Source of the DNA: Dorea longicatena | GTDB lineage: Bacteria > Bacillota > Clostridia > Lachnospirales > Lachnospiraceae | Reading direction: 5' to 3' | Length of the DNA stretch: 64,000 bases | Assembly: GCF_024168045.1 (NCBI RefSeq) | Contig: NZ_CP100126.1 | Coordinates: 761,501-825,500 of the forward strand | Part shown: piece by piece, positions 1 to 64,000 of the stretch | Numbering within the stretch: position 1 is the stretch's first letter | Layout of the letters: every line of letters begins with the position of its first letter | Made by a program: the position numbers and the translations under genes | The notes under the pieces: model-generated | The model's database searches: none | The model's input: only the letters and a program-made list of their open reading frames with translations | What the model was told of the DNA's origin: nothing

Positions 1-103
1 GGCAGGAAAAGGACATGAGACATATCAGGAAATCAAGGGTGTCAAGTATGATATGGATGAACGTGTTCTGATTAAGGAAGTATTAGAGGAATTAAAGAAA
101 TAG
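1..103 (+). CDS. murE: UDP-N-acetylmuramyl-tripeptide synthetase, C-terminal end (partial)
   Basis: Only the last 33 codons are inside the window, in the frame that begins at base 2 and stops with TAG at 101-103. The residues read AGKGHETYQEI and then an acidic DERVLIKEVL segment, which matches the end of Mur ligases of the MurE type (AGKGHE..Q). MurE adds the third amino acid to the cytoplasmic peptidoglycan precursor. The stop codon abuts the priA start codon, so the two genes are probably co-transcribed. The identity rests on this short motif; another Mur ligase is possible but less likely. Confidence 0.75.
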   Translation, partial: AGKGHETYQEIKGVKYDMDERVLIKEVLEELKK

Positions 104-2332
104 ATGTACGCTGATATTATCATCGATATTACGCATGAAAAATTAGATAAAGTCTTTCAATACCGCATCCCCTCTCATCTGGAGGGGATGCTTAAGGTTG
201 GAACAGAAGTTGTGGTTCCGTTTGGTAAGGGAAATAAAGAAATCAACGGCTATGTGACAGGATTCTCTGAGCGTGCGGAGTATGCACCGGAGAAGATCAA
301 GGAGATCTTAAGGATTGCCGAAGAAAGTGTAGCGATCGAGAGCAGACTGGTTGCATTGGCAGCCTGGATGAAAGAGTCTTATGGCGGAACAATGATCCAG
401 GCGCTGAAGACCGTCCTTCCTATCAAGAAGAAGGAACGTGCGAAAGAAAAGCAGAAGGTAAGGCTGCTTTTGACGGAGGCAGAAGGAAAAGAAAAGCTGG
501 AACTGTACCTGCATAAGAACCAGAGAGCGCGTGCGAGACTTCTGGCGGCACTTCTGGATCAGCCGGAACAGGACTATGATTTTCTGATCCATAAGCTGAA
601 TCTGACAAGAAGTGTGATAAAAGCATTGGAAGAACAAAAAGTTCTGATACTGGAATCGGAACAGGTATACCGTAATCCGGTAATCTGTCAGCAGAAAGAG
701 CAAAAAGAGATCATTTATACAGAAGAACAGCGGACGGCAATCCAGACATTTTCAAGGGATTATGAACAGGGACTTCGTAAGACCTATCTGTTATATGGTG
801 TGACTGGAAGCGGTAAGACGGAAGTATATATGGAGATGATCGCCAAAGTCTTAAGTGAAGGCAGACAGGCGATTGTACTGATCCCGGAGATCGCACTGAC
901 ATATCAGACGGTGATGCGGTTTTATACAAGATTCGGAGAACGTGTCTCTATTCTGAATTCCAGAATGTCCCAGGGAGAACGCTATGATCAGATGGAACGT
1001 GTGAAAAAAGGTGAGGTTGATATCATGATCGGTCCGAGATCTGCACTTTTCACACCATTTGAGAAACTGGGGCTGATCGTGATTGATGAGGAACATGAAC
1101 CGACTTATAAGAGCGAACAGGTACCGAGATTTCATGCAAGAGAGACAGCAATCGAGCGGGCAAGGATGGAAGGTGCCAGTGTGGTACTGGGTTCGGCAAC
1201 TCCCTCGCTGGAAGCATTTTATGCATGTGAATGCGGAAGATATCAGATGTTACGGCTTAAGATGCGTACCGGGAAACAGGAACTTCCGCAGGTATATGTG
1301 GCAGATATGCGGGAAGAATTAAAGCACGGGAACCGGTCAATCTTAAGTGACCGGCTGATAGAATTGATGCAGGATCGTCTGGATAAGAAGGAGCAGATGA
1401 TGCTTTTCCTTAACCGGAGGGGATATGCAGGTTTTGTTTCTTGCAGAGCCTGTGGATATGTAGTAAAATGTCCTCACTGTGATGTGTCTTTGTCGGTACA
1501 CAGAGGTGGTAAGATGGTCTGTCATTACTGTGGTTATGAGACACAGACAGTTCAGAATTGCCCATCTTGCGGTTCGGCGTATATCGGTGGTTTCAGGGCA
1601 GGAACACAGCAGATTGAAGAGATAGTGAAGCGCAAGTTTCCGCAGGCAAGGGTTCTTAGGATGGATATGGATACCACAAAAAACAAAGGCGGACATGAGA
1701 AGATTCTGTCGAAGTTTGCAGATGAAGAAGCAGACATTATGATCGGAACACAGATGATCGTAAAAGGGCATGATTTTCCGAATGTGACTTTGGTCGGAGT
1801 CCTGGCAGCAGATATGTCTCTGTATTCGGATGATTACCGTTCGGGAGAACGTACGTTTCAGCTGCTGACACAGGCGGCAGGGCGTGCAGGACGGGGAAGA
1901 CGTCCCGGGGAAGTAGTGATACAGACTTACAGTCCGGAGCATTACAGTATACAAATGGCTGCAAGACAGGATTATGAAGGATTTTATGAAAAAGAAATGA
2001 ACTACCGGGATCTAATGGGATATCCGCCTGCGTCACAACTGATGGCAGTTTTGATGACAGGAGCTGATGAGGTCAGGCTTGCAACAGCAGCAGAATATCT
2101 GAAGAAATACGCAGTCAGGGTAAACACAGGTGAAGAGATACAGGTGATAGGACCGGCAAGTCCGTCAGTCGGGAAAGTGAATGATGTATACCGGAAGGTT
2201 CTATATCTGAAAAGCAGAGAATATAAGGAACTTGTGTGGATCAAAAATCATATGGAACGTTATATAGAGATCAATAGAGGATTTGCGGACATGAGAATAC
2301 AGTTTGATTTTAATCCGATGAATATTTTTTAA
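104..2332 (+). CDS. priA: Primosomal replication restart helicase PriA
   Basis: 742 residues, the normal length for PriA. It is a superfamily 2 DNA helicase that recognises stalled forks and reloads the replicative helicase. Visible in order: the N-terminal 3'-DNA-binding domain (YADIIIDI...VFQYRIP), Walker A GVTGSGKTEVY near residue 233, a DEEH Walker B box, the GSATPS motif, a zinc-binding insertion with paired cysteines (CRACGY, CPHCD, CHYCG, CPSCG) near residues 447-490, and the helicase motif QAAGRAGR. The ATG follows directly on the TAG of murE, and there is no obvious separate promoter. It heads the conserved priA-def-fmt-rsmB block. Confidence 0.97.
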   Translation: MYADIIIDITHEKLDKVFQYRIPSHLEGMLKVGTEVVVPFGKGNKEINGYVTGFSERAEYAPEKIKEILRIAEESVAIESRLVALAAWMKESYGGTMIQALKTVLPIKKKERAKEKQKVRLLLTEAEGKEKLELYLHKNQRARARLLAALLDQPEQDYDFLIHKLNLTRSVIKALEEQKVLILESEQVYRNPVICQQKEQKEIIYTEEQRTAIQTFSRDYEQGLRKTYLLYGVTGSGKTEVYMEMIAKVLSEGRQAIVLIPEIALTYQTVMRFYTRFGERVSILNSRMSQGERYDQMERVKKGEVDIMIGPRSALFTPFEKLGLIVIDEEHEPTYKSEQVPRFHARETAIERARMEGASVVLGSATPSLEAFYACECGRYQMLRLKMRTGKQELPQVYVADMREELKHGNRSILSDRLIELMQDRLDKKEQMMLFLNRRGYAGFVSCRACGYVVKCPHCDVSLSVHRGGKMVCHYCGYETQTVQNCPSCGSAYIGGFRAGTQQIEEIVKRKFPQARVLRMDMDTTKNKGGHEKILSKFADEEADIMIGTQMIVKGHDFPNVTLVGVLAADMSLYSDDYRSGERTFQLLTQAAGRAGRGRRPGEVVIQTYSPEHYSIQMAARQDYEGFYEKEMNYRDLMGYPPASQLMAVLMTGADEVRLATAAEYLKKYAVRVNTGEEIQVIGPASPSVGKVNDVYRKVLYLKSREYKELVWIKNHMERYIEINRGFADMRIQFDFNPMNIF

Positions 2333-2390
2333 AAGTATTTTATGAATTAAGAAATAGATAAGTAATAGTGATAAAGGAGAGACAAAAGAG

Positions 2391-2864
2391 ATGGCACTTA
2401 GAAAAATCAGGGAATTTGGTGATGAAGTTCTGAACAAAGAATGCAAAGAAGTAACAAAGATGACAATCCGTACAAAAGTACTGATCAATGATATGCTGGA
2501 TACAATGTATGAGGCAATGGGAGTAGGTCTGGCGGCACCACAGGTTGGAATCCTGAAGCGCATCGTAGTTATTGATATCGGAGAAGGTCCGATCATCCTG
2601 ATCAATCCGGAAATCATAGAGACATCCGGAGAACAGACAGGCGAAGAAGGATGTTTAAGCCTTCCCGGAAAAGCAGGAACTGTTACAAGACCGAATTACG
2701 CAAAGGTAAAAGCATTGAATGAAGATATGGAAGAAGTAATCTTAGAAGGAGAAGGACTTCTTGCAAGAGCATTTTGTCATGAGATCGATCATCTGGATGG
2801 TAAATTATATACCAGACTGGTAGAAGGCGAAGTACATGACGTAAATTATGAGGAGGAAGAGTAA
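2391..2864 (+). CDS. def: Peptide deformylase
   Basis: 157 residues. Removes the N-formyl group from nascent proteins. All three metal-site motifs of the family are present: [16 protein letters not shown] (metal cysteine) and HEIDH (two metal histidines plus the catalytic glutamate). A ribosome binding site AAAGGAGAG lies about 10 bases before the ATG. The gene is immediately followed by fmt, whose product adds the formyl group, so the pair encodes opposite ends of the formyl cycle. Confidence 0.97.
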
Positions 2865-2865
2865 C

Positions 2866-3816
2866 ATGAAGGTAATATTCATGGGAACCCCGGATTTTTC
2901 GGTCGGAACGCTGGAAGCACTGATTGGGGCCGGGCATGAAGTTGTACTTGTAGTCACACAGCCGGATAAGCCGAAAGGACGTGGCGGCAAGATGCAGTAT
3001 ACACCGGTTAAAGAGGCAGCCGTGGCACATGGAATTCCGGTTTTTCAGCCGGTGAAGATCAGAGAGCCGGAAGCCGTAGAAGAGCTTCGCAAATATAATG
3101 CTGATATCATGGTAGTCATTGCATTTGGACAGATCCTTCCGAAGGAGATTCTTGATATGACGCCTTACGGATGTATCAATGTACACGCATCTTTATTGCC
3201 AAGCTACCGTGGTGCTGCACCGATCCAGTGGGCGGTCATCAACGGAGATAAAGTGTCCGGTGTAACGACTATGCAGATGAATGAGGGGTTGGATACCGGA
3301 GATATGATCATGAAGACAGAAGTTCCTTTGTCGGAAGATGAAACAGGAGGAAGTCTTCATGACAAGCTGGCAGAGGCTGGCGCAAAACTCTGCGTTGAGA
3401 CGTTAAAGGCACTGGAAGATAAGACAGCAACGTGGGAAGTACAGGGAGAAAGCCCGACAGCATATGCGAAGATGCTGGATAAGAAGCTGGGAGATATCGA
3501 CTGGAGCAGATCTGCAAAGTCAATTGAATGTCTGATCCGTGGATTGAATCCATGGCCGAGTGCTTACACGGACTGGAACGGTAAAGTTATGAAAATATGG
3601 GAAGCTGGGGTACTGGACGAGAACACAGATGCAAAACCGGGAACAATCGTGAAAGTAGAAAAAGACAGTTTCTCCGTACAGACAGGAGATGGGCTTCTGA
3701 AAGTTCTTGCACTTCAAATCCCGGGAAAGAAGAGAATGGAAGCGGACGCTTTCTTACGCGGTTATCAGATCGAAACAGGATGTGAACTTTCTTCACAAAT
3801 GATTAAGAATTGTTAA
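2866..3816 (+). CDS. fmt: Methionyl-tRNA formyltransferase
   Basis: 316 residues from the ATG at 2866. An in-frame ATG at 2848 lies inside the end of def and has no ribosome binding site, while AGGAGG at 2851-2856 is correctly placed for 2866. The protein starts MKVIFMGTPDFSV and contains the formyl-tetrahydrofolate transferase motif HASLLPSYRGAAPIQWA near residue 109, followed by the C-terminal tRNA-binding domain (LNPWPSAYT). It formylates initiator Met-tRNA. Only one base separates it from def. Confidence 0.97.
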   Translation: MKVIFMGTPDFSVGTLEALIGAGHEVVLVVTQPDKPKGRGGKMQYTPVKEAAVAHGIPVFQPVKIREPEAVEELRKYNADIMVVIAFGQILPKEILDMTPYGCINVHASLLPSYRGAAPIQWAVINGDKVSGVTTMQMNEGLDTGDMIMKTEVPLSEDETGGSLHDKLAEAGAKLCVETLKALEDKTATWEVQGESPTAYAKMLDKKLGDIDWSRSAKSIECLIRGLNPWPSAYTDWNGKVMKIWEAGVLDENTDAKPGTIVKVEKDSFSVQTGDGLLKVLALQIPGKKRMEADAFLRGYQIETGCELSSQMIKNC

Positions 3817-3889
3817 AAATGTATGAAAAGCTGCTATTAGGGTAAATTTTCGTATATAATGCAGGTCATAGAGAGCAAGGAGGCTGATA

Positions 3890-4600
3890 ATGATGTATTA
3901 TCCAATGTATTTTGATCCAACGTATATATTAGTGCTGATGGGTGTCGTGATCTGCCTGATCGCATCAGCGAAGATGAATTCCACATTCAGCAGATATTCC
4001 AGAGTAAGGAATCATTCCGGTATGACAGGAAGGGATGCGGCAGAACAGATTCTTCACAGAGAAGGCCTGTATGATGTGCGGATCGAGCACATTTCCGGTA
4101 ATCTGACCGACCATTATGACCCGAGAACCAGGACATTGAGACTTTCGGATGCAACTTATAATTCCACATCGGTAGCTGCACTTGGAGTAGCAGCACATGA
4201 ATGCGGACACGCGGTACAGCATGCGACCGGATATGTACCGTTGAAGTTAAGAAGCAGTCTGGTACCGGTAGCAAATTTCGGAAGTTCTATTGCATGGCCG
4301 CTGATCATTCTTGGATTTTTCTTCAACAGCAGTACAACCTCTGTGCTGTTTATCAATCTCGGAATTCTTGCATTTTCGCTTGCAGTGTTATTCCAGATTG
4401 TGACATTACCGGTGGAATTTGATGCGTCACACAGGGCATTGAAGATCCTTGGTAATACAGGCATGTTGTATGAGGATGAAGTTAGAGATACCAGAAAGGT
4501 GCTGACAGCGGCAGCACTTACTTATGTAGCCGGAGCAGCATCTGCAATTCTGCAGCTTCTGCGTATACTGCTTCTGACTGGAAATCGAAGAAACGATTAA
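3890..4600 (+). CDS. Membrane zinc metallopeptidase, YugP family
   Basis: 236 residues. A hydrophobic N-terminal segment is followed by a zinc-protease motif HECGH (residues 103-107) in the context AAHECGHAVQHATGY, then two or three membrane spans in the C-terminal half. This is the pattern of the YugP/DUF zinc-dependent peptidases, whose substrates are not known. AAGGAGG at 3877-3883 serves ATG 3890 or ATG 3893. Many clostridia carry the gene at this place between fmt and rsmB. A separate promoter could lie in the 73 bases after fmt (a TATAAT-like stretch near 3854). Confidence 0.85.
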   Translation: MMYYPMYFDPTYILVLMGVVICLIASAKMNSTFSRYSRVRNHSGMTGRDAAEQILHREGLYDVRIEHISGNLTDHYDPRTRTLRLSDATYNSTSVAALGVAAHECGHAVQHATGYVPLKLRSSLVPVANFGSSIAWPLIILGFFFNSSTTSVLFINLGILAFSLAVLFQIVTLPVEFDASHRALKILGNTGMLYEDEVRDTRKVLTAAALTYVAGAASAILQLLRILLLTGNRRND

Positions 4601-4667
4601 TTAACGAAAGGGAAGGGGATATAAGCCGCTTCCCTGATTGTATATCTATGGAAAGAGGAGGGGACGT

Positions 4668-5978
4668 ATGCAGGCGTCTGTAAATGAAAGAGAATTAGTG
4701 TTGGACATGCTGCTTCAGATTACAAGAGACGGTGAGTACAGCCATATCGTGATAAAGAATGTTCTGGATAAATATCAATATCTGGACAAACGGGAACGCG
4801 CATTTATTACAAGAGTAGTAAATGGAACACTGGAGCGTATGATTGAGATCGATTATATCATCAATCAGTTTTCCAAAGTAAAAGTAAATAAGATGAAACC
4901 GGTGATCCGCACGATTTTAAGAAGTTCGGTGTATCAGATGAAATATATGGACAGCGTACCAGATTCGGCAATCTGTAATGAAGCAGTAAAACTTGCGGGA
5001 AAAAGAGGGTTTGTGAACCTGAAGGGATTTGTCAATGGAGTACTTCGTAATATCGGCAGAAATCTGAACAAGATCAGTTATCCGGATGAGAAAGATCAAG
5101 AGGCCTTCATTTCCATAAAGTATTCATTGCCGGAATGGATGGTAAAGCAGTGGCTGAAAGTATATGATGAAGAGACGGTAAAGATGATCGGAAAAGCATT
5201 TCTGGAAGAAAAGCCGCTGACAGTCCGGTTTGATGAACATAAGATCAAAAAAGCAGAGCTGATCTCAATTTTGGAAAAAGAAGGTGTGACGGCAGGGGAA
5301 GTGCCAGAGATTCCATGTGCACTGTATCTGTCCGGATATGATCATCTGTCTGCACTTCCAAGCTTTTGTGAGGGACTTTACCAGGTACAGGACTTAAGTT
5401 CTATGCAGGTAGCATTATGGTCGGAAGTGAAAGCAGGAGACCAGGTGCTGGATGTGTGTGCCGCACCGGGAGGAAAGGCGATACATATTGCAGAACTTCT
5501 GAACGGAACCGGTCATGTGGAAGCGAGAGATCTGGCAGAGTATAAGGTGGCGCTGATCAGGGATAATATTGAAAGAAGCGGTCTTACAAATATTAATGCA
5601 GTATGTCAGGATGCTGCAATATACGATCCACATAAGAAAGAAACGGCCGATATTGTAATTGCAGATCTTCCGTGTTCCGGGCTTGGTGTACTTGGAAAGA
5701 AGCCGGATCTGCGCTATAAGATGAATGAAAAGACAGAAGCAGATCTGGTGGAGTTACAAAAGAAGATCCTGTCGGTAGTAAAGGATTATGTAAAGCCAGG
5801 TGGAAAGCTTTTATATAGTACCTGTACGATACACAGAGAAGAGAATGAGGGGAATGTGGAGTGGTTTCTGAAAGAATATCCGGAGTTTGAACTGGTGAAA
5901 GAAAAACAGATGATTCCGGGAAGAGATGCGGGAGACGGATTCTACATAGCAATATTAAAAAGGGTGAATCATGAATAA
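4668..5978 (+). CDS. rsmB: 16S rRNA (cytosine-967-C5)-methyltransferase
   Basis: 436 residues from ATG 4668, placed behind GAGGAGGGG (4655-4663); an upstream in-frame ATG at 4638 lacks a ribosome binding site. The N-terminal NusB-like RNA-binding domain (about residues 1-140) is followed by a Rossmann methyltransferase domain with the AdoMet loop DVCAAPGGKA, the catalytic DLPCSGLG motif and the second cysteine in YSTCT. This is the RsmB/NOL1 arrangement. The 3' end overlaps rlmN by 8 bases, which suggests translational coupling of the two rRNA methylases. Confidence 0.95.
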   Translation: MQASVNERELVLDMLLQITRDGEYSHIVIKNVLDKYQYLDKRERAFITRVVNGTLERMIEIDYIINQFSKVKVNKMKPVIRTILRSSVYQMKYMDSVPDSAICNEAVKLAGKRGFVNLKGFVNGVLRNIGRNLNKISYPDEKDQEAFISIKYSLPEWMVKQWLKVYDEETVKMIGKAFLEEKPLTVRFDEHKIKKAELISILEKEGVTAGEVPEIPCALYLSGYDHLSALPSFCEGLYQVQDLSSMQVALWSEVKAGDQVLDVCAAPGGKAIHIAELLNGTGHVEARDLAEYKVALIRDNIERSGLTNINAVCQDAAIYDPHKKETADIVIADLPCSGLGVLGKKPDLRYKMNEKTEADLVELQKKILSVVKDYVKPGGKLLYSTCTIHREENEGNVEWFLKEYPEFELVKEKQMIPGRDAGDGFYIAILKRVNHE

Positions 5979-7041
5979 GAAAGATATATGTTCCTACAAT
6001 TATGATGAATTAAAAGAAGAGATGCTTGCAATCGGAGAAAAAGCATTCCGGAGCAAACAAATCTATGAATGGCTTCATGTAAAGCTGTCAGATGATTTTG
6101 ATGAGATGACAAATCTGTCCAAAGGGCTGCGTGAGAAGTTGAAAGAAAACTATGAGATCCGGAAAGTGAAGATGATCGATCATCAGATATCGAAAGTGGA
6201 TCCGACTGAGAAGTTCCTGTTTGAACTGGAAGACGGTAATATGGTAGAAAGTGTTCTGATGAAATATAATTACGGCAATTCTGTGTGTATCTCTTCGCAG
6301 GCCGGATGCCGTATGGGGTGCAGGTTCTGTGCATCAACGATCGGAGGACTCGTCAGGAGTCTGGAGACATCGGAGATGCTCCGTCAGATCTATCATATTC
6401 AGAAGATTACAGAAGAAAGAGTTTCCAATGTGGTGGTTATGGGAACCGGAGAACCGTTGGACAATTATGATAATTTCATAAAATTTATCCATATGCTGAG
6501 TGATGAACACGGGCTTCATATCAGCCAGAGAAATATTACAGCATCTACCTGCGGGATTGTCCCGAATATGAGAAGACTTGCTGAAGAGGGACTGCAGATC
6601 ACACTGGCTCTGTCACTTCATGGATCCAGCCAGGAAAAACGTAAGAAGCTGATGCCGGTAGCAAATAAATATGAATTGTCTGATGTACTGGATGCCTGTG
6701 ACTATTATTTTGATAAGACAGGAAGAAGAATTACCTTCGAATACAGTTTGGTGGCAGGAGTCAATGACCAGCCGGATGATATCAGAGAACTGACGGCGAT
6801 TTTAAAACGAAGAAACTGCCATCTGAACCTGATCCCGGTGAATCCGATCAAAGAGCGTGATTTTAAAAAGCCAGACCGCAAAAATGCCTTGGAATTTAAA
6901 AATAAACTTGAAAAAAACGGAATTAATGTTACTATAAGAAGGGAAAGAGGCTCTGATATAGACGGAGCTTGTGGACAGCTGCGCCGTAGACACGCAGCCA
7001 AAAGCGAGGGAGAGACAGATGAAAATATATGCAATGACTGA
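5971..7041 (+). CDS. rlmN: Dual-specificity 23S rRNA/tRNA adenine-2 methyltransferase, radical SAM
   Basis: 356 residues. Radical SAM signature CRMGCRFC (C113, C117, C120) and the GEPLDNYDNF segment identify RlmN, which methylates A2503 of 23S rRNA and A37 of some tRNAs through a methyl-cysteine intermediate. The C-terminal cysteine of the mechanism is seen in DGACGQL (C334). Cfr, the resistance relative, has the same chemistry but methylates C8; the conserved genome position with rsmB and prpC favours RlmN. The coding region overlaps rsmB by 8 bases and the start of prpC by 23. Confidence 0.95.
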   Translation: MNKKDICSYNYDELKEEMLAIGEKAFRSKQIYEWLHVKLSDDFDEMTNLSKGLREKLKENYEIRKVKMIDHQISKVDPTEKFLFELEDGNMVESVLMKYNYGNSVCISSQAGCRMGCRFCASTIGGLVRSLETSEMLRQIYHIQKITEERVSNVVVMGTGEPLDNYDNFIKFIHMLSDEHGLHISQRNITASTCGIVPNMRRLAEEGLQITLALSLHGSSQEKRKKLMPVANKYELSDVLDACDYYFDKTGRRITFEYSLVAGVNDQPDDIRELTAILKRRNCHLNLIPVNPIKERDFKKPDRKNALEFKNKLEKNGINVTIRRERGSDIDGACGQLRRRHAAKSEGETDENICND

Positions 7042-7762
7042 TGTGGGCAGAAGACGTGAGGTCAATCAGGACTATGTATACGTTACAGACAGACCAATAG
7101 GACCATTTCCAAACCTCCTTACGGTCGCCGATGGAATGGGCGGACATAAGGCGGGAGATTTTGCGTCCAGTTATACGGTAAATGTATTAAAAGATGAGTT
7201 GAAGAAGACACCGATGGATAAACCCGAGGAGATTCTCAGAAGCGTAGTCAGTATTGCAAATCATAAATTAATCGAGGCAGCTTCAAGAGATATCAAGCTG
7301 GAAGGTATGGGAACAACACTGGTAGCGGCAACTGTTGTTGGCAATACATTGTACTTTGCCAATGTAGGAGACAGCAGACTTTACCTGATCAATGACAAGA
7401 TCCGACAGCTTTCCAAGGATCACTCGCTGGTAGAAGAGATGGTAAGACTCGGTGGAATCAAGGCAGAAGAAGCAAGAAACCATCCGGATAAGAATATTAT
7501 TACACGTGCAATCGGTGTAAAGGAAAATGTGGAACCAGATATTTATGAATATCGTCTGAAGAAGGGTGATATTATTTTGATGTGTACAGACGGACTCAGC
7601 AATATGGTTGAGGACGAAGATATGTTTAATATTGTCAAGGGTTCCAGGGATGTAGTAGAAGCTGTTCAGATGTTGATAGAAAAAGCAAATAGCAATGGCG
7701 GGAGAGATAATATAGGGGTTATCGTGGCAGAGCCACTTGCTGATGAGGTGAGTGTATGGTAA
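7019..7762 (+). CDS. prpC: PP2C-family serine/threonine protein phosphatase
   Basis: 247 residues from ATG 7019. The longer in-frame start at 6971 lies deep in rlmN without a ribosome binding site. PP2C motifs are present: the metal-binding aspartate near REVNQD, VADGMGGHKAGD, GMGTTLVAA, NVGDSRLYL and GGRDNIGVIV. It removes phosphates placed by the neighbouring kinase PrkC. Its 3' end overlaps prkC by 7 bases, the usual coupling of this pair in Firmicutes. Confidence 0.95.
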   Translation: MKIYAMTDVGRRREVNQDYVYVTDRPIGPFPNLLTVADGMGGHKAGDFASSYTVNVLKDELKKTPMDKPEEILRSVVSIANHKLIEAASRDIKLEGMGTTLVAATVVGNTLYFANVGDSRLYLINDKIRQLSKDHSLVEEMVRLGGIKAEEARNHPDKNIITRAIGVKENVEPDIYEYRLKKGDIILMCTDGLSNMVEDEDMFNIVKGSRDVVEAVQMLIEKANSNGGRDNIGVIVAEPLADEVSVW

Positions 7763-9861
7763 AAGATGGAATCGTACTAGGCAAGAGATATGCTGTACTT
7801 AGTAAGATCGGTGCCGGTGGAATGGCGGATGTCTATAAAGGCCGGGACCAGATGCTGAACCGTTATGTGGCGATTAAGGTATTAAAGAAGCAGTATAAAG
7901 AAGATGAAAATTTCGTAAGAAAATTCCGTTCGGAGGCACAGGCGGCAGCCGGACTGATGCATCCGAATATCGTGAATGTATATGATGTCGGAGAAGACCG
8001 CGGCCTTAATTATATGGTCATGGAGCTTGTAGAAGGGATTACCTTAAAAGAATATATAGAGAGAAAAGGAAGACTGTCTCACAAAGAGACGATCAGTATT
8101 GCAATCCAGATGTGCAGTGGTATCGGTGCGGCGCATGCATCAGGAATTATTCACCGTGATATCAAGCCGCAGAATATTATCATTTCCAAGGATGGGAAGG
8201 TAAAGGTTACAGATTTTGGAATTGCGAAAGCTGTAACTTCGAATACAGTAAGTACGAATGCAATGGGCTCCGTGCATTATACATCACCGGAGCAGGCGAG
8301 AGGCGGATTCAGTGATCAGAGAAGTGATATCTATTCCATTGGTATTACCTTATTTGAGATGGTAACAGGGCAGGTTCCGTTTGATGGCGAGACAACGGTA
8401 GAAGTTGCAATGAAACATCTGCAGCAGGAGATCACACCGCCGTCGGAGCTGGTTCCGGATATTCCTTACAGCCTGGAACAGATTATTCTGAAATGTACAC
8501 AGAAGAGTTCTGAGAGAAGATATACAAGTACAGGAGATCTGATTCAGGATCTGAAGCATTCACTGGTAGATCCGGATGGAGATTTCGTAAGAATAGCGTC
8601 GGCAGGCGGGGATTCCGATACGGTTATTATGACAGATAAAGATCTGGATGATATCCGTAACGGTTACGATGATGACGACGAATATGATGATGAATATGAC
8701 ACTACAGATGTGTATTCGGGAAAAGGATATAACGACAGAGAAGATGGCGACGACGAATACGATGATTATGCATCCGGGAGAGATTCGGATGAAGTAAATC
8801 CGCATATGCATAAGCTCATGAAGATTCTGACGATTGTGGTAATTGCGATCATTGTGCTGATCCTTGTATTTACAGTGGGAAAGGCAGCGGGGGTTTTCAA
8901 GTCGTTTGGCGGAATTACTACAGAGGATGATGCAGATACGTCAGGAAAAGTTACAGTTCCAGATATCCGTGGTATGACAGAGGAGCAGGCAAAGGCTGCA
9001 CTGAAAAAGAAAGATCTTGGAATAAAACCGATTAAGAGAACAGAATCTAAAAAATATAAAGCCGGACTGGTCTCTAAACAGACTCCGGAAGCCGGTGAAA
9101 AGGTAAAGAAAAATACAACTATAGAAGTTGTTATTAGTTCGGGACTGGTAAAAAGTAAAAAGCAGGTACCGGATGTCAGCGGTATGAGTGAAACGGAAGC
9201 ACAGAAAGAACTGGAAGATGCAGGATTTAAGGTGATTTCAAGTTTCCAGTATGATGACAGTGTAGCAAGCGGTAATGTCATCAATACAACACCTTCTGCC
9301 GGAACAAAAGCTGAAAAGGGTTCTACAGTTACCATGCTGGTAAGTCAGGGAACAGATAAGAAGACGGTGCCGGATGTAAGAGGCATGGCAGATGCAACTG
9401 CACAGAGTACGATCAAGAATTATGGATTCAATGTAGGAACTGTAACATATGACTACAGTGACAGTGTGGAAAAAGGAATGGTTATCAGCCAGACTGTAAC
9501 ACCTGGAGGTAAGGCGGCAGCCGGAACAACCATTTCAATCACGGTAAGTAACGGACCGAAACCGGAAGAAAAGATTGATATCCAAAGCTTTGTAGGACAG
9601 CAGGAGTCAGCACTTAAGAGCTGGGCATCCCAGAATGGTCTGTATACAAATGTATCGGATTCACAATACAGCAGCAGTTATGCGAAAGGATGTATCATCT
9701 CCATGAGTCCTTCTTCTGGAAATATTTCCAAGGGAGGTACGATCAGTTATGTGGTGAGCCTCGGGGCGAAACCACAGGAGCCGACAAATGGAGGAACCAC
9801 AGGAGATAACAATAACCAGAATGGGTCTAATACAAATGATGGGACCACGACTGGCCAGTAA
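7756..9861 (+). CDS. prkC: PASTA-domain serine/threonine protein kinase
   Basis: 701 residues. The cytoplasmic Hanks-type kinase (about 1-270) has the glycine loop GAGGMADVYKG, ATP lysine K41, catalytic IIHRDIKPQN (D135) and DFG (D153). A very acidic Asp/Glu/Tyr-rich linker (about 295-345) precedes one membrane span near 354-376. Outside are four PASTA repeats; three are typical (VPDIRGM, VPDVSGM, VPDVRGM) and the fourth (IDIQSFVGQ) is divergent. The tail is a low-complexity Gly/Asn/Thr stretch. PASTA domains sense peptidoglycan fragments or lipid II. The gene is coupled to prpC and stands 6 bases before rsgA. Confidence 0.96.
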   Translation: MVKDGIVLGKRYAVLSKIGAGGMADVYKGRDQMLNRYVAIKVLKKQYKEDENFVRKFRSEAQAAAGLMHPNIVNVYDVGEDRGLNYMVMELVEGITLKEYIERKGRLSHKETISIAIQMCSGIGAAHASGIIHRDIKPQNIIISKDGKVKVTDFGIAKAVTSNTVSTNAMGSVHYTSPEQARGGFSDQRSDIYSIGITLFEMVTGQVPFDGETTVEVAMKHLQQEITPPSELVPDIPYSLEQIILKCTQKSSERRYTSTGDLIQDLKHSLVDPDGDFVRIASAGGDSDTVIMTDKDLDDIRNGYDDDDEYDDEYDTTDVYSGKGYNDREDGDDEYDDYASGRDSDEVNPHMHKLMKILTIVVIAIIVLILVFTVGKAAGVFKSFGGITTEDDADTSGKVTVPDIRGMTEEQAKAALKKKDLGIKPIKRTESKKYKAGLVSKQTPEAGEKVKKNTTIEVVISSGLVKSKKQVPDVSGMSETEAQKELEDAGFKVISSFQYDDSVASGNVINTTPSAGTKAEKGSTVTMLVSQGTDKKTVPDVRGMADATAQSTIKNYGFNVGTVTYDYSDSVEKGMVISQTVTPGGKAAAGTTISITVSNGPKPEEKIDIQSFVGQQESALKSWASQNGLYTNVSDSQYSSSYAKGCIISMSPSSGNISKGGTISYVVSLGAKPQEPTNGGTTGDNNNQNGSNTNDGTTTGQ

Positions 9862-9867
9862 AAGATT

Positions 9868-10746
9868 ATGCAGGGAAAAATTATAAAAGGAATTGCCGGA
9901 TTCTACTACGTTCACGTAGTAGAATTCGGTGTTTATGAATGCAAAGCCAAAGGTGTATTCCGGAAAGAAAAGATCAAGCCTTTGGTGGGAGACAATGTAG
10001 AGATAGAGATTCTTGATGAATCGGAAAAAAAAGGAAATATAGTGAAGATACTGCCACGGCAGAATGAGCTGATCCGCCCGGCTGTGGCCAATATCGATCA
10101 GGCATTGGTAGTCTTTGCAATCACGAAGCCGAATCCACACTTTAATCTGCTGGACCGCTTTCTTGTTATGATGGAAAGCAAAGAGATTCCGGTTGTGTTA
10201 TGCTTTAATAAAGAAGACATTGCGACAGATCCGCAGGTGAAGAAATTGGAATCAATCTATGAATCATGCGGCTATCCGCTGGTATTTGTCAGTGCGAAAG
10301 AAGAACGGGGGATTGAAAATATACGTGAACTTCTGAAAGGAAAGACAACAGCGATCGCAGGTCCGTCTGGAGTGGGAAAATCTTCGATCATTAATATTCT
10401 GCAGCCGGAGGCAGATATGGAGACAGGGGCAATCAGTACGAAGATTGAGCGGGGAAAACATACCACCAGACATTCGGAATTGTTTGCCATTGATGAAAAT
10501 TCATATATCATGGATACACCGGGATTCAGTTCGTTATATGTGAATGATTATGAAAAAGAAGATCTGAAGTACTTCTTTCCGGAATTCCGGAAATACGAAG
10601 GAATGTGCAAGTTTAACGGTTGTGATCATGTGCATGAGCCGGGGTGTGCCGTAAAGGCAGCTCTGGAAGAGGATAAAATTCATAAAATCCGTTATCAGAA
10701 TTATATAGAAATGTATGAGGAAGTGAAGAATAAAAGGAGGTACTGA
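9868..10746 (+). CDS. rsgA: Ribosome small-subunit biogenesis GTPase RsgA
   Basis: 292 residues. N-terminal OB-fold, then a circularly permuted GTPase: NKED (G4) comes before the P-loop GPSGVGKSS (G1), followed by DTPGFSSL (G3). The C-terminal zinc-finger region has the expected Cys/His pattern (CKFNGCDHVHEPGCAVK). RsgA acts late in 30S maturation. It is often the substrate of PrkC in Bacillus (as CpgA), which agrees with its location directly after prkC. The stop codon TGA overlaps the first rpe ATG. Confidence 0.95.
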   Translation: MQGKIIKGIAGFYYVHVVEFGVYECKAKGVFRKEKIKPLVGDNVEIEILDESEKKGNIVKILPRQNELIRPAVANIDQALVVFAITKPNPHFNLLDRFLVMMESKEIPVVLCFNKEDIATDPQVKKLESIYESCGYPLVFVSAKEERGIENIRELLKGKTTAIAGPSGVGKSSIINILQPEADMETGAISTKIERGKHTTRHSELFAIDENSYIMDTPGFSSLYVNDYEKEDLKYFFPEFRKYEGMCKFNGCDHVHEPGCAVKAALEEDKIHKIRYQNYIEMYEEVKNKRRY

Positions 10747-11411
10747 TGATGAACTATGTATTGTCACCGTCAATACTAGCGGCAGATTTCAAAGTTTTGG
10801 GTCAGGAAATGAAGAAGACAGAGGAAAATGGGGCAGCGTATATTCATTTTGACGTTATGGATGGAATGTTTGTACCAAGTATATCATTTGGTATGCCGGT
10901 TCTGGCATCAATCCATGATGCAACGGAGCAATTCATGGATGCACATCTGATGGTGCAGGAACCGATCCGCTATGTAGAAGCATTCCAGAAGGCGGGAGCT
11001 GACTATGTAACGGTACATCTGGAGGCCTGTGAAGACGTAAAAACGACATTGGATAAAATCCATGCATGTGGCATGAAGGCAGGACTGGCTGTTAATCCAG
11101 AGACAGATGTAAAAGAGCTTGTTCCATATCTGGAAGACGTGGAGATGATCCTGATCATGAGCGTGCATCCGGGATTTGGCGGACAGAAATTTATTCCGGA
11201 ATCACTGGATAAGATCCGTGAGGTCCGTGCGATGCTGAATGAAAAAAATCTGGAGACAGATATTCAGGTAGACGGAGGAATCTATGTGGAGAATGTCAGA
11301 GAAGTATTGGATGCAGGCGCAAATGTAATTGTGGCCGGTTCTGCTGTGTTCAGAGGAGATGCCGGGGAAAATACTGCAAAATTCATGGAGATATTGAAAA
11401 GTTATGAATAA
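10746..11411 (+). CDS. rpe: Ribulose-phosphate 3-epimerase
   Basis: 221 residues. TIM-barrel enzyme that interconverts ribulose-5-phosphate and xylulose-5-phosphate in the pentose phosphate pathway. Motifs: LSPSILAADF at the N terminus, HFDVMDGMFVPSISFG, the metal-site MSVHPGFGGQKF and VDGGI. Two adjacent ATGs (10746 and 10749) both fit; AGGAGG at 10735-10740 is 5 bases from the first and 8 from the second, so the second may be preferred. It overlaps rsgA by one base and thiN by 8. Confidence 0.95.
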   Translation: MMNYVLSPSILAADFKVLGQEMKKTEENGAAYIHFDVMDGMFVPSISFGMPVLASIHDATEQFMDAHLMVQEPIRYVEAFQKAGADYVTVHLEACEDVKTTLDKIHACGMKAGLAVNPETDVKELVPYLEDVEMILIMSVHPGFGGQKFIPESLDKIREVRAMLNEKNLETDIQVDGGIYVENVREVLDAGANVIVAGSAVFRGDAGENTAKFMEILKSYE

Positions 11412-12063
11412 GAAGATTGTGATTATCAGCGGTGGGGAGCTGGAAGAAGAATTTGTATTATCAATCCTTGAAAAAGAGGAAAACCAGTATGTGATCGGTG
11501 TGGACAAAGGTATGGAGTTCCTTTACAGCCATCAGATTCTGCCAAATTATATTGTCGGAGATTTTGACAGTGTAAAAAAAGAGATTGGAGATTATTACCG
11601 TAATGAGACAGATGTTCCGATCAGGGAATTTAATCCGGTAAAAGATGCATCTGATACAGAGATTGCAATCAGACTGGCTATGACATTAGGGGCAGGTGAG
11701 ATTCTGATCCTGGGAGCAACCGGAGGTCGTATCGATCACCTCTGGGCAAATGTTCAGAGCCTTGCAATCCCGTTTAAAGCCGGAATTAATGCTGTGATTA
11801 TGGATCGCCAGAATAAGATCCGTCTGATCGGAGGCGGGGAAACCCATCTGAAAAAAGGAGAAACTTACGGACCGTATTTTTCTGTGTTTCCGTTAGGCGA
11901 GGAAGTATTTGGTTTCAGTATCAAAGGGGCAAAGTATCCATTGACGAATCATACACTGATACCATATGACAGCCTTTGCGTCAGCAATCAGTTCCAGGAG
12001 GATGAAGTGACAATCAGCTTCCTGAATGGAATTGTGATTCTGATGGAAACGAAAGACAGATAA
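11404..12063 (+). CDS. thiN: Thiamine pyrophosphokinase
   Basis: 219 residues. Transfers pyrophosphate from ATP to free thiamine, giving the cofactor in one step. Family motifs seen: VIGVDKG, IVGDFDSVK and GATGGRIDHLWAN. It is the last gene of the housekeeping block and overlaps rpe by 8 bases, as in Bacillus. It requires unphosphorylated thiamine. This matters for the thiM-thiE-HAD::thiD genes at 43.6-46.5 kb, whose pathway ends in thiamine monophosphate. Confidence 0.93.
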   Translation: MNKKIVIISGGELEEEFVLSILEKEENQYVIGVDKGMEFLYSHQILPNYIVGDFDSVKKEIGDYYRNETDVPIREFNPVKDASDTEIAIRLAMTLGAGEILILGATGGRIDHLWANVQSLAIPFKAGINAVIMDRQNKIRLIGGGETHLKKGETYGPYFSVFPLGEEVFGFSIKGAKYPLTNHTLIPYDSLCVSNQFQEDEVTISFLNGIVILMETKDR

Positions 12064-12098
12064 AACTCTATATAAATTCATGTAAGTTTTTGAAAAAA

Positions 12099-12117
12099 TG
12101 GCCTACTTTGTGGTCCA
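12099..12117. repeat. Heptad pair TGGCCTA/TGGTCCA, left copy
   Basis: Two heptads 12 bases apart. The same layout (TGGCCCA, then TGGTCCA 12 bases on) recurs at 15009-15027, where it starts at the stop codon of an integrase remnant. The two 19-base sites agree at 15 positions. They may be old attachment or integrase arm sites bounding the 12.1-15.0 kb island; this is inference. Confidence 0.4.
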
Positions 12118-12151
12118 TTAACCTTTTGATCAAAGCTCTAATGTGGTAAGG

Positions 12152-12179
12152 AGAAGCGCTTGTATGAGTGCTTCTTTTT
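12152..12179 (+). terminator. Probable intrinsic terminator after thiN
   Basis: AGAAGCGC pairs with GTGCTTCT (one G-U pair) around a short loop and is followed by TTTTTC. It sits 89 bases after thiN and would end the priA-thiN block. Confidence 0.7.
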
Positions 12180-12235
12180 CATAGTTGTAAGTATTATAAT
12201 AAAAATAACTGGTGTTTAGGTTATGATATGATTAT

Positions 12236-12352
12236 GCAACTGGAATTATTGGCGTAATATCAACAATTACGTTTGTGACATTACTAAGATATTTAAAATG
12301 TCCTCACTGTAAGACAAGAACCTGGTGCAGGAAAGTCATGACCAAAGAGTGA
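12236..12352 (+). pseudogene. Possible remnant of a small membrane/zinc-ribbon protein
   Basis: The 380 bases between thiN and the next gene hold no complete reading frame. In this stretch an open frame without a start codon encodes a hydrophobic segment (GIIGVISTITFVTLL) followed by LKCPHCKTRTWC and a stop, like the end of a small membrane protein with a CxxC pair. A stop codon lies about 20 bases upstream in the same frame. It may be a decayed gene; it could also be chance. Confidence 0.3.
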
Positions 12353-12443
12353 TAATTAAATCATATAGACAGGGTATGGCAACAGCAAGTTGCTTTTCAG
12401 AACATGAATTTATCTATATGATATGCTTATGGAGGTGATGACT

Positions 12444-13211
12444 ATGGAAACAAAAAATATTATTTTGAAACTTCGTACAGAAAGAGGAATGTCACAAGAC
12501 GAACTGGCAGATAAAATCATGGTAACAAGGCAGGCAGTATCACGCTGGGAAAATGGAGATACGGTTCCAAATACTGATACACTTAAGCTCTTATCGAAAG
12601 AATTTGATGTTTCCATCAATACGCTTTTGGGAGAACCCAGAAAGCTGATCTGTCAGTGCTGCGGGATGCCAATTGATGATGATTCCATATTGGGACGTGA
12701 TAAGGATGGCACATTAAATGAGGAGTATTGTAAATGGTGTTATGCAGATGGAACATACACATATAATGATATGGATGAATTGATTGATGTATGTGTAAAG
12801 AATATGGTAAATGAAAACTTTACCGAAGAACAGGCACGTTCTTATCTGAAAGAAATGCTTCCAAAGTTAGATTACTGGAAAAGGTATGATGAACTTAGTG
12901 ACAATGGGCAGTTTGAAGAGTTTAAAAAGCAATTGATAAATGAAATTAATGATCTGCATATAGACGGACTTCCAAGGGTAGACAAACTAAATGCACTTGT
13001 GGGGAAATATGTGAATCTGGAATATACTCTGCCTAATGGACAAAAAGTGAAATTCCTTGATGATCAGAAAACATATCTGGGGAATCAACTGGAGTCTGAA
13101 TTTGGAGGAGACAGGTGCTTCGGTATTCTGGCAGGCATGGATTTTATTTTGGTATGTACATATGAGAAGAATGGTGAAAATCCGGAGCTTCTGATTTATA
13201 AAAAGAGATAA
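12444..13211 (+). CDS. XRE-family regulator with zinc-ribbon and C-terminal domain
   Basis: 255 residues from ATG 12444. Earlier in-frame ATGs (12423, 12429, 12438) overlap or crowd the ribosome binding site GGAGG at 12431-12435. Residues 1-60 are a Cro/CI helix-turn-helix (MSQDELADKIMVTRQAVSRWENG). Residues about 70-110 form a putative zinc ribbon (CQCCGMPI ... CKWCYADG). The remainder resembles a helical domain plus a small beta-rich tail of unknown role. Such fusions occur widely in gut clostridia, and no specific target is known. It lies alone in the accessory island. Confidence 0.8.
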   Translation: METKNIILKLRTERGMSQDELADKIMVTRQAVSRWENGDTVPNTDTLKLLSKEFDVSINTLLGEPRKLICQCCGMPIDDDSILGRDKDGTLNEEYCKWCYADGTYTYNDMDELIDVCVKNMVNENFTEEQARSYLKEMLPKLDYWKRYDELSDNGQFEEFKKQLINEINDLHIDGLPRVDKLNALVGKYVNLEYTLPNGQKVKFLDDQKTYLGNQLESEFGGDRCFGILAGMDFILVCTYEKNGENPELLIYKKR

Positions 13212-13234
13212 TATAAGCAAGATAATATAAGCAA
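13207..13234 (+). repeat. 14-bp perfect tandem duplication
   Basis: GATAATATAAGCAA occurs twice in a row. The first copy contains the TAA stop of the upstream regulator. It looks like a recent slippage duplication with no evident function. Confidence 0.7.
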
Positions 13235-13245
13235 AAAGAAAAGTC

Positions 13246-13298
13246 TTGACAAATAAACGACCGTTTACTGTTATTAAGATGTAAACGGTCGTTTATTT
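13246..13298 (+). promoter_or_regulatory. Promoter with perfect 18-bp inverted repeat, likely TetR autoregulatory operator
   Basis: TTGACA (13246-13251) is followed 17 bases later by a weak -10, TGTTAT. AAATAAACGACCGTTTAC (13251-13268) is repeated exactly, inverted, at 13281-13298 with a 12-base spacer. Each arm is itself a near-palindrome (AAACGACCGTTT), so the site offers two operator copies that flank the -10. It sits 18 bases before the TetR gene start. Confidence 0.85.
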
Positions 13299-13316
13299 GT
13301 TTTGGAGGAAATGTGC

Positions 13317-13910
13317 ATGGGTAATAGGAAAGAGGAAATATTAATTGTGGCACTGCATCTGTTCGCCAGAGAGGGTTACGAGGCTGTCTCAGTCAGCCAG
13401 ATAGCAGGAGAGCTTGATATGACAAAAGGGGCATTGTACCGTCATTACAAAAGCAAAAGAGATATTTTTGACTGTATTGTGGGGCGTATGGAGCAGCAGG
13501 ATGGCGAACAGGCAACAGAATATGATATGCCGAAAGATGAAAAAGAAAAAATGCCTGAAAAGTATGAGAATGTATCACTGGATGATTTGGTGGAATACAG
13601 CAAGTCTATGTTTGAATACTGGACAGAGGATGATTTTGTATCATCGTTTCGGAAGATGCTCACAATAGAGCAGTTTCGCAGTGAAGAGATGCAGAATTTA
13701 TATCAGCAATATCTGGTATCCGGACCGGCAGAATACGTGAAGGACCTGTTCAAAAATATGGAAATAAAAAATCCCGAAGAAACTGCAGTTCAATTTTATG
13801 CGAATATGTTTATCTATTATAGTGTATATGATGGAGCAGCAGATAAGGCGAAAGTGAAATGTCAGTTTGAACAGATGCTGGACAAAATTGTAGAAGAAAT
13901 GAAACAGTAA
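13317..13910 (+). CDS. TetR/AcrR-family transcriptional regulator
   Basis: 197 residues from ATG 13317; GGAGG at 13304-13308 is 8 bases upstream, so the earlier ATG at 13311 is too close. The N-terminal helix-turn-helix is typical: ILIVALHLFAREGYEAVSVSQIA, then MTKGALYRHYKSKRDIF. The C-terminal ligand domain is unassigned. The perfect inverted repeat in its own promoter implies self-repression. No efflux pump or enzyme gene is adjacent, so its other targets, if any, are elsewhere. An intrinsic terminator follows directly. Confidence 0.88.
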   Translation: MGNRKEEILIVALHLFAREGYEAVSVSQIAGELDMTKGALYRHYKSKRDIFDCIVGRMEQQDGEQATEYDMPKDEKEKMPEKYENVSLDDLVEYSKSMFEYWTEDDFVSSFRKMLTIEQFRSEEMQNLYQQYLVSGPAEYVKDLFKNMEIKNPEETAVQFYANMFIYYSVYDGAADKAKVKCQFEQMLDKIVEEMKQ

Positions 13911-13939
13911 AATAAGAGCCAGACGCTTAAGACGCAGAG

Positions 13940-13984
13940 CCGTTAATTCTGATACTGAAAAATCAGGATTATCGGTTTTTATTT
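13940..13984 (+). terminator. Intrinsic terminator after the TetR gene
   Basis: A 14-base stem (13940-13953 with 13962-13975) with one mismatch and one G-U pair, loop ACTGAAAA, then TTTTTATTTTT. Confidence 0.85.
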
Positions 13985-14005
13985 TTAAGAAAGGACATAA
14001 AAGAA

Positions 14006-14647
14006 ATGGAAAAAAATAATATTATGATTCGTTTAGAGAAAAAGGAAGAGTATCAGAAAGTAGAAAATCTGGTAAGAGAAAGTTTTTGGAATGTGTATCG
14101 TCCGAGATGCCTTGAGCATTATGTATTGCATCAGCTCAGAAATGATCTGGCATTTGTTCCAGAACTGGATTTTGTGATGCTTCTTAAAGGAAATGATGAA
14201 GAGGGTAAGCTGATTGGTCAGAATATGTTTATGAGAACGAGTATTAAATCGGATGATGGAAGATATATTCCAATTATGACGATGGGACCAATCTGTATCA
14301 AGAATGAATATAAGCGGAAAGGATATGGTAAAATCCTGCTTGATTATTCATTGGAGAAAGCAGCAGAGTTTGGCTGTGGAGCATTATGCTTTGAAGGAAA
14401 TATTGATTTTTACGGTAAGAGTGGATTCAGACAGGCAAGCGAGTATGGTATCCGTTATCATGGATTGCCGGAGGGAGAAGATGCATCATTCTTTTTGTGT
14501 AAAGAACTTGTACCTGGTTATCTTGATGGGATTACCGGAGAGTATGCCACACCGGAAGGCTATCTTGTAGATGAGCAGGAAGCAGAAGAGTTTGATAAGC
14601 AGTTTTTAAATAAAGAGAAAAAGAAACTGCCGGGACAGTTATTTTAG
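14006..14647 (+). CDS. GNAT-family N-acetyltransferase
   Basis: 213 residues. The acetyl-CoA-binding motif A is clear: MGPICIKNEYKRKGYGKILLDYSLEKA, followed by GALCFEGNIDFYGKSGFRQASEYGI, where the Y-x-K/S-x-GF motif of GNAT enzymes appears. The layout resembles YhbS-like predicted acetyltransferases; the acceptor substrate cannot be read from sequence. AGAAAGGA lies about 10 bases before the ATG. The terminator of the TetR gene lies just upstream, so this gene needs a promoter within a few bases of that terminator, or read-through. Confidence 0.85.
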   Translation: MEKNNIMIRLEKKEEYQKVENLVRESFWNVYRPRCLEHYVLHQLRNDLAFVPELDFVMLLKGNDEEGKLIGQNMFMRTSIKSDDGRYIPIMTMGPICIKNEYKRKGYGKILLDYSLEKAAEFGCGALCFEGNIDFYGKSGFRQASEYGIRYHGLPEGEDASFFLCKELVPGYLDGITGEYATPEGYLVDEQEAEEFDKQFLNKEKKKLPGQLF

Positions 14648-14703
14648 CGAAGTGGTTCGTGAATATTCGCTTCGCATGCAGAGAACAGGAGGCAAAAATT
14701 GTA

Positions 14704-14823
14704 ATGAAGTCAATGAAAAAGGACTGGTATAAAAAAGGTTGGACAAGTGCGATGGCTAAAATAATGGAAATTATTGCAAAAGAAACGAAGGGAAAGAGCT
14801 ATCACAAACAGGAGATGAGATAA
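14704..14823 (+). CDS. Small open reading frame, 39 residues, unknown
   Basis: ATG 14704 follows AGGAGG (14688-14693) by 10 bases and runs to TAA 14821-14823. The peptide is basic and amphipathic (MKSMKKDWYKKGWTSAMAKI...). No family is recognised. It may be a real small protein or the tail of a decayed gene in this accessory island. Confidence 0.35.
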   Translation: MKSMKKDWYKKGWTSAMAKIMEIIAKETKGKSYHKQEMR

Positions 14824-14903
14824 AAATGAATATTCACAAAGATAAGATGCTATGGTATAATACAAGTTACTGTATTAGGGTTTCTTACGAGAGAAGCTGA
14901 AAT

Positions 14904-15008
14904 ATGGGAAAAGATTTAAAAGGCAAAGAACTTGGCAAGGGAATAACCCAGGAAAGTACGGGATTATACTCAGCCAGATTTGTAGATTGGTTTGGAAAGA
15001 GAAAATAA
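14904..15008 (+). pseudogene. N-terminal remnant of a tyrosine-family integrase
   Basis: 34 codons starting MGKDLKGKELGKGITQ and ending YSARFVDWFGKRK then TAA. This closely follows the N-terminal arm-binding domain of Tn916/phage-type tyrosine integrases of gut Firmicutes, which normally continue for about 350 more residues. Here the frame stops and no further integrase sequence follows before ychF. The stop codon runs into the right-hand TGGCCCA heptad. It suggests that an integrated element once ended here. Confidence 0.65.
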
Positions 15009-15027
15009 TGGCCCACTAAATGGTCCA
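15009..15027. repeat. Heptad pair TGGCCCA/TGGTCCA, right copy
   Basis: Starts with the base after the stop codon of the integrase remnant. Same 12-base period as the copy at 12099-12117, with 15 of 19 positions equal. Possible attachment-site or arm-site remnant. Confidence 0.4.
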
Positions 15028-15089
15028 CTTGCAAAAATAAGTATGCTGAAATCCATTGAAATCAAGGAATTTATAGGAGGAAATAAAAA

Positions 15090-16190
15090 ATGAAATTAGG
15101 AATCGTAGGATTACCAAATGTAGGAAAGAGTACACTGTTCAACTCACTTACAAAGGCAGGCGCAGAATCAGCAAACTATCCATTCTGTACCATTGACCCG
15201 AACGTAGGAGTCGTAACCGTACCGGATGAGAGATTAAATGTACTGGGAGAGATGTATCATACCAAGAAGATCATCCCGGCAGCAATTGAATTCGTTGATA
15301 TTGCCGGACTTGTCAAAGGAGCTTCCAAAGGAGAAGGTCTTGGAAACCAGTTCCTTGCCAATATCCGTGAAGTAGATGCTATTGTACATGTAGTAAGATG
15401 CTTCGAGAACAGCAATATTGTGCACGTAGACGGAAGCATCAACCCACTTCGTGATATCGAGACGATCAACTTAGAGCTGATCTTTTCTGACCTTGAGATC
15501 CTGGAAAGAAGAATTTCCAAAGTTTCCAAAGTTGCAAGAAATGACAAATCTGCAGCAAAAGAGCTTGCACTTCTGAACAAGATCAAGGCGCATCTGGAAG
15601 ATGGAAAGCTTGCAAAGACATTCGAAGAAGCAGATGACGAGGAAGAACAGGCATGGCTGGAAAGCTATAATCTTCTGACATACAAACCGGTTATCTATGC
15701 GGCAAATGTATCTGAAGATGATCTTGCGGATGATGCAGCCAATAACGAAGGTGTACAGGCTGTCCGCGAATATGCAAAAGGTGAGCAGAGCGAAGTTTTC
15801 GTTGTATGTGCAGAGATTGAGGCAGAGATTTCAGAACTGGATGATGATGAAAAGAAAATGTTCCTGGAGGATCTTGGATTAAAGGAATCAGGTCTGGAAA
15901 AACTGATCAAAGCAAGTTATAAGCTGCTTGGACTGATCAGCTATCTGACAGCAGGTGAGCCGGAAGTTCGTGCATGGACAATCACAGAAGGAACGAAGGC
16001 ACCACAGGCAGCAGGGAAGATCCACTCTGACTTTGAGCGTGGGTTCATCCGTGCAGAAGTTGTATCTTACGATGATCTGATCGCGTGTGGAAGCCACACA
16101 GCAGCAAAAGAAAAAGGTCTGATCCGTCTGGAAGGTAAAGACTATGTGGTAAAAGACGGAGATATCATGCTGTTCCGGTTTAATGTATAA
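15090..16190 (+). CDS. ychF: Redox-regulated ATPase/GTPase YchF (Obg family)
   Basis: 366 residues, full length. P-loop [12 protein letters not shown] at the N terminus, switch region and [19 protein letters not shown], a coiled-coil insertion (about 130-200), and the C-terminal TGS domain ([30 protein letters not shown]). YchF binds ribosomes and prefers ATP because of its altered G4 motif. AGGAGG lies 8-9 bases before the ATG. It is the first housekeeping gene after the accessory island. Confidence 0.96.
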
Positions 16191-16227
16191 TCAGGAATAG
16201 ATGGATGAAAAGAGGGGGGCTGTTTCA

Positions 16228-17091
16228 ATGCACAGAACCATAGATTTCCCTAATCTGGGAATTTATTTAAAATCTGTCGGCGATCATATCACAGTCTTTG
16301 GATTCGATATCGCATATTATGGAATCGTCATAGGAATCGGAATACTTGCGGGACTTATGATGGCGGTAATGGAAGCAAAGCGTACGCATCAGAACGTAGA
16401 AGATTATTATGATCTGGCAATATATGGAGTTATCTTTTCAATTATCGGAGCAAGGGCATATTATGTGATCTTCTCATGGGATATGTATAAAGACGATATT
16501 AAGAGTATCATTAACATCCGTGAGGGTGGTCTTGCCATATACGGCGGTGTGATCACGGCAATTGTTGTAGTATTTATATTTGCAAAAATAAAAGGATTAT
16601 CACCGTTCCTGTTATTTGACACCGGCGGATTTGGTCTGATCACCGGACAGATGATCGGAAGATGGGGGAACTTCTTCAACAGAGAAGCCTTTGGGGAATA
16701 TACGAATGGACTGTTTGCTATGAGACTTCCGGTGGATGCGGTAAGAAGTTCGGACATCACAACAAAGATGTGGAATCATGCCGAGACAGTCAAAGGAGTC
16801 ATGTATATTCAGGTTCATCCGACCTACCTGTACGAATCCCTGTGGTGTCTGATGGTGCTGATCATCATGCTGTTGTACCGCAAGCATAAGAAATTCGATG
16901 GGGAAGTTTTCCTGATCTATCTCTTGGGGTATGGTCTTGGCAGACTCTGGATCGAAGGACTTAGAACCGATCAGCTGTTGCTGCCAAAAGTTGGACTTCC
17001 GGTCTCTCAGCTGTTGGCAGGCGCGATTGTAGTGATATCCGCTATACTGATCATTGCAGGAAGAAAAAAAGCAACAGCTTCACAAAAATAG
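16228..17091 (+). CDS. lgt: Prolipoprotein diacylglyceryl transferase
   Basis: 287 residues from ATG 16228, behind GAGGGGGG; an in-frame ATG at 16201 adds nine residues but has no ribosome binding site. This membrane enzyme moves diacylglycerol from phosphatidylglycerol to the lipobox cysteine. Seven membrane spans are suggested. The signature GRWGNFFNREAFG and GGLAIYGG are present, and the C-terminal GLGRLWIEGLRTD matches the family. It follows ychF by 37 bases. The IS256 element lies 20 bases downstream and does not interrupt it. Confidence 0.95.
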   Translation: MHRTIDFPNLGIYLKSVGDHITVFGFDIAYYGIVIGIGILAGLMMAVMEAKRTHQNVEDYYDLAIYGVIFSIIGARAYYVIFSWDMYKDDIKSIINIREGGLAIYGGVITAIVVVFIFAKIKGLSPFLLFDTGGFGLITGQMIGRWGNFFNREAFGEYTNGLFAMRLPVDAVRSSDITTKMWNHAETVKGVMYIQVHPTYLYESLWCLMVLIIMLLYRKHKKFDGEVFLIYLLGYGLGRLWIEGLRTDQLLLPKVGLPVSQLLAGAIVVISAILIIAGRKKATASQK

Positions 17092-17110
17092 TCCGGCTGC
17101 CGCAAACATA

Positions 17111-18650
17111 AGTAGTGTAAATTATTCTGTGTAAACCTCTCAGATTGATGATAAAATCGTAGGTTTATAGAATACTAAAATATAATGTGATGGGCTGAAT
17201 GGCATCTCTTGCTGTTCAGCCCGTTGTCTATTTAGTAGCATGGATTTTATTGTATGTCAAGGGCACCCGATAAAATCGGGTGTTTATTTACCCTTGATAT
17301 GTGATTGGATCTATGCTTAGTCGATATCCACCGGCTGGATCCGATCCCCAAAATAGATGCATAACTGATCCAGTGTCAGACCCCAGTCCCAAGCCTTTCC
17401 GGTCCATTTTTCTGTGACATCCATCATTGCTAGATAGAGTATCTTGAAAAGAGCATCATCCGTCGGAAAAATAGTCTTGGATTTCGTAACCTTGCGTAGC
17501 TGGCGATTAAAATTTTCGATGGAATTTGTAGTATATATTAATTTACGTATCTCAGATGGATATTTAAAATATGTGGATAATTGTGTCCAGTTATTTCTCC
17601 AGGATCCAATGGAAGCAGGGTACTTTTTACCCCATTTTTCTTCCAGATCATCCAGGGCTGTGAGTGCAAGATCCTCTGTATCTGCTTTGTAAACCAGCTT
17701 TAAATCTGCCATAAATGGTCTTAGATCTTTGTAAGAAATAAACTTTGTTGAATAACGGATCTGATGTACAATACACCTCTGGATCTCTGCCTGCGGGAAT
17801 ACTGCATGAATCGCATCCCCGAATCCGGTCAATCCATCCACAGATACGATCATGATATCCTCTACACCTCGGTTTTTTATCTCGTTGAGGACGGACAACC
17901 AGTATTTTGCACTTTCATTTCCTCCTACCCACATGCCGAGGACCTCACGTTTTCCGTTCAGTTTAACACCTATAGCAACGTAAACTGCCTTTTTTACCGT
18001 TCGATTGTCCTCCCGAACATGGAAATGTACCGCATCCATAAAAACAATGGCATATTTTCTTTCCAGCGGCCGGTTTTGCCATTCTTTTGCGATAGGAAGG
18101 ATTCGATCTGTCATATGTGATATCATTTCTGCGGATGCATCCACACCGTAAACATCTTTGAGATGAGCGGAGATATCTCTTGTCGTCATTCCTTTTGCAT
18201 ACATAGAAAGTACCTGATCTTCAATGTTTGAGATATCTGTCTGATTCTTTTTCTCAATCTGCGGTTCAAAATCTCCCTTTCGATCTCGTGGTATATCCAG
18301 ATCGATTGTTCCCATTGAAGAGGTAACAGTTTTAGGGCTATAACCATTACGGCTATCGTCTGTCTCTTTGTTCTTGTAGTCATACTTGGAATATCCAAGG
18401 TGATCATCCATTTCAGCTTCTAACATACCTTGCAGCGTTTCGCCTAACAGGTCTTTCAGCATGTCCTGGATATCCTGAGCATCCTTTGGTTGATAGTGTT
18501 CCAACAAGCTGTTGATGAACGCTTTGCGTTCTGGATCCATTTTTCTTCTTCGTGCCATAAAAAAATCCTCCTGAATTGATATTTATTTTAACATCAATCC
18601 AAGAGGATATATAGCTCTTTTAGAGTTTACACAGAATTAATTACAGTCTC
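17111..18650. mobile_element. IS256-family insertion sequence, complete
   Basis: About 1,540 bp with one transposase gene on the minus strand. The ends carry an imperfect inverted repeat (GTAAATTATTCTGTGTAAAC near 17117 against its counterpart at 18625-18644). The 8-base target duplication CAAACATA is perfect at 17103-17110 and 18651-18658. Both the intact gene and the exact duplication point to a fairly recent insertion between lgt and nagB. Confidence 0.9.
17317..18558 (-). CDS. IS256-family (mutator-type) DDE transposase
   Basis: 413 residues, full length. Typical features are the N-terminal LLGETLQGMLEAEMDDHLGYSKYD, the catalytic region VFMDAVHFHVRE (first Asp), MIVSVDGLTGFGDAI (second Asp) and the C-terminal TTNSIENFNRQLRK containing the acidic catalytic residue. 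No frameshift or stop is seen, so it may be active. The ribosome binding site GGAGGA lies just upstream on the minus strand. Confidence 0.95.
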   Translation of the reverse strand: MARRRKMDPERKAFINSLLEHYQPKDAQDIQDMLKDLLGETLQGMLEAEMDDHLGYSKYDYKNKETDDSRNGYSPKTVTSSMGTIDLDIPRDRKGDFEPQIEKKNQTDISNIEDQVLSMYAKGMTTRDISAHLKDVYGVDASAEMISHMTDRILPIAKEWQNRPLERKYAIVFMDAVHFHVREDNRTVKKAVYVAIGVKLNGKREVLGMWVGGNESAKYWLSVLNEIKNRGVEDIMIVSVDGLTGFGDAIHAVFPQAEIQRCIVHQIRYSTKFISYKDLRPFMADLKLVYKADTEDLALTALDDLEEKWGKKYPASIGSWRNNWTQLSTYFKYPSEIRKLIYTTNSIENFNRQLRKVTKSKTIFPTDDALFKILYLAMMDVTEKWTGKAWDWGLTLDQLCIYFGDRIQPVDID

Positions 18651-18675
18651 CAAACATAATCGAATACAGAAAAAG

Positions 18676-18738
18676 ATCCCGGTATGAGAAATGACAATGA
18701 GCTGGATGCTCAAAAATGTCTGATTCACATACCGGGAT
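18676..18738. terminator. Bidirectional intrinsic terminator downstream of nagB
   Basis: ATCCCGGTATG (18676-18686) pairs exactly with CATACCGGGAT (18728-18738). The stem has a T-run on the plus side (TTTTTT) and an A-run on the other (AAAAA), so it works for the minus-strand nagB. A small inner hairpin (GAGC..GCTC) lies in the loop. The IS256 element sits just outside it. Confidence 0.85.
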
Positions 18739-18750
18739 TTTTTATTCATA

Positions 18751-19482
18751 TTACATATCAATCTTACTGAGTGCTGCTTCATCAGCTACAATCGTAACAT
18801 CATTATGTAACTGAAGAATAGAAGCAGGAACTTCCGGAGTAATTGGTCCGTATAAGACCTCTTTTAAGATATCCGCCTTATCTTCTCCGCTTACAACAAC
18901 CAGAATTTTCTTGGCCTGCATGATATTCTTGATTCCCATTGTATAAGCCTGTCTCGGAACATCATCTTCAGATTCGAAGAAACGCTTATTGGCTTCAATT
19001 GTACTTTCTGTCAGATCTACGCAGTGTGTCTCTTTCTCAAAAGCGGCACCTGGTTCGTTGAATCCGATATGTCCGTTGTGTCCAAGACCGAGAAGCTGGA
19101 GGTCTACACCGCCCTGCTTACGGATGACTGCATTATAATCGTTGCAGGCTTTCTCGGAATCTGCTTCCAGTCCGTCCGGAACGAAAGTACGGGTTTTGTC
19201 GATGTTTACATGATCAAAGAGATTGGTATTCATGAAATATCTGTAGCTCTGATCATTTTCAGGACTGAGTCCTTTGTATTCATCGAGGTTTACACTTGTA
19301 ACCTGGGAAAAATCAAGATCCCCTTTCTTATACCATTCGATCAGCTGTTTATATGTACCGACCGGTGAAGATCCGGTTGCAAGTCCAAGTACACAGTTTG
19401 GTTTCATAATAATCTGTGCAGAAATGATGTTTGCGGCCTTACGGCTCATATCCTGATAGTCTTTTGCTTTATAAATTACCAT
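18751..19482 (-). CDS. nagB: Glucosamine-6-phosphate deaminase
   Basis: 243 residues. Converts glucosamine-6-phosphate to fructose-6-phosphate and ammonia, the last step of the sialic acid route encoded next door. Motifs: LGLATGSSPVGTY, VTSVNLDEY, LLGLGHNGHIGFNEPG (catalytic Asp/His region). It lacks the longer C-terminal tail of allosteric E. coli NagB, like other Firmicute enzymes. AAGGAGAG precedes the ATG on the minus strand. It is transcribed divergently from nanE. Confidence 0.95.
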   Translation of the reverse strand: MVIYKAKDYQDMSRKAANIISAQIIMKPNCVLGLATGSSPVGTYKQLIEWYKKGDLDFSQVTSVNLDEYKGLSPENDQSYRYFMNTNLFDHVNIDKTRTFVPDGLEADSEKACNDYNAVIRKQGGVDLQLLGLGHNGHIGFNEPGAAFEKETHCVDLTESTIEANKRFFESEDDVPRQAYTMGIKNIMQAKKILVVVSGEDKADILKEVLYGPITPEVPASILQLHNDVTIVADEAALSKIDM

Positions 19483-19527
19483 AATAAAATCTCTCCTTAT
19501 TCTATTGTTTTTTTGTTTCTGAATATT

Positions 19528-19733
19528 AGTATATACATTATAAATGAATTTTCAAGTAAAATAGCATGAACTGAAACTACTTTCGAAACTGGAAAGAAAC
19601 TACCTGGAATTGTGCATATTGCATAAAAAACGGATTTTAAAATAGGAAAAAACAGAGAGAAGAATTGAAAAGGATGAAAGAAGTTTCAAGAACTGAAAAG
19701 GTACTTGAAAATAAAATCGAACAATACTATACT
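19528..19733. promoter_or_regulatory. Divergent promoters of nagB and nanE with GAAACT operator repeats
   Basis: On the minus strand TTGAAA (19550-19555) and TATACT (19528-19533) are 16 bases apart, serving nagB. On the plus strand TTGAAA (19705-19710) and TATACT (19728-19733) are 17 apart, serving nanE. Between them GAAACT occurs at 19573, 19585 and 19596, with 12- and 11-base steps, so all lie on one face of the helix. A half-inverted form (AGTTTC) appears near 19682. These are candidate sites for the RpiR-type regulator at 24469. Confidence 0.7.
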
Positions 19734-19762
19734 GATTGCAGAACGAAGGAGGGAACAAAAAA

Positions 19763-20452
19763 ATGAATCAGAAAGTTGAAAATCTGAAGGGTAAATTAAT
19801 TGTATCATGTCAGGCATTACCGGATGAACCATTACATTCTTCATTCATTATGGGAAGAATGGCACTGGCTGCAAAGCAGGGAGGTGCTAGTGGAATTCGT
19901 GCAAATACAAAAGAAGATATCAAGGAGATCCGGTCACAGGTTGACCTTCCGGTCATCGGAATCGTAAAGAGAGATTATGATGACAGCGATATTTACATTA
20001 CACCAACGATGAAAGAAATCGAAGAACTGATGGAAGTAAAACCGGAGATTATCGCTATGGATGCTACTATTTCTAAGAGACCAGGCGGAAAGACACTGGA
20101 TGAGTTCTTTAAGGAAGTAAAAGCAAAATATCCGGATCAGTTATTTATGGCAGACTGCTCTACTGTAGAAGAAGCACTGCATGCCGATGAACTCGGATTT
20201 GATTTTATTGGAACTACGATGGTTGGTTACACAGAGCAGAGTAAAGGCGATAAGATCGAGGCAAATGATTTCGAAATCTTAAGAAAGATTGTCGCAAAAG
20301 CAAAACACAGAGTCATTGCAGAAGGTAACATCAACACACCGGAAAAAGCAAGACACGTGATCGAGCTTGGTGCATACAGCGTCGTTGTAGGGTCTATTAT
20401 CACAAGACCACAGCTGATCACAAAATCATTTGTAGAAGAAATGGAAAGATAA
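19763..20452 (+). CDS. nanE: N-acetylmannosamine-6-phosphate 2-epimerase
   Basis: 229 residues from ATG 19763, seven bases after GAAGGAGGG; the earlier in-frame ATG at 19736 lies within the promoter -10 region. Converts ManNAc-6-P to GlcNAc-6-P. TIM-barrel motifs of NanE are visible: [40 protein letters not shown] and [12 protein letters not shown]. It is the first gene of the sialic acid operon. Confidence 0.95.
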
Positions 20453-20514
20453 TTCCGCAAGGAACTTATTAAATTAAATTTATATAAAAAGACAAAGAAA
20501 AGGAGAAAGAAACC

Positions 20515-21432
20515 ATGAGAAATCTTGAAAAGTACAAAGGCGTAATCCCAGCATTCTATGCATGTTATGACAACGAAGGCAATGTAAGTCCGGAAGGCGT
20601 ACAGGCACTGACAAAGTACTTCGTAGAAAAAGGTGTAAAAGGTGTATACGTTAACGGTTCATCAGGAGAATGTATCTACCAGAGCGTAGAAGACCGTAAG
20701 ATCATCCTTGAGAACGTTATGAAAGCAGCAGAAGGAAAGCTTACAGTAATCGCACACGTTGCATGCAACAACACAAAAGACAGCCAGGAGCTTGCAAGAC
20801 ATGCAGAAAGCCTTGGAGTTGATGCAATCGCAGCAATCCCACCGATCTACTTCCACCTGCCAGAGTATGCAATCGCTCAGTACTGGAATGACATCAGTGC
20901 AGCAGCACCAAACACAGACTTCGTAATCTACAACATTCCACAGCTTGCAGGAGTAGCTCTTACACAGGGACTTTTCGCAGAGATGAGAAAGAATCCTAAC
21001 GTAATTGGTGTTAAGAACTCTTCTATGCCGGTACAGGATATCCAGATGTTCAAACAGGCAGCAGGCCCTGACTACATTATCTTCAACGGACCAGATGAGC
21101 AGTTCATGAGTGGACGTGTCATCGGAGCTGAAGGAGCAATCGGTGGTACATACGGAGTTATGCCGGAATTATATCTGAAATTAGACGAGTATGTAAGAGC
21201 CGGAAAGATGGAAGAAGCAAGAGAAATCCAGTATGCTTGTGATGAGATTATCTATAAGATGTGCTCTGCACACGGAAATATGTACGCAGTGATCAAAGCT
21301 ATGTTAAAGATCAACGAAGGTCTGGAACTTGGCGGAGTAAGAGAGCCACTGCCAGCATTAGTAGAAGAAGACATGGCTATCGTTGAAGAAGCAGCTAAGA
21401 TGGTTCGCGACGCAAAAGCTAAATATCTGTAA
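20515..21432 (+). CDS. nanA: N-acetylneuraminate lyase
   Basis: 305 residues. Splits N-acetylneuraminate into pyruvate and ManNAc by a Schiff-base mechanism. The DHDPS-fold motifs are present: YVNGSSGECIYQSVEDRK, the tyrosine of VIYNIPQLAGV and the catalytic lysine in VIGVKNSSMPVQD. AAGGAGAAAG precedes the ATG. Codon use is strongly biased toward A-ending and abundant codons, as in highly expressed genes, more so than in its neighbours downstream. Confidence 0.95.
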   Translation: MRNLEKYKGVIPAFYACYDNEGNVSPEGVQALTKYFVEKGVKGVYVNGSSGECIYQSVEDRKIILENVMKAAEGKLTVIAHVACNNTKDSQELARHAESLGVDAIAAIPPIYFHLPEYAIAQYWNDISAAAPNTDFVIYNIPQLAGVALTQGLFAEMRKNPNVIGVKNSSMPVQDIQMFKQAAGPDYIIFNGPDEQFMSGRVIGAEGAIGGTYGVMPELYLKLDEYVRAGKMEEAREIQYACDEIIYKMCSAHGNMYAVIKAMLKINEGLELGGVREPLPALVEEDMAIVEEAAKMVRDAKAKYL

Positions 21433-21481
21433 GATTATATAAAAAATACGTGAAAGAAAAATATCTGTAAGGAGAGAGACG

Positions 21482-22987
21482 ATGCAAGGGTTTACCGTAG
21501 TAGATTTAGTCATTTTAGTAATTTATCTCGCGGCTGTACTGTTCGCCGGCCTTCATTTCGCAAAGAAAGAAATGAAAGGAAAAGAGTATTTTAAAGGAGA
21601 CGGAACTGTACCGTGGTGGGTAACTTCCGTATCAATTTTCGCAACACTGTTAAGTCCGATTTCATTCCTGTCATTAGCAGGAAACTCATATGCAGGAACA
21701 TGGATCATGTGGTTCGCACAGCTTGGTATGCTGTTAGCTATCCCGATCACGATTAAATTCTTCCTGCCAATCTACAGCAAACTGGATATTGATACAGCAT
21801 ATCATTATCTGGAACTGAGATTCGGAAGCAAAGGACTTCGTGTACTTGGAGCTGTAATGTTCATCATTTACCAGATCGGACGTATGTCAATCATCATGTA
21901 CCTTCCATGTATGGTACTTGGAAGTCTGACTGGAATCAGCGTAAACTTACTGATCATTATCATGGGTATCATTGCTATTATTTACTCATACACAGGAGGT
22001 CTGAAATCCGTACTTTGGACAGACTTCATCCAGGGATCTGTACTTCTGATCGGTGTTACTTTCGCACTGATCTTCCTGCTGGTACACTTAGACGGTGGAT
22101 TTGGAGCAATCATGCATGCACTTACAACAGAGCATAAATTCCTTGCTGTAGATCAGCCGATCTTCAACCCTAACATTTTCAAAGACAGCGTATTTATCAT
22201 GATTGTTGGTGCCGGATTCAATACAATGGGATCCTATGTATCAAGTCAGGATATTGTACAGCGTTTTACAACTACAACAGATACTAAAAAACTGAACAAA
22301 ATGATGCTTACAAATGGAGGATTATCTATCTTTATCGCAACAGTATTCTATCTGATCGGTACAGGATTATATGTATTCTATCAGCAGAATACACTTCCGC
22401 CGGCAGCAGCACAGGATCAGATCTTTGCATCTTACATTGCATTTGAACTTCCGGTTGGTGTAACAGGACTTCTGTTAGCGGCTATCTATGCAGCGGCACA
22501 GTCTACACTTTCCACAGGTCTGAACTCTGTAGCATCAAGCTGGACACTGGATATTCAGGCAAGACTTTCTAAGAAAGAATTAAGCTTTGAGAAACAGACA
22601 AAGATCGGACAGTATGTATCTCTGATCGTCGGTATCTTCGCAATCGTAGTTGCTATGGTACTGGCTAATGGCGGAGTAAAATCTGCATACGAATGGTTCA
22701 ATGGATTTATGGGACTGGTACTTGGTATCCTGATCGGAACATTTATCCTTGGAGCATTTACAAAGGTTGCAAATACATTCGGAGCAGTATGTGCATTCGT
22801 TGCAGCATCTGCAGTAATGGTATATATCAAATACTTCGTACCTGCTGATCACGTATCAATCTGGTCATACTCAATCATCTCAATTGTAGTATCACTGGTA
22901 ATTGGTATCCCGGCAAGTATCATCTGGAGAAAGGCAAAAGGAGACAATTCCGTACCTGCTCCTAACACAACCATTTACAAAAACTAA
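21482..22987 (+). CDS. Sodium:solute symporter (SSS family), probable sialic acid transporter
   Basis: 501 residues with about 13 hydrophobic spans. Shows the SSS core: YFKGDGTVPWWVTSVSIFATLLSPISFLSLAGNSYAG at the first spans and AAIYAAAQSTLSTGLNSVASSW with the Na2-site serines. Position between nanA and yhcH implies N-acetylneuraminate as substrate, like SiaT/NanT-type SSS carriers; specificity is inferred from context only. GGAGAGAGACG precedes the ATG. A single-gene transporter here replaces the ABC or TRAP systems found in other nan clusters. Confidence 0.9.
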   Translation: MQGFTVVDLVILVIYLAAVLFAGLHFAKKEMKGKEYFKGDGTVPWWVTSVSIFATLLSPISFLSLAGNSYAGTWIMWFAQLGMLLAIPITIKFFLPIYSKLDIDTAYHYLELRFGSKGLRVLGAVMFIIYQIGRMSIIMYLPCMVLGSLTGISVNLLIIIMGIIAIIYSYTGGLKSVLWTDFIQGSVLLIGVTFALIFLLVHLDGGFGAIMHALTTEHKFLAVDQPIFNPNIFKDSVFIMIVGAGFNTMGSYVSSQDIVQRFTTTTDTKKLNKMMLTNGGLSIFIATVFYLIGTGLYVFYQQNTLPPAAAQDQIFASYIAFELPVGVTGLLLAAIYAAAQSTLSTGLNSVASSWTLDIQARLSKKELSFEKQTKIGQYVSLIVGIFAIVVAMVLANGGVKSAYEWFNGFMGLVLGILIGTFILGAFTKVANTFGAVCAFVAASAVMVYIKYFVPADHVSIWSYSIISIVVSLVIGIPASIIWRKAKGDNSVPAPNTTIYKN

Positions 22988-23005
22988 GAAGGAGTGACGA
23001 TTTTC

Positions 23006-23455
23006 GTGATTTTTGGAAATATCAATAATTTATCAGAATTCCCATTCTTAGAAGAACAAGTAAAAGAGTGCTTTGAATATGCAAAGACACACGACCTTGC
23101 ATCTTATGAAAAGGGAAGTCATGAAATCGATGGTGACAGACTGTTTGTCAATATCGTAGAATATACAACAACAACACCGGAAGAACGTTTCTGGGAAGCA
23201 CATAAGAACTATCTGGATGTCCATGTAATGATCCATGGAAATGAACAGATCGATCTGAACTTCATTCAGAATATGGAATTAAAAGATTTTGTGGAAAAAG
23301 ATGATTTTCTTCCGATGGATGGGGAAAAGAATTCTTCCGTAGTCCTGACAGATGGAGATTTCCTGATCTGTTATCCGAGTGACGGACACAGAACAGCGGT
23401 TCAGGTTCAGGAACCGGAAACCATTAAAAAGGCAATATTTAAAGTAAAGATTTAA
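23006..23455 (+). CDS. YhcH/YjgK/YiaL family protein (sialic acid mutarotase/anomerase type)
   Basis: 149 residues from GTG 23006. The longer frame starts at GTG 22994, but that codon overlaps the ribosome binding site AAGGAG (22989-22994). Double-stranded beta-helix protein with metal-binding His/Glu residues in WEAHKNYLDVHVMIHG and GDFLICYPSDGHR. Members in nan operons are proposed to open or anomerise sialic acids for the lyase. An intrinsic terminator follows. Confidence 0.85.
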   Translation: MIFGNINNLSEFPFLEEQVKECFEYAKTHDLASYEKGSHEIDGDRLFVNIVEYTTTTPEERFWEAHKNYLDVHVMIHGNEQIDLNFIQNMELKDFVEKDDFLPMDGEKNSSVVLTDGDFLICYPSDGHRTAVQVQEPETIKKAIFKVKI

Positions 23456-23469
23456 TCAGAAAAAGTCGA

Positions 23470-23501
23470 GGGCAAACCATAAAAGAACGGTTTGCCCTTT
23501 T
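23470..23501 (+). terminator. Intrinsic terminator within the nan cluster
   Basis: GGGCAAACC pairs exactly with GGTTTGCCC (23489-23497), followed by TTTTC. It lies between yhcH and nanK, so distal genes may be expressed less, or from their own promoter. Confidence 0.85.
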
Positions 23502-23548
23502 CTGGCTGAACGAGTATAATGAAGGAAAGTGAAAGAGGCAAAGCAGAG

Positions 23549-24430
23549 ATGAAAAAATATATTAGTATTGATATCGGCGGCACAGCAATCAAATATGGTA
23601 TTGTGAGCGAAGATGCAGAAGTATTGTTAAAGAAAGAAATGAAGACAGAAGCGCAGAAAGGCGGACCGGCGATCCTTGATAAAGTCATCGGTATCGTAGA
23701 AGCATTAAAAGAAGAGGCAGACGCAGGTGTGTGTATTTCTACAGCCGGTATGGTTGACATTGAGAAAGGGGAAATCTTCTATTCGGCACCGCTGATCCCG
23801 AATTATATCGGAACGGCATTCAAAAAGACGGTAGAAGAACGATTCGGAATTCCATGTGAAGTGGAAAATGATGTGAATTGTGCGGGACTTGCTGAGTACA
23901 AAGCAGGAGCGGCGGCAGGAAGTAAGGCGGTTGTGATGCTGACGATCGGAACCGGAATCGGCGGCTGTATTTTGCTGAATGGCGAGGTGTTCCACGGATT
24001 CAGTAACAGCGCATGTGAAGTCGGATATATGCATATGGATGACAGCGATTTCCAGACACTCGGAGCAGCCAGTATTCTGACGAAGAAGGTTGCTGCATGG
24101 AAGGGAGAACCGGCAGAAAATTGGAGCGGATATCACATTTTTGAAGAGGCAAAAAAAGGTGATAAGATCTGTAACCGTGCAATTGATGAGATGACGGATG
24201 TACTTGGGAAAGGTATTGCCAATATCTGCTATGTAGTGAATCCGGAAGTTGTCGTACTTGGCGGCGGAATCATGGCGCAGGAAGCATTCCTGAAGGACAA
24301 GATTGAAAAAGCAGTGGAAAAATACCTGGTGTCCAGCATGTGGGAGCATACAAGTATCGCATTTGCCAAAAACCAGAACAATGCCGGTATGTTAGGCGCA
24401 TTCTATCATTTTCAGGGAAGACATGCATAG
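23549..24430 (+). CDS. nanK: ROK-family kinase, probable N-acetylmannosamine kinase
   Basis: 293 residues from ATG 23549 (AGAGG 10 bases upstream); an in-frame ATG at 23519 is without a ribosome binding site. ATP motif SIDIGGTAIKYGIV, ENDVNCAGLAEYKAG and LTIGTGIGGCILLNGE identify ROK. The zinc-binding CxCGxxGC motif of many ROK proteins is absent after EVGYMHM, where QTLGAASIL is found. Position in the nan cluster points to phosphorylation of ManNAc; glucokinase activity cannot be excluded. Confidence 0.85.
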   Translation: MKKYISIDIGGTAIKYGIVSEDAEVLLKKEMKTEAQKGGPAILDKVIGIVEALKEEADAGVCISTAGMVDIEKGEIFYSAPLIPNYIGTAFKKTVEERFGIPCEVENDVNCAGLAEYKAGAAAGSKAVVMLTIGTGIGGCILLNGEVFHGFSNSACEVGYMHMDDSDFQTLGAASILTKKVAAWKGEPAENWSGYHIFEEAKKGDKICNRAIDEMTDVLGKGIANICYVVNPEVVVLGGGIMAQEAFLKDKIEKAVEKYLVSSMWEHTSIAFAKNQNNAGMLGAFYHFQGRHA

Positions 24431-24468
24431 TCCGGAGTTATAAAATAAAGAAGCAGGAATAGTAAGAT

Positions 24469-25305
24469 ATGGAATATTATGTAAAATCAGTCGTTCCGAT
24501 CATAGAATCGAATTATGATAAATTTACGACAGTGGAACGGAATATCGCAGATTTTTTTATACAGAACAGAAAGAAAGTGGATTTTTCATCAAAATCCATT
24601 TCCGAGAGACTCTTCGTATCAGAAGCGTCGTTATCCAGATTTGCGAAGAAATGCGGATATCGCGGATACAGAGAATTCATCTATCAGTATGAAGAGACAT
24701 TTGTAGAAAAGCAGGAATCCATTACCGGTAATACGCGAATGATCCTGAATGCGTATCAGGAACTTCTGAATAAGACTTACAGTCTGGTGGATGAGGCACA
24801 GATTGCAAGGATCAGCAGATATCTGAATCAGGCGGAGCGAGTGTTCGTGTGCGGAACCGGAAGTTCCGGTTTGGCAGCAAGAGAGATGGAACTGCGTTTT
24901 ATGCGAATCGGTGTGGATATTGATTCGCTGGTAGAAAGAGATATGATGCGTATGCAGGCGGTATTCCAGGACAGAAGAAGCCTCGTATTCGGAATCAGTA
25001 TCAGCGGATCCAAGGAAGAGGTCTTGTTTCTTCTGAAAGAAGCATATCGGAAAGGTGCGAAAACGATTCTTTTTACGGCGAACAACCGGGGTGGCTTCGA
25101 GCAGTTCTGCACAGAAGTTGTTCTGATTCCATCACTCAGACACCTGAATCATGGGAATGTAATCTCACCGCAGTTCCCGATTCTGGTCATGCTTGATATT
25201 ATCTATTCTTACTATTTGGAACAGGATAAATATGAAAAAGAAGTTCTGCATGATAATACACTGCGTGCACTGGAAGAAGGAGAAGGGATGCACAGGAGTT
25301 TTTAG
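24469..25305 (+). CDS. RpiR/MurR-family transcriptional regulator
   Basis: 278 residues. N-terminal RpiR-type helix-turn-helix (FTTVERNIADFFIQN ... SKSISERLFVSEASLSRFAKKCGYRGYREF), then a SIS sugar-phosphate-binding domain (RVFVCGTGSSGLAAREME, VFGISISGSKEEVL). Likely senses an intermediate such as ManNAc-6-P or GlcNAc-6-P and controls the divergent nagB/nanE promoters, where GAAACT repeats are seen. It sits inside the operon that it probably controls. Confidence 0.9.
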   Translation: MEYYVKSVVPIIESNYDKFTTVERNIADFFIQNRKKVDFSSKSISERLFVSEASLSRFAKKCGYRGYREFIYQYEETFVEKQESITGNTRMILNAYQELLNKTYSLVDEAQIARISRYLNQAERVFVCGTGSSGLAAREMELRFMRIGVDIDSLVERDMMRMQAVFQDRRSLVFGISISGSKEEVLFLLKEAYRKGAKTILFTANNRGGFEQFCTEVVLIPSLRHLNHGNVISPQFPILVMLDIIYSYYLEQDKYEKEVLHDNTLRALEEGEGMHRSF

Positions 25306-25335
25306 AATGTTAAAATAAAATGGAGGATATATAAA

Positions 25336-26487
25336 ATGATAATCAAAAATGTAATTGTCTATACAGAAGACAAAAAATTTACAGCAGGCGGCATTGTTGT
25401 TCACGATGACAAAATCGAAAGCATTTACACGACAGAAAACGTACCGGATATGCTGGGGGAAGAAGTCATTGACGGACAGGGGGCATACGCAATTCCTGGA
25501 CTGATCGATCTGCATTTCCACGGGTGTATGGGAGATGACTTCTGTGATAATAGTAAAGAGGCTATTGAAAATATTGCAAAATATGAGGCTTCTGTGGGTG
25601 TTACAACAATCGCACCGGCAACGATGACACTTCCGGTAGAAGAACTGGAAGATATCTTAAGAACAGCAGCAGAATACAAAAAAGAACAGAATCCGAAAGG
25701 AGCGGATCTTGTAGGCGTGAACATGGAAGGCCCGTTCATCAGCCCGGTGAAAAAAGGAGCGCAGGATGAAAGAAATATCATGCCTTGTGATACGGCCATT
25801 TGTCAGAGATTCCTTGATGCTTCGGAAGGACTTGTGAAGTTTGTAGGACTTGCGCCGGAAGAAAGCGAGGACGCAGTTGCATTTGTAGAAGCAATGAAAG
25901 ATAAAGTGAACATTTCGCTTGCACATACCAATGCGGATTATGCACATGCGAAAGCAGCATTCGATGCCGGAGCAAATCATGCCGTACATCTCTTTAATGC
26001 GATGCCTGCATTCACTCACCGTGAACCGGGTGTTGTAGGAGCAGTGTCCGACAGTGCACATGTAATGGCAGAGATTATCTGTGACGGTGTACATATCCAT
26101 CCATCGATGGTGAGAGCAGCGTTCAAGATGATGGGAGCAGACCGTATGATCCTGATCAGCGACAGTATGCGTGCGACCGGAATGCCGGACGGACAGTATA
26201 CACTTGGTGGATTGGATGTAAAAGTAGTCGGTAATCATGCAACACTGGTATCTGATGGAGCACTTGCAGGATCTGTTACAAACCTTGCAGACTGTATGCG
26301 TACGGTAGTTAAGAAGATGGAGATCCCGCTTGAGACGGCTGTAGCATGTGCAACCATCAATCCGGCCAAGAGTCTTGGAATCGAAGATACTTATGGTTCT
26401 ATTGCACCTGGAAAAAAAGCGAATATCGTATTATTAGATGGGAATCTGGATCTTAAAATGGTAATTAAGGATGGCCGGGAGCTATAA
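25336..26487 (+). CDS. nagA: N-acetylglucosamine-6-phosphate deacetylase
   Basis: 383 residues. Metal-dependent amidohydrolase: LIDLHFHGCMGDDF holds the HxH pair, NMEGPFISPVKKGAQ the metal Glu, SLAHTNADYAHA and HLFNAMPAFTHREPG the later histidines, and LISDSMRATGMPDG the catalytic Asp. Removes acetate from GlcNAc-6-P, feeding NagB. GGAGG lies about 9 bases upstream of the ATG. Together with nagB, nanA, nanK and nanE it completes the pathway. Confidence 0.95.
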   Translation: MIIKNVIVYTEDKKFTAGGIVVHDDKIESIYTTENVPDMLGEEVIDGQGAYAIPGLIDLHFHGCMGDDFCDNSKEAIENIAKYEASVGVTTIAPATMTLPVEELEDILRTAAEYKKEQNPKGADLVGVNMEGPFISPVKKGAQDERNIMPCDTAICQRFLDASEGLVKFVGLAPEESEDAVAFVEAMKDKVNISLAHTNADYAHAKAAFDAGANHAVHLFNAMPAFTHREPGVVGAVSDSAHVMAEIICDGVHIHPSMVRAAFKMMGADRMILISDSMRATGMPDGQYTLGGLDVKVVGNHATLVSDGALAGSVTNLADCMRTVVKKMEIPLETAVACATINPAKSLGIEDTYGSIAPGKKANIVLLDGNLDLKMVIKDGREL

Positions 26488-26545
26488 TAGAATTCGTGGA
26501 TTTGCATTAACGTATGTAATCGAATACGGAAAATAGATAGGAAAA

Positions 26546-27157
26546 ATGAAGAAAATTATATTTTTAGGTGACAGCATTACAGACGCAGAGCACTGCTTTT
26601 CTGAAAATCCACTGGGGAACGGTTATGTGGATATGGTGGATAAAAAGCTGAATCACAGTACCGGCGGAGGGAAAAAGTACGACATTGTGAATTGTGGACA
26701 TGACGGTTTCACAATCCAGGGTGTAAAGCGTATGTTAGAGCATGACTGCATTTTAAGACAGCCGGATATTGTGAGCCTGCTGATCGGATGTAATGATGTC
26801 GGAGTCATGATGAATACAGGAAAAAGTCTGGAAGAACAGGAATTTGAAGCAGGCTATGAATCCGTTCTAAGAGAACTTACGGAGAGAACCCGTGCAAGAA
26901 TTATCTGTATGGCACCATTTATCTTTCCTTATCCAAGAAAGTATGCGAACTGGATTCCGGGAATCAGACAGGCAGAAGCAATTGAGAAAAGAATTGCAGA
27001 AAGATATCATGTGGAATTTCTGGAATTACAGGATCTTATGATATCGGCAGCAGGAAGAGCCGGATATGAAAATATCACGACAGATGGTATTCATCTGACG
27101 GAAGGTGGGAATGAAATTATTGCCGGAGAGTTGATGCGGTTTTTGGCAGATAATTAG
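26546..27157 (+). CDS. SGNH/GDSL hydrolase, probable carbohydrate or sialate O-acetylesterase
   Basis: 203 residues, no signal peptide. Block I IIFLGDSITDAEH holds the nucleophile serine, block III LLIGCNDVGVM the oxyanion Asn, and block V DGIHLTEGGNEI the Asp-His pair. The N-terminal location of the serine and the lack of a leader suggest a cytoplasmic esterase. As the last gene of the nan cluster it may strip O-acetyl groups from imported sialic acids before NanA; this is inferred from context. Confidence 0.8.
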   Translation: MKKIIFLGDSITDAEHCFSENPLGNGYVDMVDKKLNHSTGGGKKYDIVNCGHDGFTIQGVKRMLEHDCILRQPDIVSLLIGCNDVGVMMNTGKSLEEQEFEAGYESVLRELTERTRARIICMAPFIFPYPRKYANWIPGIRQAEAIEKRIAERYHVEFLELQDLMISAAGRAGYENITTDGIHLTEGGNEIIAGELMRFLADN

Positions 27158-27167
27158 CGGAAGCATA

Positions 27168-27196
27168 TTGACAAAATACTCGAAATCAGTTAGTCT
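27168..27196 (+). promoter_or_regulatory. Promoter of the tyrS leader
   Basis: TTGACA (27168-27173) with a poor -10 TAGTCT (27191-27196) after 17 bases, just upstream of the T-box. Confidence 0.5.
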
Positions 27197-27224
27197 TTAA
27201 CACAGACAGAAAAATAATATACAG

Positions 27225-27536
27225 ATATCACAAAGGCTTAGAAAAGAAGAAGTAGTGATCCACACACCCATACAGAAAGCTGCCGGTTGATGAGAGGCGC
27301 ATGAAAGAGTGAAGAACGAATACATCTTGGAGCCGCACACCGAAACGGATGAAAATGTGGAATATTAATTTCACAAGTATTTCCGGAAGTAGGCTGTGAC
27401 GTCAGGCACACGTTATCGTGCAAAGGTCTGTGAACACGCAGACTGAATGAGGCTGAAAGCGTAAGCAATCAGTAAAATAAGGTGGTACCACGGTTAATAT
27501 CGTCCTTATCCAATGTAATGTTGGGTAAGGACTTTT
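27225..27536 (+). ncRNA. Tyrosine T-box leader with terminator
   Basis: The 442 bases before tyrS hold a T-box riboswitch. The conserved T-box sequence GGTGGTACCACGG is at 27481-27493. The terminator (27502-27513 pairs with 27521-27532, one G-U pair, then TTTT) follows directly. The specifier is most likely TAC at 27321-27323 within GAACGAATACATC, matching tyrosine and the downstream gene. Uncharged tRNA-Tyr would favour the antiterminator and switch tyrS on. The 5' limit is approximate. Confidence 0.93.
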
Positions 27537-27599
27537 GTATTATTATGTGTAAGAAATCTGTAAACAATCAATTATGATAAATAAAAGGAGAATCTTAAA

Positions 27600-28823
27600 A
27601 TGGGAATTTATGAAGAACTCGTTGCAAGAGGCCTGATCGCACAGGTAACAGACGAAGACAGGATCAAAGACTTGGTCAACAATGGAAAGGCTACATTTTA
27701 CATCGGATTTGACCCGACAGCAGACAGCCTTCACGTAGGACATTTCATGGCACTGTGCCTGATGAAACGTCTGCAGGAAGCAGGAAACAAACCAATCGCA
27801 CTGATCGGTGGAGGAACAGCTATGATTGGTGATCCATCCGGAAGAACAGATATGCGTCAGATGATGACACCGGAGACAATCCAGCACAACTGTGACTGCT
27901 TTAAGAAACAGATGAGTCGATTTATCGATTTCTCAGATGGAAAAGCATTGATGGTTAATAACGCTGACTGGCTGATGGGACTGAACTACATCGAAGTATT
28001 ACGTGAAGTCGGAGCACATTTCTCCGTTAACCGTATGCTGACAGCAGAGTGCTACAAGCAAAGAATGGAAAAAGGACTCAGCTTTCTTGAGTTCAACTAC
28101 ATGATCATGCAGGCATATGACTTCTATGAGTTATACCAGAAATACGGATGTAACCTTGAGTTTGGCGGGGACGACCAGTGGAGCAACATGCTTGCAGGTA
28201 CAGAACTGATCCGTCGTAAACTCGGAAAAGACGCTTCTGCCATGACGATCACACTGCTTCTGAACTCAGAAGGTAAAAAGATGGGTAAGACACAGAGTGG
28301 TGCTGTATGGCTTGATCCGAACAAGACATCTCCATTCGAATTCTATCAGTACTGGAGAAATGTCGCAGATGCAGATGTATTAAAATGTATCCGTATGCTG
28401 ACATTCCTTCCGTTAGAAGAGATCGACAAGATGGACAGCTGGGAAGGAGCACAGCTTAACACAGCAAAAGAGATTCTTGCATTCGAACTCACAAAACTGG
28501 TTCACGGCGAAGAAGAAGCTCAGAAAGCACAGGAGGCAGCAAAAGCATTATTCTCAACAGGTGCAGCAGCAGATATGCCAAAGACAGAACTGACAGAAGA
28601 AGACCTTACAGATGGTAATATCGATATCCTGACGATGTTAGTAAAATCAGGACTGACAGCTTCCAAGTCAGAAGCACGCCGTGCAGTGCAGCAGGGCGGA
28701 GTATCTGTAGATGGTGAGAAGGTTACAGATGTATTCCAGACATTTGCAGGAGAAGCATTAAGCGGAGACGGCGTAGTCCTGAAAAAGGGTAAGAAAAACT
28801 TCCGTAAAGTGTTAGTAAAGTAG
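27600..28823 (+). CDS. tyrS: Tyrosyl-tRNA synthetase
   Basis: 407 residues. Class I synthetase: the HIGH motif appears as HVGH in [11 protein letters not shown], the KMSKS motif as KMGKT, and tyrosine-site residues in [32 protein letters not shown]-terminal S4-like RNA-binding domain ([26 protein letters not shown]) ends the protein. Control by the T-box upstream agrees with the identity. AAAAGGAG is placed 9 bases before the ATG. Confidence 0.97.
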
Positions 28824-28962
28824 TATAATTATAAAAGAATACAGTAAAATTGCAGGCAGTGAATACTCACTGTCTGTAATTCTAAAAGCAAAGATGTACT
28901 CTTGGTACTGTTTCATACTTAATTTTGTGAGAGTACATAAAGACGATAAGGAGGATATGGAA

Positions 28963-29472
28963 ATGGCATTTAAAGAAGTAGCAATTGAAAGTCTGGAATT
29001 TAACCCATTCACAAAGATTTCAAAAGAGTGGATGCTGGTAACAGCAGGAGATGAAAAAAAGAGTAACACCATGACAGCAAGCTGGGGTGGTGTCGGAATC
29101 ATGTGGGGAAAGAATATCGCAACTGCATATATCCGCCCACAGAGATACACGAAGAAATTCATGGATGAGACCGGTATGTACACGCTTTCTTTCCTGTCAG
29201 AAGATTACAGAAAAGCATTAAGCGTATGCGGATCTGTATCAGGAAAAGACGTAGAAGATAAATGGAAAGAAGCAGGCCTTCATCCATATGCGGTAGACGG
29301 AACAACTGCAGTTGAAGAAGCAGATCTGATCTTCGTATGCAAGACTCAGTATACACAGGATATGAAACCGGAATGTTTCGATGTTAAGGAAAATGATGAG
29401 AAATGGTATCCGGATAAGGATTATCATACGATGTATATGGGCGAGATCGTGAAAGTATTGAAAAGAGTATAG
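28963..29472 (+). CDS. Flavin reductase-like FMN-binding protein
   Basis: 169 residues from ATG 28963; AAGGAGG (28948-28954) is 8 bases upstream, and the ATGs at 28957 and 28894 fit worse. FMN-binding split-barrel motifs: WMLVTAGDEKKSNTMTASWGGVG and YIRPQRYTKKFMDETGMYTLSFL. Members reduce or bind flavin in the cytoplasm of anaerobes; the partner oxidoreductase is unknown. It is followed by a MATE pump gene after only 6 bases and the two may be co-transcribed. Confidence 0.85.
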   Translation: MAFKEVAIESLEFNPFTKISKEWMLVTAGDEKKSNTMTASWGGVGIMWGKNIATAYIRPQRYTKKFMDETGMYTLSFLSEDYRKALSVCGSVSGKDVEDKWKEAGLHPYAVDGTTAVEEADLIFVCKTQYTQDMKPECFDVKENDEKWYPDKDYHTMYMGEIVKVLKRV

Positions 29473-29478
29473 CCAATC

Positions 29479-30837
29479 ATGCAAAAGAAAATTGATTTGG
29501 TAAACGGACCTGTATTATCATCTCTTACCAGACTGGCTGTCCCGATCATGGCGACGTCATTGATCCAGATGGCGTACAATATGACCGACATGATCTGGAT
29601 CGGCCGTATCGGAAGTTCGGCGGTAGCGTCTGTTGGGGCAGCAGGAATGTATATGTGGCTTTCCAACGGACTTGCCGCGCTTGCAAAAATGGGAGGGCAG
29701 GTTAATGTCGGACATGCACTTGGGGCATCTAATAGTGAAGAGGCCGCAGAATATGCATCCAACGCGTTACAGCTTACGTTGACTTTGGGGATTATTTATG
29801 GACTTGTCTGTATATTAGGGGCAAAACCACTGATTCATTTTTTTCATCTGAATCAGGCACAGGTGATCCGGGATGCCATATATTATCTTGAAATTACTTG
29901 CGGTCTTGTCTTGTTTTCCTTTTTAAATCAGACGTATACCGGATTATTTACGGCAATCGGTAACAGCAGGCCGGTATTTCTGGCAACAACGACCGGACTG
30001 GTTGTTAATATCATCCTGGATCCGGTTCTGATTTTTGGAATCGGACCATTTCCGGTTCTTCGAGTGACAGGTGCAGCAATTGCTACGGTAATCGCGCAGA
30101 TGATCGTTACAGTTATGTTTTTTATATTTGCGATGAAGGATACCGTACTTTTTCAATATGTAAGATATCTGAAGAAGCCGGATCTGCATCATCTGAAAGG
30201 AATTGTCAGAATCGGTTTTCCAACGTCTGTTCAGAGTATGCTGTTTACCGGAATATCGATGATCATTGCACGTCTGGTCGCGGGATATGGAGATGCGGCG
30301 GTGGCTGTCCAGAAAGTTGGTTCACAGATAGAATCAATTTCGTGGATGACAGCGGATGGTTTTGCAGCAGCGGTGAATTCATTTACATCGCAGAACCATG
30401 GTGCAGGTAAGAAGAGACGGATCTATCAGGGATATGTCAGCGCATTAAAAGTAGTATTTGTATGGGGGATTTTCTGTACGCTATTATTAATATGCTGTCC
30501 GGCTCCGGTATTCCGGATTTTTATTACAGAAAAAGATGTAATTCCGCTTGGAGTGGATTATCTTCGGATCCTTGGTGTATCGCAGCTTTTTATGAGTCTT
30601 GAGATTACGACGGCAGGTGCATTTTCGGGGTATGGAAAGACCGTGCCGCCATCTGTGATCAGTATTGTATTTACGACGCTCAGGATTCCGCTTGCGCTGA
30701 TACTGGTTCATACAACACTTGCGCTGAACGGGATCTGGTGGAGTATTACGATTTCGAGTATTCTGAAAGGTGTGCTGCTGTTTGTATGGTTCTACATATT
30801 CATGCGGGGAGAGAAAATTATATATAACAGGAAATAA
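29479..30837 (+). CDS. MATE-family efflux transporter
   Basis: 452 residues with about 12 membrane spans in two homologous halves. Start LVNGPVLSSLTRLAVPIMATSLIQMAYNMTDMIWIGRIGSSAVASVG is the family's N-terminal half signature; the second half begins with GIVRIGFPTSVQSMLF. Exports drugs or metabolites against Na+ or H+. The substrate cannot be told. Only 6 bases separate it from the flavin reductase gene, without a clear ribosome binding site of its own, suggesting translational coupling. Confidence 0.92.
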   Translation: MQKKIDLVNGPVLSSLTRLAVPIMATSLIQMAYNMTDMIWIGRIGSSAVASVGAAGMYMWLSNGLAALAKMGGQVNVGHALGASNSEEAAEYASNALQLTLTLGIIYGLVCILGAKPLIHFFHLNQAQVIRDAIYYLEITCGLVLFSFLNQTYTGLFTAIGNSRPVFLATTTGLVVNIILDPVLIFGIGPFPVLRVTGAAIATVIAQMIVTVMFFIFAMKDTVLFQYVRYLKKPDLHHLKGIVRIGFPTSVQSMLFTGISMIIARLVAGYGDAAVAVQKVGSQIESISWMTADGFAAAVNSFTSQNHGAGKKRRIYQGYVSALKVVFVWGIFCTLLLICCPAPVFRIFITEKDVIPLGVDYLRILGVSQLFMSLEITTAGAFSGYGKTVPPSVISIVFTTLRIPLALILVHTTLALNGIWWSITISSILKGVLLFVWFYIFMRGEKIIYNRK

Positions 30838-30903
30838 CCTGCCAGCGGCAGGTCTTTCAGATAGGGAAGTATGCAAGAGGCACTGCCAGTGGCAGTGTCT
30901 TTT
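30837..30903 (+). terminator. Two successive short hairpins after the MATE gene
   Basis: ACCTGCCAGCGGCAGGT (30837-30853) and CACTGCCAGTGGCAGTG (30881-30897) have near-identical stems and both are followed by T-rich sequence (TCTTTC, TCTTTTG). The second is the likelier terminator. An extended -10 promoter element, TGGTATAAT (30925-30933), follows for the amylase gene. Confidence 0.65.
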
Positions 30904-30994
30904 GTGTCTTTAAAGAACGAAATGTGGTATAATAGAACAGTGAGTGATCTGCCGAAGCATAGTTTATGGCAGACACAGAAAGGATGGATGAGTA

Positions 30995-32302
30995 ATGTGG
31001 GCTTATAATAGTATTTTTTATCAGATTTATCCAATCGGATTCTGTGGGGCACCGGTGCACAATGACGGCGTGTGTGTTCCTCGCATCCGCAAACTTATGG
31101 ACTGGTCTGAGTATCTTCAGACATTAGGAGTAGATTCAATTCTGTTAAATCCGATCTTTGAATCGGACAATCATGGATATGATACAAGAGATTTTAAGAA
31201 GATCGACTGCAGACTCGGTACAAATGAAGATTTTAAAGAGGTCTGTGAAGATCTGCATAAACATAATGTAAAGATTGTGCTGGACGGTGTATTCAATCAT
31301 GTCGGACGAGGCTTCTGGGCATTTAAGGATGTGCAGGAGAAGAAATGGGATTCCCCATACAAGGACTGGTTCCATATCAGTTTTGACGGAAACAGCTGTT
31401 ACGATGACGGTTTCTGGTATGAAGGATGGGAAGGTCATTTTGAACTGGTCAAATTAAATCTTCAGAATCCGGCAGTCGTTGATTACCTGATGGAATGTGT
31501 AAAATACTGGATCGATGAATTCGATATCGATGGTCTGCGTCTGGATGTAGCGTACAGTCTGGATCATAATTTTATGAGACGGCTCCGCTCTTATACGCAG
31601 GAATTAAAACCGGACTTTGCGTTGATTGGTGAAGTATTATTCGGAGATTATAATATCATTGTCAATGATGAGATGCTTCACAGCTGTACGAATTATGAGT
31701 GTTACAAGGGATTATATTCCAGCTTTAACTGCATGAACATGTTCGAGATTGCACATTCCCTGCATCGTCAATTCGGAAGCGACCAGTGGTGTATTTACAG
31801 AGGAAAGCATCTGATGACATTCGTGGATAATCATGATGTTACCAGACTGGCAAGTATCCTGACCAATAAAAAGCATATTCCACTGGCATACGGACTACTC
31901 ATGGGTATGCCGGGAATTCCGTGCCTGTATTATGGAAGTGAATGGGCAGAACCGGGCGAGAAAGCACCGGATAATGATTATGCGCTTCGTCCTTGTTTTG
32001 ATGAGCCGAAGCCGAATGAACTGACGGAGTTTATTAAGAAACTGATCCGTGTACGTCAGGAAAGTGATGCGCTTTGTAACGGTGCTTATAAGAATGTGGT
32101 GATCCAGAATCATCAGCTGGTATTCGAGCGCTGCTCAGAGAAAGAACGAGTGATCGTTGCAATCAATGCTGCGGATTATCCATACACTGCCAATGCAGGA
32201 GAACTGAATGGAACGGCAGCAGATCTGCTGACCGGGGAAACGGTTACGATGAATGGTCAGCTTGAACTGAAACCATATAGTGTACAGTATTTAAAATTTT
32301 AG
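30995..32302 (+). CDS. Alpha-amylase family glycoside hydrolase (GH13), intracellular
   Basis: 435 residues without a signal peptide. The four GH13 regions are clear: DGVFNHVG, DGLRLDVA with nucleophile D184, IGEVLF with acid/base E213, and FVDNHD with D281. Compact size and cytoplasmic location suggest a maltodextrin-degrading or cyclomaltodextrinase-like enzyme; exact specificity cannot be set. It has its own extended -10 promoter and sits between hairpins of the MATE gene and the rplM promoter. Confidence 0.9.
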   Translation: MWAYNSIFYQIYPIGFCGAPVHNDGVCVPRIRKLMDWSEYLQTLGVDSILLNPIFESDNHGYDTRDFKKIDCRLGTNEDFKEVCEDLHKHNVKIVLDGVFNHVGRGFWAFKDVQEKKWDSPYKDWFHISFDGNSCYDDGFWYEGWEGHFELVKLNLQNPAVVDYLMECVKYWIDEFDIDGLRLDVAYSLDHNFMRRLRSYTQELKPDFALIGEVLFGDYNIIVNDEMLHSCTNYECYKGLYSSFNCMNMFEIAHSLHRQFGSDQWCIYRGKHLMTFVDNHDVTRLASILTNKKHIPLAYGLLMGMPGIPCLYYGSEWAEPGEKAPDNDYALRPCFDEPKPNELTEFIKKLIRVRQESDALCNGAYKNVVIQNHQLVFERCSEKERVIVAINAADYPYTANAGELNGTAADLLTGETVTMNGQLELKPYSVQYLKF

Positions 32303-32391
32303 TATGAAAAATGTACGGGAAGATTCTCGGGAAAAGTACATTTGATCAACGAAAATAAGTAAAAATATAAGAAAAATATGTCAAAAAACAG

Positions 32392-32420
32392 TTGACACAC
32401 ACGGTACAGTATAATATAAT
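32392..32420 (+). promoter_or_regulatory. Strong consensus promoter of rplM-rpsI
   Basis: TTGACA (32392-32397) and TATAAT (32415-32420) with a 17-base spacer, a perfect sigma-A consensus. A second TATAAT overlaps at 32410. The ~100-base leader before rplM contains a small hairpin (GAATC/GATTC) and may be an L13-type autoregulatory leader. Confidence 0.9.
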
Positions 32421-32528
32421 AAACAAGTATGACAAAAGGAGAAACAGTAAGAGGCCAAAGCCCCGGAATCTTGCTGATTCTGATATATTATCATGAAAAT
32501 GTTAATGATTCACAGGAGGTAAACCACA

Positions 32529-32957
32529 ATGAAAACTTATATGGCTAATCCAGATAAGATTGAAAGAAAATGGTATGTAGTTGACGCTTCGGAATATACA
32601 TTAGGACGTTTAGCATCAGAAGTTGCTAAGGTTTTAAGAGGAAAGAACAAACCGGAGTTTACACCACACGTTGATACAGGCGATTATGTAATCGTTGTTA
32701 ATGCAGAAAAGATTAATGTAACAGGTAAGAAAATGAATCAGAAGATTTATTACAATCACTCTGAATATGTAGGTGGAATGAAAGAGACTACATTAGCAGA
32801 GATGATGGCTAAGAAACCAGAGAAAGTTATCGAACTTGCTGTTAAAGGAATGCTTCCAAAGGGACCTTTAGGAAGATCTATGATCAAGAAACTTCACGTA
32901 TATGCTGGACCAGAGCACGCTCAGCAGGCTCAGAAACCGGTTGAACTGAAATTCTAA
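32529..32957 (+). CDS. rplM: 50S ribosomal protein L13
   Basis: 142 residues, standard length. Start [44 protein letters not shown] and the [20 protein letters not shown] block are diagnostic. AGGAGG lies 9 bases before the ATG. Paired with rpsI in the near-universal order, behind a consensus promoter. L13 can repress its own operon in some bacteria; the leader here could hold such a site. Confidence 0.98.
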
Positions 32958-32982
32958 GAAAGGTTAAAAGGAGGATTTTACA

Positions 32983-33375
32983 ATGGCTACTGCAAAATTT
33001 TACGGAACAGGTAGAAGAAAAAAATCTGTTGCTAGAGTATATTTAGTACCAGGAACAGGTAAAATTACTATCAATAAAAGAGATATCGATGAGTATTTCG
33101 GACTTGAGACATTAAAGGTTGTTGTTCGCCAGCCATTAGCTGCAACAGACACAGAAGGAAAATTCGATGTAATCGTTAATGTTAAGGGTGGTGGATACAC
33201 AGGACAGGCTGGAGCAATCCGTCACGGTGTTGCAAGAGCACTTCTTGAGGCTGATGCTGATTACAGACCAGTTCTTAAGAAAGCTGGATTCCTTACACGT
33301 GATCCACGTATGAAAGAACGTAAGAAATACGGTCTCAAAGCAGCTCGTAGAGCACCACAGTTCTCAAAACGATAA
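32983..33375 (+). CDS. rpsI: 30S ribosomal protein S9
   Basis: 130 residues. Begins [31 protein letters not shown] and ends with the basic [17 protein letters not shown] tail that reaches the decoding centre; both are typical. AAAAGGAGG precedes the ATG. A strong intrinsic terminator follows at 33420. Confidence 0.98.
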
Positions 33376-33419
33376 TTTATACGAATCATTCGAGATATAC
33401 AAAAAGAAGTACACAGCAG

Positions 33420-33449
33420 CCCCGGAAATGCAATGTTTCCGGGGTTTTT
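33420..33449 (+). terminator. Intrinsic terminator of rplM-rpsI
   Basis: CCCCGGAAA (33420-33428) pairs exactly with TTTCCGGGG (33436-33444), followed by TTTTTC. Confidence 0.95.
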
Positions 33450-33465
33450 CTTTGCATAGCAAAGC

Positions 33466-33500
33466 TACAGATAAAGCTGCCATCGGCAGCTTTATCTGTA
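33466..33500. repeat. Perfect 16-bp hairpin between convergent genes
   Basis: TACAGATAAAGCTGCC (33466-33481) and its exact inverse (33485-33500) with a 3-base loop. It has no T-run on either side, so it is not a classical terminator. It lies 13 bases after the stop of the minus-strand gene at 33513 and may protect the mRNA end or block transcription from the other side. Confidence 0.75.
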
Positions 33501-33512
33501 ATTCAGTTGATC

Positions 33513-33845
33513 TTATTCCTGTAATAATTGCTTTTCAAAGGTGGATAATAATTTGTTGATCGTAAAGAAATAACTCTTGCATTCGCTGCATGTTTTTGCA
33601 TCGACTTCGATATCACCAAGAATGATGAGTTTGGCAGCCTGGAGTGCTGCAATAATGGTACGAAATTCGTCAGGTGTAATATCTGTGGCGTGATTAATCA
33701 ATTTTTTCGCCGCAGAACAACAGAGTTGATAATTAATTTCTGCCTGGGCTTCTGATTCTGCAAGTCCAAGACGAGGCAGAACGGTAAGAGCATAAGCGGT
33801 TGCTTCTATGTCAGAATGATTAAAGGCATAGGAAATATGGCTCAT
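33513..33845 (-). CDS. Hypothetical protein, 110 residues
   Basis: Not recognised. Mostly helical prediction by eye (AEINYQLCCSAAKKLINHATDITPDEFRTIIAALQAAKLIIL), with a CSEC pair near the C terminus (KTCSECKSYF) that might bind metal. The gene looks real: AAGGAGG precedes the ATG on the minus strand and TATAAT lies upstream of that. It is the only minus-strand single gene in this part of the window and converges on rpsI. Confidence 0.75.
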   Translation of the reverse strand: MSHISYAFNHSDIEATAYALTVLPRLGLAESEAQAEINYQLCCSAAKKLINHATDITPDEFRTIIAALQAAKLIILGDIEVDAKTCSECKSYFFTINKLLSTFEKQLLQE

Positions 33846-33945
33846 AGTAAAACCTCCTTAAGTTTTTAAGAAAATTATAACATAAAAAGAGAAAGAACGC
33901 GAGAATATGAGTAAAAATCAGAGGAAGACTTATTAAAGAAAAGGG

Positions 33946-33974
33946 TTTACATTATAGATAATAATGTATACAAT
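33946..33974 (+). promoter_or_regulatory. Promoter of the GntR gene with TGTATACA palindrome
   Basis: TTTACA (33946-33951) and TACAAT (33969-33974), spacer 17. The palindrome TGTATACA (33965-33972) overlaps the -10, the size and place expected for a GntR-family self-repression site. Confidence 0.6.
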
Positions 33975-34018
33975 ATAAAATATAAGTACATGGAAAAACT
34001 TTGATAAGGAGAATAAAA

Positions 34019-34660
34019 ATGCTTGGTTTAAAACCAATAAAAATGCTGCCAGCAAGGGAACGAGTAGCGGCAGCACTTAGAAAGGCGATTATTTCAAGAC
34101 AGATCACAGAGGGAGAAGTCCTGACACTGGAGAATACGGCTCAGGAACTTGGCGTATCGATCACACCGGTCAGAGAAGCCTTTCAGATTCTGGAAAGAGA
34201 CGGGCTGATCGATCTGAAGCAGAATAAAGGTGCAACGGTATTGGGAATCAATGAGACAACACTCAGAGAACATTTTCAGATCCGGGCAGCACTGGAAAGT
34301 GAAGCATGTGCGCTGTGTTGCAGGAATCACATCGATATGAGCCGGATTGAACAGGTTCTGACGGTCTCAAAAGAGATGATTAAAAAAGAAGATTATGAGA
34401 ATTATTCGAAGCTCAATCAGTCTCTGCATATGGAGATTTGGACAGCAGCCGGTAATGAAAAATTGAAGAAAATGCTTTCTGAACTCTGGAGCGGATTATC
34501 TCTTGGAGTTAAGATGACAGAAGCAGAATATGCAAAAAAGTCAATAAAAGAACATGAAGATATCATTGAAAGTATGAAAAAATATGATACGATGGAGGCA
34601 TGGAGAAGGATGCACCAGCATATAGAACGAAGCTTAGAAGATGTATTATCGGAGTTTTAG
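34019..34660 (+). CDS. GntR/FadR-family transcriptional regulator
   Basis: 213 residues from ATG 34019 (AAGGAG 7 bases upstream; the TTG at 34001 is part of the leader). N-terminal winged helix (ALRKAIISRQITEGEVLTLENTAQELGVSITPVREAFQILERDGLI) and an all-helical FCD domain with likely metal-binding Asp/His (ESEACALCCRNHID, LNQSLHMEIW, EHEDIIESM). FCD regulators usually sense small organic or amino acids. It precedes a permease and hydrolase pair which it probably controls. Confidence 0.9.
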   Translation: MLGLKPIKMLPARERVAAALRKAIISRQITEGEVLTLENTAQELGVSITPVREAFQILERDGLIDLKQNKGATVLGINETTLREHFQIRAALESEACALCCRNHIDMSRIEQVLTVSKEMIKKEDYENYSKLNQSLHMEIWTAAGNEKLKKMLSELWSGLSLGVKMTEAEYAKKSIKEHEDIIESMKKYDTMEAWRRMHQHIERSLEDVLSEF

Positions 34661-34700
34661 AAGTAATAGTGCACAAAAAGAATAGGTAAAAATTATGTAA

Positions 34701-34752
34701 AACGTCGAACTTGTGATTAATGATTGACAAGTCTGGCGTTTTTAATTATGAT
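34701..34752 (+). promoter_or_regulatory. gntR terminator overlapping the permease promoter
   Basis: AACG..ACTTGT (34701-34714) pairs with ACAAGT..CGTT (34727-34740) and is followed by TTTT, a terminator for gntR. The same bases hold the -35 TTGACA (34724-34729), with TATGAT at 34747-34752 after 17 bases, for the permease gene. Confidence 0.75.
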
Positions 34753-34826
34753 TTGATTATGGATACATTATCATTTATAAATAATAAAAAATAAATGATA
34801 AGAGTAAAAACAAAGGAGAGAGAAAA

Positions 34827-36206
34827 ATGAGTAACAAGAACTTAATCGTGAACACTCCGGAACCAAAGCCTGGTATATTGGAGCGAGGAGATCTCTTTGC
34901 TATTGCGGTAGGAATGGTAATTGGATCAGGAATGGTAACATTGATCGGACCGGCGATGGCAATGACAGGATATTCCGTATGGCTGGCATATCTGACAGCT
35001 ATCGTTATGGGATTTTTTATGGTATTTCCGTATATTATCCTAGGGGGAACTATGAGAGTGGCAGGGGGACCTTACTCGATTGTAACAAATTTATCCGGTG
35101 TAAGTGCAGGAGGACTGGTAGCGTATACGAAGCTTGTAACTCCAATCCTGAACAGCTCTTTTGCACTGGCATTAGGCTTGTATGTAAATAATCTTCTTCC
35201 GGGAATTACAGTAAAAGCAATTGCGGTTGTGGGAATCTGCATCTTATTTGTATTAAACCTTCTGGGAATGGATATTTTTGCAAAGGTTAGTAAGATCTTA
35301 TCAACGATCTTGTTGATCACGATGGTACTTTATGTTATCTTTGGACTGACACAGATCAAGCAGCCGATCTTCCAGTTCTCTGGGGATAAGATGTTTACCG
35401 GAGGCTTTAAAGGATTCATGCTTGCTGCATTACTTCTGATCAACTCAGCAAATGGATATTACAATATCCTCTGGTACGGAAAAGATGCAAAGAAAGCGAC
35501 AAAGGATGTACCGTTTGCAAGTATGGCATGTGTGCCATGTCTTCTGTTCATTTATGTGGGGCTTGCCATGGTAACAGGCGGTGTGCTTCCGCATGATGAA
35601 GTTGCAGGAGCACCGACAATCTTACCGGCAGCGCAGGCAATCCTTCCTGGTGCAGTATATAAGATTTTCATGATCGGCGGACCAATCATGGCGATCATTA
35701 CTACACTGAACGGTGTATTCAATGATGTCAGATATCCTCTTGCACAGGCTGCAAAAGACGGATGGCTTCCAAAGTTTATTTTAAAAGAGAATCGTTTTGG
35801 AGCACCGTATCTGATTTATACATACACACTGATCGTTGTTCTGATCCCAATCGTTACGGATATGAGCATTGTAACAATCACAAACATTTTCCAGGTAATT
35901 ACATTCTTCATGAATGTGACTGTTGTATATGCAATTTCAAGACTTCCAAAAAGATATCCGGAAGCATGGGCAAAGAATAAATTCCATTTTTCAAATGGGG
36001 CATTATATACATTCTGTACTGTAAGTATCATCATTTATACAGTTATCTTTGTAAAGGGTATTTTCAGTATTAAAGTATCTTATGCAGTAGCAGCGGTTAT
36101 TGTTATGCTTGCACTGATACTGATCGGAATCTATTTGACAAAGAAAGGTGGTATCCGTATCGAGACTTCACTCTGGGATCCATCTGTAAAAAAGGAGGAA
36201 AAGTAA
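34827..36206 (+). CDS. APC-family amino acid permease
   Basis: 459 residues, about 12 membrane spans. N-terminal GDLFAIAVGMVIGSGMVTLIGPAMAMTG is the APC fold's unwound helix region, where amino acid carboxylate binds. Substrate is not assigned. AAAGGAGAGAG precedes the ATG. The stop codon is one base before the serine hydrolase start, so the two are one operon, and the GntR regulator upstream probably controls it. Confidence 0.9.
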   Translation: MSNKNLIVNTPEPKPGILERGDLFAIAVGMVIGSGMVTLIGPAMAMTGYSVWLAYLTAIVMGFFMVFPYIILGGTMRVAGGPYSIVTNLSGVSAGGLVAYTKLVTPILNSSFALALGLYVNNLLPGITVKAIAVVGICILFVLNLLGMDIFAKVSKILSTILLITMVLYVIFGLTQIKQPIFQFSGDKMFTGGFKGFMLAALLLINSANGYYNILWYGKDAKKATKDVPFASMACVPCLLFIYVGLAMVTGGVLPHDEVAGAPTILPAAQAILPGAVYKIFMIGGPIMAIITTLNGVFNDVRYPLAQAAKDGWLPKFILKENRFGAPYLIYTYTLIVVLIPIVTDMSIVTITNIFQVITFFMNVTVVYAISRLPKRYPEAWAKNKFHFSNGALYTFCTVSIIIYTVIFVKGIFSIKVSYAVAAVIVMLALILIGIYLTKKGGIRIETSLWDPSVKKEEK

Positions 36207-36207
36207 G

Positions 36208-37656
36208 ATGGCGGCAACTTATGTAAAACCAGGTGAACTGGGACTGAATCCGGAGAAATTGACAGAGATGTTAACGGAACTGGAACAGACAGTGGAAATC
36301 CACAGTATCTCAGTACGGTTTGATGGAAAAGTTATCTTAGAGGGTGCATGGGAGCCGTTCTCACTGGAGAAGCCGCAGATGATGCATTCACTTTCAAAAA
36401 TCGGAACAAGTATTTGTTTGGGATTTGCACTCGATGAGGGGAAGATTCATCTGGAAGATAAACTGCTTGATTATGTAAGAGATGAACTTCCGGAAGAATA
36501 CGATCCGGCACTGGAAGATCTGACGATCTATCATCTGCTTACCATGCAGGCAGGTTCCAAAGAATGCTGCAATAATGTATGGTTTTCGAAGCTTACAAGA
36601 GACTGGGAGACAAACTGGTTAAAACAGCCGAAGATAAGAGAAGATATCGGAAAAGCATTCCATTATGATTCCGGATGTAGTTATACACTTTCAAGAATTG
36701 TCACAAAGGTTATGGGAAAAAACTGTCTGGCACTGATGCAGGAGCGTGTATTTGACAAGATGGGATTTGGTGAGATCAACTGGCTGACCAGTCCGGAAGG
36801 ACACAACACCGGTGGATGGGGAATGTACCTGACTGCAGGAAAGATCTCTGCACTGGCACAGCTTCTGCTTCAAAAAGGTGAATGGAATGGAGAGCAGCTG
36901 ATACCGGCATGGTGGACCGAAGAGATAGGAAAGATGCGCGTTGTGATTCCGGAAGATGAGAAGAAAGCACTGACGCATTATGCTTATCATATCAAGGCCG
37001 GAAAAGAGATTTTTGCGGCAGAAGGAGCATTTGGACAGTATCTGATCTGTTTTCGTGATTATCCGGTTGCAATCGGAATCACGGCAGGGGCATCGGAATA
37101 TCTGGCAGCAGATATCTGTCTGAAATACATAAAAGAAGCAGTTCAGATCCCGTGTGAAAAAGAAAATCTGGAAGAGGCACAGGAAAAACTGGAAGAGAAA
37201 CTGGTACATCTGACACTTCCGAAGCCGGAAGGTGACAAAAAAGACACAAATGAAGCAACAAAGAAACTATTAAATAAAAGAATTGTGTTTACAGAGAATC
37301 CAAGACAAATTGAGTCGGCAGTGATTTCAACGGTAGGAGAGGAATTAAAACTGGAACTTACTGTGGCAGGAGAAAAGAAGATTCTTTTTGCAGGATATAA
37401 GGACTGGAAATGTAATGATATGTATCCGAATGATTTTACGAAGAGATATCATGCGGTATCTTATGCGTTTGATGAAGATGCATTGTATCTCTCTGTGGGA
37501 CTTCTGAATACATCATACAGAGAAGAATATTGTCTGTGGGTGAATTCGGAAAATGTAGTAGTTGGAACATGGAGACCGAATGTAACGTATCTTCCGGCAG
37601 AAGAAGATATGACATGGAAGTTTACCGGAACATTTGAACCGTCATGCATTCTGTAG
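36208..37656 (+). CDS. Beta-lactamase-fold serine hydrolase, cytoplasmic
   Basis: 482 residues, no signal peptide. The SxxK motif is S61-L-S-K64 in MMHSLSKIGTS, and the tyrosine motif is probably near Y153 (FHYDSGCSYTLSRIV). The N-terminal ~330 residues are the class C/PF00144 domain; the C-terminal ~130 residues are beta-rich and not recognised. Members include D-aminopeptidases, esterases and linear amide hydrolases. AGGAGG precedes the start. Coupling with an amino acid permease suggests it hydrolyses an imported amide, ester or short peptide. Confidence 0.85.
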   Translation: MAATYVKPGELGLNPEKLTEMLTELEQTVEIHSISVRFDGKVILEGAWEPFSLEKPQMMHSLSKIGTSICLGFALDEGKIHLEDKLLDYVRDELPEEYDPALEDLTIYHLLTMQAGSKECCNNVWFSKLTRDWETNWLKQPKIREDIGKAFHYDSGCSYTLSRIVTKVMGKNCLALMQERVFDKMGFGEINWLTSPEGHNTGGWGMYLTAGKISALAQLLLQKGEWNGEQLIPAWWTEEIGKMRVVIPEDEKKALTHYAYHIKAGKEIFAAEGAFGQYLICFRDYPVAIGITAGASEYLAADICLKYIKEAVQIPCEKENLEEAQEKLEEKLVHLTLPKPEGDKKDTNEATKKLLNKRIVFTENPRQIESAVISTVGEELKLELTVAGEKKILFAGYKDWKCNDMYPNDFTKRYHAVSYAFDEDALYLSVGLLNTSYREEYCLWVNSENVVVGTWRPNVTYLPAEEDMTWKFTGTFEPSCIL

Positions 37657-37686
37657 ATAGAATGAACGGTTAGTGGAAAAAGGAGA

Positions 37687-37724
37687 ACCCCGTGAGGCAG
37701 AAGAAGCTGTCCCACGGGGTTTTT
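37687..37724 (+). terminator. Intrinsic terminator of the permease-hydrolase operon
   Basis: ACCCCGTG (37687-37694) pairs exactly with CACGGGGT (37713-37720), followed by TTTTT. Confidence 0.9.
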
Positions 37725-37745
37725 GGCATTGCATATTCGATAAAA

Positions 37746-37791
37746 GTTCATCTATTTACAGATGAACATATTTACAGTATGATACTGTAAA
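37746..37791 (+). promoter_or_regulatory. Promoter with two consecutive inverted repeats before a GNAT gene
   Basis: IR1: GTTCATCT (37746-37753) with AGATGAAC (37760-37767). IR2: TTTACAGTAT (37771-37780) with ATACTGTAAA (37782-37791), perfect with a single central base. -35 TTTACA (37755-37760) lies in IR1 and -10 TATGAT (37778-37783) is the centre of IR2, spacer 17. Any protein bound to IR2 would block the -10. Confidence 0.75.
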
Positions 37792-37816
37792 CAGCAAAAA
37801 TGAACGGAGAAGATAT

Positions 37817-38320
37817 ATGAATGAGATAACAGTTGTAACAGAGCAGGATATACCGGATATTCTTCGAATGATCCATGAAATCTATAGTGAACTTCCGAAT
37901 AAGGAATGGTTCAGTCTGGATAGCGATGAGGAAGTAACAAGCTATATGATGACCGGTGGCTTTGGATTAAAGGCAATGTGTGATGGCAGACTGGCAGGTG
38001 TCTTTATCGCACGGACGAAGAATCTTGGGGATGAGAATCTCGGATACGATCTGAAATTTGATGAAGATCAGCGAAAGCAGTCGGTGCATATGGAGATTGC
38101 CATGGTAAGAAAAGAATACCGCGGACAGGGGTTGCAGAGAAAGATGATGGAAGAGTCAGAACAGATTCTGAAAGAACAGGGATATCATTATCTGCTTGGA
38201 ACGGCACATCCGGACAATGTGGCAAGTGTGAATACATTCCTGAAATTACAGTATGAGCAGGTGATGACGAAGGAAAAGTATGGCGGGATGAAGAGGAGTA
38301 TTTTCTGTAAAGCGATATAA
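37817..38320 (+). CDS. GNAT-family N-acetyltransferase
   Basis: 167 residues. Motif A IAMVRKEYRGQGLQRKMMEESEQILKEQGYHYLLGTAHPDN is clear, with VASVNTFLKLQYEQV after it. The substrate is unknown; the closest general group is RimI-like small acetyltransferases. Behind an elaborate operator (two inverted repeats) and followed by a terminator, so it is an independently controlled single gene. Confidence 0.85.
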   Translation: MNEITVVTEQDIPDILRMIHEIYSELPNKEWFSLDSDEEVTSYMMTGGFGLKAMCDGRLAGVFIARTKNLGDENLGYDLKFDEDQRKQSVHMEIAMVRKEYRGQGLQRKMMEESEQILKEQGYHYLLGTAHPDNVASVNTFLKLQYEQVMTKEKYGGMKRSIFCKAI

Positions 38321-38367
38321 TGCAGATGTAATACAGAATGTATGAATCAAACCGGAATATATTATGA

Positions 38368-38430
38368 TTGCAAGGTTCTGGTTGAAACGTTATAATGTAG
38401 ATGTCAGCAGAGAGTTTGCTGGCATCTTTT
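38368..38430 (+). promoter_or_regulatory. ABC-F promoter overlapping the GNAT terminator
   Basis: TTGCAA (38368-38373) and TATAAT (38391-38396), spacer 17. Four bases later GATGTCAGCA (38400-38409) pairs with TGCTGGCATC (38417-38426) and TTTT follows. Transcripts arriving from the GNAT gene can form the whole hairpin. Those starting at the local promoter (about 38403) lack the first bases of the stem, so they can escape. Confidence 0.7.
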
Positions 38431-38464
38431 CAAATTAAAAAAGTGAATAATCAGGGAGAAATTT

Positions 38465-40021
38465 ATGAGTATATTAAATGTTGAACATCTGACACATGGT
38501 TTCGGGGACAGAGCCATATTCTCAGATGTTTCTTTTCGACTTTTAAAGGGAGAACACATCGGTCTTGTAGGAGCCAACGGAGAGGGAAAATCTACCTTTA
38601 TGAATATTGTGACCGGAAAGCTTGTGCCGGATGAAGGAAAAGTAGAATGGTCTAAGAATGTACATGCAGGATATCTGGATCAGCATGCGGTCCTCGAAAA
38701 GGGAATGACCATCCGTGACGTGTTAAAATCTGCATTCGATCCGCTGCTTCAGAAAGAACAGCGTATGAATGAAATCTGTGATCTGCTTGGAACGGCAGAT
38801 GAAGAAGAGATGAACCGTCTGATGGACGAACTCGGAACCATTCAGGATGAGCTTACACTGCACGATTTCTATACGATCGATGCAAAGGTAGAGGAAGTGG
38901 CAAGAGCACTCGGACTTCTGGATCTGGGGCTGGACCGTGATGTTACAGACTTAAGCGGGGGACAGAGAACGAAAGTCCTTCTTGCAAAACTGTTATTGGA
39001 AAAGCCGGATATCCTGCTTCTGGATGAGCCGACCAACTACCTGGATGAGGAACATATCGCATGGTTGAAGCGCTATCTTCTGGAGTATGAGAATGCATTT
39101 ATTCTGATCTCGCATGATATTCCATTCTTAAACGAAGTGGTCAATATCATCTATCATATGGAGAATCAGGAACTGAACCGTTATGTGGGAGATTATGATC
39201 ACTTCCAGGAAGTCTATGCTGTGAAGAAAGCGCAGCTGGAAGCTGCTTACAGAAGACAGCAGCAGGAGATCAGTGAGCTGAAAGATTTCGTGGCACGTAA
39301 TAAGGCACGTGTATCTACCAGAAATATGGCGATGTCCAGACAGAAGAAGCTGGACAAGATGGATGTGATCGAACTGGCGGCAGAGAAACCGAAGCCGGAA
39401 TTTCATTTCCGTTATGGCCGTACACCTGGAAAGATGTTATTTGAGACAGATGATCTGGTAACGGGATATGATGAGCCGTTATCAAAACCATTAAATTTCA
39501 GTATGGAGCGTGGACAGAAGATAGCACTGGTTGGAACGAACGGAATCGGAAAGACTACATTATTAAAAAGCATTTTAGGATTGATTCCATCCTTATCCGG
39601 AAGTTGTGAACTGGGAGAGAATCTGGAGATCGGCTACTTTGAACAGGAAGTCAAAGGCGAGAACAAGACTACCTGTATCGATGAGATCTGGCAGGAATTT
39701 CCGTCGTTTACACAGTATGAAGTACGTTCGGCACTGGCAAAATGCGGACTGACGACAAAACATATCGAAAGTCAGGTCAGAGTATTAAGTGGTGGAGAGC
39801 AGGCGAAAGTCAGACTTTGTAAACTGATCAACCGGGATACAAATATTTTACTCCTGGATGAGCCGACCAACCACCTGGATGTGGATGCAAAGGATTCGCT
39901 GAAAAAAGCCTTGCAGGAATACAGAGGGAGCATCCTTTTGATCTGTCACGAACCGGAATTCTATCAGGATGTGGTAAATGAAGTCTGGGACATGAGCAAA
40001 TGGACGACGAAAGTATTCTAG
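38465..40021 (+). CDS. ABC-F family ATPase (translation factor type)
   Basis: 518 residues without membrane spans. Two ABC cassettes: Walker A GANGEGKST and GTNGIGKTT, signatures LSGGQRTKV and LSGGEQAKV, Walker B ILLLDEPTNYLD and ILLLDEPTNHLD. A charged inter-domain linker (about 245-310) contains the P-site tRNA-interaction motif region. This places it in ABC-F, closest in appearance to YbiT/YkpA housekeeping members; a role in antibiotic protection is possible but not shown. Followed after 33 bases by a TetR gene. Confidence 0.92.
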   Translation: MSILNVEHLTHGFGDRAIFSDVSFRLLKGEHIGLVGANGEGKSTFMNIVTGKLVPDEGKVEWSKNVHAGYLDQHAVLEKGMTIRDVLKSAFDPLLQKEQRMNEICDLLGTADEEEMNRLMDELGTIQDELTLHDFYTIDAKVEEVARALGLLDLGLDRDVTDLSGGQRTKVLLAKLLLEKPDILLLDEPTNYLDEEHIAWLKRYLLEYENAFILISHDIPFLNEVVNIIYHMENQELNRYVGDYDHFQEVYAVKKAQLEAAYRRQQQEISELKDFVARNKARVSTRNMAMSRQKKLDKMDVIELAAEKPKPEFHFRYGRTPGKMLFETDDLVTGYDEPLSKPLNFSMERGQKIALVGTNGIGKTTLLKSILGLIPSLSGSCELGENLEIGYFEQEVKGENKTTCIDEIWQEFPSFTQYEVRSALAKCGLTTKHIESQVRVLSGGEQAKVRLCKLINRDTNILLLDEPTNHLDVDAKDSLKKALQEYRGSILLICHEPEFYQDVVNEVWDMSKWTTKVF

Positions 40022-40054
40022 AGAGTCAGAAAAAATAAACTGGGGATGATGTAA

Positions 40055-40618
40055 GTGGAAGGAATAAAACACGATAAGATGAAATATCGTCTGGCGGAAG
40101 CCATGAAAAACTGTATGAAGAAGATGCCGGTAGAAAAGATTACAGTAAAAGAAATTGTGGCAGAATGTGGAACAACGCGGCAGACATTTTACCGAAATTT
40201 CCAGGATAAATACGATCTCATTAACTGGTATTTTGACCGGATCCTGTTAGAATCGTTCCAGCACATGGGAGAGGGTAAGACAGCTTATGAAGGACTGGTC
40301 AATAAGTTCCACTATATAGAGGAAGAGAAATTATTTTTCAAAGCAGCGTTCCGTAATGATGATCAGAATTGTCTGAGAGATCATGATTTTCAGCTGATTC
40401 TGAGGTTTTATGAGAATCAGATTCAGGCAAAAACAAAACAGCCAATTCCTGAGAATCTGCATTTCCAGTTGGAGATGTATTGTCAGGGCTCGGTGTATAT
40501 GACAACCCAGTGGGTACTGGGGGATATGAAGAAACGTCCGGAAAAAATGGCAGAAAATCTGGTAAAAGCAATGCCGGCAGAACTGGAAACATTATTTAAG
40601 AAATTAGAACTCCTGTAA
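40055..40618 (+). CDS. TetR/AcrR-family regulator with DhaS-like C-terminal domain
   Basis: 187 residues with a GTG start at 40055 (GGGGATG upstream); ATG 40079 is an alternative. Helix-turn-helix: KMPVEKITVKEIVAECGTTRQTFYRNFQDKYDLINWYF. The rest matches TetR C-terminal helices of the type found in DhaS-like proteins. The intergenic region between this gene and the alcohol dehydrogenase holds two identical-architecture inverted repeats, which suggests that this protein controls that gene. Confidence 0.88.
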   Translation: MEGIKHDKMKYRLAEAMKNCMKKMPVEKITVKEIVAECGTTRQTFYRNFQDKYDLINWYFDRILLESFQHMGEGKTAYEGLVNKFHYIEEEKLFFKAAFRNDDQNCLRDHDFQLILRFYENQIQAKTKQPIPENLHFQLEMYCQGSVYMTTQWVLGDMKKRPEKMAENLVKAMPAELETLFKKLELL

Positions 40619-40634
40619 GATGGAGTTCTTTTTT
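40606..40634 (+). terminator. Terminator overlapping the end of the TetR gene
   Basis: AGAACTCC (40606-40613) pairs exactly with GGAGTTCT (40622-40629), followed by TTTTTT. The TAA stop lies in the loop, so the last codons form the 5' arm. Confidence 0.85.
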
Positions 40635-40712
40635 GATGTCAAAATATGTATCTGCGGAATGTCATTTGAATAACACAATACATTTGGAAATATTGTGCAT
40701 AAAAGATATAAA

Positions 40713-40768
40713 GTTACAAAAATACAAAAGTGTAACGTGCAAATGTTACAAAATATATACTTTGTAAC
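40713..40768 (+). promoter_or_regulatory. Two tandem operators GTTACA-N12-TGTAAC before the alcohol dehydrogenase
   Basis: GTTACA at 40713 and TGTAAC at 40731-40736; GTTACA at 40745 and TGTAAC at 40763-40768. Both copies have exactly 12 bases between arms, and their centres are 32 bases apart (about three helical turns). The second copy extends to eight exact pairs (GTTACAAA/TTTGTAAC). Likely target of the TetR protein just upstream. Confidence 0.75.
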
Positions 40769-40891
40769 TTACATCCAAAGAAAAAGATTGTTAAAATTAA
40801 GACATAAAGAAACAAGATACGAAACAAAAGAGGAAAAGAAAATGTTTCGCATCACAAATAAAGATTATGTATAGAAGGAGTGTCAGTTATC

Positions 40892-42037
40892 ATGGCAAAC
40901 AGAATTAATTTAAACCAGACATCATTTCACGGAGCAGGAGCAATCAATGAGATTGCAGCAGAAGTTAAAATAAGAGGATTGAAAAAAGCTTTGGTATGTT
41001 CAGATCCGGACCTGATCAAATTCAATGTAACAACGAAAGTTACAAAAGTACTTGAGGATGCAGGACTGGAATATGAATTATATTCTGATATCAAACCAAA
41101 CCCGACGATCCAGAATGTACAGCATGGAGTTGAGGCCTTTAAAAAAGCCGCAGCTGATTATATCATCGCAATCGGCGGTGGATCTTCTATGGATACATCC
41201 AAAGCAATCGGTATTATCATAGCAAATCCGGAATTCGAGGATGTAAGAAGTCTGGAAGGAACAGCACCGACAAAAAATCCATGTGTTCCGATCATTGCAG
41301 TGCCTACAACAGCAGGAACAGCAGCAGAGGTAACGATCAACTATGTTATCACTGATGTCGAGAAGAAGAGAAAATTCGTCTGTGTAGATCCGCACGACAT
41401 GCCTGTTATCGCAGTCGTGGATCCGGAGATGATGTCTTCTATGCCAAAGGGACTGACAGCTTCGACAGGTATGGATGCCCTGACACATGCAATTGAAGGA
41501 TATACAACAAAGGCAGCATGGGAAATGACAGATATGTTCCACTTGAAAGCGATTGAACTTATTTCCAAATCTTTAAGAAGCGCAGTTGCAAATGAAAAAG
41601 AAGGACGCGAGGGAATGGCTCTTGGACAGTATATCGCAGGAATGGGATTCTCTAATGTAGGACTTGGAATCGCACATTCTATGGCACATACACTTGGAGC
41701 TGTCTATGACACACCACATGGTGTTGCATGTGCAATGATGCTTCCAATCGTTATGGAATACAACGCGGAATGCACGGGAGAAAAATATAAAGAAATCGCA
41801 AAAGCGATGGGCGTTGAAGGCGTAGATGATATGTCTGTAGAAGAATACAGAAAAGCAGCAGTAGATGCGGTACGTAAATTATCCGTAGACGTAGGAATTC
41901 CTACAAAACTGGAAGCTTTGAAAGAAGAAGACCTTTCGTTCCTTGCAGAATCTGCTCACGCAGATGCATGCGCACCTGGTAATCCGAAAGATGCCAGTGT
42001 AGAGGATCTGAAAGATCTGTTCAGAAAATTAATGTAA
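40892..42037 (+). CDS. Iron-containing alcohol dehydrogenase, lactaldehyde reductase type
   Basis: 381 residues from ATG 40892; AAGGAG (40875-40880) is 11 bases upstream and the GTG at 40880 overlaps it. NAD-binding GGGSSMDTSKAIG, PTTAGTAAEV, and the iron site: aspartate near residue 195 and histidines in GLGIAHSMAHTLGAVYDTPHG. Overall resemblance is to FucO (lactaldehyde to 1,2-propanediol); butanol-type activity is possible. It stands alone between terminators and behind two operator copies. Confidence 0.9.
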   Translation: MANRINLNQTSFHGAGAINEIAAEVKIRGLKKALVCSDPDLIKFNVTTKVTKVLEDAGLEYELYSDIKPNPTIQNVQHGVEAFKKAAADYIIAIGGGSSMDTSKAIGIIIANPEFEDVRSLEGTAPTKNPCVPIIAVPTTAGTAAEVTINYVITDVEKKRKFVCVDPHDMPVIAVVDPEMMSSMPKGLTASTGMDALTHAIEGYTTKAAWEMTDMFHLKAIELISKSLRSAVANEKEGREGMALGQYIAGMGFSNVGLGIAHSMAHTLGAVYDTPHGVACAMMLPIVMEYNAECTGEKYKEIAKAMGVEGVDDMSVEEYRKAAVDAVRKLSVDVGIPTKLEALKEEDLSFLAESAHADACAPGNPKDASVEDLKDLFRKLM

Positions 42038-42104
42038 GATCATGATACGGGAATGGGTTCCTGCGTACAGATTATAAAATGAAATTGCTATATCTATTGA
42101 AAAG

Positions 42105-42143
42105 ACTGGCACGTTTAATTATAATAAACGATGTCAGTTTTTT
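42105..42143 (+). terminator. Intrinsic terminator after the alcohol dehydrogenase
   Basis: ACTGGCA-CGTTTA (from 42105) pairs with TAAACGATGTCAGT (to 42138) with one G-U pair and one bulged base, followed by TTTTTT. Confidence 0.85.
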
Positions 42144-42164
42144 CGTATAAAAATGGAGGAAGTT

Positions 42165-42950
42165 ATGTCAGCATTGTTTTTTGATATTGATGGAACAATT
42201 TTAAGTGAGATTACGCATGAGATACCGGAAAGTGCACTTGTGGCATTACGCAAAGCACAGGAGAACGGACATAAGACATTTATCAATACCGGGCGCACCA
42301 TATGCAGCGTACCGCCTATGATAAAAAGAATTCCGTTCGATGGTTTTTTATGTGGATGTGGAACACATTTGGTATATGAGGAACGGATAGTATTTCATCA
42401 TTCTATCCCATATGAAAGAGGACGCAGGATTATAAAGTCTATGAAAGACTGCAAGGTAGAAGGCTTTCTGGAAGGAACAGAGGATATCTATTACTCCAAC
42501 CGTATCTCAAGGCTGGAGTCGGTGGAAAGCAGTAGAAGATATATGGCTGGTCTGGGACTTGGGAGAGAGCAGTCAATGGAAGATACAGGTTATGATTTTG
42601 ATAAGATACTGATTTATATAGATAAAATTGCAGACGAAGAAAGGTTTTTTAAAGAAACAGAAGATGTTTTCAAACATATCGACCGTCTGGGTGGAGTGTA
42701 TGAATGTGTACAGAAAGAATATTCTAAGGCAACTGCAATTGAGTACATAAAGAAAGAATTGGCTCTGCAGGATGATGAGATATATGCCTTCGGAGACAGC
42801 AGCAATGATTTTGATATGATCAAAGCTGCAGGACACGGGGTGATCATGGGGCATCATGATCCGGTTCTGGAGCCGTATGCCGAGTATATCACGGATACGG
42901 TAGAGAATGACGGGCTTTATAAAGCAATGGAGCATTATGGGTTGATTTAG
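42165..42950 (+). CDS. HAD-family hydrolase, Cof subfamily (IIB)
   Basis: 261 residues from ATG 42165, 7 bases after GGAGGAAG; ATG 42153 overlaps the ribosome binding site. Motif I FFDIDGTIL, motif II FINTGRT, motif III lysine in KATAIEYIKK and motif IV FGDSSNDFDMI mark a type IIB HAD sugar-phosphate or cofactor phosphatase. The substrate cannot be read from sequence. It lies between the alcohol dehydrogenase terminator and greA. Confidence 0.88.
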   Translation: MSALFFDIDGTILSEITHEIPESALVALRKAQENGHKTFINTGRTICSVPPMIKRIPFDGFLCGCGTHLVYEERIVFHHSIPYERGRRIIKSMKDCKVEGFLEGTEDIYYSNRISRLESVESSRRYMAGLGLGREQSMEDTGYDFDKILIYIDKIADEERFFKETEDVFKHIDRLGGVYECVQKEYSKATAIEYIKKELALQDDEIYAFGDSSNDFDMIKAAGHGVIMGHHDPVLEPYAEYITDTVENDGLYKAMEHYGLI

Positions 42951-43012
42951 AATTTGCAGCGTACAGACCAGAGTATTATAATATACAAAGATAAGAAGGG
43001 AAGTGCATTTTC

Positions 43013-43516
43013 ATGGGTGAACAGTTAACTGAAAGCGATGTTAAGAAAATTAAAGAAGAAATAGAATATCGTAAGATTGTTGTTCGTAAGAAAGAACTGG
43101 AAGCAGTAAAAGAGGCAAGAGCACAGGGTGATTTAAGCGAGAACTTTGAATATAAGGCAGCAAAACAGGATAAGAACCGTAACGAAAGCCGTATCCGCTA
43201 TCTGGAACGAATGCTTAAGAATGCGAAGATTGTGTCTGATACATCTAAGGTAGATGAAGTTGGAATTAATAATACAGTGGAAGTATACTTCGAAGACGAT
43301 GATGAGACAGAGACATATCGTCTCGTGACCAGTATCCGCGGAAATTCTCTTCAGGGACTGATCAGTATCGAATCGCCGCTCGGAAAAGCAATACAGGGAC
43401 ATAAAGTCGGAGACCGTGTGCTTGTCAGGACAAACGGAAATGACGGGTATTATGTTGTGATAAAAAATATTGACAATACAACAGATGACAGCCACGATAC
43501 ATTGCGTAAATATTAA
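43013..43516 (+). CDS. greA: Transcription elongation factor, GreA/GreB family
   Basis: 167 residues. N-terminal coiled coil with the acidic tip ARAQGDLSENFEYKAAKQDK (catalytic D and E), then the FKBP-like C-terminal domain (YRLVTSIRGNSLQGLISIESPLGKAIQGHKVGDRV). Rescues backtracked RNA polymerase by stimulating transcript cleavage. A TATAAT-like element lies near 42977. The next gene, thiM, begins 42 bases after the stop. Confidence 0.93.
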   Translation: MGEQLTESDVKKIKEEIEYRKIVVRKKELEAVKEARAQGDLSENFEYKAAKQDKNRNESRIRYLERMLKNAKIVSDTSKVDEVGINNTVEVYFEDDDETETYRLVTSIRGNSLQGLISIESPLGKAIQGHKVGDRVLVRTNGNDGYYVVIKNIDNTTDDSHDTLRKY

Positions 43517-43558
43517 ATAGAAGAAATCGGAAATATATGGATAACAGGAGAAAGAATA

Positions 43559-44380
43559 ATGTTAGGAAACTGTATTGAAAATGTAAGAAAGAGTGTGCCG
43601 CTGGTACATAATATTACCAATTATGTAACGGTAAATGACGTTGCAAATGTATTGTTAGCCTGTGGCGGAAGTCCGATTATGTCAGATGAACCAGAAGATG
43701 TAAAGGAGATTACATCTATCTGTCAAGGTCTGAACATCAACATTGGTACTTTGAACAAAAGAACGATTGAAGGAATGCTTGCAGCCGGAGCGCGTGCTAA
43801 TGAATTGGGACATGTGACGTTATTAGATCCGGTCGGAGCAGGTGCAAGTGTACTGCGGACGAATACCGCCGTAGAACTGATGGAGAAAGTCCGATTCGAT
43901 GTTATACGCGGAAATATCTCAGAAGTAAAAACACTGGCACAGGGAAGCGGAACAACAAAAGGGGTGGATGCAGATGTAGCAGATGCCGTAACAGAGGAGA
44001 ATCTGGAAGAAGGTATTGCATTTGCGAAAGCATTTGCGAAAAAAGCGGGATGTATTGTTGCGATTACAGGTGCAATTGATCTGGTAAGTGATGGTGCCAG
44101 CTGTTATATAATCCGCAACGGACGATCGGAGATGGGAAAGATTACCGGAACGGGATGTCAGTTGTCCGGAATGATGACAGCATTCCTGGCAGCGAATCCG
44201 GAGCAGAAGCTGGAGGCGGCAGCGGCAGCTGTCTGCACGATGGGACTGGCAGGAGAGATTGGATGGGGATATATGCAGAAAGGTGATGGTAATGCCACTT
44301 ACCGTAACCGTATTATTGATGCAATCTACAATATGGATAAAGAAACATTGGAGAAAGGAGCAAAATATGAGATCAGATAG
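43559..44380 (+). CDS. thiM: Hydroxyethylthiazole kinase
   Basis: 273 residues. Phosphorylates the thiazole half of thiamine recovered from breakdown. Family motifs: PLVHNITNYVTVNDVANVLLACGGSPIMSDE at the N terminus, LLDPVGAGAS and the C-terminal ITGTGCQLSGMMTAFLA anion hole. AGGAG lies about 10 bases before the ATG. No TPP riboswitch was found in the 42-base gap or before greA. The last 14 bases overlap thiE. Confidence 0.95.
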   Translation: MLGNCIENVRKSVPLVHNITNYVTVNDVANVLLACGGSPIMSDEPEDVKEITSICQGLNINIGTLNKRTIEGMLAAGARANELGHVTLLDPVGAGASVLRTNTAVELMEKVRFDVIRGNISEVKTLAQGSGTTKGVDADVADAVTEENLEEGIAFAKAFAKKAGCIVAITGAIDLVSDGASCYIIRNGRSEMGKITGTGCQLSGMMTAFLAANPEQKLEAAAAAVCTMGLAGEIGWGYMQKGDGNATYRNRIIDAIYNMDKETLEKGAKYEIR

Positions 44381-45068
44381 AAATATTGAGAATGATCAGA
44401 TAAAAAAGCCGGAAGGACATACATGCAAAAAGATGCAGAAAGAAGATTTACTCCTGTATGCCGTGACGGACCGCCACTGGTTAAATGGTGAGACGTTATA
44501 CAGTCAGGTTGAGAAGACGCTGGAAGGTGGTACAACATTTGTGCAGCTGAGAGAAAAAGAACTGGATGAAGCACATTTCCTCGAAGAAGCAAAAAAAATT
44601 AAGGAACTCTGCGACAGATATCATGTGCCATTTGTGATCAATGACAATGTTGATATTGCATTGGAGATAGATGCTGACGGAGTACATGTCGGACAGAGTG
44701 ATATGGAAGCCGGAGATGTAAGAGCAAAACTTGGACCGGACAAGATCATTGGTGTATCTGCACAAACGGTCGGACAGGCATTGCTCGCACAGGAAAGAGG
44801 GGCAGATTACCTTGGGGTCGGAGCAGTCTTTCATACAGATTCAAAAGCAGATGCAGCTGATATAAGTCATGAGACATTGAAAGCAATTACTGAAGCAGTA
44901 GATATTCCTGTGATTGCGATCGGAGGGATCAGTAAAGAAAATGTATCGGAACTTTCTGGAACCGGAATCTGCGGAATCGCCGTGATCAGTGCAATATTTG
45001 CAGAAAAAGATATAAAAAACGCAACGAAGAAACTGAAAAAATTAACAGAGGAAATGGTGGAAGCATGA
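44367..45068 (+). CDS. thiE: Thiamine-phosphate synthase
   Basis: 233 residues from ATG 44367 (AAAGGAG at 44354-44360). The open frame extends to 44259 but that part lies within thiM. The first ~22 residues are a hydrophilic extension; ATG 44433 (MQKEDLLLYAVTDR) would give the usual length. TIM-barrel motifs: YAVTDRHWL, FVQLREKELDE, VPFVINDNVDIALEIDADGVHVGQSDM and VIAIGGISKENV. It joins HMP-PP and thiazole phosphate into thiamine monophosphate. It overlaps thiD by 4 bases. Confidence 0.94.
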   Translation: MRSDRNIENDQIKKPEGHTCKKMQKEDLLLYAVTDRHWLNGETLYSQVEKTLEGGTTFVQLREKELDEAHFLEEAKKIKELCDRYHVPFVINDNVDIALEIDADGVHVGQSDMEAGDVRAKLGPDKIIGVSAQTVGQALLAQERGADYLGVGAVFHTDSKADAADISHETLKAITEAVDIPVIAIGGISKENVSELSGTGICGIAVISAIFAEKDIKNATKKLKKLTEEMVEA

Positions 45069-46498
45069 TAAAGGGAGCAATATTCGATGTAGACGGAACT
45101 TTGCTGGATTCCATGGGGATATGGAAAGATGTAGGGGTGCGTTATCTGAACAGCATCGGCATAGAGGCAGAACCGGATCTTGGAAATATATTATTTACAA
45201 TGAGTATTCAGGAAGGTGTGCAATATGTAAAAGAGCATTATCATCTGTCACAGGAAATAGAGGAAATCGAACAGAACGTTTTGGATATTATCAGCGATTA
45301 TTATAAAGAAACGGCACCGCTGAAGAGCGGAGCGGTAGAACTTCTGGAGAAGCTTCGTAACAGTAATATTCCAATGACGATTGCATCTTCCAATAATAAG
45401 AAAGAAATAGAGATGGCGTTTGAACGTCTGGAAATTGCAAAGTATTTTGATCGGATCTTCACCTGTGAAGAAGCAGGTGCAGGAAAGACGAAGCCGGATA
45501 TTTATCTGCAGGCAGCGGAATATCTTGGAAGCAGACCGGAAGAGACGCTGGTATTCGAGGATGTTATCCATGCAGTCCGCACTGCAAAAAAGGCAGGATT
45601 CCAGGTTATAGGAATCTATGATGAAGCAAGTAAGGATGATCAGGAAGAGATTCAGAGAGAAGCAGACTGCTATTGCAGAGAATGGAGGGAACTGATGAAA
45701 AAAAAGACAGCACTTACAATTGCCGGAAGCGATTCAAGCGGAGGTGCGGGAATTCAGGCAGATATTAAGACCATGCAGGCAAACGGAGTCTATGCAATGA
45801 GTGCGATCACAGCATTGACTGCACAGAATACGACAGGTGTTACCGGGATCATGGAAGTATCTCCGGAATTCCTGGAAAATCAGTTAGATGCGGTCATCAC
45901 TGATATCCGTCCGGATGCAGTAAAGATTGGTATGGTATCATCTGAAAAGTTAATAAAAACAATATCAAAGAAACTAAAAGAATACCATGCGGAAAATATT
46001 GTAGTTGATCCGGTTATGGTGGCAACAAGCGGATCCCGATTGATCAGTGAAAATGCGATTGAGACTTTAAAAACACAGTTGTTACCGATGGCATCCGTGA
46101 TCACGCCGAATATCCCGGAAGCAGAAGTTCTTGCAGAGATGGAGATCCGGTCAGAAAAAGATATGGTGGAAGCAGCAAAGAAGATTAATGAAATGTATCA
46201 TTGTGCAGTTTTGTGCAAAGGCGGACACAGTCTGAACGATGCCAATGATCTCTTATACCAGAATGGCAAAGCAACATGGTTCCGCGGAAAAAGAATCAAT
46301 AATCCGAATACCCATGGAACAGGCTGTACTTTATCCAGCGCAATCGCCTCCAATCTTGCAAAAGGATACTCCCTGGAAGAATCCATTCATCGTGCGAAAG
46401 AGTATATCAGCGGTGCACTGGCCGCCATGCTGGATCTGGGGAAAGGAAGCGGACCGATGGATCATGGGTTTGAGATAAGAGGGAGATTTGGGATTTAA
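45065..46498 (+). CDS. thiD: HAD phosphatase / HMP-P kinase (ThiD) fusion
   Basis: 477 residues with two domains. Residues 1-~205 are a HAD IA phosphatase (FDVDGTLLDSMG, TIASSNNKKE, KPDIYLQAAEYL, VFEDVIHAVRTAKKAG), like beta-phosphoglucomutase-type enzymes. From Met211 the protein is ThiD: ALTIAGSDSSGGAGIQADIKTM, VVDPVMVATSG, CKGGH and NTHGTGCTLSSAIASNLAKG. GGAGGG (45684-45689) stands 5 bases before the ATG of Met211, so a separate ThiD could also be made. The HAD half is a candidate thiamine-phosphate or pyrimidine-phosphate phosphatase. Confidence 0.92.
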   Translation: MIKGAIFDVDGTLLDSMGIWKDVGVRYLNSIGIEAEPDLGNILFTMSIQEGVQYVKEHYHLSQEIEEIEQNVLDIISDYYKETAPLKSGAVELLEKLRNSNIPMTIASSNNKKEIEMAFERLEIAKYFDRIFTCEEAGAGKTKPDIYLQAAEYLGSRPEETLVFEDVIHAVRTAKKAGFQVIGIYDEASKDDQEEIQREADCYCREWRELMKKKTALTIAGSDSSGGAGIQADIKTMQANGVYAMSAITALTAQNTTGVTGIMEVSPEFLENQLDAVITDIRPDAVKIGMVSSEKLIKTISKKLKEYHAENIVVDPVMVATSGSRLISENAIETLKTQLLPMASVITPNIPEAEVLAEMEIRSEKDMVEAAKKINEMYHCAVLCKGGHSLNDANDLLYQNGKATWFRGKRINNPNTHGTGCTLSSAIASNLAKGYSLEESIHRAKEYISGALAAMLDLGKGSGPMDHGFEIRGRFGI

Positions 46499-46503
46499 TT
46501 CAG

Positions 46504-46754
46504 AAAGGCACGACGACCCGGACCTGCATAAAAAGTAGGAAGCCGTTCCTGTTCAGGTTCCGTCGGCGGGAAATACTAAAGCGTCAAAATTATGCTAAAA
46601 ACGGGCTTCCGAAATTTGCAACTCGCCATTCGGCTCAAACAGGCAAATTTCGAAAACCCAACGCATAATTTTGACGCTTAACTATTTCCAACACCTTCTT
46701 CACATTCACTGGAACGGCTTTCTACTTTTTATTCCGTGGGTGTCGAATGCCTTA
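46504..46754. repeat. Foldback (MITE-like) element, about 250 bp
   Basis: The 385 bases between thiD and the IS110 transposase are dominated by one long imperfect palindrome. Nested arms: AAGGCA/TGCCTT at the ends; 46530-46549 with 46711-46730 (19 of 20); 46569-46595 with 46663-46689 (25 of 27, including the exact 17-mer AAGCGTCAAAATTATGC); 46603-46619 with 46643-46659 (14 of 17). No long open frame is meant by it and no target duplication was found. It may also stop transcription from thiD. Confidence 0.85.
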
Positions 46755-46883
46755 CGAATGAAACCTGCTAAGAAAAGTCAATAATTATTTTTATCTTTTT
46801 TATTTTCTGTCACAAAATATATTTGCGTACCACAAATAGACTGTCTGATTGGCAGTCTAAAAAATTATTTATTTTATATAAGA

Positions 46884-48086
46884 TTATATATTTTTATATA
46901 GTTCGGTTACTCGAGCATAATAAATGCGTAAAAACTTATTTAATCCGGCTATCTTTGCTGATTTTTTACTTTTACCTTCTGATTCCTTTTTTACAACATA
47001 TCGGTAAACCGGATCTTCTGGTCTGGAACGCATTTTTAAACTTCTCATTGTTTCGTATCCTACTTTGCGCAATGATGCTGAACCACGTTTCGAGATTTTC
47101 CTATTACAACCTACAAATTGACCAGATTCATACGGTGGTGGATCAATTCCTGCGAATGCAACCAATGCCTTCCCGTTGCGAAATCTGCGAACATCTCCTA
47201 TTTCTGCAATTAACTTTGGGGCTAATGTATTTCCCACTCCACCCATTTCTCTTACAACCGAATATTCTGGCAAAGTCTTGGCTATTTCCTGCATCCGTGA
47301 TAAAATTAGACCAAGGGTTGCATCAACTTCCTTGAGCACCCGAACTGCTTCAGTCACCAGTATTTTGACCGATGAGGTTTCTGAAGGTAATGTGGGAATA
47401 CTTTCCTGAGCCAGGGTGTATATAACTTTGGCTTTTTCCTGGCTTGGGACGTATTTCTTTTCTTTTGCCCAAAGTATATACTCTTCAGTAAATTCCTGTT
47501 CAGACATAGATGTTATTACATCATAATGCCAAAAACGTTCCACAAAATCACTTCTTTTATCTTTCCGATTTGTTTCATTCCAACTTGCAAGAAGATTCTT
47601 TATTCCAGGCATGGTCAAATCTAAAAGATGGGTCAATTCAGCGAGAGATAAAAGATGAAGCTTCATATAATGCCGATATTGCTGTCCAAGCAACTTCAAC
47701 TCTTCATAAATCTCTCCAGAAGTTTGAAATTCTTTCATTTTAAACCAATGATCAATTCCATAATTAGCAATGATACGGGAATCAATCTTGTCGGTTTTGG
47801 CTTTTCGCAGACTTTCGTTACGATAACTTTTCATAAGATACGGATTAATTACAGAAACAAAAAATCCTTTTTCCTGTAAATATGTAAGAACTGGAAGATG
47901 ATAAATTCCGGTTGCTTCCATAACGATTTTGACTTCATCATTTAGTCTGAAAAGCATGGAAGATAATTCGCTTAAATCCTTTTGGGTATGGGTAATATTG
48001 AAAGGCTTACTAACAATCTCTCCATATGGTTTCAAAATACATACTGTACTTTTCCCTTTTGATACATCAATTCCTACGCTGATCAT
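46884..48086 (-). CDS. IS110-family transposase (DEDD recombinase)
   Basis: 400 residues, intact. N-terminal RuvC-like DEDD domain: VGIDVSKGKSTV, IVMEATGIYHLP and KAKTDKIDSRIIA. C-terminal Tnp20 domain: MGGVGNTLAPKLIAEIGDVRRF, ALVAFAGIDPPPYESGQ and SKRGSASLRKVGYE with the serine used in recombination. IS110 elements lack terminal inverted repeats and use a non-coding bridge RNA for target and donor choice. AAAGGAG precedes the ATG on the minus strand. A weak hairpin (46837-46859) lies after the stop. Confidence 0.94.
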   Translation of the reverse strand: MISVGIDVSKGKSTVCILKPYGEIVSKPFNITHTQKDLSELSSMLFRLNDEVKIVMEATGIYHLPVLTYLQEKGFFVSVINPYLMKSYRNESLRKAKTDKIDSRIIANYGIDHWFKMKEFQTSGEIYEELKLLGQQYRHYMKLHLLSLAELTHLLDLTMPGIKNLLASWNETNRKDKRSDFVERFWHYDVITSMSEQEFTEEYILWAKEKKYVPSQEKAKVIYTLAQESIPTLPSETSSVKILVTEAVRVLKEVDATLGLILSRMQEIAKTLPEYSVVREMGGVGNTLAPKLIAEIGDVRRFRNGKALVAFAGIDPPPYESGQFVGCNRKISKRGSASLRKVGYETMRSLKMRSRPEDPVYRYVVKKESEGKSKKSAKIAGLNKFLRIYYARVTELYKNI

Positions 48087-48128
48087 AATATACTCCTTTT
48101 CTTTTTATAGAATTGCAGTTGTTTATCC

Positions 48129-48309
48129 CATCTACACTTATTATGATTCAGTTTAGTTCGTTACGCGAAAGCTCCTGCGAGTTTCAACCTGCTTAAATGA
48201 ATGTTTATAATAAGGGGATGGCTGACGGTTTCATTCACGGATGTGAAAATCCTAATGGCAATATGTCATACCAACTACTTCCCTTATTATAATAAAATAA
48301 GTGTAGATG
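48129..48309 (-). ncRNA. Candidate IS110 bridge RNA region
   Basis: Non-coding stretch on the 5' side of the transposase, where IS110-group elements carry their bridge RNA. CATCTACACTTATT (48129-48142) pairs exactly with its inverse at 48296-48309, closing a 181-base domain. Within it TTATAATAAGGG (48205-48216) pairs exactly with 48281-48292, leaving a 64-base loop. Two nested, long-range perfect stems in a region of this size suggest a structured RNA. RNA strand and exact ends are inferred. Confidence 0.6.
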
Positions 48310-48341
48310 TTAGAGTTAATTACTCTCTAACAACTACACTT
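48299..48341. repeat. Hairpin competing with the bridge-RNA closing stem
   Basis: AAGTGTAG..TGTTAGAG (48299-48315) pairs with CTCTAACA..CTACACTT (48325-48341), 16 of 17. Its 5' arm shares bases with the closing stem at 48296-48309, so the two structures exclude each other. On the plus strand TTTT overlaps the end, giving a terminator shape. Confidence 0.7.
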
Positions 48342-48436
48342 TTATGGTACTAAATGGCAATTGCGTAACCGTAGTGGCCTCCACCGGGTTACACTTCCGG
48401 GCATTTTATTTATTAACATTCGCTGCCAGTCACGAC

Positions 48437-48650
48437 TTGAAGGAAACAATAGATAAGGATTATTGTGAATGTGGAATGCCATTAGAAATAGTTAGAGAGT
48501 CAGAAGCACCGTTAAAGGAACGAAGCGAACGTGTTTGAGGCGAACGCCGAGTTTGAGCGTAGTTCCTTTGCTTTTAGGTGATTCTGACTCTCTTAGTGTT
48601 TCTTATGGTATGGAACCTGAACAAGAAGCCTTATCTATTGTTTCCTTCAA
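48437..48650. repeat. Second foldback element, about 214 bp
   Basis: Part of the 607-base gene-free stretch between the IS110 and the radical SAM gene. A perfect 22-base inverted repeat forms the ends (48437-48458 with 48629-48650). Inside, GAGAGTCAGAA near 48495 faces TTCTGACTCTC, AAAGGAAC faces GTTCCTTT, and further short arms continue to the centre. The sequence is unrelated to the foldback at 46504. Short open frames on both strands here encode mirror-image peptides because of the palindrome and are not genes. Confidence 0.85.
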
Positions 48651-48693
48651 GGACTGAGAGGCCGCTTCCCCAGTTAATAAATTAAATCCCAAT

Positions 48694-50049
48694 TTACTTT
48701 TTGGCTTCCAGCCTCTCCGTCCAAAGCTTATCTGCCATTTTGGTCCAGGCTTCGGCATAAGGTTTGCATTTATCGCAGAGATGCTGTACATCTTCCGGTG
48801 ACTGTGGATCGGTAGAGTGGGCACCGGTCTCTTTTACCATCTTTGGTAAGCATTCCGGATTCTCAAGCATTGGACATGGGCGCAACATATTGTCATTGAA
48901 TGGCTGTCCTTTTCTGTATGCCTGGAAGATCGGACTCTTTAATGCATCCAGAAGACTGACTTCATGAATATTTGCATTTGAATAATGAATGAATACGCAA
49001 GGATCTACATCTCCCGCTGCATTGATATGCAGGTAATAGCGACCGCCTGCGATACATCCACCGATATATTCGGCATCGTTCTGGAAGTCCAGGCTAAAGA
49101 TTGGTTTGGAACTTCTGAACGCACGAATACGTTCGTATACAGCTTTTCGTTGTTCCGGATTCGGCATGAGTTCCGGAGCAGCATCATTTCCAACAGGCAT
49201 ATAATGGAAGAACCAGATGAACAATGCACCAGCTTCAATGATCATGTCATAGAATTCTTCACTTGTGATATCTTTGTAGTTTGCGCTTGTGTAGCAGGTA
49301 GAGATACCGAATGGAAGATTATGATCCTTTAATAACTGCATGGCATGCTTTACTTTTTCAAATACACCCGGACCACGCCGTCCGTCATTGGCCGTCTCGA
49401 ATCCTTCCAGACTGATTGCAGGAACGAAATTCTTAACTCTTAACATTTCCTGACAGAACTCTTCATCGATCAATGTACCATTTGTGAAAGATAAGAATTC
49501 GCAGTCAGGATGACGTTCACAGATCGTAATAATATCTTTTTTTCGTACCATAGGTTCTCCGCCGGTATAGATATACATATATGTACCAAGTTTCTTTCCC
49601 TGTGTTATGATATCATCGATTGTTTCAAGAGAAAGATTTAGTTTGTGTCCGTATTCAGCGGCCCAGCATCCGGTACAGTGCAGATTGCAGGCTGAAGTCG
49701 GATCTAATAAAATCGCCCAAGGAACATTACAGTCTTCTTTTTCCTCAGTTTCCTTCTGAAGGGCAGAACCTTTCAAAGAAGCATTAACGATAAAGTTTGT
49801 AAAGAAAGTTTTTCGTACTTCCGGATCCAATTTCCATACTTTTGTAGCAAGTTCATACCAGTTTCCCTTTTCGGCGATTCCCTGGCGGATCGCATTACGT
49901 TGACCTGCATACCAGCCTTCCGGAGCAGCCTTGTCAACAATGCTCATGACTTTTGGAATATTTGTTTCAGGATCTTTATCCATGTACTTAAGTGCTGCCT
50001 GAATAGCGGAAGCAAAGGCGGCGTTTTTGATTGTGTCTACAACATTCAT
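48694..50049 (-). CDS. Radical SAM protein with SPASM-like C-terminal cysteines
   Basis: 451 residues. Radical SAM motif C121-NLH-C125-TG-C128, glycine-rich YTGGEPMVRK and a TIM-barrel body. After GGCIAGGRYYLHINAAGDVDPCVF come several cysteines (RPCPMLENPEC, HLCDKCKPY), like SPASM auxiliary cluster sites. The N-terminal ~105 residues are a helical extension. Relatives in clostridia have no assigned reaction; no RiPP precursor is visible nearby. GAGGAGGTAAC precedes the ATG on the minus strand. Its end is 44 bases from the second foldback. Confidence 0.85.
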   Translation of the reverse strand: MNVVDTIKNAAFASAIQAALKYMDKDPETNIPKVMSIVDKAAPEGWYAGQRNAIRQGIAEKGNWYELATKVWKLDPEVRKTFFTNFIVNASLKGSALQKETEEKEDCNVPWAILLDPTSACNLHCTGCWAAEYGHKLNLSLETIDDIITQGKKLGTYMYIYTGGEPMVRKKDIITICERHPDCEFLSFTNGTLIDEEFCQEMLRVKNFVPAISLEGFETANDGRRGPGVFEKVKHAMQLLKDHNLPFGISTCYTSANYKDITSEEFYDMIIEAGALFIWFFHYMPVGNDAAPELMPNPEQRKAVYERIRAFRSSKPIFSLDFQNDAEYIGGCIAGGRYYLHINAAGDVDPCVFIHYSNANIHEVSLLDALKSPIFQAYRKGQPFNDNMLRPCPMLENPECLPKMVKETGAHSTDPQSPEDVQHLCDKCKPYAEAWTKMADKLWTERLEAKK

Positions 50050-50216
50050 AATGTTACCTCCTCATCTTACTGCATTATATTTTTTATGCAGTTACCTTAT
50101 CTTAAAACTTTTGATTTCCAGATTCAAGCAAATGCGACATTAATCGTATATTGTCGTTTTTTTGACAAAAAAGGAAAAAAGTATCATAAATAACGATAAA
50201 AGATTCAAAACTTAAA

Positions 50217-50294
50217 TTGTACTTATAAAAAAACGATAATTTTTAATTATACTTATAAAAAGGGGTGGAAAAATAAGACGGTTTTATATATAAT
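50217..50294 (+). promoter_or_regulatory. purO promoter region with direct repeats
   Basis: The 290-base divergent gap holds TGGAAA (50266-50271) and TATAAT (50289-50294), spacer 17, for purO. Upstream, ACTTATAAAAA occurs at 50221 and 50251, exactly 30 bases apart, and ACGATAA occurs at about 50193 and 50233. These could be regulator sites; the protein is unknown. Confidence 0.5.
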
Positions 50295-50339
50295 AAGGAT
50301 AGAAACGTTCAAAAACACAAACGAAAAGGAGATGTATTC

Positions 50340-51053
50340 ATGGAAATGTTATCAATCGAGAAGGAACTGCAGGGCAATTCTTACCCGGGACGTGGCATTA
50401 TTATAGGAAAGAGTGCAGATGGGACAAAAGCAGTAACTGCTTACTTCATTATGGGAAGAAGTGAGAATAGCCGTAACCGTGTGTTTGTAGAAGAAGGGGA
50501 AGGCATCCGCACACAGGCATTTGATCCATCAAAGCTGACAGATCCAAGCCTGATCATCTATGCACCGGTACGTGTACTTGGCAACAAGACGATCGTAACC
50601 AACGGAGATCAGACAGATACCATCTACGAGGGCATGGACAAGCAGCTTACATTTGAACAGTCACTCAGAAGCCGTGAATTCGAACCAGACGGACCGAACT
50701 ACACACCTAGGATTTCAGGTGTTATGCATATTGAAAACGGAACTTTTAACTACGCAATGTCAATCTTAAAGAGCAACAATGGTAATCCGGAAAGCTGCAA
50801 CCGCTATACATTTGCATATGAGAATCCTGCAGCAGGAGAAGGACATTTCATCCATACATACAAATGTGACGGCAATCCGCTTCCGAGCTTTGAAGGAGAA
50901 CCAAAACTGATCGCAATTCCGGATGCTATGGATGCATTTGCCGACAGCTTATGGAACAGCCTGAATGCGGACAACAAAGTATCATTATTCGTACGCTATA
51001 TTGATATCGCGACAGGTACATATGAGACAAAAATCATCAATAAGAACCAGTAA
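50340..51053 (+). CDS. purO: IMP cyclohydrolase, PurO type
   Basis: 237 residues. Starts with EKELQGNSYPGRGIIIGKSADGTKAVTAYFIMGRSENSRNR, the pattern of the archaeal-type IMP cyclohydrolase (PF07826). It closes FAICAR to IMP, the last purine ring step. This is not the MGS-like cyclohydrolase half of PurH. It stands 24 bases before a separate AICAR formyltransferase gene. AAAGGAG precedes the ATG. Confidence 0.9.
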   Translation: MEMLSIEKELQGNSYPGRGIIIGKSADGTKAVTAYFIMGRSENSRNRVFVEEGEGIRTQAFDPSKLTDPSLIIYAPVRVLGNKTIVTNGDQTDTIYEGMDKQLTFEQSLRSREFEPDGPNYTPRISGVMHIENGTFNYAMSILKSNNGNPESCNRYTFAYENPAAGEGHFIHTYKCDGNPLPSFEGEPKLIAIPDAMDAFADSLWNSLNADNKVSLFVRYIDIATGTYETKIINKNQ

Positions 51054-51077
51054 GAGGAATTGATAAGGAGAAGAGAT

Positions 51078-52256
51078 ATGAACGAATTAGAACTGAAATA
51101 TGGATGTAATCCGAACCAGAAACCTTCCAGAATCTATATGGAAGACGGAAGTGAACTGCCAATCAAGGTTCTGAATGGAAGACCGGGATATATCAATTTC
51201 CTGGATGCATTTAACGGATGGCAGCTTGTAAGTGAGTTAAAGAAAGCAACCGGACTTCCGGCAGCTACATCATTCAAGCATGTATCTCCTGCAGGTGCCG
51301 CAGTCGGACTTCCACTGAGTGATACGCTTGCAAAGATCTACTGGGTAGATGATCTCGGAGAATTATCTCCGCTTGCATCTGCATACGCAAGAGCAAGAGG
51401 CGCAGACCGTATGTCTTCTTTCGGAGATTTTATTTCTCTGTCTGATGTATGTGACGTGGATACTGCCAAACTGATCAAACGTGAAGTATCCGATGGTGTG
51501 ATCGCTCCTGGATATGAACCGGAAGCGCTGGAAATCTTAAAAGCAAAGAAAAAAGGAAACTACAATGTAATCCAGATCGATCCAGATTATGTACCGGCTC
51601 CGATCGAACACAAGCAGGTATTCGGTGTTACATTTGAGCAGGGAAGAAATGAATTAAAGATTGACGATGATTTCTTCTCAAATATCGTGACAGAGAACAA
51701 AAAACTGACAGAGCAGGCGAAAATTGATCTCGCAATCTCTATGATTACATTAAAATATACACAGTCCAACTCTGTATGTTTCGTAAAAGACGGACAGGCA
51801 ATCGGTATCGGTGCAGGACAGCAGTCCAGAATCCATTGTACACGTCTTGCAGGAGGCAAAGCAGATAACTGGTGGCTCAGACAGTCACCGCAGGTTATGA
51901 ATCTTCCGTTCGTGGATGGAATCAGACGTGCAGACAGAGATAATGCGATTGATCTTTACATCGGAGAAGATTACATGGATGTTCTTGCAGACGATGCATG
52001 GCCGGCAATCTTCAAAGAGAAACCGGAAGTGTTTACAAGAGAAGCAAAGAGAGAATGGCTGGATAAACTGTCCGATGTTGCACTTGGGTCAGATGCGTTC
52101 TTCCCATTTGGGGATAACATTGAGCGTGCGCATAAGAGTGGTGTAAAATACATTGCGCAGCCGGGAGGATCTGTTCGGGATGATAATGTAATCGCAACAT
52201 GCAATAAATATGGTATGGTGATGTCATTTACAGGAATCCGTTTATTCCATCACTAA
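51078..52256 (+). CDS. purV: Stand-alone AICAR formyltransferase (PurH C-terminal domain type)
   Basis: 392 residues from ATG 51078 (AAGGAG at 51065-51070; the TTG at 51060 is in the leader). Motifs of the AICAR transformylase domain of PurH: ELKYGCNPNQKPSR, SFKHVSPAGAAVGLPL, YTQSNSVCFVKDGQAIGIGAGQQSRIHCTRLAGGKA and GSDAFFPFGDNIERA. The IMP cyclohydrolase N-terminal domain is missing; PurO supplies it. The two genes form one operon, ended by a terminator at 52314. Confidence 0.92.
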   Translation: MNELELKYGCNPNQKPSRIYMEDGSELPIKVLNGRPGYINFLDAFNGWQLVSELKKATGLPAATSFKHVSPAGAAVGLPLSDTLAKIYWVDDLGELSPLASAYARARGADRMSSFGDFISLSDVCDVDTAKLIKREVSDGVIAPGYEPEALEILKAKKKGNYNVIQIDPDYVPAPIEHKQVFGVTFEQGRNELKIDDDFFSNIVTENKKLTEQAKIDLAISMITLKYTQSNSVCFVKDGQAIGIGAGQQSRIHCTRLAGGKADNWWLRQSPQVMNLPFVDGIRRADRDNAIDLYIGEDYMDVLADDAWPAIFKEKPEVFTREAKREWLDKLSDVALGSDAFFPFGDNIERAHKSGVKYIAQPGGSVRDDNVIATCNKYGMVMSFTGIRLFHH

Positions 52257-52313
52257 TCGGGATATAATATAAGAGACACATCCTAAAGTTGATATGATAT
52301 ATGTCGCAGAAGG

Positions 52314-52351
52314 CGGGAAGGTTACGTAAGAGCGTAGCTTTCCCGTTTTTT
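52314..52351 (+). terminator. Intrinsic terminator of purO-purV
   Basis: CGGGAAGGTTACG pairs with CGTAGCTTTCCCG (11 of 13) and is followed by TTTTTT. Confidence 0.85.
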
Positions 52352-52459
52352 ATACAAATGAAGAAAAATGTAGCAGGATTCCGGCAGCTATCCGGCATTT
52401 ATTTCTTCAAAAATAATTCTAAATAGGCTAAAATAGGAGAAAAGAAAGAAGGTGATGCA

Positions 52460-53038
52460 ATGTCAGTGATAGAATTATTGATCGTATCCATTGGATTATC
52501 GATTGATGTATTTGTAGCAGCGGTCTATATGGGGGCTGGATTTTCAAAAATCAGATGGAAGAATCTGATTCTTCTGAGTATCCTGTTTGGCGGTATCCAG
52601 TTAGGAACACTGGTCTTGGGCAATCTGATCACATTACTTCCATTATTGTCCATTACCAGGACGAAGACAGCGGCTGACAGATGGGAAGGTCTGACGGTAC
52701 TGATCTTTGCTGCAATCGGAATCTATATGATTATCAAAGGAATAAAGAAAAAGAGCGTACTGGAACGGAGAAAAGATGAGGTTGAATGGAAGAAAACAAC
52801 GCTTCTGGCCATGGTGACAAGTGTGGATGCATTCTTTGTCGGAATGGGGCTCGTTTTTTTAGATACAGCGATGATTGAGGAGTCACTGGTGTTATTTCCG
52901 GTAACGGTTCTGGAAGCCGTGATTGGTATATTTGCAGGATACAGATTGGGATTGAAAGAAAACAGGCGTGCATACTGGATTGGAGGAGCTCTCCTTTTAC
53001 TTGCCAGTTTTGATGTGATTCTCCATTATTATATGTGA
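52460..53038 (+). CDS. Putative manganese efflux pump, MntP family
   Basis: 192 residues, six hydrophobic spans. The two MntP half-motifs with acidic residues are seen: IGLSIDVFVAAVYMGAGF in span 1 and MVTSVDAFFVGMGLVFL in span 4. MntP exports manganese. No yybP-ykoY manganese riboswitch was found in the 100 bases upstream. A TetR gene follows 88 bases on. Slight sequence divergence from MntP proper (YtaF-like forms) leaves the ion uncertain. Confidence 0.8.
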   Translation: MSVIELLIVSIGLSIDVFVAAVYMGAGFSKIRWKNLILLSILFGGIQLGTLVLGNLITLLPLLSITRTKTAADRWEGLTVLIFAAIGIYMIIKGIKKKSVLERRKDEVEWKKTTLLAMVTSVDAFFVGMGLVFLDTAMIEESLVLFPVTVLEAVIGIFAGYRLGLKENRRAYWIGGALLLLASFDVILHYYM

Positions 53039-53126
53039 AAAATGGAGCAATTTGACAGTAGATTTTGTCGGATAACAGGACTATAATTATTTATTACAGA
53101 ATATCCGAGATAAATTAGGTGATGAG

Positions 53127-53708
53127 ATGGAGCGAAAAAGTGAATTGACAAAAGCACTATTGGGGGAAAAATTTAAAGAACTGGTAGCGAAAAAAGGATT
53201 TGAAAAACTGACGATCAAGATGATCACAGATGCAGCAGGGGTAATTCGCCCGACATTTTATAATTATTTTCAAGATAAATACGAAGTGATGGAATGGCTT
53301 TTGTGGGAAGATGTATTTAAAGAAGTCTCGAAGCTTATGGAGCAGGAACGTGGAATGGAGTCCTTAAAGCTGCTGTTCCGGAAATTTGAAGAAGATAAGA
53401 CTTATTACGAAAAAGTATTTGAAGTGACCGGTCAGAATTCTTTTGAGGAGATGTTATATGGACGGATTTTTAATATGGAAGAAATTTTGGTAAAGCATCA
53501 TCCGTTAAAACACTTAAGTAATATGCCACACGTCGACGAAAAGGTATTTCTGGAATTTCATGCAATATCATTGGTGAATGGACTGAAATATTGGCTTATC
53601 CGGGAAAGCAAAAATATTTCGGCGGGAGATGCAATGGAATTTTATCAGTATATGATGTCACATTCAATCCTGGATCTGTTGGACATTGAGAATACGGAGA
53701 AAAAATAA
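53127..53708 (+). CDS. TetR/AcrR-family regulator
   Basis: 193 residues. Helix-turn-helix: KGFEKLTIKMITDAAGVIRPTFYNYFQDKYEVMEWLLWED, very similar in plan to the TetR at 40055, so both belong to the group with YfiR/DhaS-like C-terminal helices. The promoter region contains TTGACA (53050) and TATAAT (53081), too far apart to pair directly, plus a weak GACA-N8-TGTC dyad. Target genes are not evident; mntP upstream is one candidate. Confidence 0.85.
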   Translation: MERKSELTKALLGEKFKELVAKKGFEKLTIKMITDAAGVIRPTFYNYFQDKYEVMEWLLWEDVFKEVSKLMEQERGMESLKLLFRKFEEDKTYYEKVFEVTGQNSFEEMLYGRIFNMEEILVKHHPLKHLSNMPHVDEKVFLEFHAISLVNGLKYWLIRESKNISAGDAMEFYQYMMSHSILDLLDIENTEKK

Positions 53709-53737
53709 AGGGTTTCACTACACAGAGTGGAACCCTT
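53708..53737. terminator. Bidirectional terminator between convergent genes
   Basis: AAGGGTTTCACT pairs with AGTGGAACCCTT (53726-53737) with one mismatch; T-runs exist on both strands. It overlaps the 3' ends of the TetR gene and yitT. Confidence 0.85.
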
Positions 53738-54560
53738 TTCCTATAATCTCGCTGGTATTGGATATCAGTAAGAATGCACCAGTTGTATGAGCTTTTATGA
53801 AATTACGAAGCTTGATTGCTTCATTTGGACTAAGTACAGTCAGGATGATATATTTGTCATCGCCTGTGAAGGCACCCTGTGCGAGTACGATTGTTGCACC
53901 TCGTTTCAGGTCATTTTTGATAAATTCACAGATTGGTTCCGGCTCGCTGCATACCACGTGGAAATACTTCGAGCGGTTCAGACTTTCAATCAGACTGTCG
54001 ATCAGTGTCGAACGCATCGTAAGACCGAGCAGTGAATAAAGACCCGTCTTAATGTCAAATACGAAGAAACCGGCGATTGTGAATAAGATATCGGAAGCAA
54101 GCAAGCCTTTTCCGATGTCAACGCTGGTGTATTTCTTCAATATCATGGCAATAACATCCGTGCCCCCGCTGGATGCTCCGATATTGAACAGAATGGCCGA
54201 ACCGATGGCAGGAAGTACAATCGCGAAGATCAGTTCCAGCAATGGTTCGTTGGTAAGCGGGTGGCTCATTGGATAGATACGTTCCAGTCCGGACAGCGTG
54301 ACAGAAAGTAGGATACTACTGTATGCAGTCTGTGCAGCAAATTTTTTTCCGAGAACGAAAAGCCCTATGATCAGAAGGAGCATATTCGCAATGAAGGAAA
54401 AATCACTGGCCGAAAGAGGAGTGAACTTGGCAACGAGTACCGCAAAACCGGTGATACCACCAAACGTGAAGTTGTTGGCGAACTTGAAAAAGTAGATACC
54501 CACTGCCATGATCAACGTACTGACAGTGAGTAATGTAAAGTTTTTTAAATGTTCTTTCAT
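53718..54560 (-). CDS. YitT-family membrane protein
   Basis: 280 residues. Five or six membrane spans (GIYFFKFANNFTFGGITGFAVLVAKF ... NIGASSGGTDVIAMILKKYTSVDIGKGLLASDILFTI) make the YitT domain; the last ~85 residues (KYFHVVCSEPEPICEFIKNDLKRGATIVLAQGAFTGDDKYIILTVL) are the cytoplasmic DUF2179 domain with a ferredoxin-like fold. Function is not established. Single gene converging on the TetR gene. Confidence 0.88.
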   Translation of the reverse strand: MKEHLKNFTLLTVSTLIMAVGIYFFKFANNFTFGGITGFAVLVAKFTPLSASDFSFIANMLLLIIGLFVLGKKFAAQTAYSSILLSVTLSGLERIYPMSHPLTNEPLLELIFAIVLPAIGSAILFNIGASSGGTDVIAMILKKYTSVDIGKGLLASDILFTIAGFFVFDIKTGLYSLLGLTMRSTLIDSLIESLNRSKYFHVVCSEPEPICEFIKNDLKRGATIVLAQGAFTGDDKYIILTVLSPNEAIKLRNFIKAHTTGAFLLISNTSEIIGKGFHSV

Positions 54561-54707
54561 TTGAAAATTCCCCAGTTTTCCTTTTGTAATTATTAAATTT
54601 TTATATCCTCAATGATTGTAACGCTCATATATGGAAAAGTCAACGGATTGGTGATATATTATTAAGAGACAAAATATTCAGAAAAATGACGGGGAGGACA
54701 AGAAAAA

Positions 54708-55823
54708 ATGAAACTTTTTTGGCAGAAGGCGGAAGTTCAGAAGTTTGAGCACGCAAAAGATTTTGCAGAAGAATATAATATAGGAAAGAAAGACTTTATT
54801 CTTGCAAGTAAAAGCACGTATGAGGCGTATTTTGCAGCGCTTGGATTAGAGGCACATGTAGAATATAAAAGCAAATATGGAAAAGGTGAGCCTACGGACG
54901 AGATGATCGATGCATTACTGGCAGATTTCCGTAAGACAGACTGTGACAGAATTATTGCAATCGGAGGAGGAGCAGTTATCGATATGGCTAAGATCCTGGT
55001 GCTCGCAGGAGATTATAGTGCGGAAGAAATCTTTGGAAGAAAGGTTCCGCTTAAGAGAGCAAAAACGTTGATCGCAGTACCAACTACGTGTGGTGCGGGT
55101 TCTGAGGTCTCGAATGTATCAATTGCAGAATTTACAAAGCTGCATACCAAGATGGGGCTTGCTGTCGACGAGATTTATGCAGACCGTGCGGTATTGATTC
55201 CGGAATTGCTGACAGGACTTCCATATTCATTTTTTGCAACGAGTGCGATCGATGCATTTATCCATGCGATTGAATCTTATGTGTCTCCGAAAGCTACTTT
55301 GTATACACAGATGTTCAGTATGAAGGCAATGGAGATGATCATGGAAGGCTTCCGTAAAATTGCAGAACATGGAGAAGCATTCCGAATGAATCTGCTGGAT
55401 GACTTCCTGACGGCAAGTAACCTTGCCGGAATTGCATTTGGCAATGCCGGAACGGGAGCGGTACATGCCATGTCTTATCCGTTAAGTGGTGTTTATCATG
55501 TTACACACGGAGAAGCAAATTACCAGTTCCTTACAGCGGTATTTGCAAAATATCAGGAATTAGATCCGGATGGAAGAATCAAGAAATTAAATAGTTTCTT
55601 AAGTAATGTTTTAGAGTGCGATGCAGACTTGGTATATGTGGAGATCGGAAAACTTTTGGATCAGATCATTGCAAGAAAACCATTGCATGAATATGGAATG
55701 AAGGAAGAAGAGATCGAGAGTTTTGCTAAGACTGTAGAAGAGACACAGCAGAGACTTCTGAATCAGAGTTATGTAAAACTGACATGGCAGCAGATGGCAG
55801 AGATTTATAAAGAACTGTATTAA
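54708..55823 (+). CDS. Iron-containing dehydrogenase, 4-hydroxybutyrate dehydrogenase type
   Basis: 371 residues, the length of clostridial 4-hydroxybutyrate dehydrogenase. NAD site IAIGGGAVIDMAK, PTTCGAGSEVSNVS, and iron-binding AIDAFIHAIESY and GAVHAMSYPLSGVYHVTHGEAN. The enzyme reduces succinate semialdehyde in fermentation; no companion genes of that pathway are nearby, so the assignment rests on overall resemblance. GGGGAGGACAAG precedes the ATG. Eno follows 61 bases later. Confidence 0.85.
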   Translation: MKLFWQKAEVQKFEHAKDFAEEYNIGKKDFILASKSTYEAYFAALGLEAHVEYKSKYGKGEPTDEMIDALLADFRKTDCDRIIAIGGGAVIDMAKILVLAGDYSAEEIFGRKVPLKRAKTLIAVPTTCGAGSEVSNVSIAEFTKLHTKMGLAVDEIYADRAVLIPELLTGLPYSFFATSAIDAFIHAIESYVSPKATLYTQMFSMKAMEMIMEGFRKIAEHGEAFRMNLLDDFLTASNLAGIAFGNAGTGAVHAMSYPLSGVYHVTHGEANYQFLTAVFAKYQELDPDGRIKKLNSFLSNVLECDADLVYVEIGKLLDQIIARKPLHEYGMKEEEIESFAKTVEETQQRLLNQSYVKLTWQQMAEIYKELY

Positions 55824-55884
55824 AGGTTGAATGGTTTATTCCGCATCGGAACATACTATCCTTCATAAGAGGAGGATAGAAATA

Positions 55885-57219
55885 ATGTATAAGTATTTAC
55901 CCATTACGGATGTATACGCAAGAGAAATACTTGATTCAAGAGGAAATCCGACGATAGAAGTGGAAGTGCTGGCAGGAGATGAATTCTGCGGTCGGGCAAG
56001 TGTGCCATCCGGTGCATCGACCGGAAAGTATGAAGCACTGGAATTACGGGATAAAGAAGAACGGTACGGAGGGCTTGGCGTACAACAGGCAGCAGATCAT
56101 GTTAATGCAAGGATTGCACCGGAAGTGATAGGTATGAACGTGTTGGATCAGGCGGCAGTCGATCAGACGATGATCAGGCTTGACGGGACAAAGAACAAGT
56201 CCAATCTCGGAGCCAATGCCATGCTTGGCGTGTCTCTTGCGACTGCAAGAGCAGCGGCCGGGGCGCTTGGACTGCCGCTGTATTCGTATCTTGGCGGTAC
56301 GAATGTAAAGAAACTTCCGGTTCCGATGATGAATATCATGAACGGAGGTAGACATGCGGACAATACGATCGATATTCAGGAATTTATGATCATGCCTGTA
56401 GGTGCAGGAAATTTTAAGAATGGACTTCAGATGTGTGCAGAAGTATATCATGAACTGAAACAGCTTTTGAAACAGCTGGAATATAGTACTGCAGTGGGAG
56501 ATGAAGGTGGATTTGCACCGGATCTTCATAATGCGGATGAGGTTTTGCGCCTGATGGTAAAAGCGGTAGAGAAAGCAGGATACCAGCCGGGAAAAGAAGT
56601 TGCGATCGCACTGGATGTAGCTGCATCGGAATTGTATGATAAGAATTTTAAGAAATATGTTTTCGACGGTGAGGCGAAGAAAAAAGGGTACAAGATTGTC
56701 CGTTCAGCAGAAGAACTGATTGATTACTATGAGGAAATGATAGAAAAATATCCGGTTGTATCCATTGAAGATCCGTTAGATGAAGATGACTGGGAAGGAT
56801 GGAAAACTCTGACAGACAGGCTCGGAGAGCGGGTACAGTTAGTCGGTGATGATCTGTTCGTGACGAATACCCGAAGGCTTGCGAAAGGAATACGGAGAAA
56901 AGCAGCCAATGCGATACTAATCAAGGTAAATCAGATCGGGACTTTGACAGAAAGCTTTGAAGCAGTGAAGATGGCGCAGAATGCAGGATATAAGACTGTG
57001 ATTTCACACCGGTCAGGAGAGACTGCAGATACCTTTATTGCAGATATTGCAGTAGCGGCAGAGGCAGGGCAGATTAAGACCGGGGCTCCATGCCGGTCAG
57101 AACGGGTGGAAAAATATAATCAATTGCTGAGGATTGAAGAAAGACTGGGAGATGTGGCTGAGTATCAGAGCCCATTTGTACAAAAGACGGATGAGTTGAA
57201 AGATTCACTTGCCTTATAA
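55885..57219 (+). CDS. eno: Enolase
   Basis: 444 residues from ATG 55885 (AGAGGAGG ending at 55875); the in-frame ATG at 55831 adds an unrelated leader. Motifs: [78 protein letters not shown] and SHRSGETAD. Catalyses 2-phosphoglycerate to phosphoenolpyruvate. Somewhat freer codon use than the ribosomal genes, and not next to other glycolytic genes here. It may be one of two enolases in the genome. Confidence 0.94.
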
Positions 57220-57268
57220 GAAACCCTGTGATAAAATAAATGTGGTTTATCCGCAGGAGGTGTGAATA

Positions 57269-57511
57269 GTGGACATTTTAAAGATTGTATTAATGATAAT
57301 ATTTGCAATAGACTGTATCGCATTAACCATAGTCGTGTTAATGCAGGAAGGTAAGTCAGCAGGGCTTGGTGCCATTAGTGGTATCGCTGATACTTACTGG
57401 GGACAGAACAAGGGACGTTCTATGGAAGGTGCACTGGTGAAGTCTACAAAATTCCTTGCGATTTTGTTTATTGTACTGGCAGCAGTGTTGAATTTAAAAG
57501 TATTTGCATAG
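57269..57511 (+). CDS. secG: Preprotein translocase subunit SecG
   Basis: 80 residues with a GTG start behind AGGAGGTG. Two membrane spans flank the typical VLMQEGKSAGLGAISGIADTYWGQNKGRSMEG loop. SecG assists SecYE in protein export. It heads the common secG-rnr-smpB-ssrA order of Firmicutes. A terminator lies between secG and rnr. Confidence 0.94.
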   Translation: MDILKIVLMIIFAIDCIALTIVVLMQEGKSAGLGAISGIADTYWGQNKGRSMEGALVKSTKFLAILFIVLAAVLNLKVFA

Positions 57512-57535
57512 GATAGAGCATATTTTTAGAAGATG

Positions 57536-57569
57536 AAAGGGACACTCCTGTATGGGGGTGTCCCTTTTT
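57536..57569 (+). terminator. Intrinsic terminator between secG and rnr
   Basis: AAAGGGACAC pairs with GTGTCCCTTT, extended by CC/GG inside, followed by TTTTTC. Genes continue 26 bases later, so some read-through or a hidden promoter must serve rnr. Confidence 0.85.
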
Positions 57570-57594
57570 CAACGATGCAGGAGAGTATATGAAT

Positions 57595-59751
57595 ATGAGT
57601 AAGAAATTTGATAAGAGAAAAAAAGTCGTCTATGACCTGATCTGCGACGATTTATATACACCGATGAAATTTAAGGAACTGGCCATGCTTCTGCGTGTGG
57701 CAAAAGAAGACAGGGATGAGCTGCGCCAGATACTGGAATCACTGGAACAGGAAGGAAAGATTTATCTTTCCAAGAGAGGAAAGTACTGTAAAGGACATGC
57801 AAAGCGTCTGACCGGTGTATTCCGTGCAAGCCTTAAGGGATTCGGTTTTGTTGTACTGGATGAAGATGATTCGGCAGATGTATTTATCGGAGAAGATGAT
57901 ATCTGTGGGGCGTTCGATGGAGACCATGTCGAGATTGTGCTGACAAAAGAGCCGGAGGGAAGAAGCCGTGAAGGAAAGATTGTGAAGATCCTGGAGCGTG
58001 GACTTTCGAAAGTGGTCGGACTGTATCGTATGAAGCCGGGCAAAAAGTTTGGATTTGTAATTCCGGATAATCAGAGACTGGATCAGGATATATTTGTACC
58101 GGTTGAAAAATCAAGAGGAGCAGTGGACGGACATAAAGTTGTAGTGGAACTGACTTCTTATGGAGAAAATGGGAAAAAACCGGAAGGAAAGATCGTGGAG
58201 ATCATCGGACATCTGAATGACCCTGGGACGGATATTATGTCAATCGTAAAGGGGTATGATCTTCCGGTAGAATTTCCGGATAAAGTGTTAAGACAGGCAG
58301 AACGCGTAGCAAAGCCGGTCAGTGAAGCGGATATGAATGGAAGAAAAGACTTGCGCGACTGGCAAATGGTCACGATCGATGGGGAAGATGCAAAGGATCT
58401 GGATGATGCCGTGTCACTGGTAAAAGACGGTGAAAATTATATTCTGGGTGTGCATATTGCAGATGTAACAAATTATGTGCAGGAGAATAGTGCGCTTGAC
58501 AGAGAAGCTTTAGAAAGAGGAACCAGTGTTTATCTCGTAGACCGTGTAATCCCGATGCTTCCACATACGCTTTCGAACGGAATGTGTTCATTAAATGCAG
58601 GTGAGGACCGGTTGGCATTGAGCTGCATTATGACGGTAGATCCGTCAGGAGAAGTGGTTGCCCACGAGATTGCCGAGACGGTAATCCATGTGAACCGCAG
58701 GATGTCTTACACCAGTGTGAAAAAGATCCTGACTGATCATGATGAAGCTGAAACAGAAGAATACAGGGAACTGGTTCCGATGTTTGAACGGATGCAGGAG
58801 CTTTCCGGTATTTTAAGAGCCAGAAGAAAGAAACGAGGCTCGATTGATTTTGATTTTCCGGAGACCAAGATGATTCTGGATGAGAACGGAAAGCCGGTCG
58901 ATATCAGACCATATGACAGAAATGTTGCGACGAAGATCATTGAAGATTTTATGCTTCTGGCAAATGAGACGGTGGCAGAAGACGGTTACTGGCAGGAACT
59001 TCCATTTTTATACCGGTCCCATGAAACACCGGATGAAGAAAAGATCCGTACGTTGGCAACATTTATCAATAATTTTGGATATTCTATGCACATAGGAGTA
59101 AATGAAATCAGACCAAAAGAAATTCAAAAGTTGCTTACAAAAGTAGAAGATACTCCGGAAGAGGCAATGATCAGCCGACTGGCATTACGTTCCATGAAGC
59201 AGGCAAAATATACGGTGGAGAATGATGGACATTTTGGACTGGCAGCTAATTATTATACACATTTTACTTCTCCGATCCGTAGATATCCGGATCTTCAGAT
59301 TCACCGGATTATCAAAGATAATCTGCGGGGAAGAATGAATGCGGATAAGATGGAACATTACCGGCCTATCCTTCCGGAAGTGGCAAAGCGTTCCAGTGAG
59401 ATGGAGCGTCGTGCAGATGAAGCAGAACGTGAGACAGTCAAATTAAAGAAAGTAGAATATATGCAGGCGCATATAGGAGAAGAATTTGAAGGTGTGATAT
59501 CAGGAATAACAAAATGGGGCATGTATGTGGAACTTCCGAATACGATAGAAGGTCTGGTTCATGTAACGAATATGACGGATGATCATTATGAATATAATGA
59601 AGAACGCTATGAGATGATGGGGATGCATACACGGAAAGTGTATAAACTAGGCGAAGGACTAAGAGTCCGGGTGCTGGATGCAGACCGTCTGATGCGTACG
59701 ATTGATTTTAAGATTGTAAATCAGGGAGGTGCCGGAGATGGCGAAGAGTAA
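57595..59751 (+). CDS. rnr: Ribonuclease R
   Basis: 718 residues from ATG 57595 (AGGAGAG 9 bases upstream; ATG 57589 is only 3 bases away). Order: N-terminal helix-turn-helix, cold-shock domains ([19 protein letters not shown]), the RNB catalytic domain with [16 protein letters not shown] (four active-site Asp) and [18 protein letters not shown], and the S1 domain ([22 protein letters not shown]). Degrades structured RNA and tmRNA-tagged messages. It overlaps smpB by 14 bases. Confidence 0.96.
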
Positions 59752-60202
59752 TGACAAGATGATTGCAAACAATAAAAAGGCATATCATGATTATTTTATT
59801 TTGGATAAGATCGAAACAGGAATTGCTCTGCACGGGACAGAAGTGAAATCACTCCGTATGGGAAAATGTAGCATAAAAGAATCCTTCATCCGTATTGAGA
59901 ACGGAGAGGTATTCATATATGGTATGCATATCAGCCCTTATGAAAAAGGAAATATCTTCAATAAAGATCCGCTCAGAGTCAGAAAATTACTTCTTCATAA
60001 ATCAGAGATCAACAAACTGATCGGTAAGACAAAAGAAAAAGGAATGGCGATCGTGCCTTTGAAAGTCTATTTTAAAGGAAGTCTTGTAAAAGTAGAGATC
60101 GGTCTGGCAAAAGGTAAGAAATTATATGATAAACGTCAGGATATCGCAAAGAAAGACCAGAAGCGTGAAGCAGAACGCGATTTCAAGATGAAACTCAGAT
60201 AG
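59738..60202 (+). CDS. smpB: tmRNA-binding protein SmpB
   Basis: 154 residues from ATG 59738, behind GGGAGGTG; the in-frame GTG at 59729 overlaps it. Motifs: [57 protein letters not shown] and the basic tail [19 protein letters not shown], which enters the mRNA channel. Partner of ssrA 2.4 kb downstream. Confidence 0.97.
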
Positions 60203-60224
60203 AATACAGACAGGAGAGGACAAA

Positions 60225-60455
60225 ATGGTACCGACAAAGAAAGAAGAATTAAGAGATCTGGTCACACAGACTACAATGGAGACTTATGAGGAGCTGACTC
60301 CGCATCTGGTACAGCTCATTAATGAGACAAACAGCAATCCGAAACTGACAGAGAGCCAGAAACAGGATGAGATTTCTTTACATATGATGGGATTTGTAAA
60401 GTCCTGTACCAATGAGATTATCATTGAAGTGCTTGGAGAAATCCTTGGATTGTGA
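60225..60455 (+). CDS. Small hypothetical protein, 76 residues
   Basis: Not recognised. Predicted helical throughout (TMETYEELTPHLVQLINETN, ESQKQDEISLHMMGFVKSCTNEIIIEVLGEIL). CAGGAGAGGAC before the ATG and the close spacing to smpB (22 bases) support a real gene. It might be co-transcribed with rnr-smpB. Confidence 0.7.
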   Translation: MVPTKKEELRDLVTQTTMETYEELTPHLVQLINETNSNPKLTESQKQDEISLHMMGFVKSCTNEIIIEVLGEILGL

Positions 60456-60544
60456 AATTGTGGAAAAAATATGAGAAAAATAAAATCTGGTTGTGATAAT
60501 TGAACGAAATTATATACAACAACAGAAAAATATCAGAAAATTCC

Positions 60545-60628
60545 TTGACAAAGAAAGTTCTGAGCGTTAAACTACGGGACATAAAGCAAGGGCGCTTCGA
60601 AAATAATATTTCGAGGCGCTTTTTTTTT
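60545..60628 (+). promoter_or_regulatory. amt promoter followed at once by an intrinsic terminator (attenuator)
   Basis: TTGACA (60545-60550) and TAAACT (60568-60573), spacer 17. Transcription would begin near 60580. GCGCTTCGAAA (60592-60602) pairs with TTTCGAGGCGC (60609-60619, one G-U), followed by nine T (60620-60628). Only 23 bases remain before the amt ATG, with AGGAGG, so amt must be transcribed through this terminator. Confidence 0.8.
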
Positions 60629-60651
60629 GACAAGATGAAGGAGGAACTATT

Positions 60652-62406
60652 ATGACGAAAGAAGTATTATCAGCCATACAGGATGCTGTAGGCACACAGG
60701 TATTTGGAATCTGGTTTCTGATCGGTGCAGCATTGGTGTTTTTCATGCAGGCAGGATTTGCAATGGTAGAGACAGGATTTACCAGAGCGAAGAATGCAGG
60801 AAATATTATTATGAAGAATCTGATGGATTTCTGTATCGGAACTTGTGTATTTATCCCGCTTGGATTTGGAATTTTACTTGGTGAAGATGCACTTGGTGGA
60901 TTTATTGGAACTCCGACACTTGGAATTTTTACAGATTATGCAAATTTTGACTGGTCTAATTTTGTATTTAACTTAGTGTTCTGTGCAACAACGGCAACAA
61001 TCGTATCCGGAGCAATGGCAGAACGAACAAAATTCTTATCTTATTGTATTTATTCAGCTGTTATTTCAGCTATTGTATATCCAATCGAAGCACACTGGAT
61101 CTGGGGAGGCGGATGGCTTGCAAGTCTAGGCTTCCATGATTTTGCTGGCTCATGTGCGATCCATATGGTAGGCGGTACAACTGCTTTTATCGGAGCTGCA
61201 ATGGAAGGTGCCAGAATTGGTAAATTCACAAGAAATAAAGAAGGAAAAGTCACAAAAGTACATGCATTTCCTGGACATAATATTGTAATCGGTGCACTTG
61301 GATGCTTCATTCTCTGGTTTGGATGGTATGGATTCAATGGTGCGGCAGCAACAACCGGATCACAGCTAGCTTCAATTTTTATGGCAACAACGATCGCACC
61401 TGCAGTAGCAACGGTTGTATGTATGATCTTTACATGGGTCAAGTATGGAAAACCAGACGTTTCTATGTGTCTGAATGCTTCGCTTGCAGGTCTGGTAGCA
61501 ATTACAGCACCTTGTGATGTTGTAGATGCAGCAGGATCCGTTATTATCGGTGTTGTAGCAGGACTGCTGGTAGTATTTGGAGTATGGTTCTGTGATAATG
61601 TAGCTCATGTGGACGATCCTGTCGGTGCAGTTGCAGTTCACTGTTTAAACGGTATCTGGGGAACAATCGCAGTTGGTCTTTTTGCAACAAAGACAGCACC
61701 GGAATGTACACTCAAAGGTCTGTTCTACGGTGGAGGGTTCCATCAGCTTGGATTACAGCTTCTTGGTGTTGTAAGTGTTATGGCATGGACAATTGTGACT
61801 ATGACAATTGTATTCAAAATAATTGATAAAACTGTTGGACTGAGGGTATCAGAAGAAGAAGAAATTGTTGGTCTGGATTCAAAAGAGCATGGTCTTGCAT
61901 CTGCATATGCAGGATTCAGCTTGATGGATATCACAGAAGGAAGTATGAGTGTCAATGAAAATACAGAGCTTGGTGAAAATGATTATGATGAAGCGTCAGA
62001 TGTACAGCGAGCAGCATCTGTTAAAGTAACCACACCTGTAGATCCGTCAACAGGTATACATAAAGTAGTCATCATTGCAAAACTTTCAAGATATGAGAAA
62101 CTGAAGACAGCCCTTAATGATCTTGGTGTAACAGGTATGACCGTTACCCAGGTTATGGGATGTGGAGTTCAGAAAGGTGCAGGTGAGAAATACCGTGGAG
62201 TTGAGATGGATATAACGGTACTTCCAAAGGTTAAGGTAGAAGTTATCGTCGGAAGCATTTCAGTAGAGAAAGTGATTGACACTGTGAAGAGAACACTTTA
62301 CACTGGTCATGTCGGAGATGGAAAGATCTTTGTTTACAATGTACAGAAAGTTGTGAAAGTTCGTACCGGTGAGGAAGATTATGAAGCATTGAAGGATGTA
62401 GAGTAA
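60652..62406 (+). CDS. amt: Ammonium transporter fused to a P-II signal protein
   Basis: 584 residues. Residues 1-~405 are Amt with 11 spans; the twin pore histidines are in CAIHMVGG (H171) and AVHCLNGIWGT (H330). After a ~55-residue acidic linker, residues ~465-584 are a P-II/GlnK domain: KVVIIAKLSRYEKLKTALNDLGVTGMTV, T-loop KYRGVEM and B-loop GHVGDGKIFVYNV...RTGE. The T-loop tyrosine that is uridylylated in enteric GlnB/GlnK is methionine (M519), so that control is lost. GlnK normally plugs Amt; here the plug is built in. Confidence 0.95.
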   Translation: MTKEVLSAIQDAVGTQVFGIWFLIGAALVFFMQAGFAMVETGFTRAKNAGNIIMKNLMDFCIGTCVFIPLGFGILLGEDALGGFIGTPTLGIFTDYANFDWSNFVFNLVFCATTATIVSGAMAERTKFLSYCIYSAVISAIVYPIEAHWIWGGGWLASLGFHDFAGSCAIHMVGGTTAFIGAAMEGARIGKFTRNKEGKVTKVHAFPGHNIVIGALGCFILWFGWYGFNGAAATTGSQLASIFMATTIAPAVATVVCMIFTWVKYGKPDVSMCLNASLAGLVAITAPCDVVDAAGSVIIGVVAGLLVVFGVWFCDNVAHVDDPVGAVAVHCLNGIWGTIAVGLFATKTAPECTLKGLFYGGGFHQLGLQLLGVVSVMAWTIVTMTIVFKIIDKTVGLRVSEEEEIVGLDSKEHGLASAYAGFSLMDITEGSMSVNENTELGENDYDEASDVQRAASVKVTTPVDPSTGIHKVVIIAKLSRYEKLKTALNDLGVTGMTVTQVMGCGVQKGAGEKYRGVEMDITVLPKVKVEVIVGSISVEKVIDTVKRTLYTGHVGDGKIFVYNVQKVVKVRTGEEDYEALKDVE

Positions 62407-62443
62407 GGAGAATGTTTACGGTATTATACTGATTTGCAGCGAA

Positions 62444-62483
62444 AAGAGATGTATATGATATAATTTCATGTACGTCTCTTTTT
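62444..62483 (+). terminator. Intrinsic terminator after amt
   Basis: AAGAGATGTATATGA (62444-62458) pairs with TCATGTACGTCTCTT (62466-62480), two G-U pairs, followed by TTT. Confidence 0.9.
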
Positions 62484-62499
62484 AGATTACATAAGAGGC

Positions 62500-62529
62500 T
62501 TGACAAATAAAACAACTTGAGATTATAAT
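62500..62529 (+). promoter_or_regulatory. Promoter of ssrA
   Basis: TTGACA (62500-62505) and TATAAT (62524-62529), spacer 18. The mature tmRNA begins about 44 bases after the expected start, so the 5' leader would be removed by RNase P. Confidence 0.85.
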
Positions 62530-62579
62530 TAAATTTACGTAAAGACAGTCTGCAGACCAGAAGAAAGCATTTAGATTTA

Positions 62580-62927
62580 GGGCTTGTACTGGTTTCGACG
62601 GGGGTCTGGAAGTTGGAGAAGCCATCCGTAGCGGGACACTACGTTAAAAGTTCCACTTAAATATAAACGCAGACAATACAGAATTAGCGTACGCAGCCTA
62701 ATTAGGCCGCAGTCGGCCCCAGATCATCCGCTGTCCGGGTCACCGGCTTCAAACAGGCGGAGCACTTCGTTTCCAAAGCTTTGAGGAGATGGAAGAACTT
62801 ATGAAGCTACTAAAGTGAGGAACCTGTCATTAGGTGCCGCATGGAGGGAATGTTAATATAATGACTGTGATGGGAGATGCTCGAATGGATGGGCTTTCGG
62901 ACGCGGGTTCAACTCCCGCCAGGTCCA
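62580..62927 (+). ncRNA. ssrA: Transfer-messenger RNA (tmRNA)
   Basis: 348 bases. The 5' end GGGCTTGTACTGGTTTCGACG and the 3' end GGGTTCAACTCCCGCC plus AGGTCCA form the tRNA-like part. The acceptor stem GGGCTTG/CAGGTCC has a G-U third pair, the alanine identity mark. The message part reads GCA at 62669 to TAA at 62699-62701, giving the tag ADNTELAYAA. The genomic sequence after A73 is CTA, so CCA must be added after transcription. SmpB is encoded 2.4 kb upstream. Confidence 0.97.
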
Positions 62928-63058
62928 CTATAATATTAAGTAATACGGAGAACGTGTCATGGGCGGGTTTTCTTATATACTTAAGAACACAGAGGAAAGT
63001 CATAGTTTCTGAAGAATCGGTAAACTAGGGCTTTTCTTTTTATTTACGCGAGCAACGA

Positions 63059-63132
63059 GCCAAAGTCCGTGCTTGCACGAGACCTTGGCGACTGCCGCGA
63101 TAACTTGAGAAACTCGCGAAGCGTGTTTCTCA
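63059..63132. repeat. Two hairpins between ssrA and the EamA gene
   Basis: The 277 bases after ssrA hold no gene. GCCAA..GTC..GTG (from 63059) pairs with CAC..GAC..TTGGC (to 63089). TGAGAAAC.CGC (63106-63117) pairs with GCG.GTTTCTCA (63121-63132). Neither has a T-run. The G+C content is higher than around it, so it could be a dispersed intergenic repeat. Confidence 0.6.
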
Positions 63133-63204
63133 TAGTTCGTAATTATGAAAAACAAGGAAGCAACAAAATAAGAGAAGAAACAAATAGATTAACAGGAGGG
63201 TATT

Positions 63205-64000
63205 ATGAGTGAGAAATCGTTGAGTAAAAATACAAGAAAAAATGTGATCCTGCTGCATATTGCAGTTATGTGCTTTAGCTTTTCAGGAGTGATCGGTCAG
63301 TATGTACAGGTACCGGCAGTACAGGTGGCAATGGGAAGAGTTATCTGTTCTTCACTGCTTTTGCTGGCAATATCTCTGGTCTGCAAGGATAAGCTGACGC
63401 TTGATTCAAAGAAAGATTATGGTCTTATGATCATGACAGGTGTGGTAATGGCAATTCACTGGTCAAGCTTCTTTCAATCCATCCAGACATCGTCTGTAGC
63501 AATTGGAACGATTACATTCTCTACATTCCCGCTGTTTCTGACGTTTTTAGAGCCGTTATTATTTCATGAGAAGATTCGTGGCAGGAATATTTTGAATGCA
63601 CTGATCCTTCTGCTGGGAGTATTGATCACAATTCCGGAGTTTTCTGTGGAGAATAAAGTAACGGTCGGAATCATCTGGGGAATGATTGCGAGCTTTACAT
63701 ATGCAGTGATGACATTGTCGAACCGGTATTTTGCCAACAGATACAAAGGACGTACAATCTGTCTATATGAACAGGGAACAGCAGCTGTTGCACTGCTTCC
63801 GGCACTGGGATTGGTGAAAGCGGACTGGCGTCCGGTGGATTTTGCAGGAGTTGTAACGATTGGCTTTTTGTGTACGGCAATTGCATATTCTTTATATGTG
63901 ACGGCGCAAAAGGGTGTGAAAGCACAGACAGCGGGAATTATCTCAGGAATGGAGACGGTGTACGGCATCGTATTTGCACTTCTGTTCTTAAGAGAGATCC
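63205..64000 (+). CDS. EamA/DMT-family transporter (partial, runs off the window)
   Basis: Open from ATG 63205 (AGGAGGG at 63194-63200) to the window end, 265 codons. At least eight hydrophobic spans in two EamA repeats: NVILLHIAVMCFSFSGVIGQY ... VAMGRVICSSLLLLAISLV ... MTGVVMAIHWSSFFQSIQTSSVAIGTITFSTFPLFLTFLEPLLFHEKI and, in the second repeat, GIIWGMIASFTYAVMTLSNRYF ... ISGMETVYGIVFALLFLRE. Likely a metabolite exporter; substrate unknown. Only some 30 residues should be missing. Confidence 0.9.
   Translation, partial: MSEKSLSKNTRKNVILLHIAVMCFSFSGVIGQYVQVPAVQVAMGRVICSSLLLLAISLVCKDKLTLDSKKDYGLMIMTGVVMAIHWSSFFQSIQTSSVAIGTITFSTFPLFLTFLEPLLFHEKIRGRNILNALILLLGVLITIPEFSVENKVTVGIIWGMIASFTYAVMTLSNRYFANRYKGRTICLYEQGTAAVALLPALGLVKADWRPVDFAGVVTIGFLCTAIAYSLYVTAQKGVKAQTAGIISGMETVYGIVFALLFLREI

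Follow-up and report, generated by a model that had tools for sequence, protein, structure and literature searches.

The window, which is the whole stretch of 64,000 nucleotides from Dorea longicatena analysed here, raises the question of what two large palindromes are doing on either side of an IS110 insertion sequence. A first-pass annotation described two unrelated foldbacks around an intact transposase, and regarded them either as targets of the IS110 or as passengers moved by it in trans. The whole assembly occupies a 2,205-bp block (46488-48692) between thiD (+) and a convergent radical SAM gene (-), names that, like those of the other neighbours, were given by reading and without family models, the transposase excepted. 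The two foldbacks are genuine and exceed chance by a wide margin, none of 200 shuffles being as stable as either of them when folded as single-stranded DNA, and the perfect 22-base end repeat ascribed to the second one is indeed present. The coordinates first proposed were also nearly right, but they overlooked the 13-bp perfect inverted repeats that enclose both hairpins and the IS110, a third, small hairpin at ~48365-48392, and the location of the IS110 ends within the linker (Table 1).

Table 1. Features of the block between thiD and the radical SAM gene, in window coordinates.
Feature	Position	Strand	Basis or remark
Left terminal inverted repeat TTGGGATTTAATT	46488..46500	+	End common to G001 copies; includes thiD stop codon
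Hairpin H1 (first foldback)	46517..46752	+	Folding z = -10.2 (46504-46754)
H1 inner module	46551..46712	+	Covariance model R1, 179.3 bits; sequence used in building R1
Right target half (IS strand CATTC...)	46753..46760	+	Flanks the insertion on its left in + coordinates
IS110 element, ~1.59 kb including one AAA/TTT overlap copy that holds the core dinucleotide	46761..48351	-	L033, with no element around it, has these ends too
IS110 transposase ORF, 400 aa	46884..48086	-	Domain profile matches
Predicted bridge RNA region (leader)	48100..48345	-	Fold and alignment with a Pseudobutyrivibrio relative
Left target guide AUUGCCAUU	48254..48262	-	9-nt match to rejoined linker
Right target guide GAAUGAAA	48229..48236	-	8-nt match to rejoined linker
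Left donor guide AGCAGGUU	48186..48193	-	Matches IS110 right end, by eye
Right donor guide ACUAAA	48152..48157	-	Matches IS110 left end, by eye
Left target half TGGCAATTGC (IS strand GCAATTGCCA)	48355..48364	+	Flanks the insertion on its right
Small hairpin H2, short form	~48365..48392	+	~75 bp longer in L037; long also in L036
Hairpin H3 (second foldback)	48418..48665	-	Folding z = -11.7
H3 inner module, in the orientation opposite to H1	48465..48622	-	R1, 148.3 bits; sequence used in building R1
Right terminal inverted repeat AATTAAATCCCAA	48680..48692	+	Perfect 13-bp partner of left repeat

A first answer came from the nearest genome compared (G001, with 25% of 31-letter words in common with the window), where the foldbacks turn out not to be unrelated: each is one module, inverted with respect to the other, of a single dispersed element of 0.6-0.7 kb with 13-bp perfect terminal repeats. 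One G001 locus (L037) carries both hairpins without any IS110 as a single 687-bp unit, with terminal repeats as in the window, and related ends, of the terminal inverted repeat type of MITEs, are found in other G001 copies. Both foldbacks are multi-copy in this genome, with pieces of the element at about 15 loci, several of the copies being 95-99% identical at unrelated sites and others diverged or shortened. The thiD site itself carries in G001 a diverged element without IS110, and no module was found in ten stretches of another genome (G003) that align with the flanks of these sites, on both sides in seven cases and on one side in the others. By eye, the G001 copies show no consistent target-site duplication; L251 may have a 5-bp AATAT repeat, also noticed by eye. 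Moreover, inverted pairs of hairpins occur in G338 (L166) and G554 (L256, L257). We propose that the block in the window is one copy of this repeat, which runs from its left end through H1, the linker, the small hairpin H2 and the inverted H3 to the right end, and that the IS110 has inserted in the linker.

Other copies offered a more varied panorama. An IS110-filled element is also present in a contig (L082) of an uncultured Lachnospiraceae metagenome-assembled genome (MAG), which was dropped as a second species with the element, the remaining matches of this MAG being far more distant; since the remainder matches so poorly, L082 was treated as contamination, and it is probably a stray contig from the species group of the window. 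Compared with the G001 locus L034, its left flank and element are alike and its right flank past the element end differs, the result of either recombination between copies or misassembly of the MAG contig. In G001, a decayed module (L122:3048-3224) lies at the 3' end of a gene read as an aminopeptidase, a site where L082 shows a full IS110-filled element in the opposite orientation. At L039:5075-11728 (G001), the left and right halves of the element keep the same orientation 6.3 kb apart and flank a gene cluster read as corrinoid methyltransferase, in what looks like a split or rearranged copy. Finally, a gene read as an IS256-type transposase sits within H1 of yet another G001 copy (L042:3436-5301) with an apparent 8-bp duplication, which suggests that other insertion sequences also use these hairpins.

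What the hairpins have in common became visible when H1 was aligned with the reversed H3: the unpaired letters are the same and the stems are different. The earlier view of a common architecture without common sequence therefore holds for the stems, but not for the unpaired motifs shared by both foldbacks, namely the CTAA/TAAG steps, a CTAAAARC facing AAC(G), and AACTCG...CTCARACA at the apex. An alignment of 11 modules shows pairing in 95.0% of 438 cells and double changes at 31 of 40 pairs; no shuffled or slid alignment came near the observed paired cells, double changes or covariation, and the count of further pair types, attained by 121 of 500 shuffles, did not exceed theirs. A covariance model built on the core of the hairpin (R1) detected 27 of 397 genomes of the family Lachnospiraceae at E<=0.01, G001 included, and 23 at E<=1e-5, with best matches outside G001 down to E = 2e-22. 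Sequence alone was almost blind to them: a pattern search of the same 397 genomes and DNA searches of 98 relatives returned G001 only, and a further pattern scan added one stray contig, L082. The enlarged alignment of 29 modules from 22 loci, which leans towards structure since it was fitted to it, pairs in 92.5% of 1146 cells, with double changes at all 40 pairs and a covariation of 0.892, against 0.202 when shuffled and at most 0.162 when slid. A second model (R2) matched 30 of 391 genomes of the class at E<=1e-3, of which 27 belong to other families, and 16 at E<=1e-5; for both models E-values are approximate, at most seven candidates per genome were scored, and the weak matches, some of them partial, may be due to chance. 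The apex AACTCGC was seen by eye in 14 of the 15 class-search loci inspected (of 19), although the model favours such letters, and in every one of the 25 hairpins measured, complementarity of the arms extends 17-88 bp past the model edges, for total lengths of 191-336 bp.

These data suggest that each hairpin would be a member of a Clostridia-wide family of giant hairpins, with conserved helix lengths and unpaired motifs and hypervariable Watson-Crick stems. An origin of the outer stems as captured spacers was discarded because their lengths are constant and a residual similarity can be seen by eye. A scan of viral contigs for the apex motif gave 12 contigs, of which eight reach R2 E<=0.01 and four E<=1e-4. 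The viral contigs L204, L206, L207, L208 and L212 have hairpins with the same apex motif and low R2 scores, and the family may reach beyond Clostridia. Searches of Rfam with the hairpins gave no match at gathering score and nothing credible at E up to 5. The window as a whole has a single Rfam match at gathering score, a tmRNA gene at 62580-62930 (+). No description of the family appeared in a literature search whose scope lay outside most subscription journals and all supplements, and four apex strings had no occurrence in the papers searched.

Whether the arms are kept complementary as DNA or as RNA can be approached through their mismatches and double changes. In alignment A2, counted over the first 44 of 51 rows with seven antisense rows dropped, there are 28 G-U against 41 A-C among 1731 pair cells, and in A3 22 against 27 among 1146. 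The most distant set (A4) leans RNA-like, with 28 G-U and 11 A-C among 662. As a yardstick, 21 tRNAs from the same loci show 33 G-U and no A-C among 468, a figure to be read knowing that ARAGORN favours canonical pairs. Between the hairpins of G018 and G380, which have one flank in common at 89%, three of the four changed pairs are Watson-Crick double changes, counted in a 215-bp part that leaves out the outermost and visibly less well mirrored arms. Three comparisons of copies from G049 and G401, sampled matches that are not orthologous pairs, gave 26/32, 22/27 and 25/30 (73/89), with many transversions. Comparisons inside G001 were messier (1/10, 13/21, 8/24, 5/21, 10/21 and 5/28). We read these patterns as pointing to arms kept complementary as DNA and to unpaired motifs under selection, a reading with which an RNA function would be compatible. 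Complementarity could be maintained through template switching or arm-to-arm correction, through recognition as a DNA hairpin, or through both.

The strongest competitor, which we hold to be rather unlikely, takes the hairpins for structured RNAs of 3' untranslated regions, with roles in stability, processing or regulation, spread by recombination and complementary as DNA only as a by-product. Their genomic position fits such a role, given that, by rough longest-ORF calls, a same-strand gene ends with its stop codon no more than 75 bp ahead of the hairpin in 13 of 25 cases, and that in the window each module of the double element is oriented in sense with its converging neighbour gene; the upstream neighbour is on the same strand in 16 of 25 cases by rough gene calls, which alone is weak and suggestive only. 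The strong conservation of the unpaired motifs and the excess of G-U over A-C in A4 go in the same direction. On the other hand, G-U is the rarer mismatch in A2 and A3, many of the double changes are transversions (GC to CG) that cannot be reached via a G-U intermediate, and Rfam holds no credible relative. In our preferred reading of DNA hairpins, copies, which often lie at the 3' ends of genes, would be spread by a putative mobiliser, by ectopic conversion, or by both.

The insertion sequence tells a second part of the story. The first-pass call of an intact IS110 transposase with a structured leader was confirmed, as the product of ORF 46884-48086 matches both domains of the family, DEDD_Tnp_IS110 (E=7e-33) and Transposase_20 (E=7e-20). 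Relatives of the transposase at E<=1e-100 amount to 4162 among the 8000 candidates scored, and a single cluster at 100% identity contains 4139 sequences. Screening of plasmids and phages by megablast gave short matches to the IS110 leader in a single record of each kind, and element pattern scans of viral contigs gave none. The leader (minus strand, ~48345-48100) is predicted to fold into a two-loop RNA, whose target and donor loops were assigned following PMC11208160. When the flanks of the insertion are rejoined, the target reads on the IS strand GCAATTGCCA-TTT-CATTCG. The 9-nt sense match in the leader ends in the core (17 of 5000 shuffled leaders have one as long), and 3' of it the 8-nt antisense match starts in the core (74 of 5000 on its own); only one of 5000 shuffles reaches the summed length of both. 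In silico, the loops thus match both the target and the element's own ends, the donor guides having been assigned by eye, and the leader is predicted to encode a bridge RNA with two guides for the rejoined linker.

Two other IS110 elements, one on a Pseudobutyrivibrio plasmid (L213) and the other on a viral contig (L088), differ from that of the window in guide letters and flanks, and by eye their guides broadly agree with their own flanks, with mismatches. The bases that follow ...AGCAGGTTT differ in both, indicating that in the window it is the target that contributes the C at the junction. The TTT overlap at the IS110 ends would be compatible with a circular intermediate and recombination at the core dinucleotide. 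In G001, the IS110 is found between the two hairpins at three loci (L034, L035, L036) and outside any element at a fourth one (L033), within an ORF read as glycerol dehydrogenase; at this last site the right guide is well matched and the left one poorly, which suggests that targeting is leaky. By analogy with IS621 and REP elements, the bridge RNA would aim the IS110 at the linker, which would offer a harmless multi-copy landing site.

The proposal that the foldbacks are IS110 targets is thus well supported: the element is multi-copy in G001, it exists there with the IS110 (L034, L035, L036) and without it (L037), the guides match its linker, and the IS110 ends (46761 and 48351) lie in that linker and not far from both hairpins. 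The other proposal of passengers moved in trans finds no support, since IS110-free copies are dispersed in G001 and the ends of the element are unlike those of the IS110, and it is further disfavoured by the occurrence of the hairpins in many other genomes.

A related possibility is that the IS110-filled element is a composite that moves as one unit, so that a single insertion would explain all the filled copies. We regard it as unlikely, even if the composites of the window, L034, L035 and L082 are ~99% identical and all have the short H2. The four G001 copies of the IS110 are identical over 1603 bp, except for one flank-derived end position, and they include the one at L033, whereas the element parts around them differ: L036 has a long H2 and different H1 variants, and L034 and L035 a short H2. 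Since identical insertion sequences occupy one fixed linker position across differing element copies, the IS110 most likely entered this linker on more than one occasion, the alternative being gene conversion between copies. Spread of the composite as a unit is therefore largely refuted for L036, again with gene conversion as the alternative, and could apply within the short-H2 group.

As for a mobiliser of the element itself, the hairpins might be very large REP-like sequences moved by REP-associated tyrosine transposases (RAYT). Like REPs they are dispersed extragenic palindromes, they form inverted doublets (G001, L166, L256, L257), and an IS110 targets them as happens with REPs (PMC1525189). 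We consider this very improbable, however, because none of 28 RAYT-type loci (of 30; seven over the RAYT cut-off) had a module with its ~1.5 kb flanks included (best E 0.82), G001 gave no RAYT match, and the hairpins measure 191-336 bp. Strong RAYT matches (>=58 bits) were found in 6 of 24 hairpin-positive genomes vs 4 of 16 controls, defined by no R1 or R2 module match, with G003 judged by DNA searches and flank-aligned stretches only. Clustering of the ORFs at 35 loci gave six families present in at least three genomes, and reading them revealed no recombinase-like family common to these loci. As for ordinary terminators of convergent genes that happen to be long, this is scarcely credible: the window hairpins do lie between converging genes, but 46400-48800 holds a single terminator-like site, with a stem of 5 pairs in the linker region, and shuffles give more such sites on average, no rho-independent terminator (GC stem plus T run) was found at a hairpin edge in the window, the neighbour genes of L076 and L077 appear by eye to keep separate terminators, and conserved internal loops are not known as a feature of terminators.

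Altogether, we consider it probable that the locus contains a dispersed double-hairpin repeat into whose linker an IS110 was guided, and that its hairpins belong to a Clostridia-wide family defined by structure, with arms maintained at the DNA level. A more specific and tentative model, to which we give somewhat less than even chances, is that these are giant DNA hairpins recognised by their structure and a few unpaired bases, whose arms would be copied onto each other as DNA; stems would then be private and the signature shared, to be read by a host protein or a putative mobiliser, and one or more IS110 lineages would have tuned their guide RNA to use the hairpins as landing sites. Sequence searches are nearly blind to these repeats and structure models find them. 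The repeats may serve as a natural archive of the way in which long palindromes keep their arms complementary. Moreover, an IS110 whose guide can be read has in this element many copies of a landing site, and the conserved unpaired motifs open a clear search for the protein that reads them.

Among known systems, the preference of IS110 elements for palindromic repeats has already been described, and IS621, ISPa11, ISPpu9, ISPpu10 and ISRm19 are members of the family that insert in REP palindromes (PMC1525189, PMC11208160); the use of the foldbacks as targets is well supported and of a known kind, and the unexpected result is the hairpin family, apparently undescribed and hardly revealed by sequence searches. 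Our system shares with REP-targeting IS110s a transposase with a leader RNA (the RNA being shown for IS621) and a dispersed extragenic palindromic target, but the IS110 of the window has its target in the linker that joins two giant hairpins, with a core within TTT and not CT. The hairpins also resemble REPs and REPINs (PMC3116915) as dispersed extragenic palindromes, often in inverted doublets, and differ from them in having modules of 191-336 bp instead of tens of bases, conserved unpaired motifs and freely changing stems, as well as in their RAYT linkage, which none of the 28 loci showed. With MITEs and foldback elements they have in common a non-coding nature, terminal inverted repeats and several near-identical copies at unrelated loci; on the side of differences, no consistent target-site duplication was seen in G001 and no partner transposase among the 35 loci, and the hairpin family is held together by internal structure. 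Also comparable are the palindromic candidate structured RNAs of human microbiomes (PMC8040213), which are likewise palindromic, conserved in structure and found in gut bacteria; the four palindromic examples considered from that source are 80-132 bp long and mostly or entirely from Bacteroidetes, and an overlap with the hairpin family is possible.
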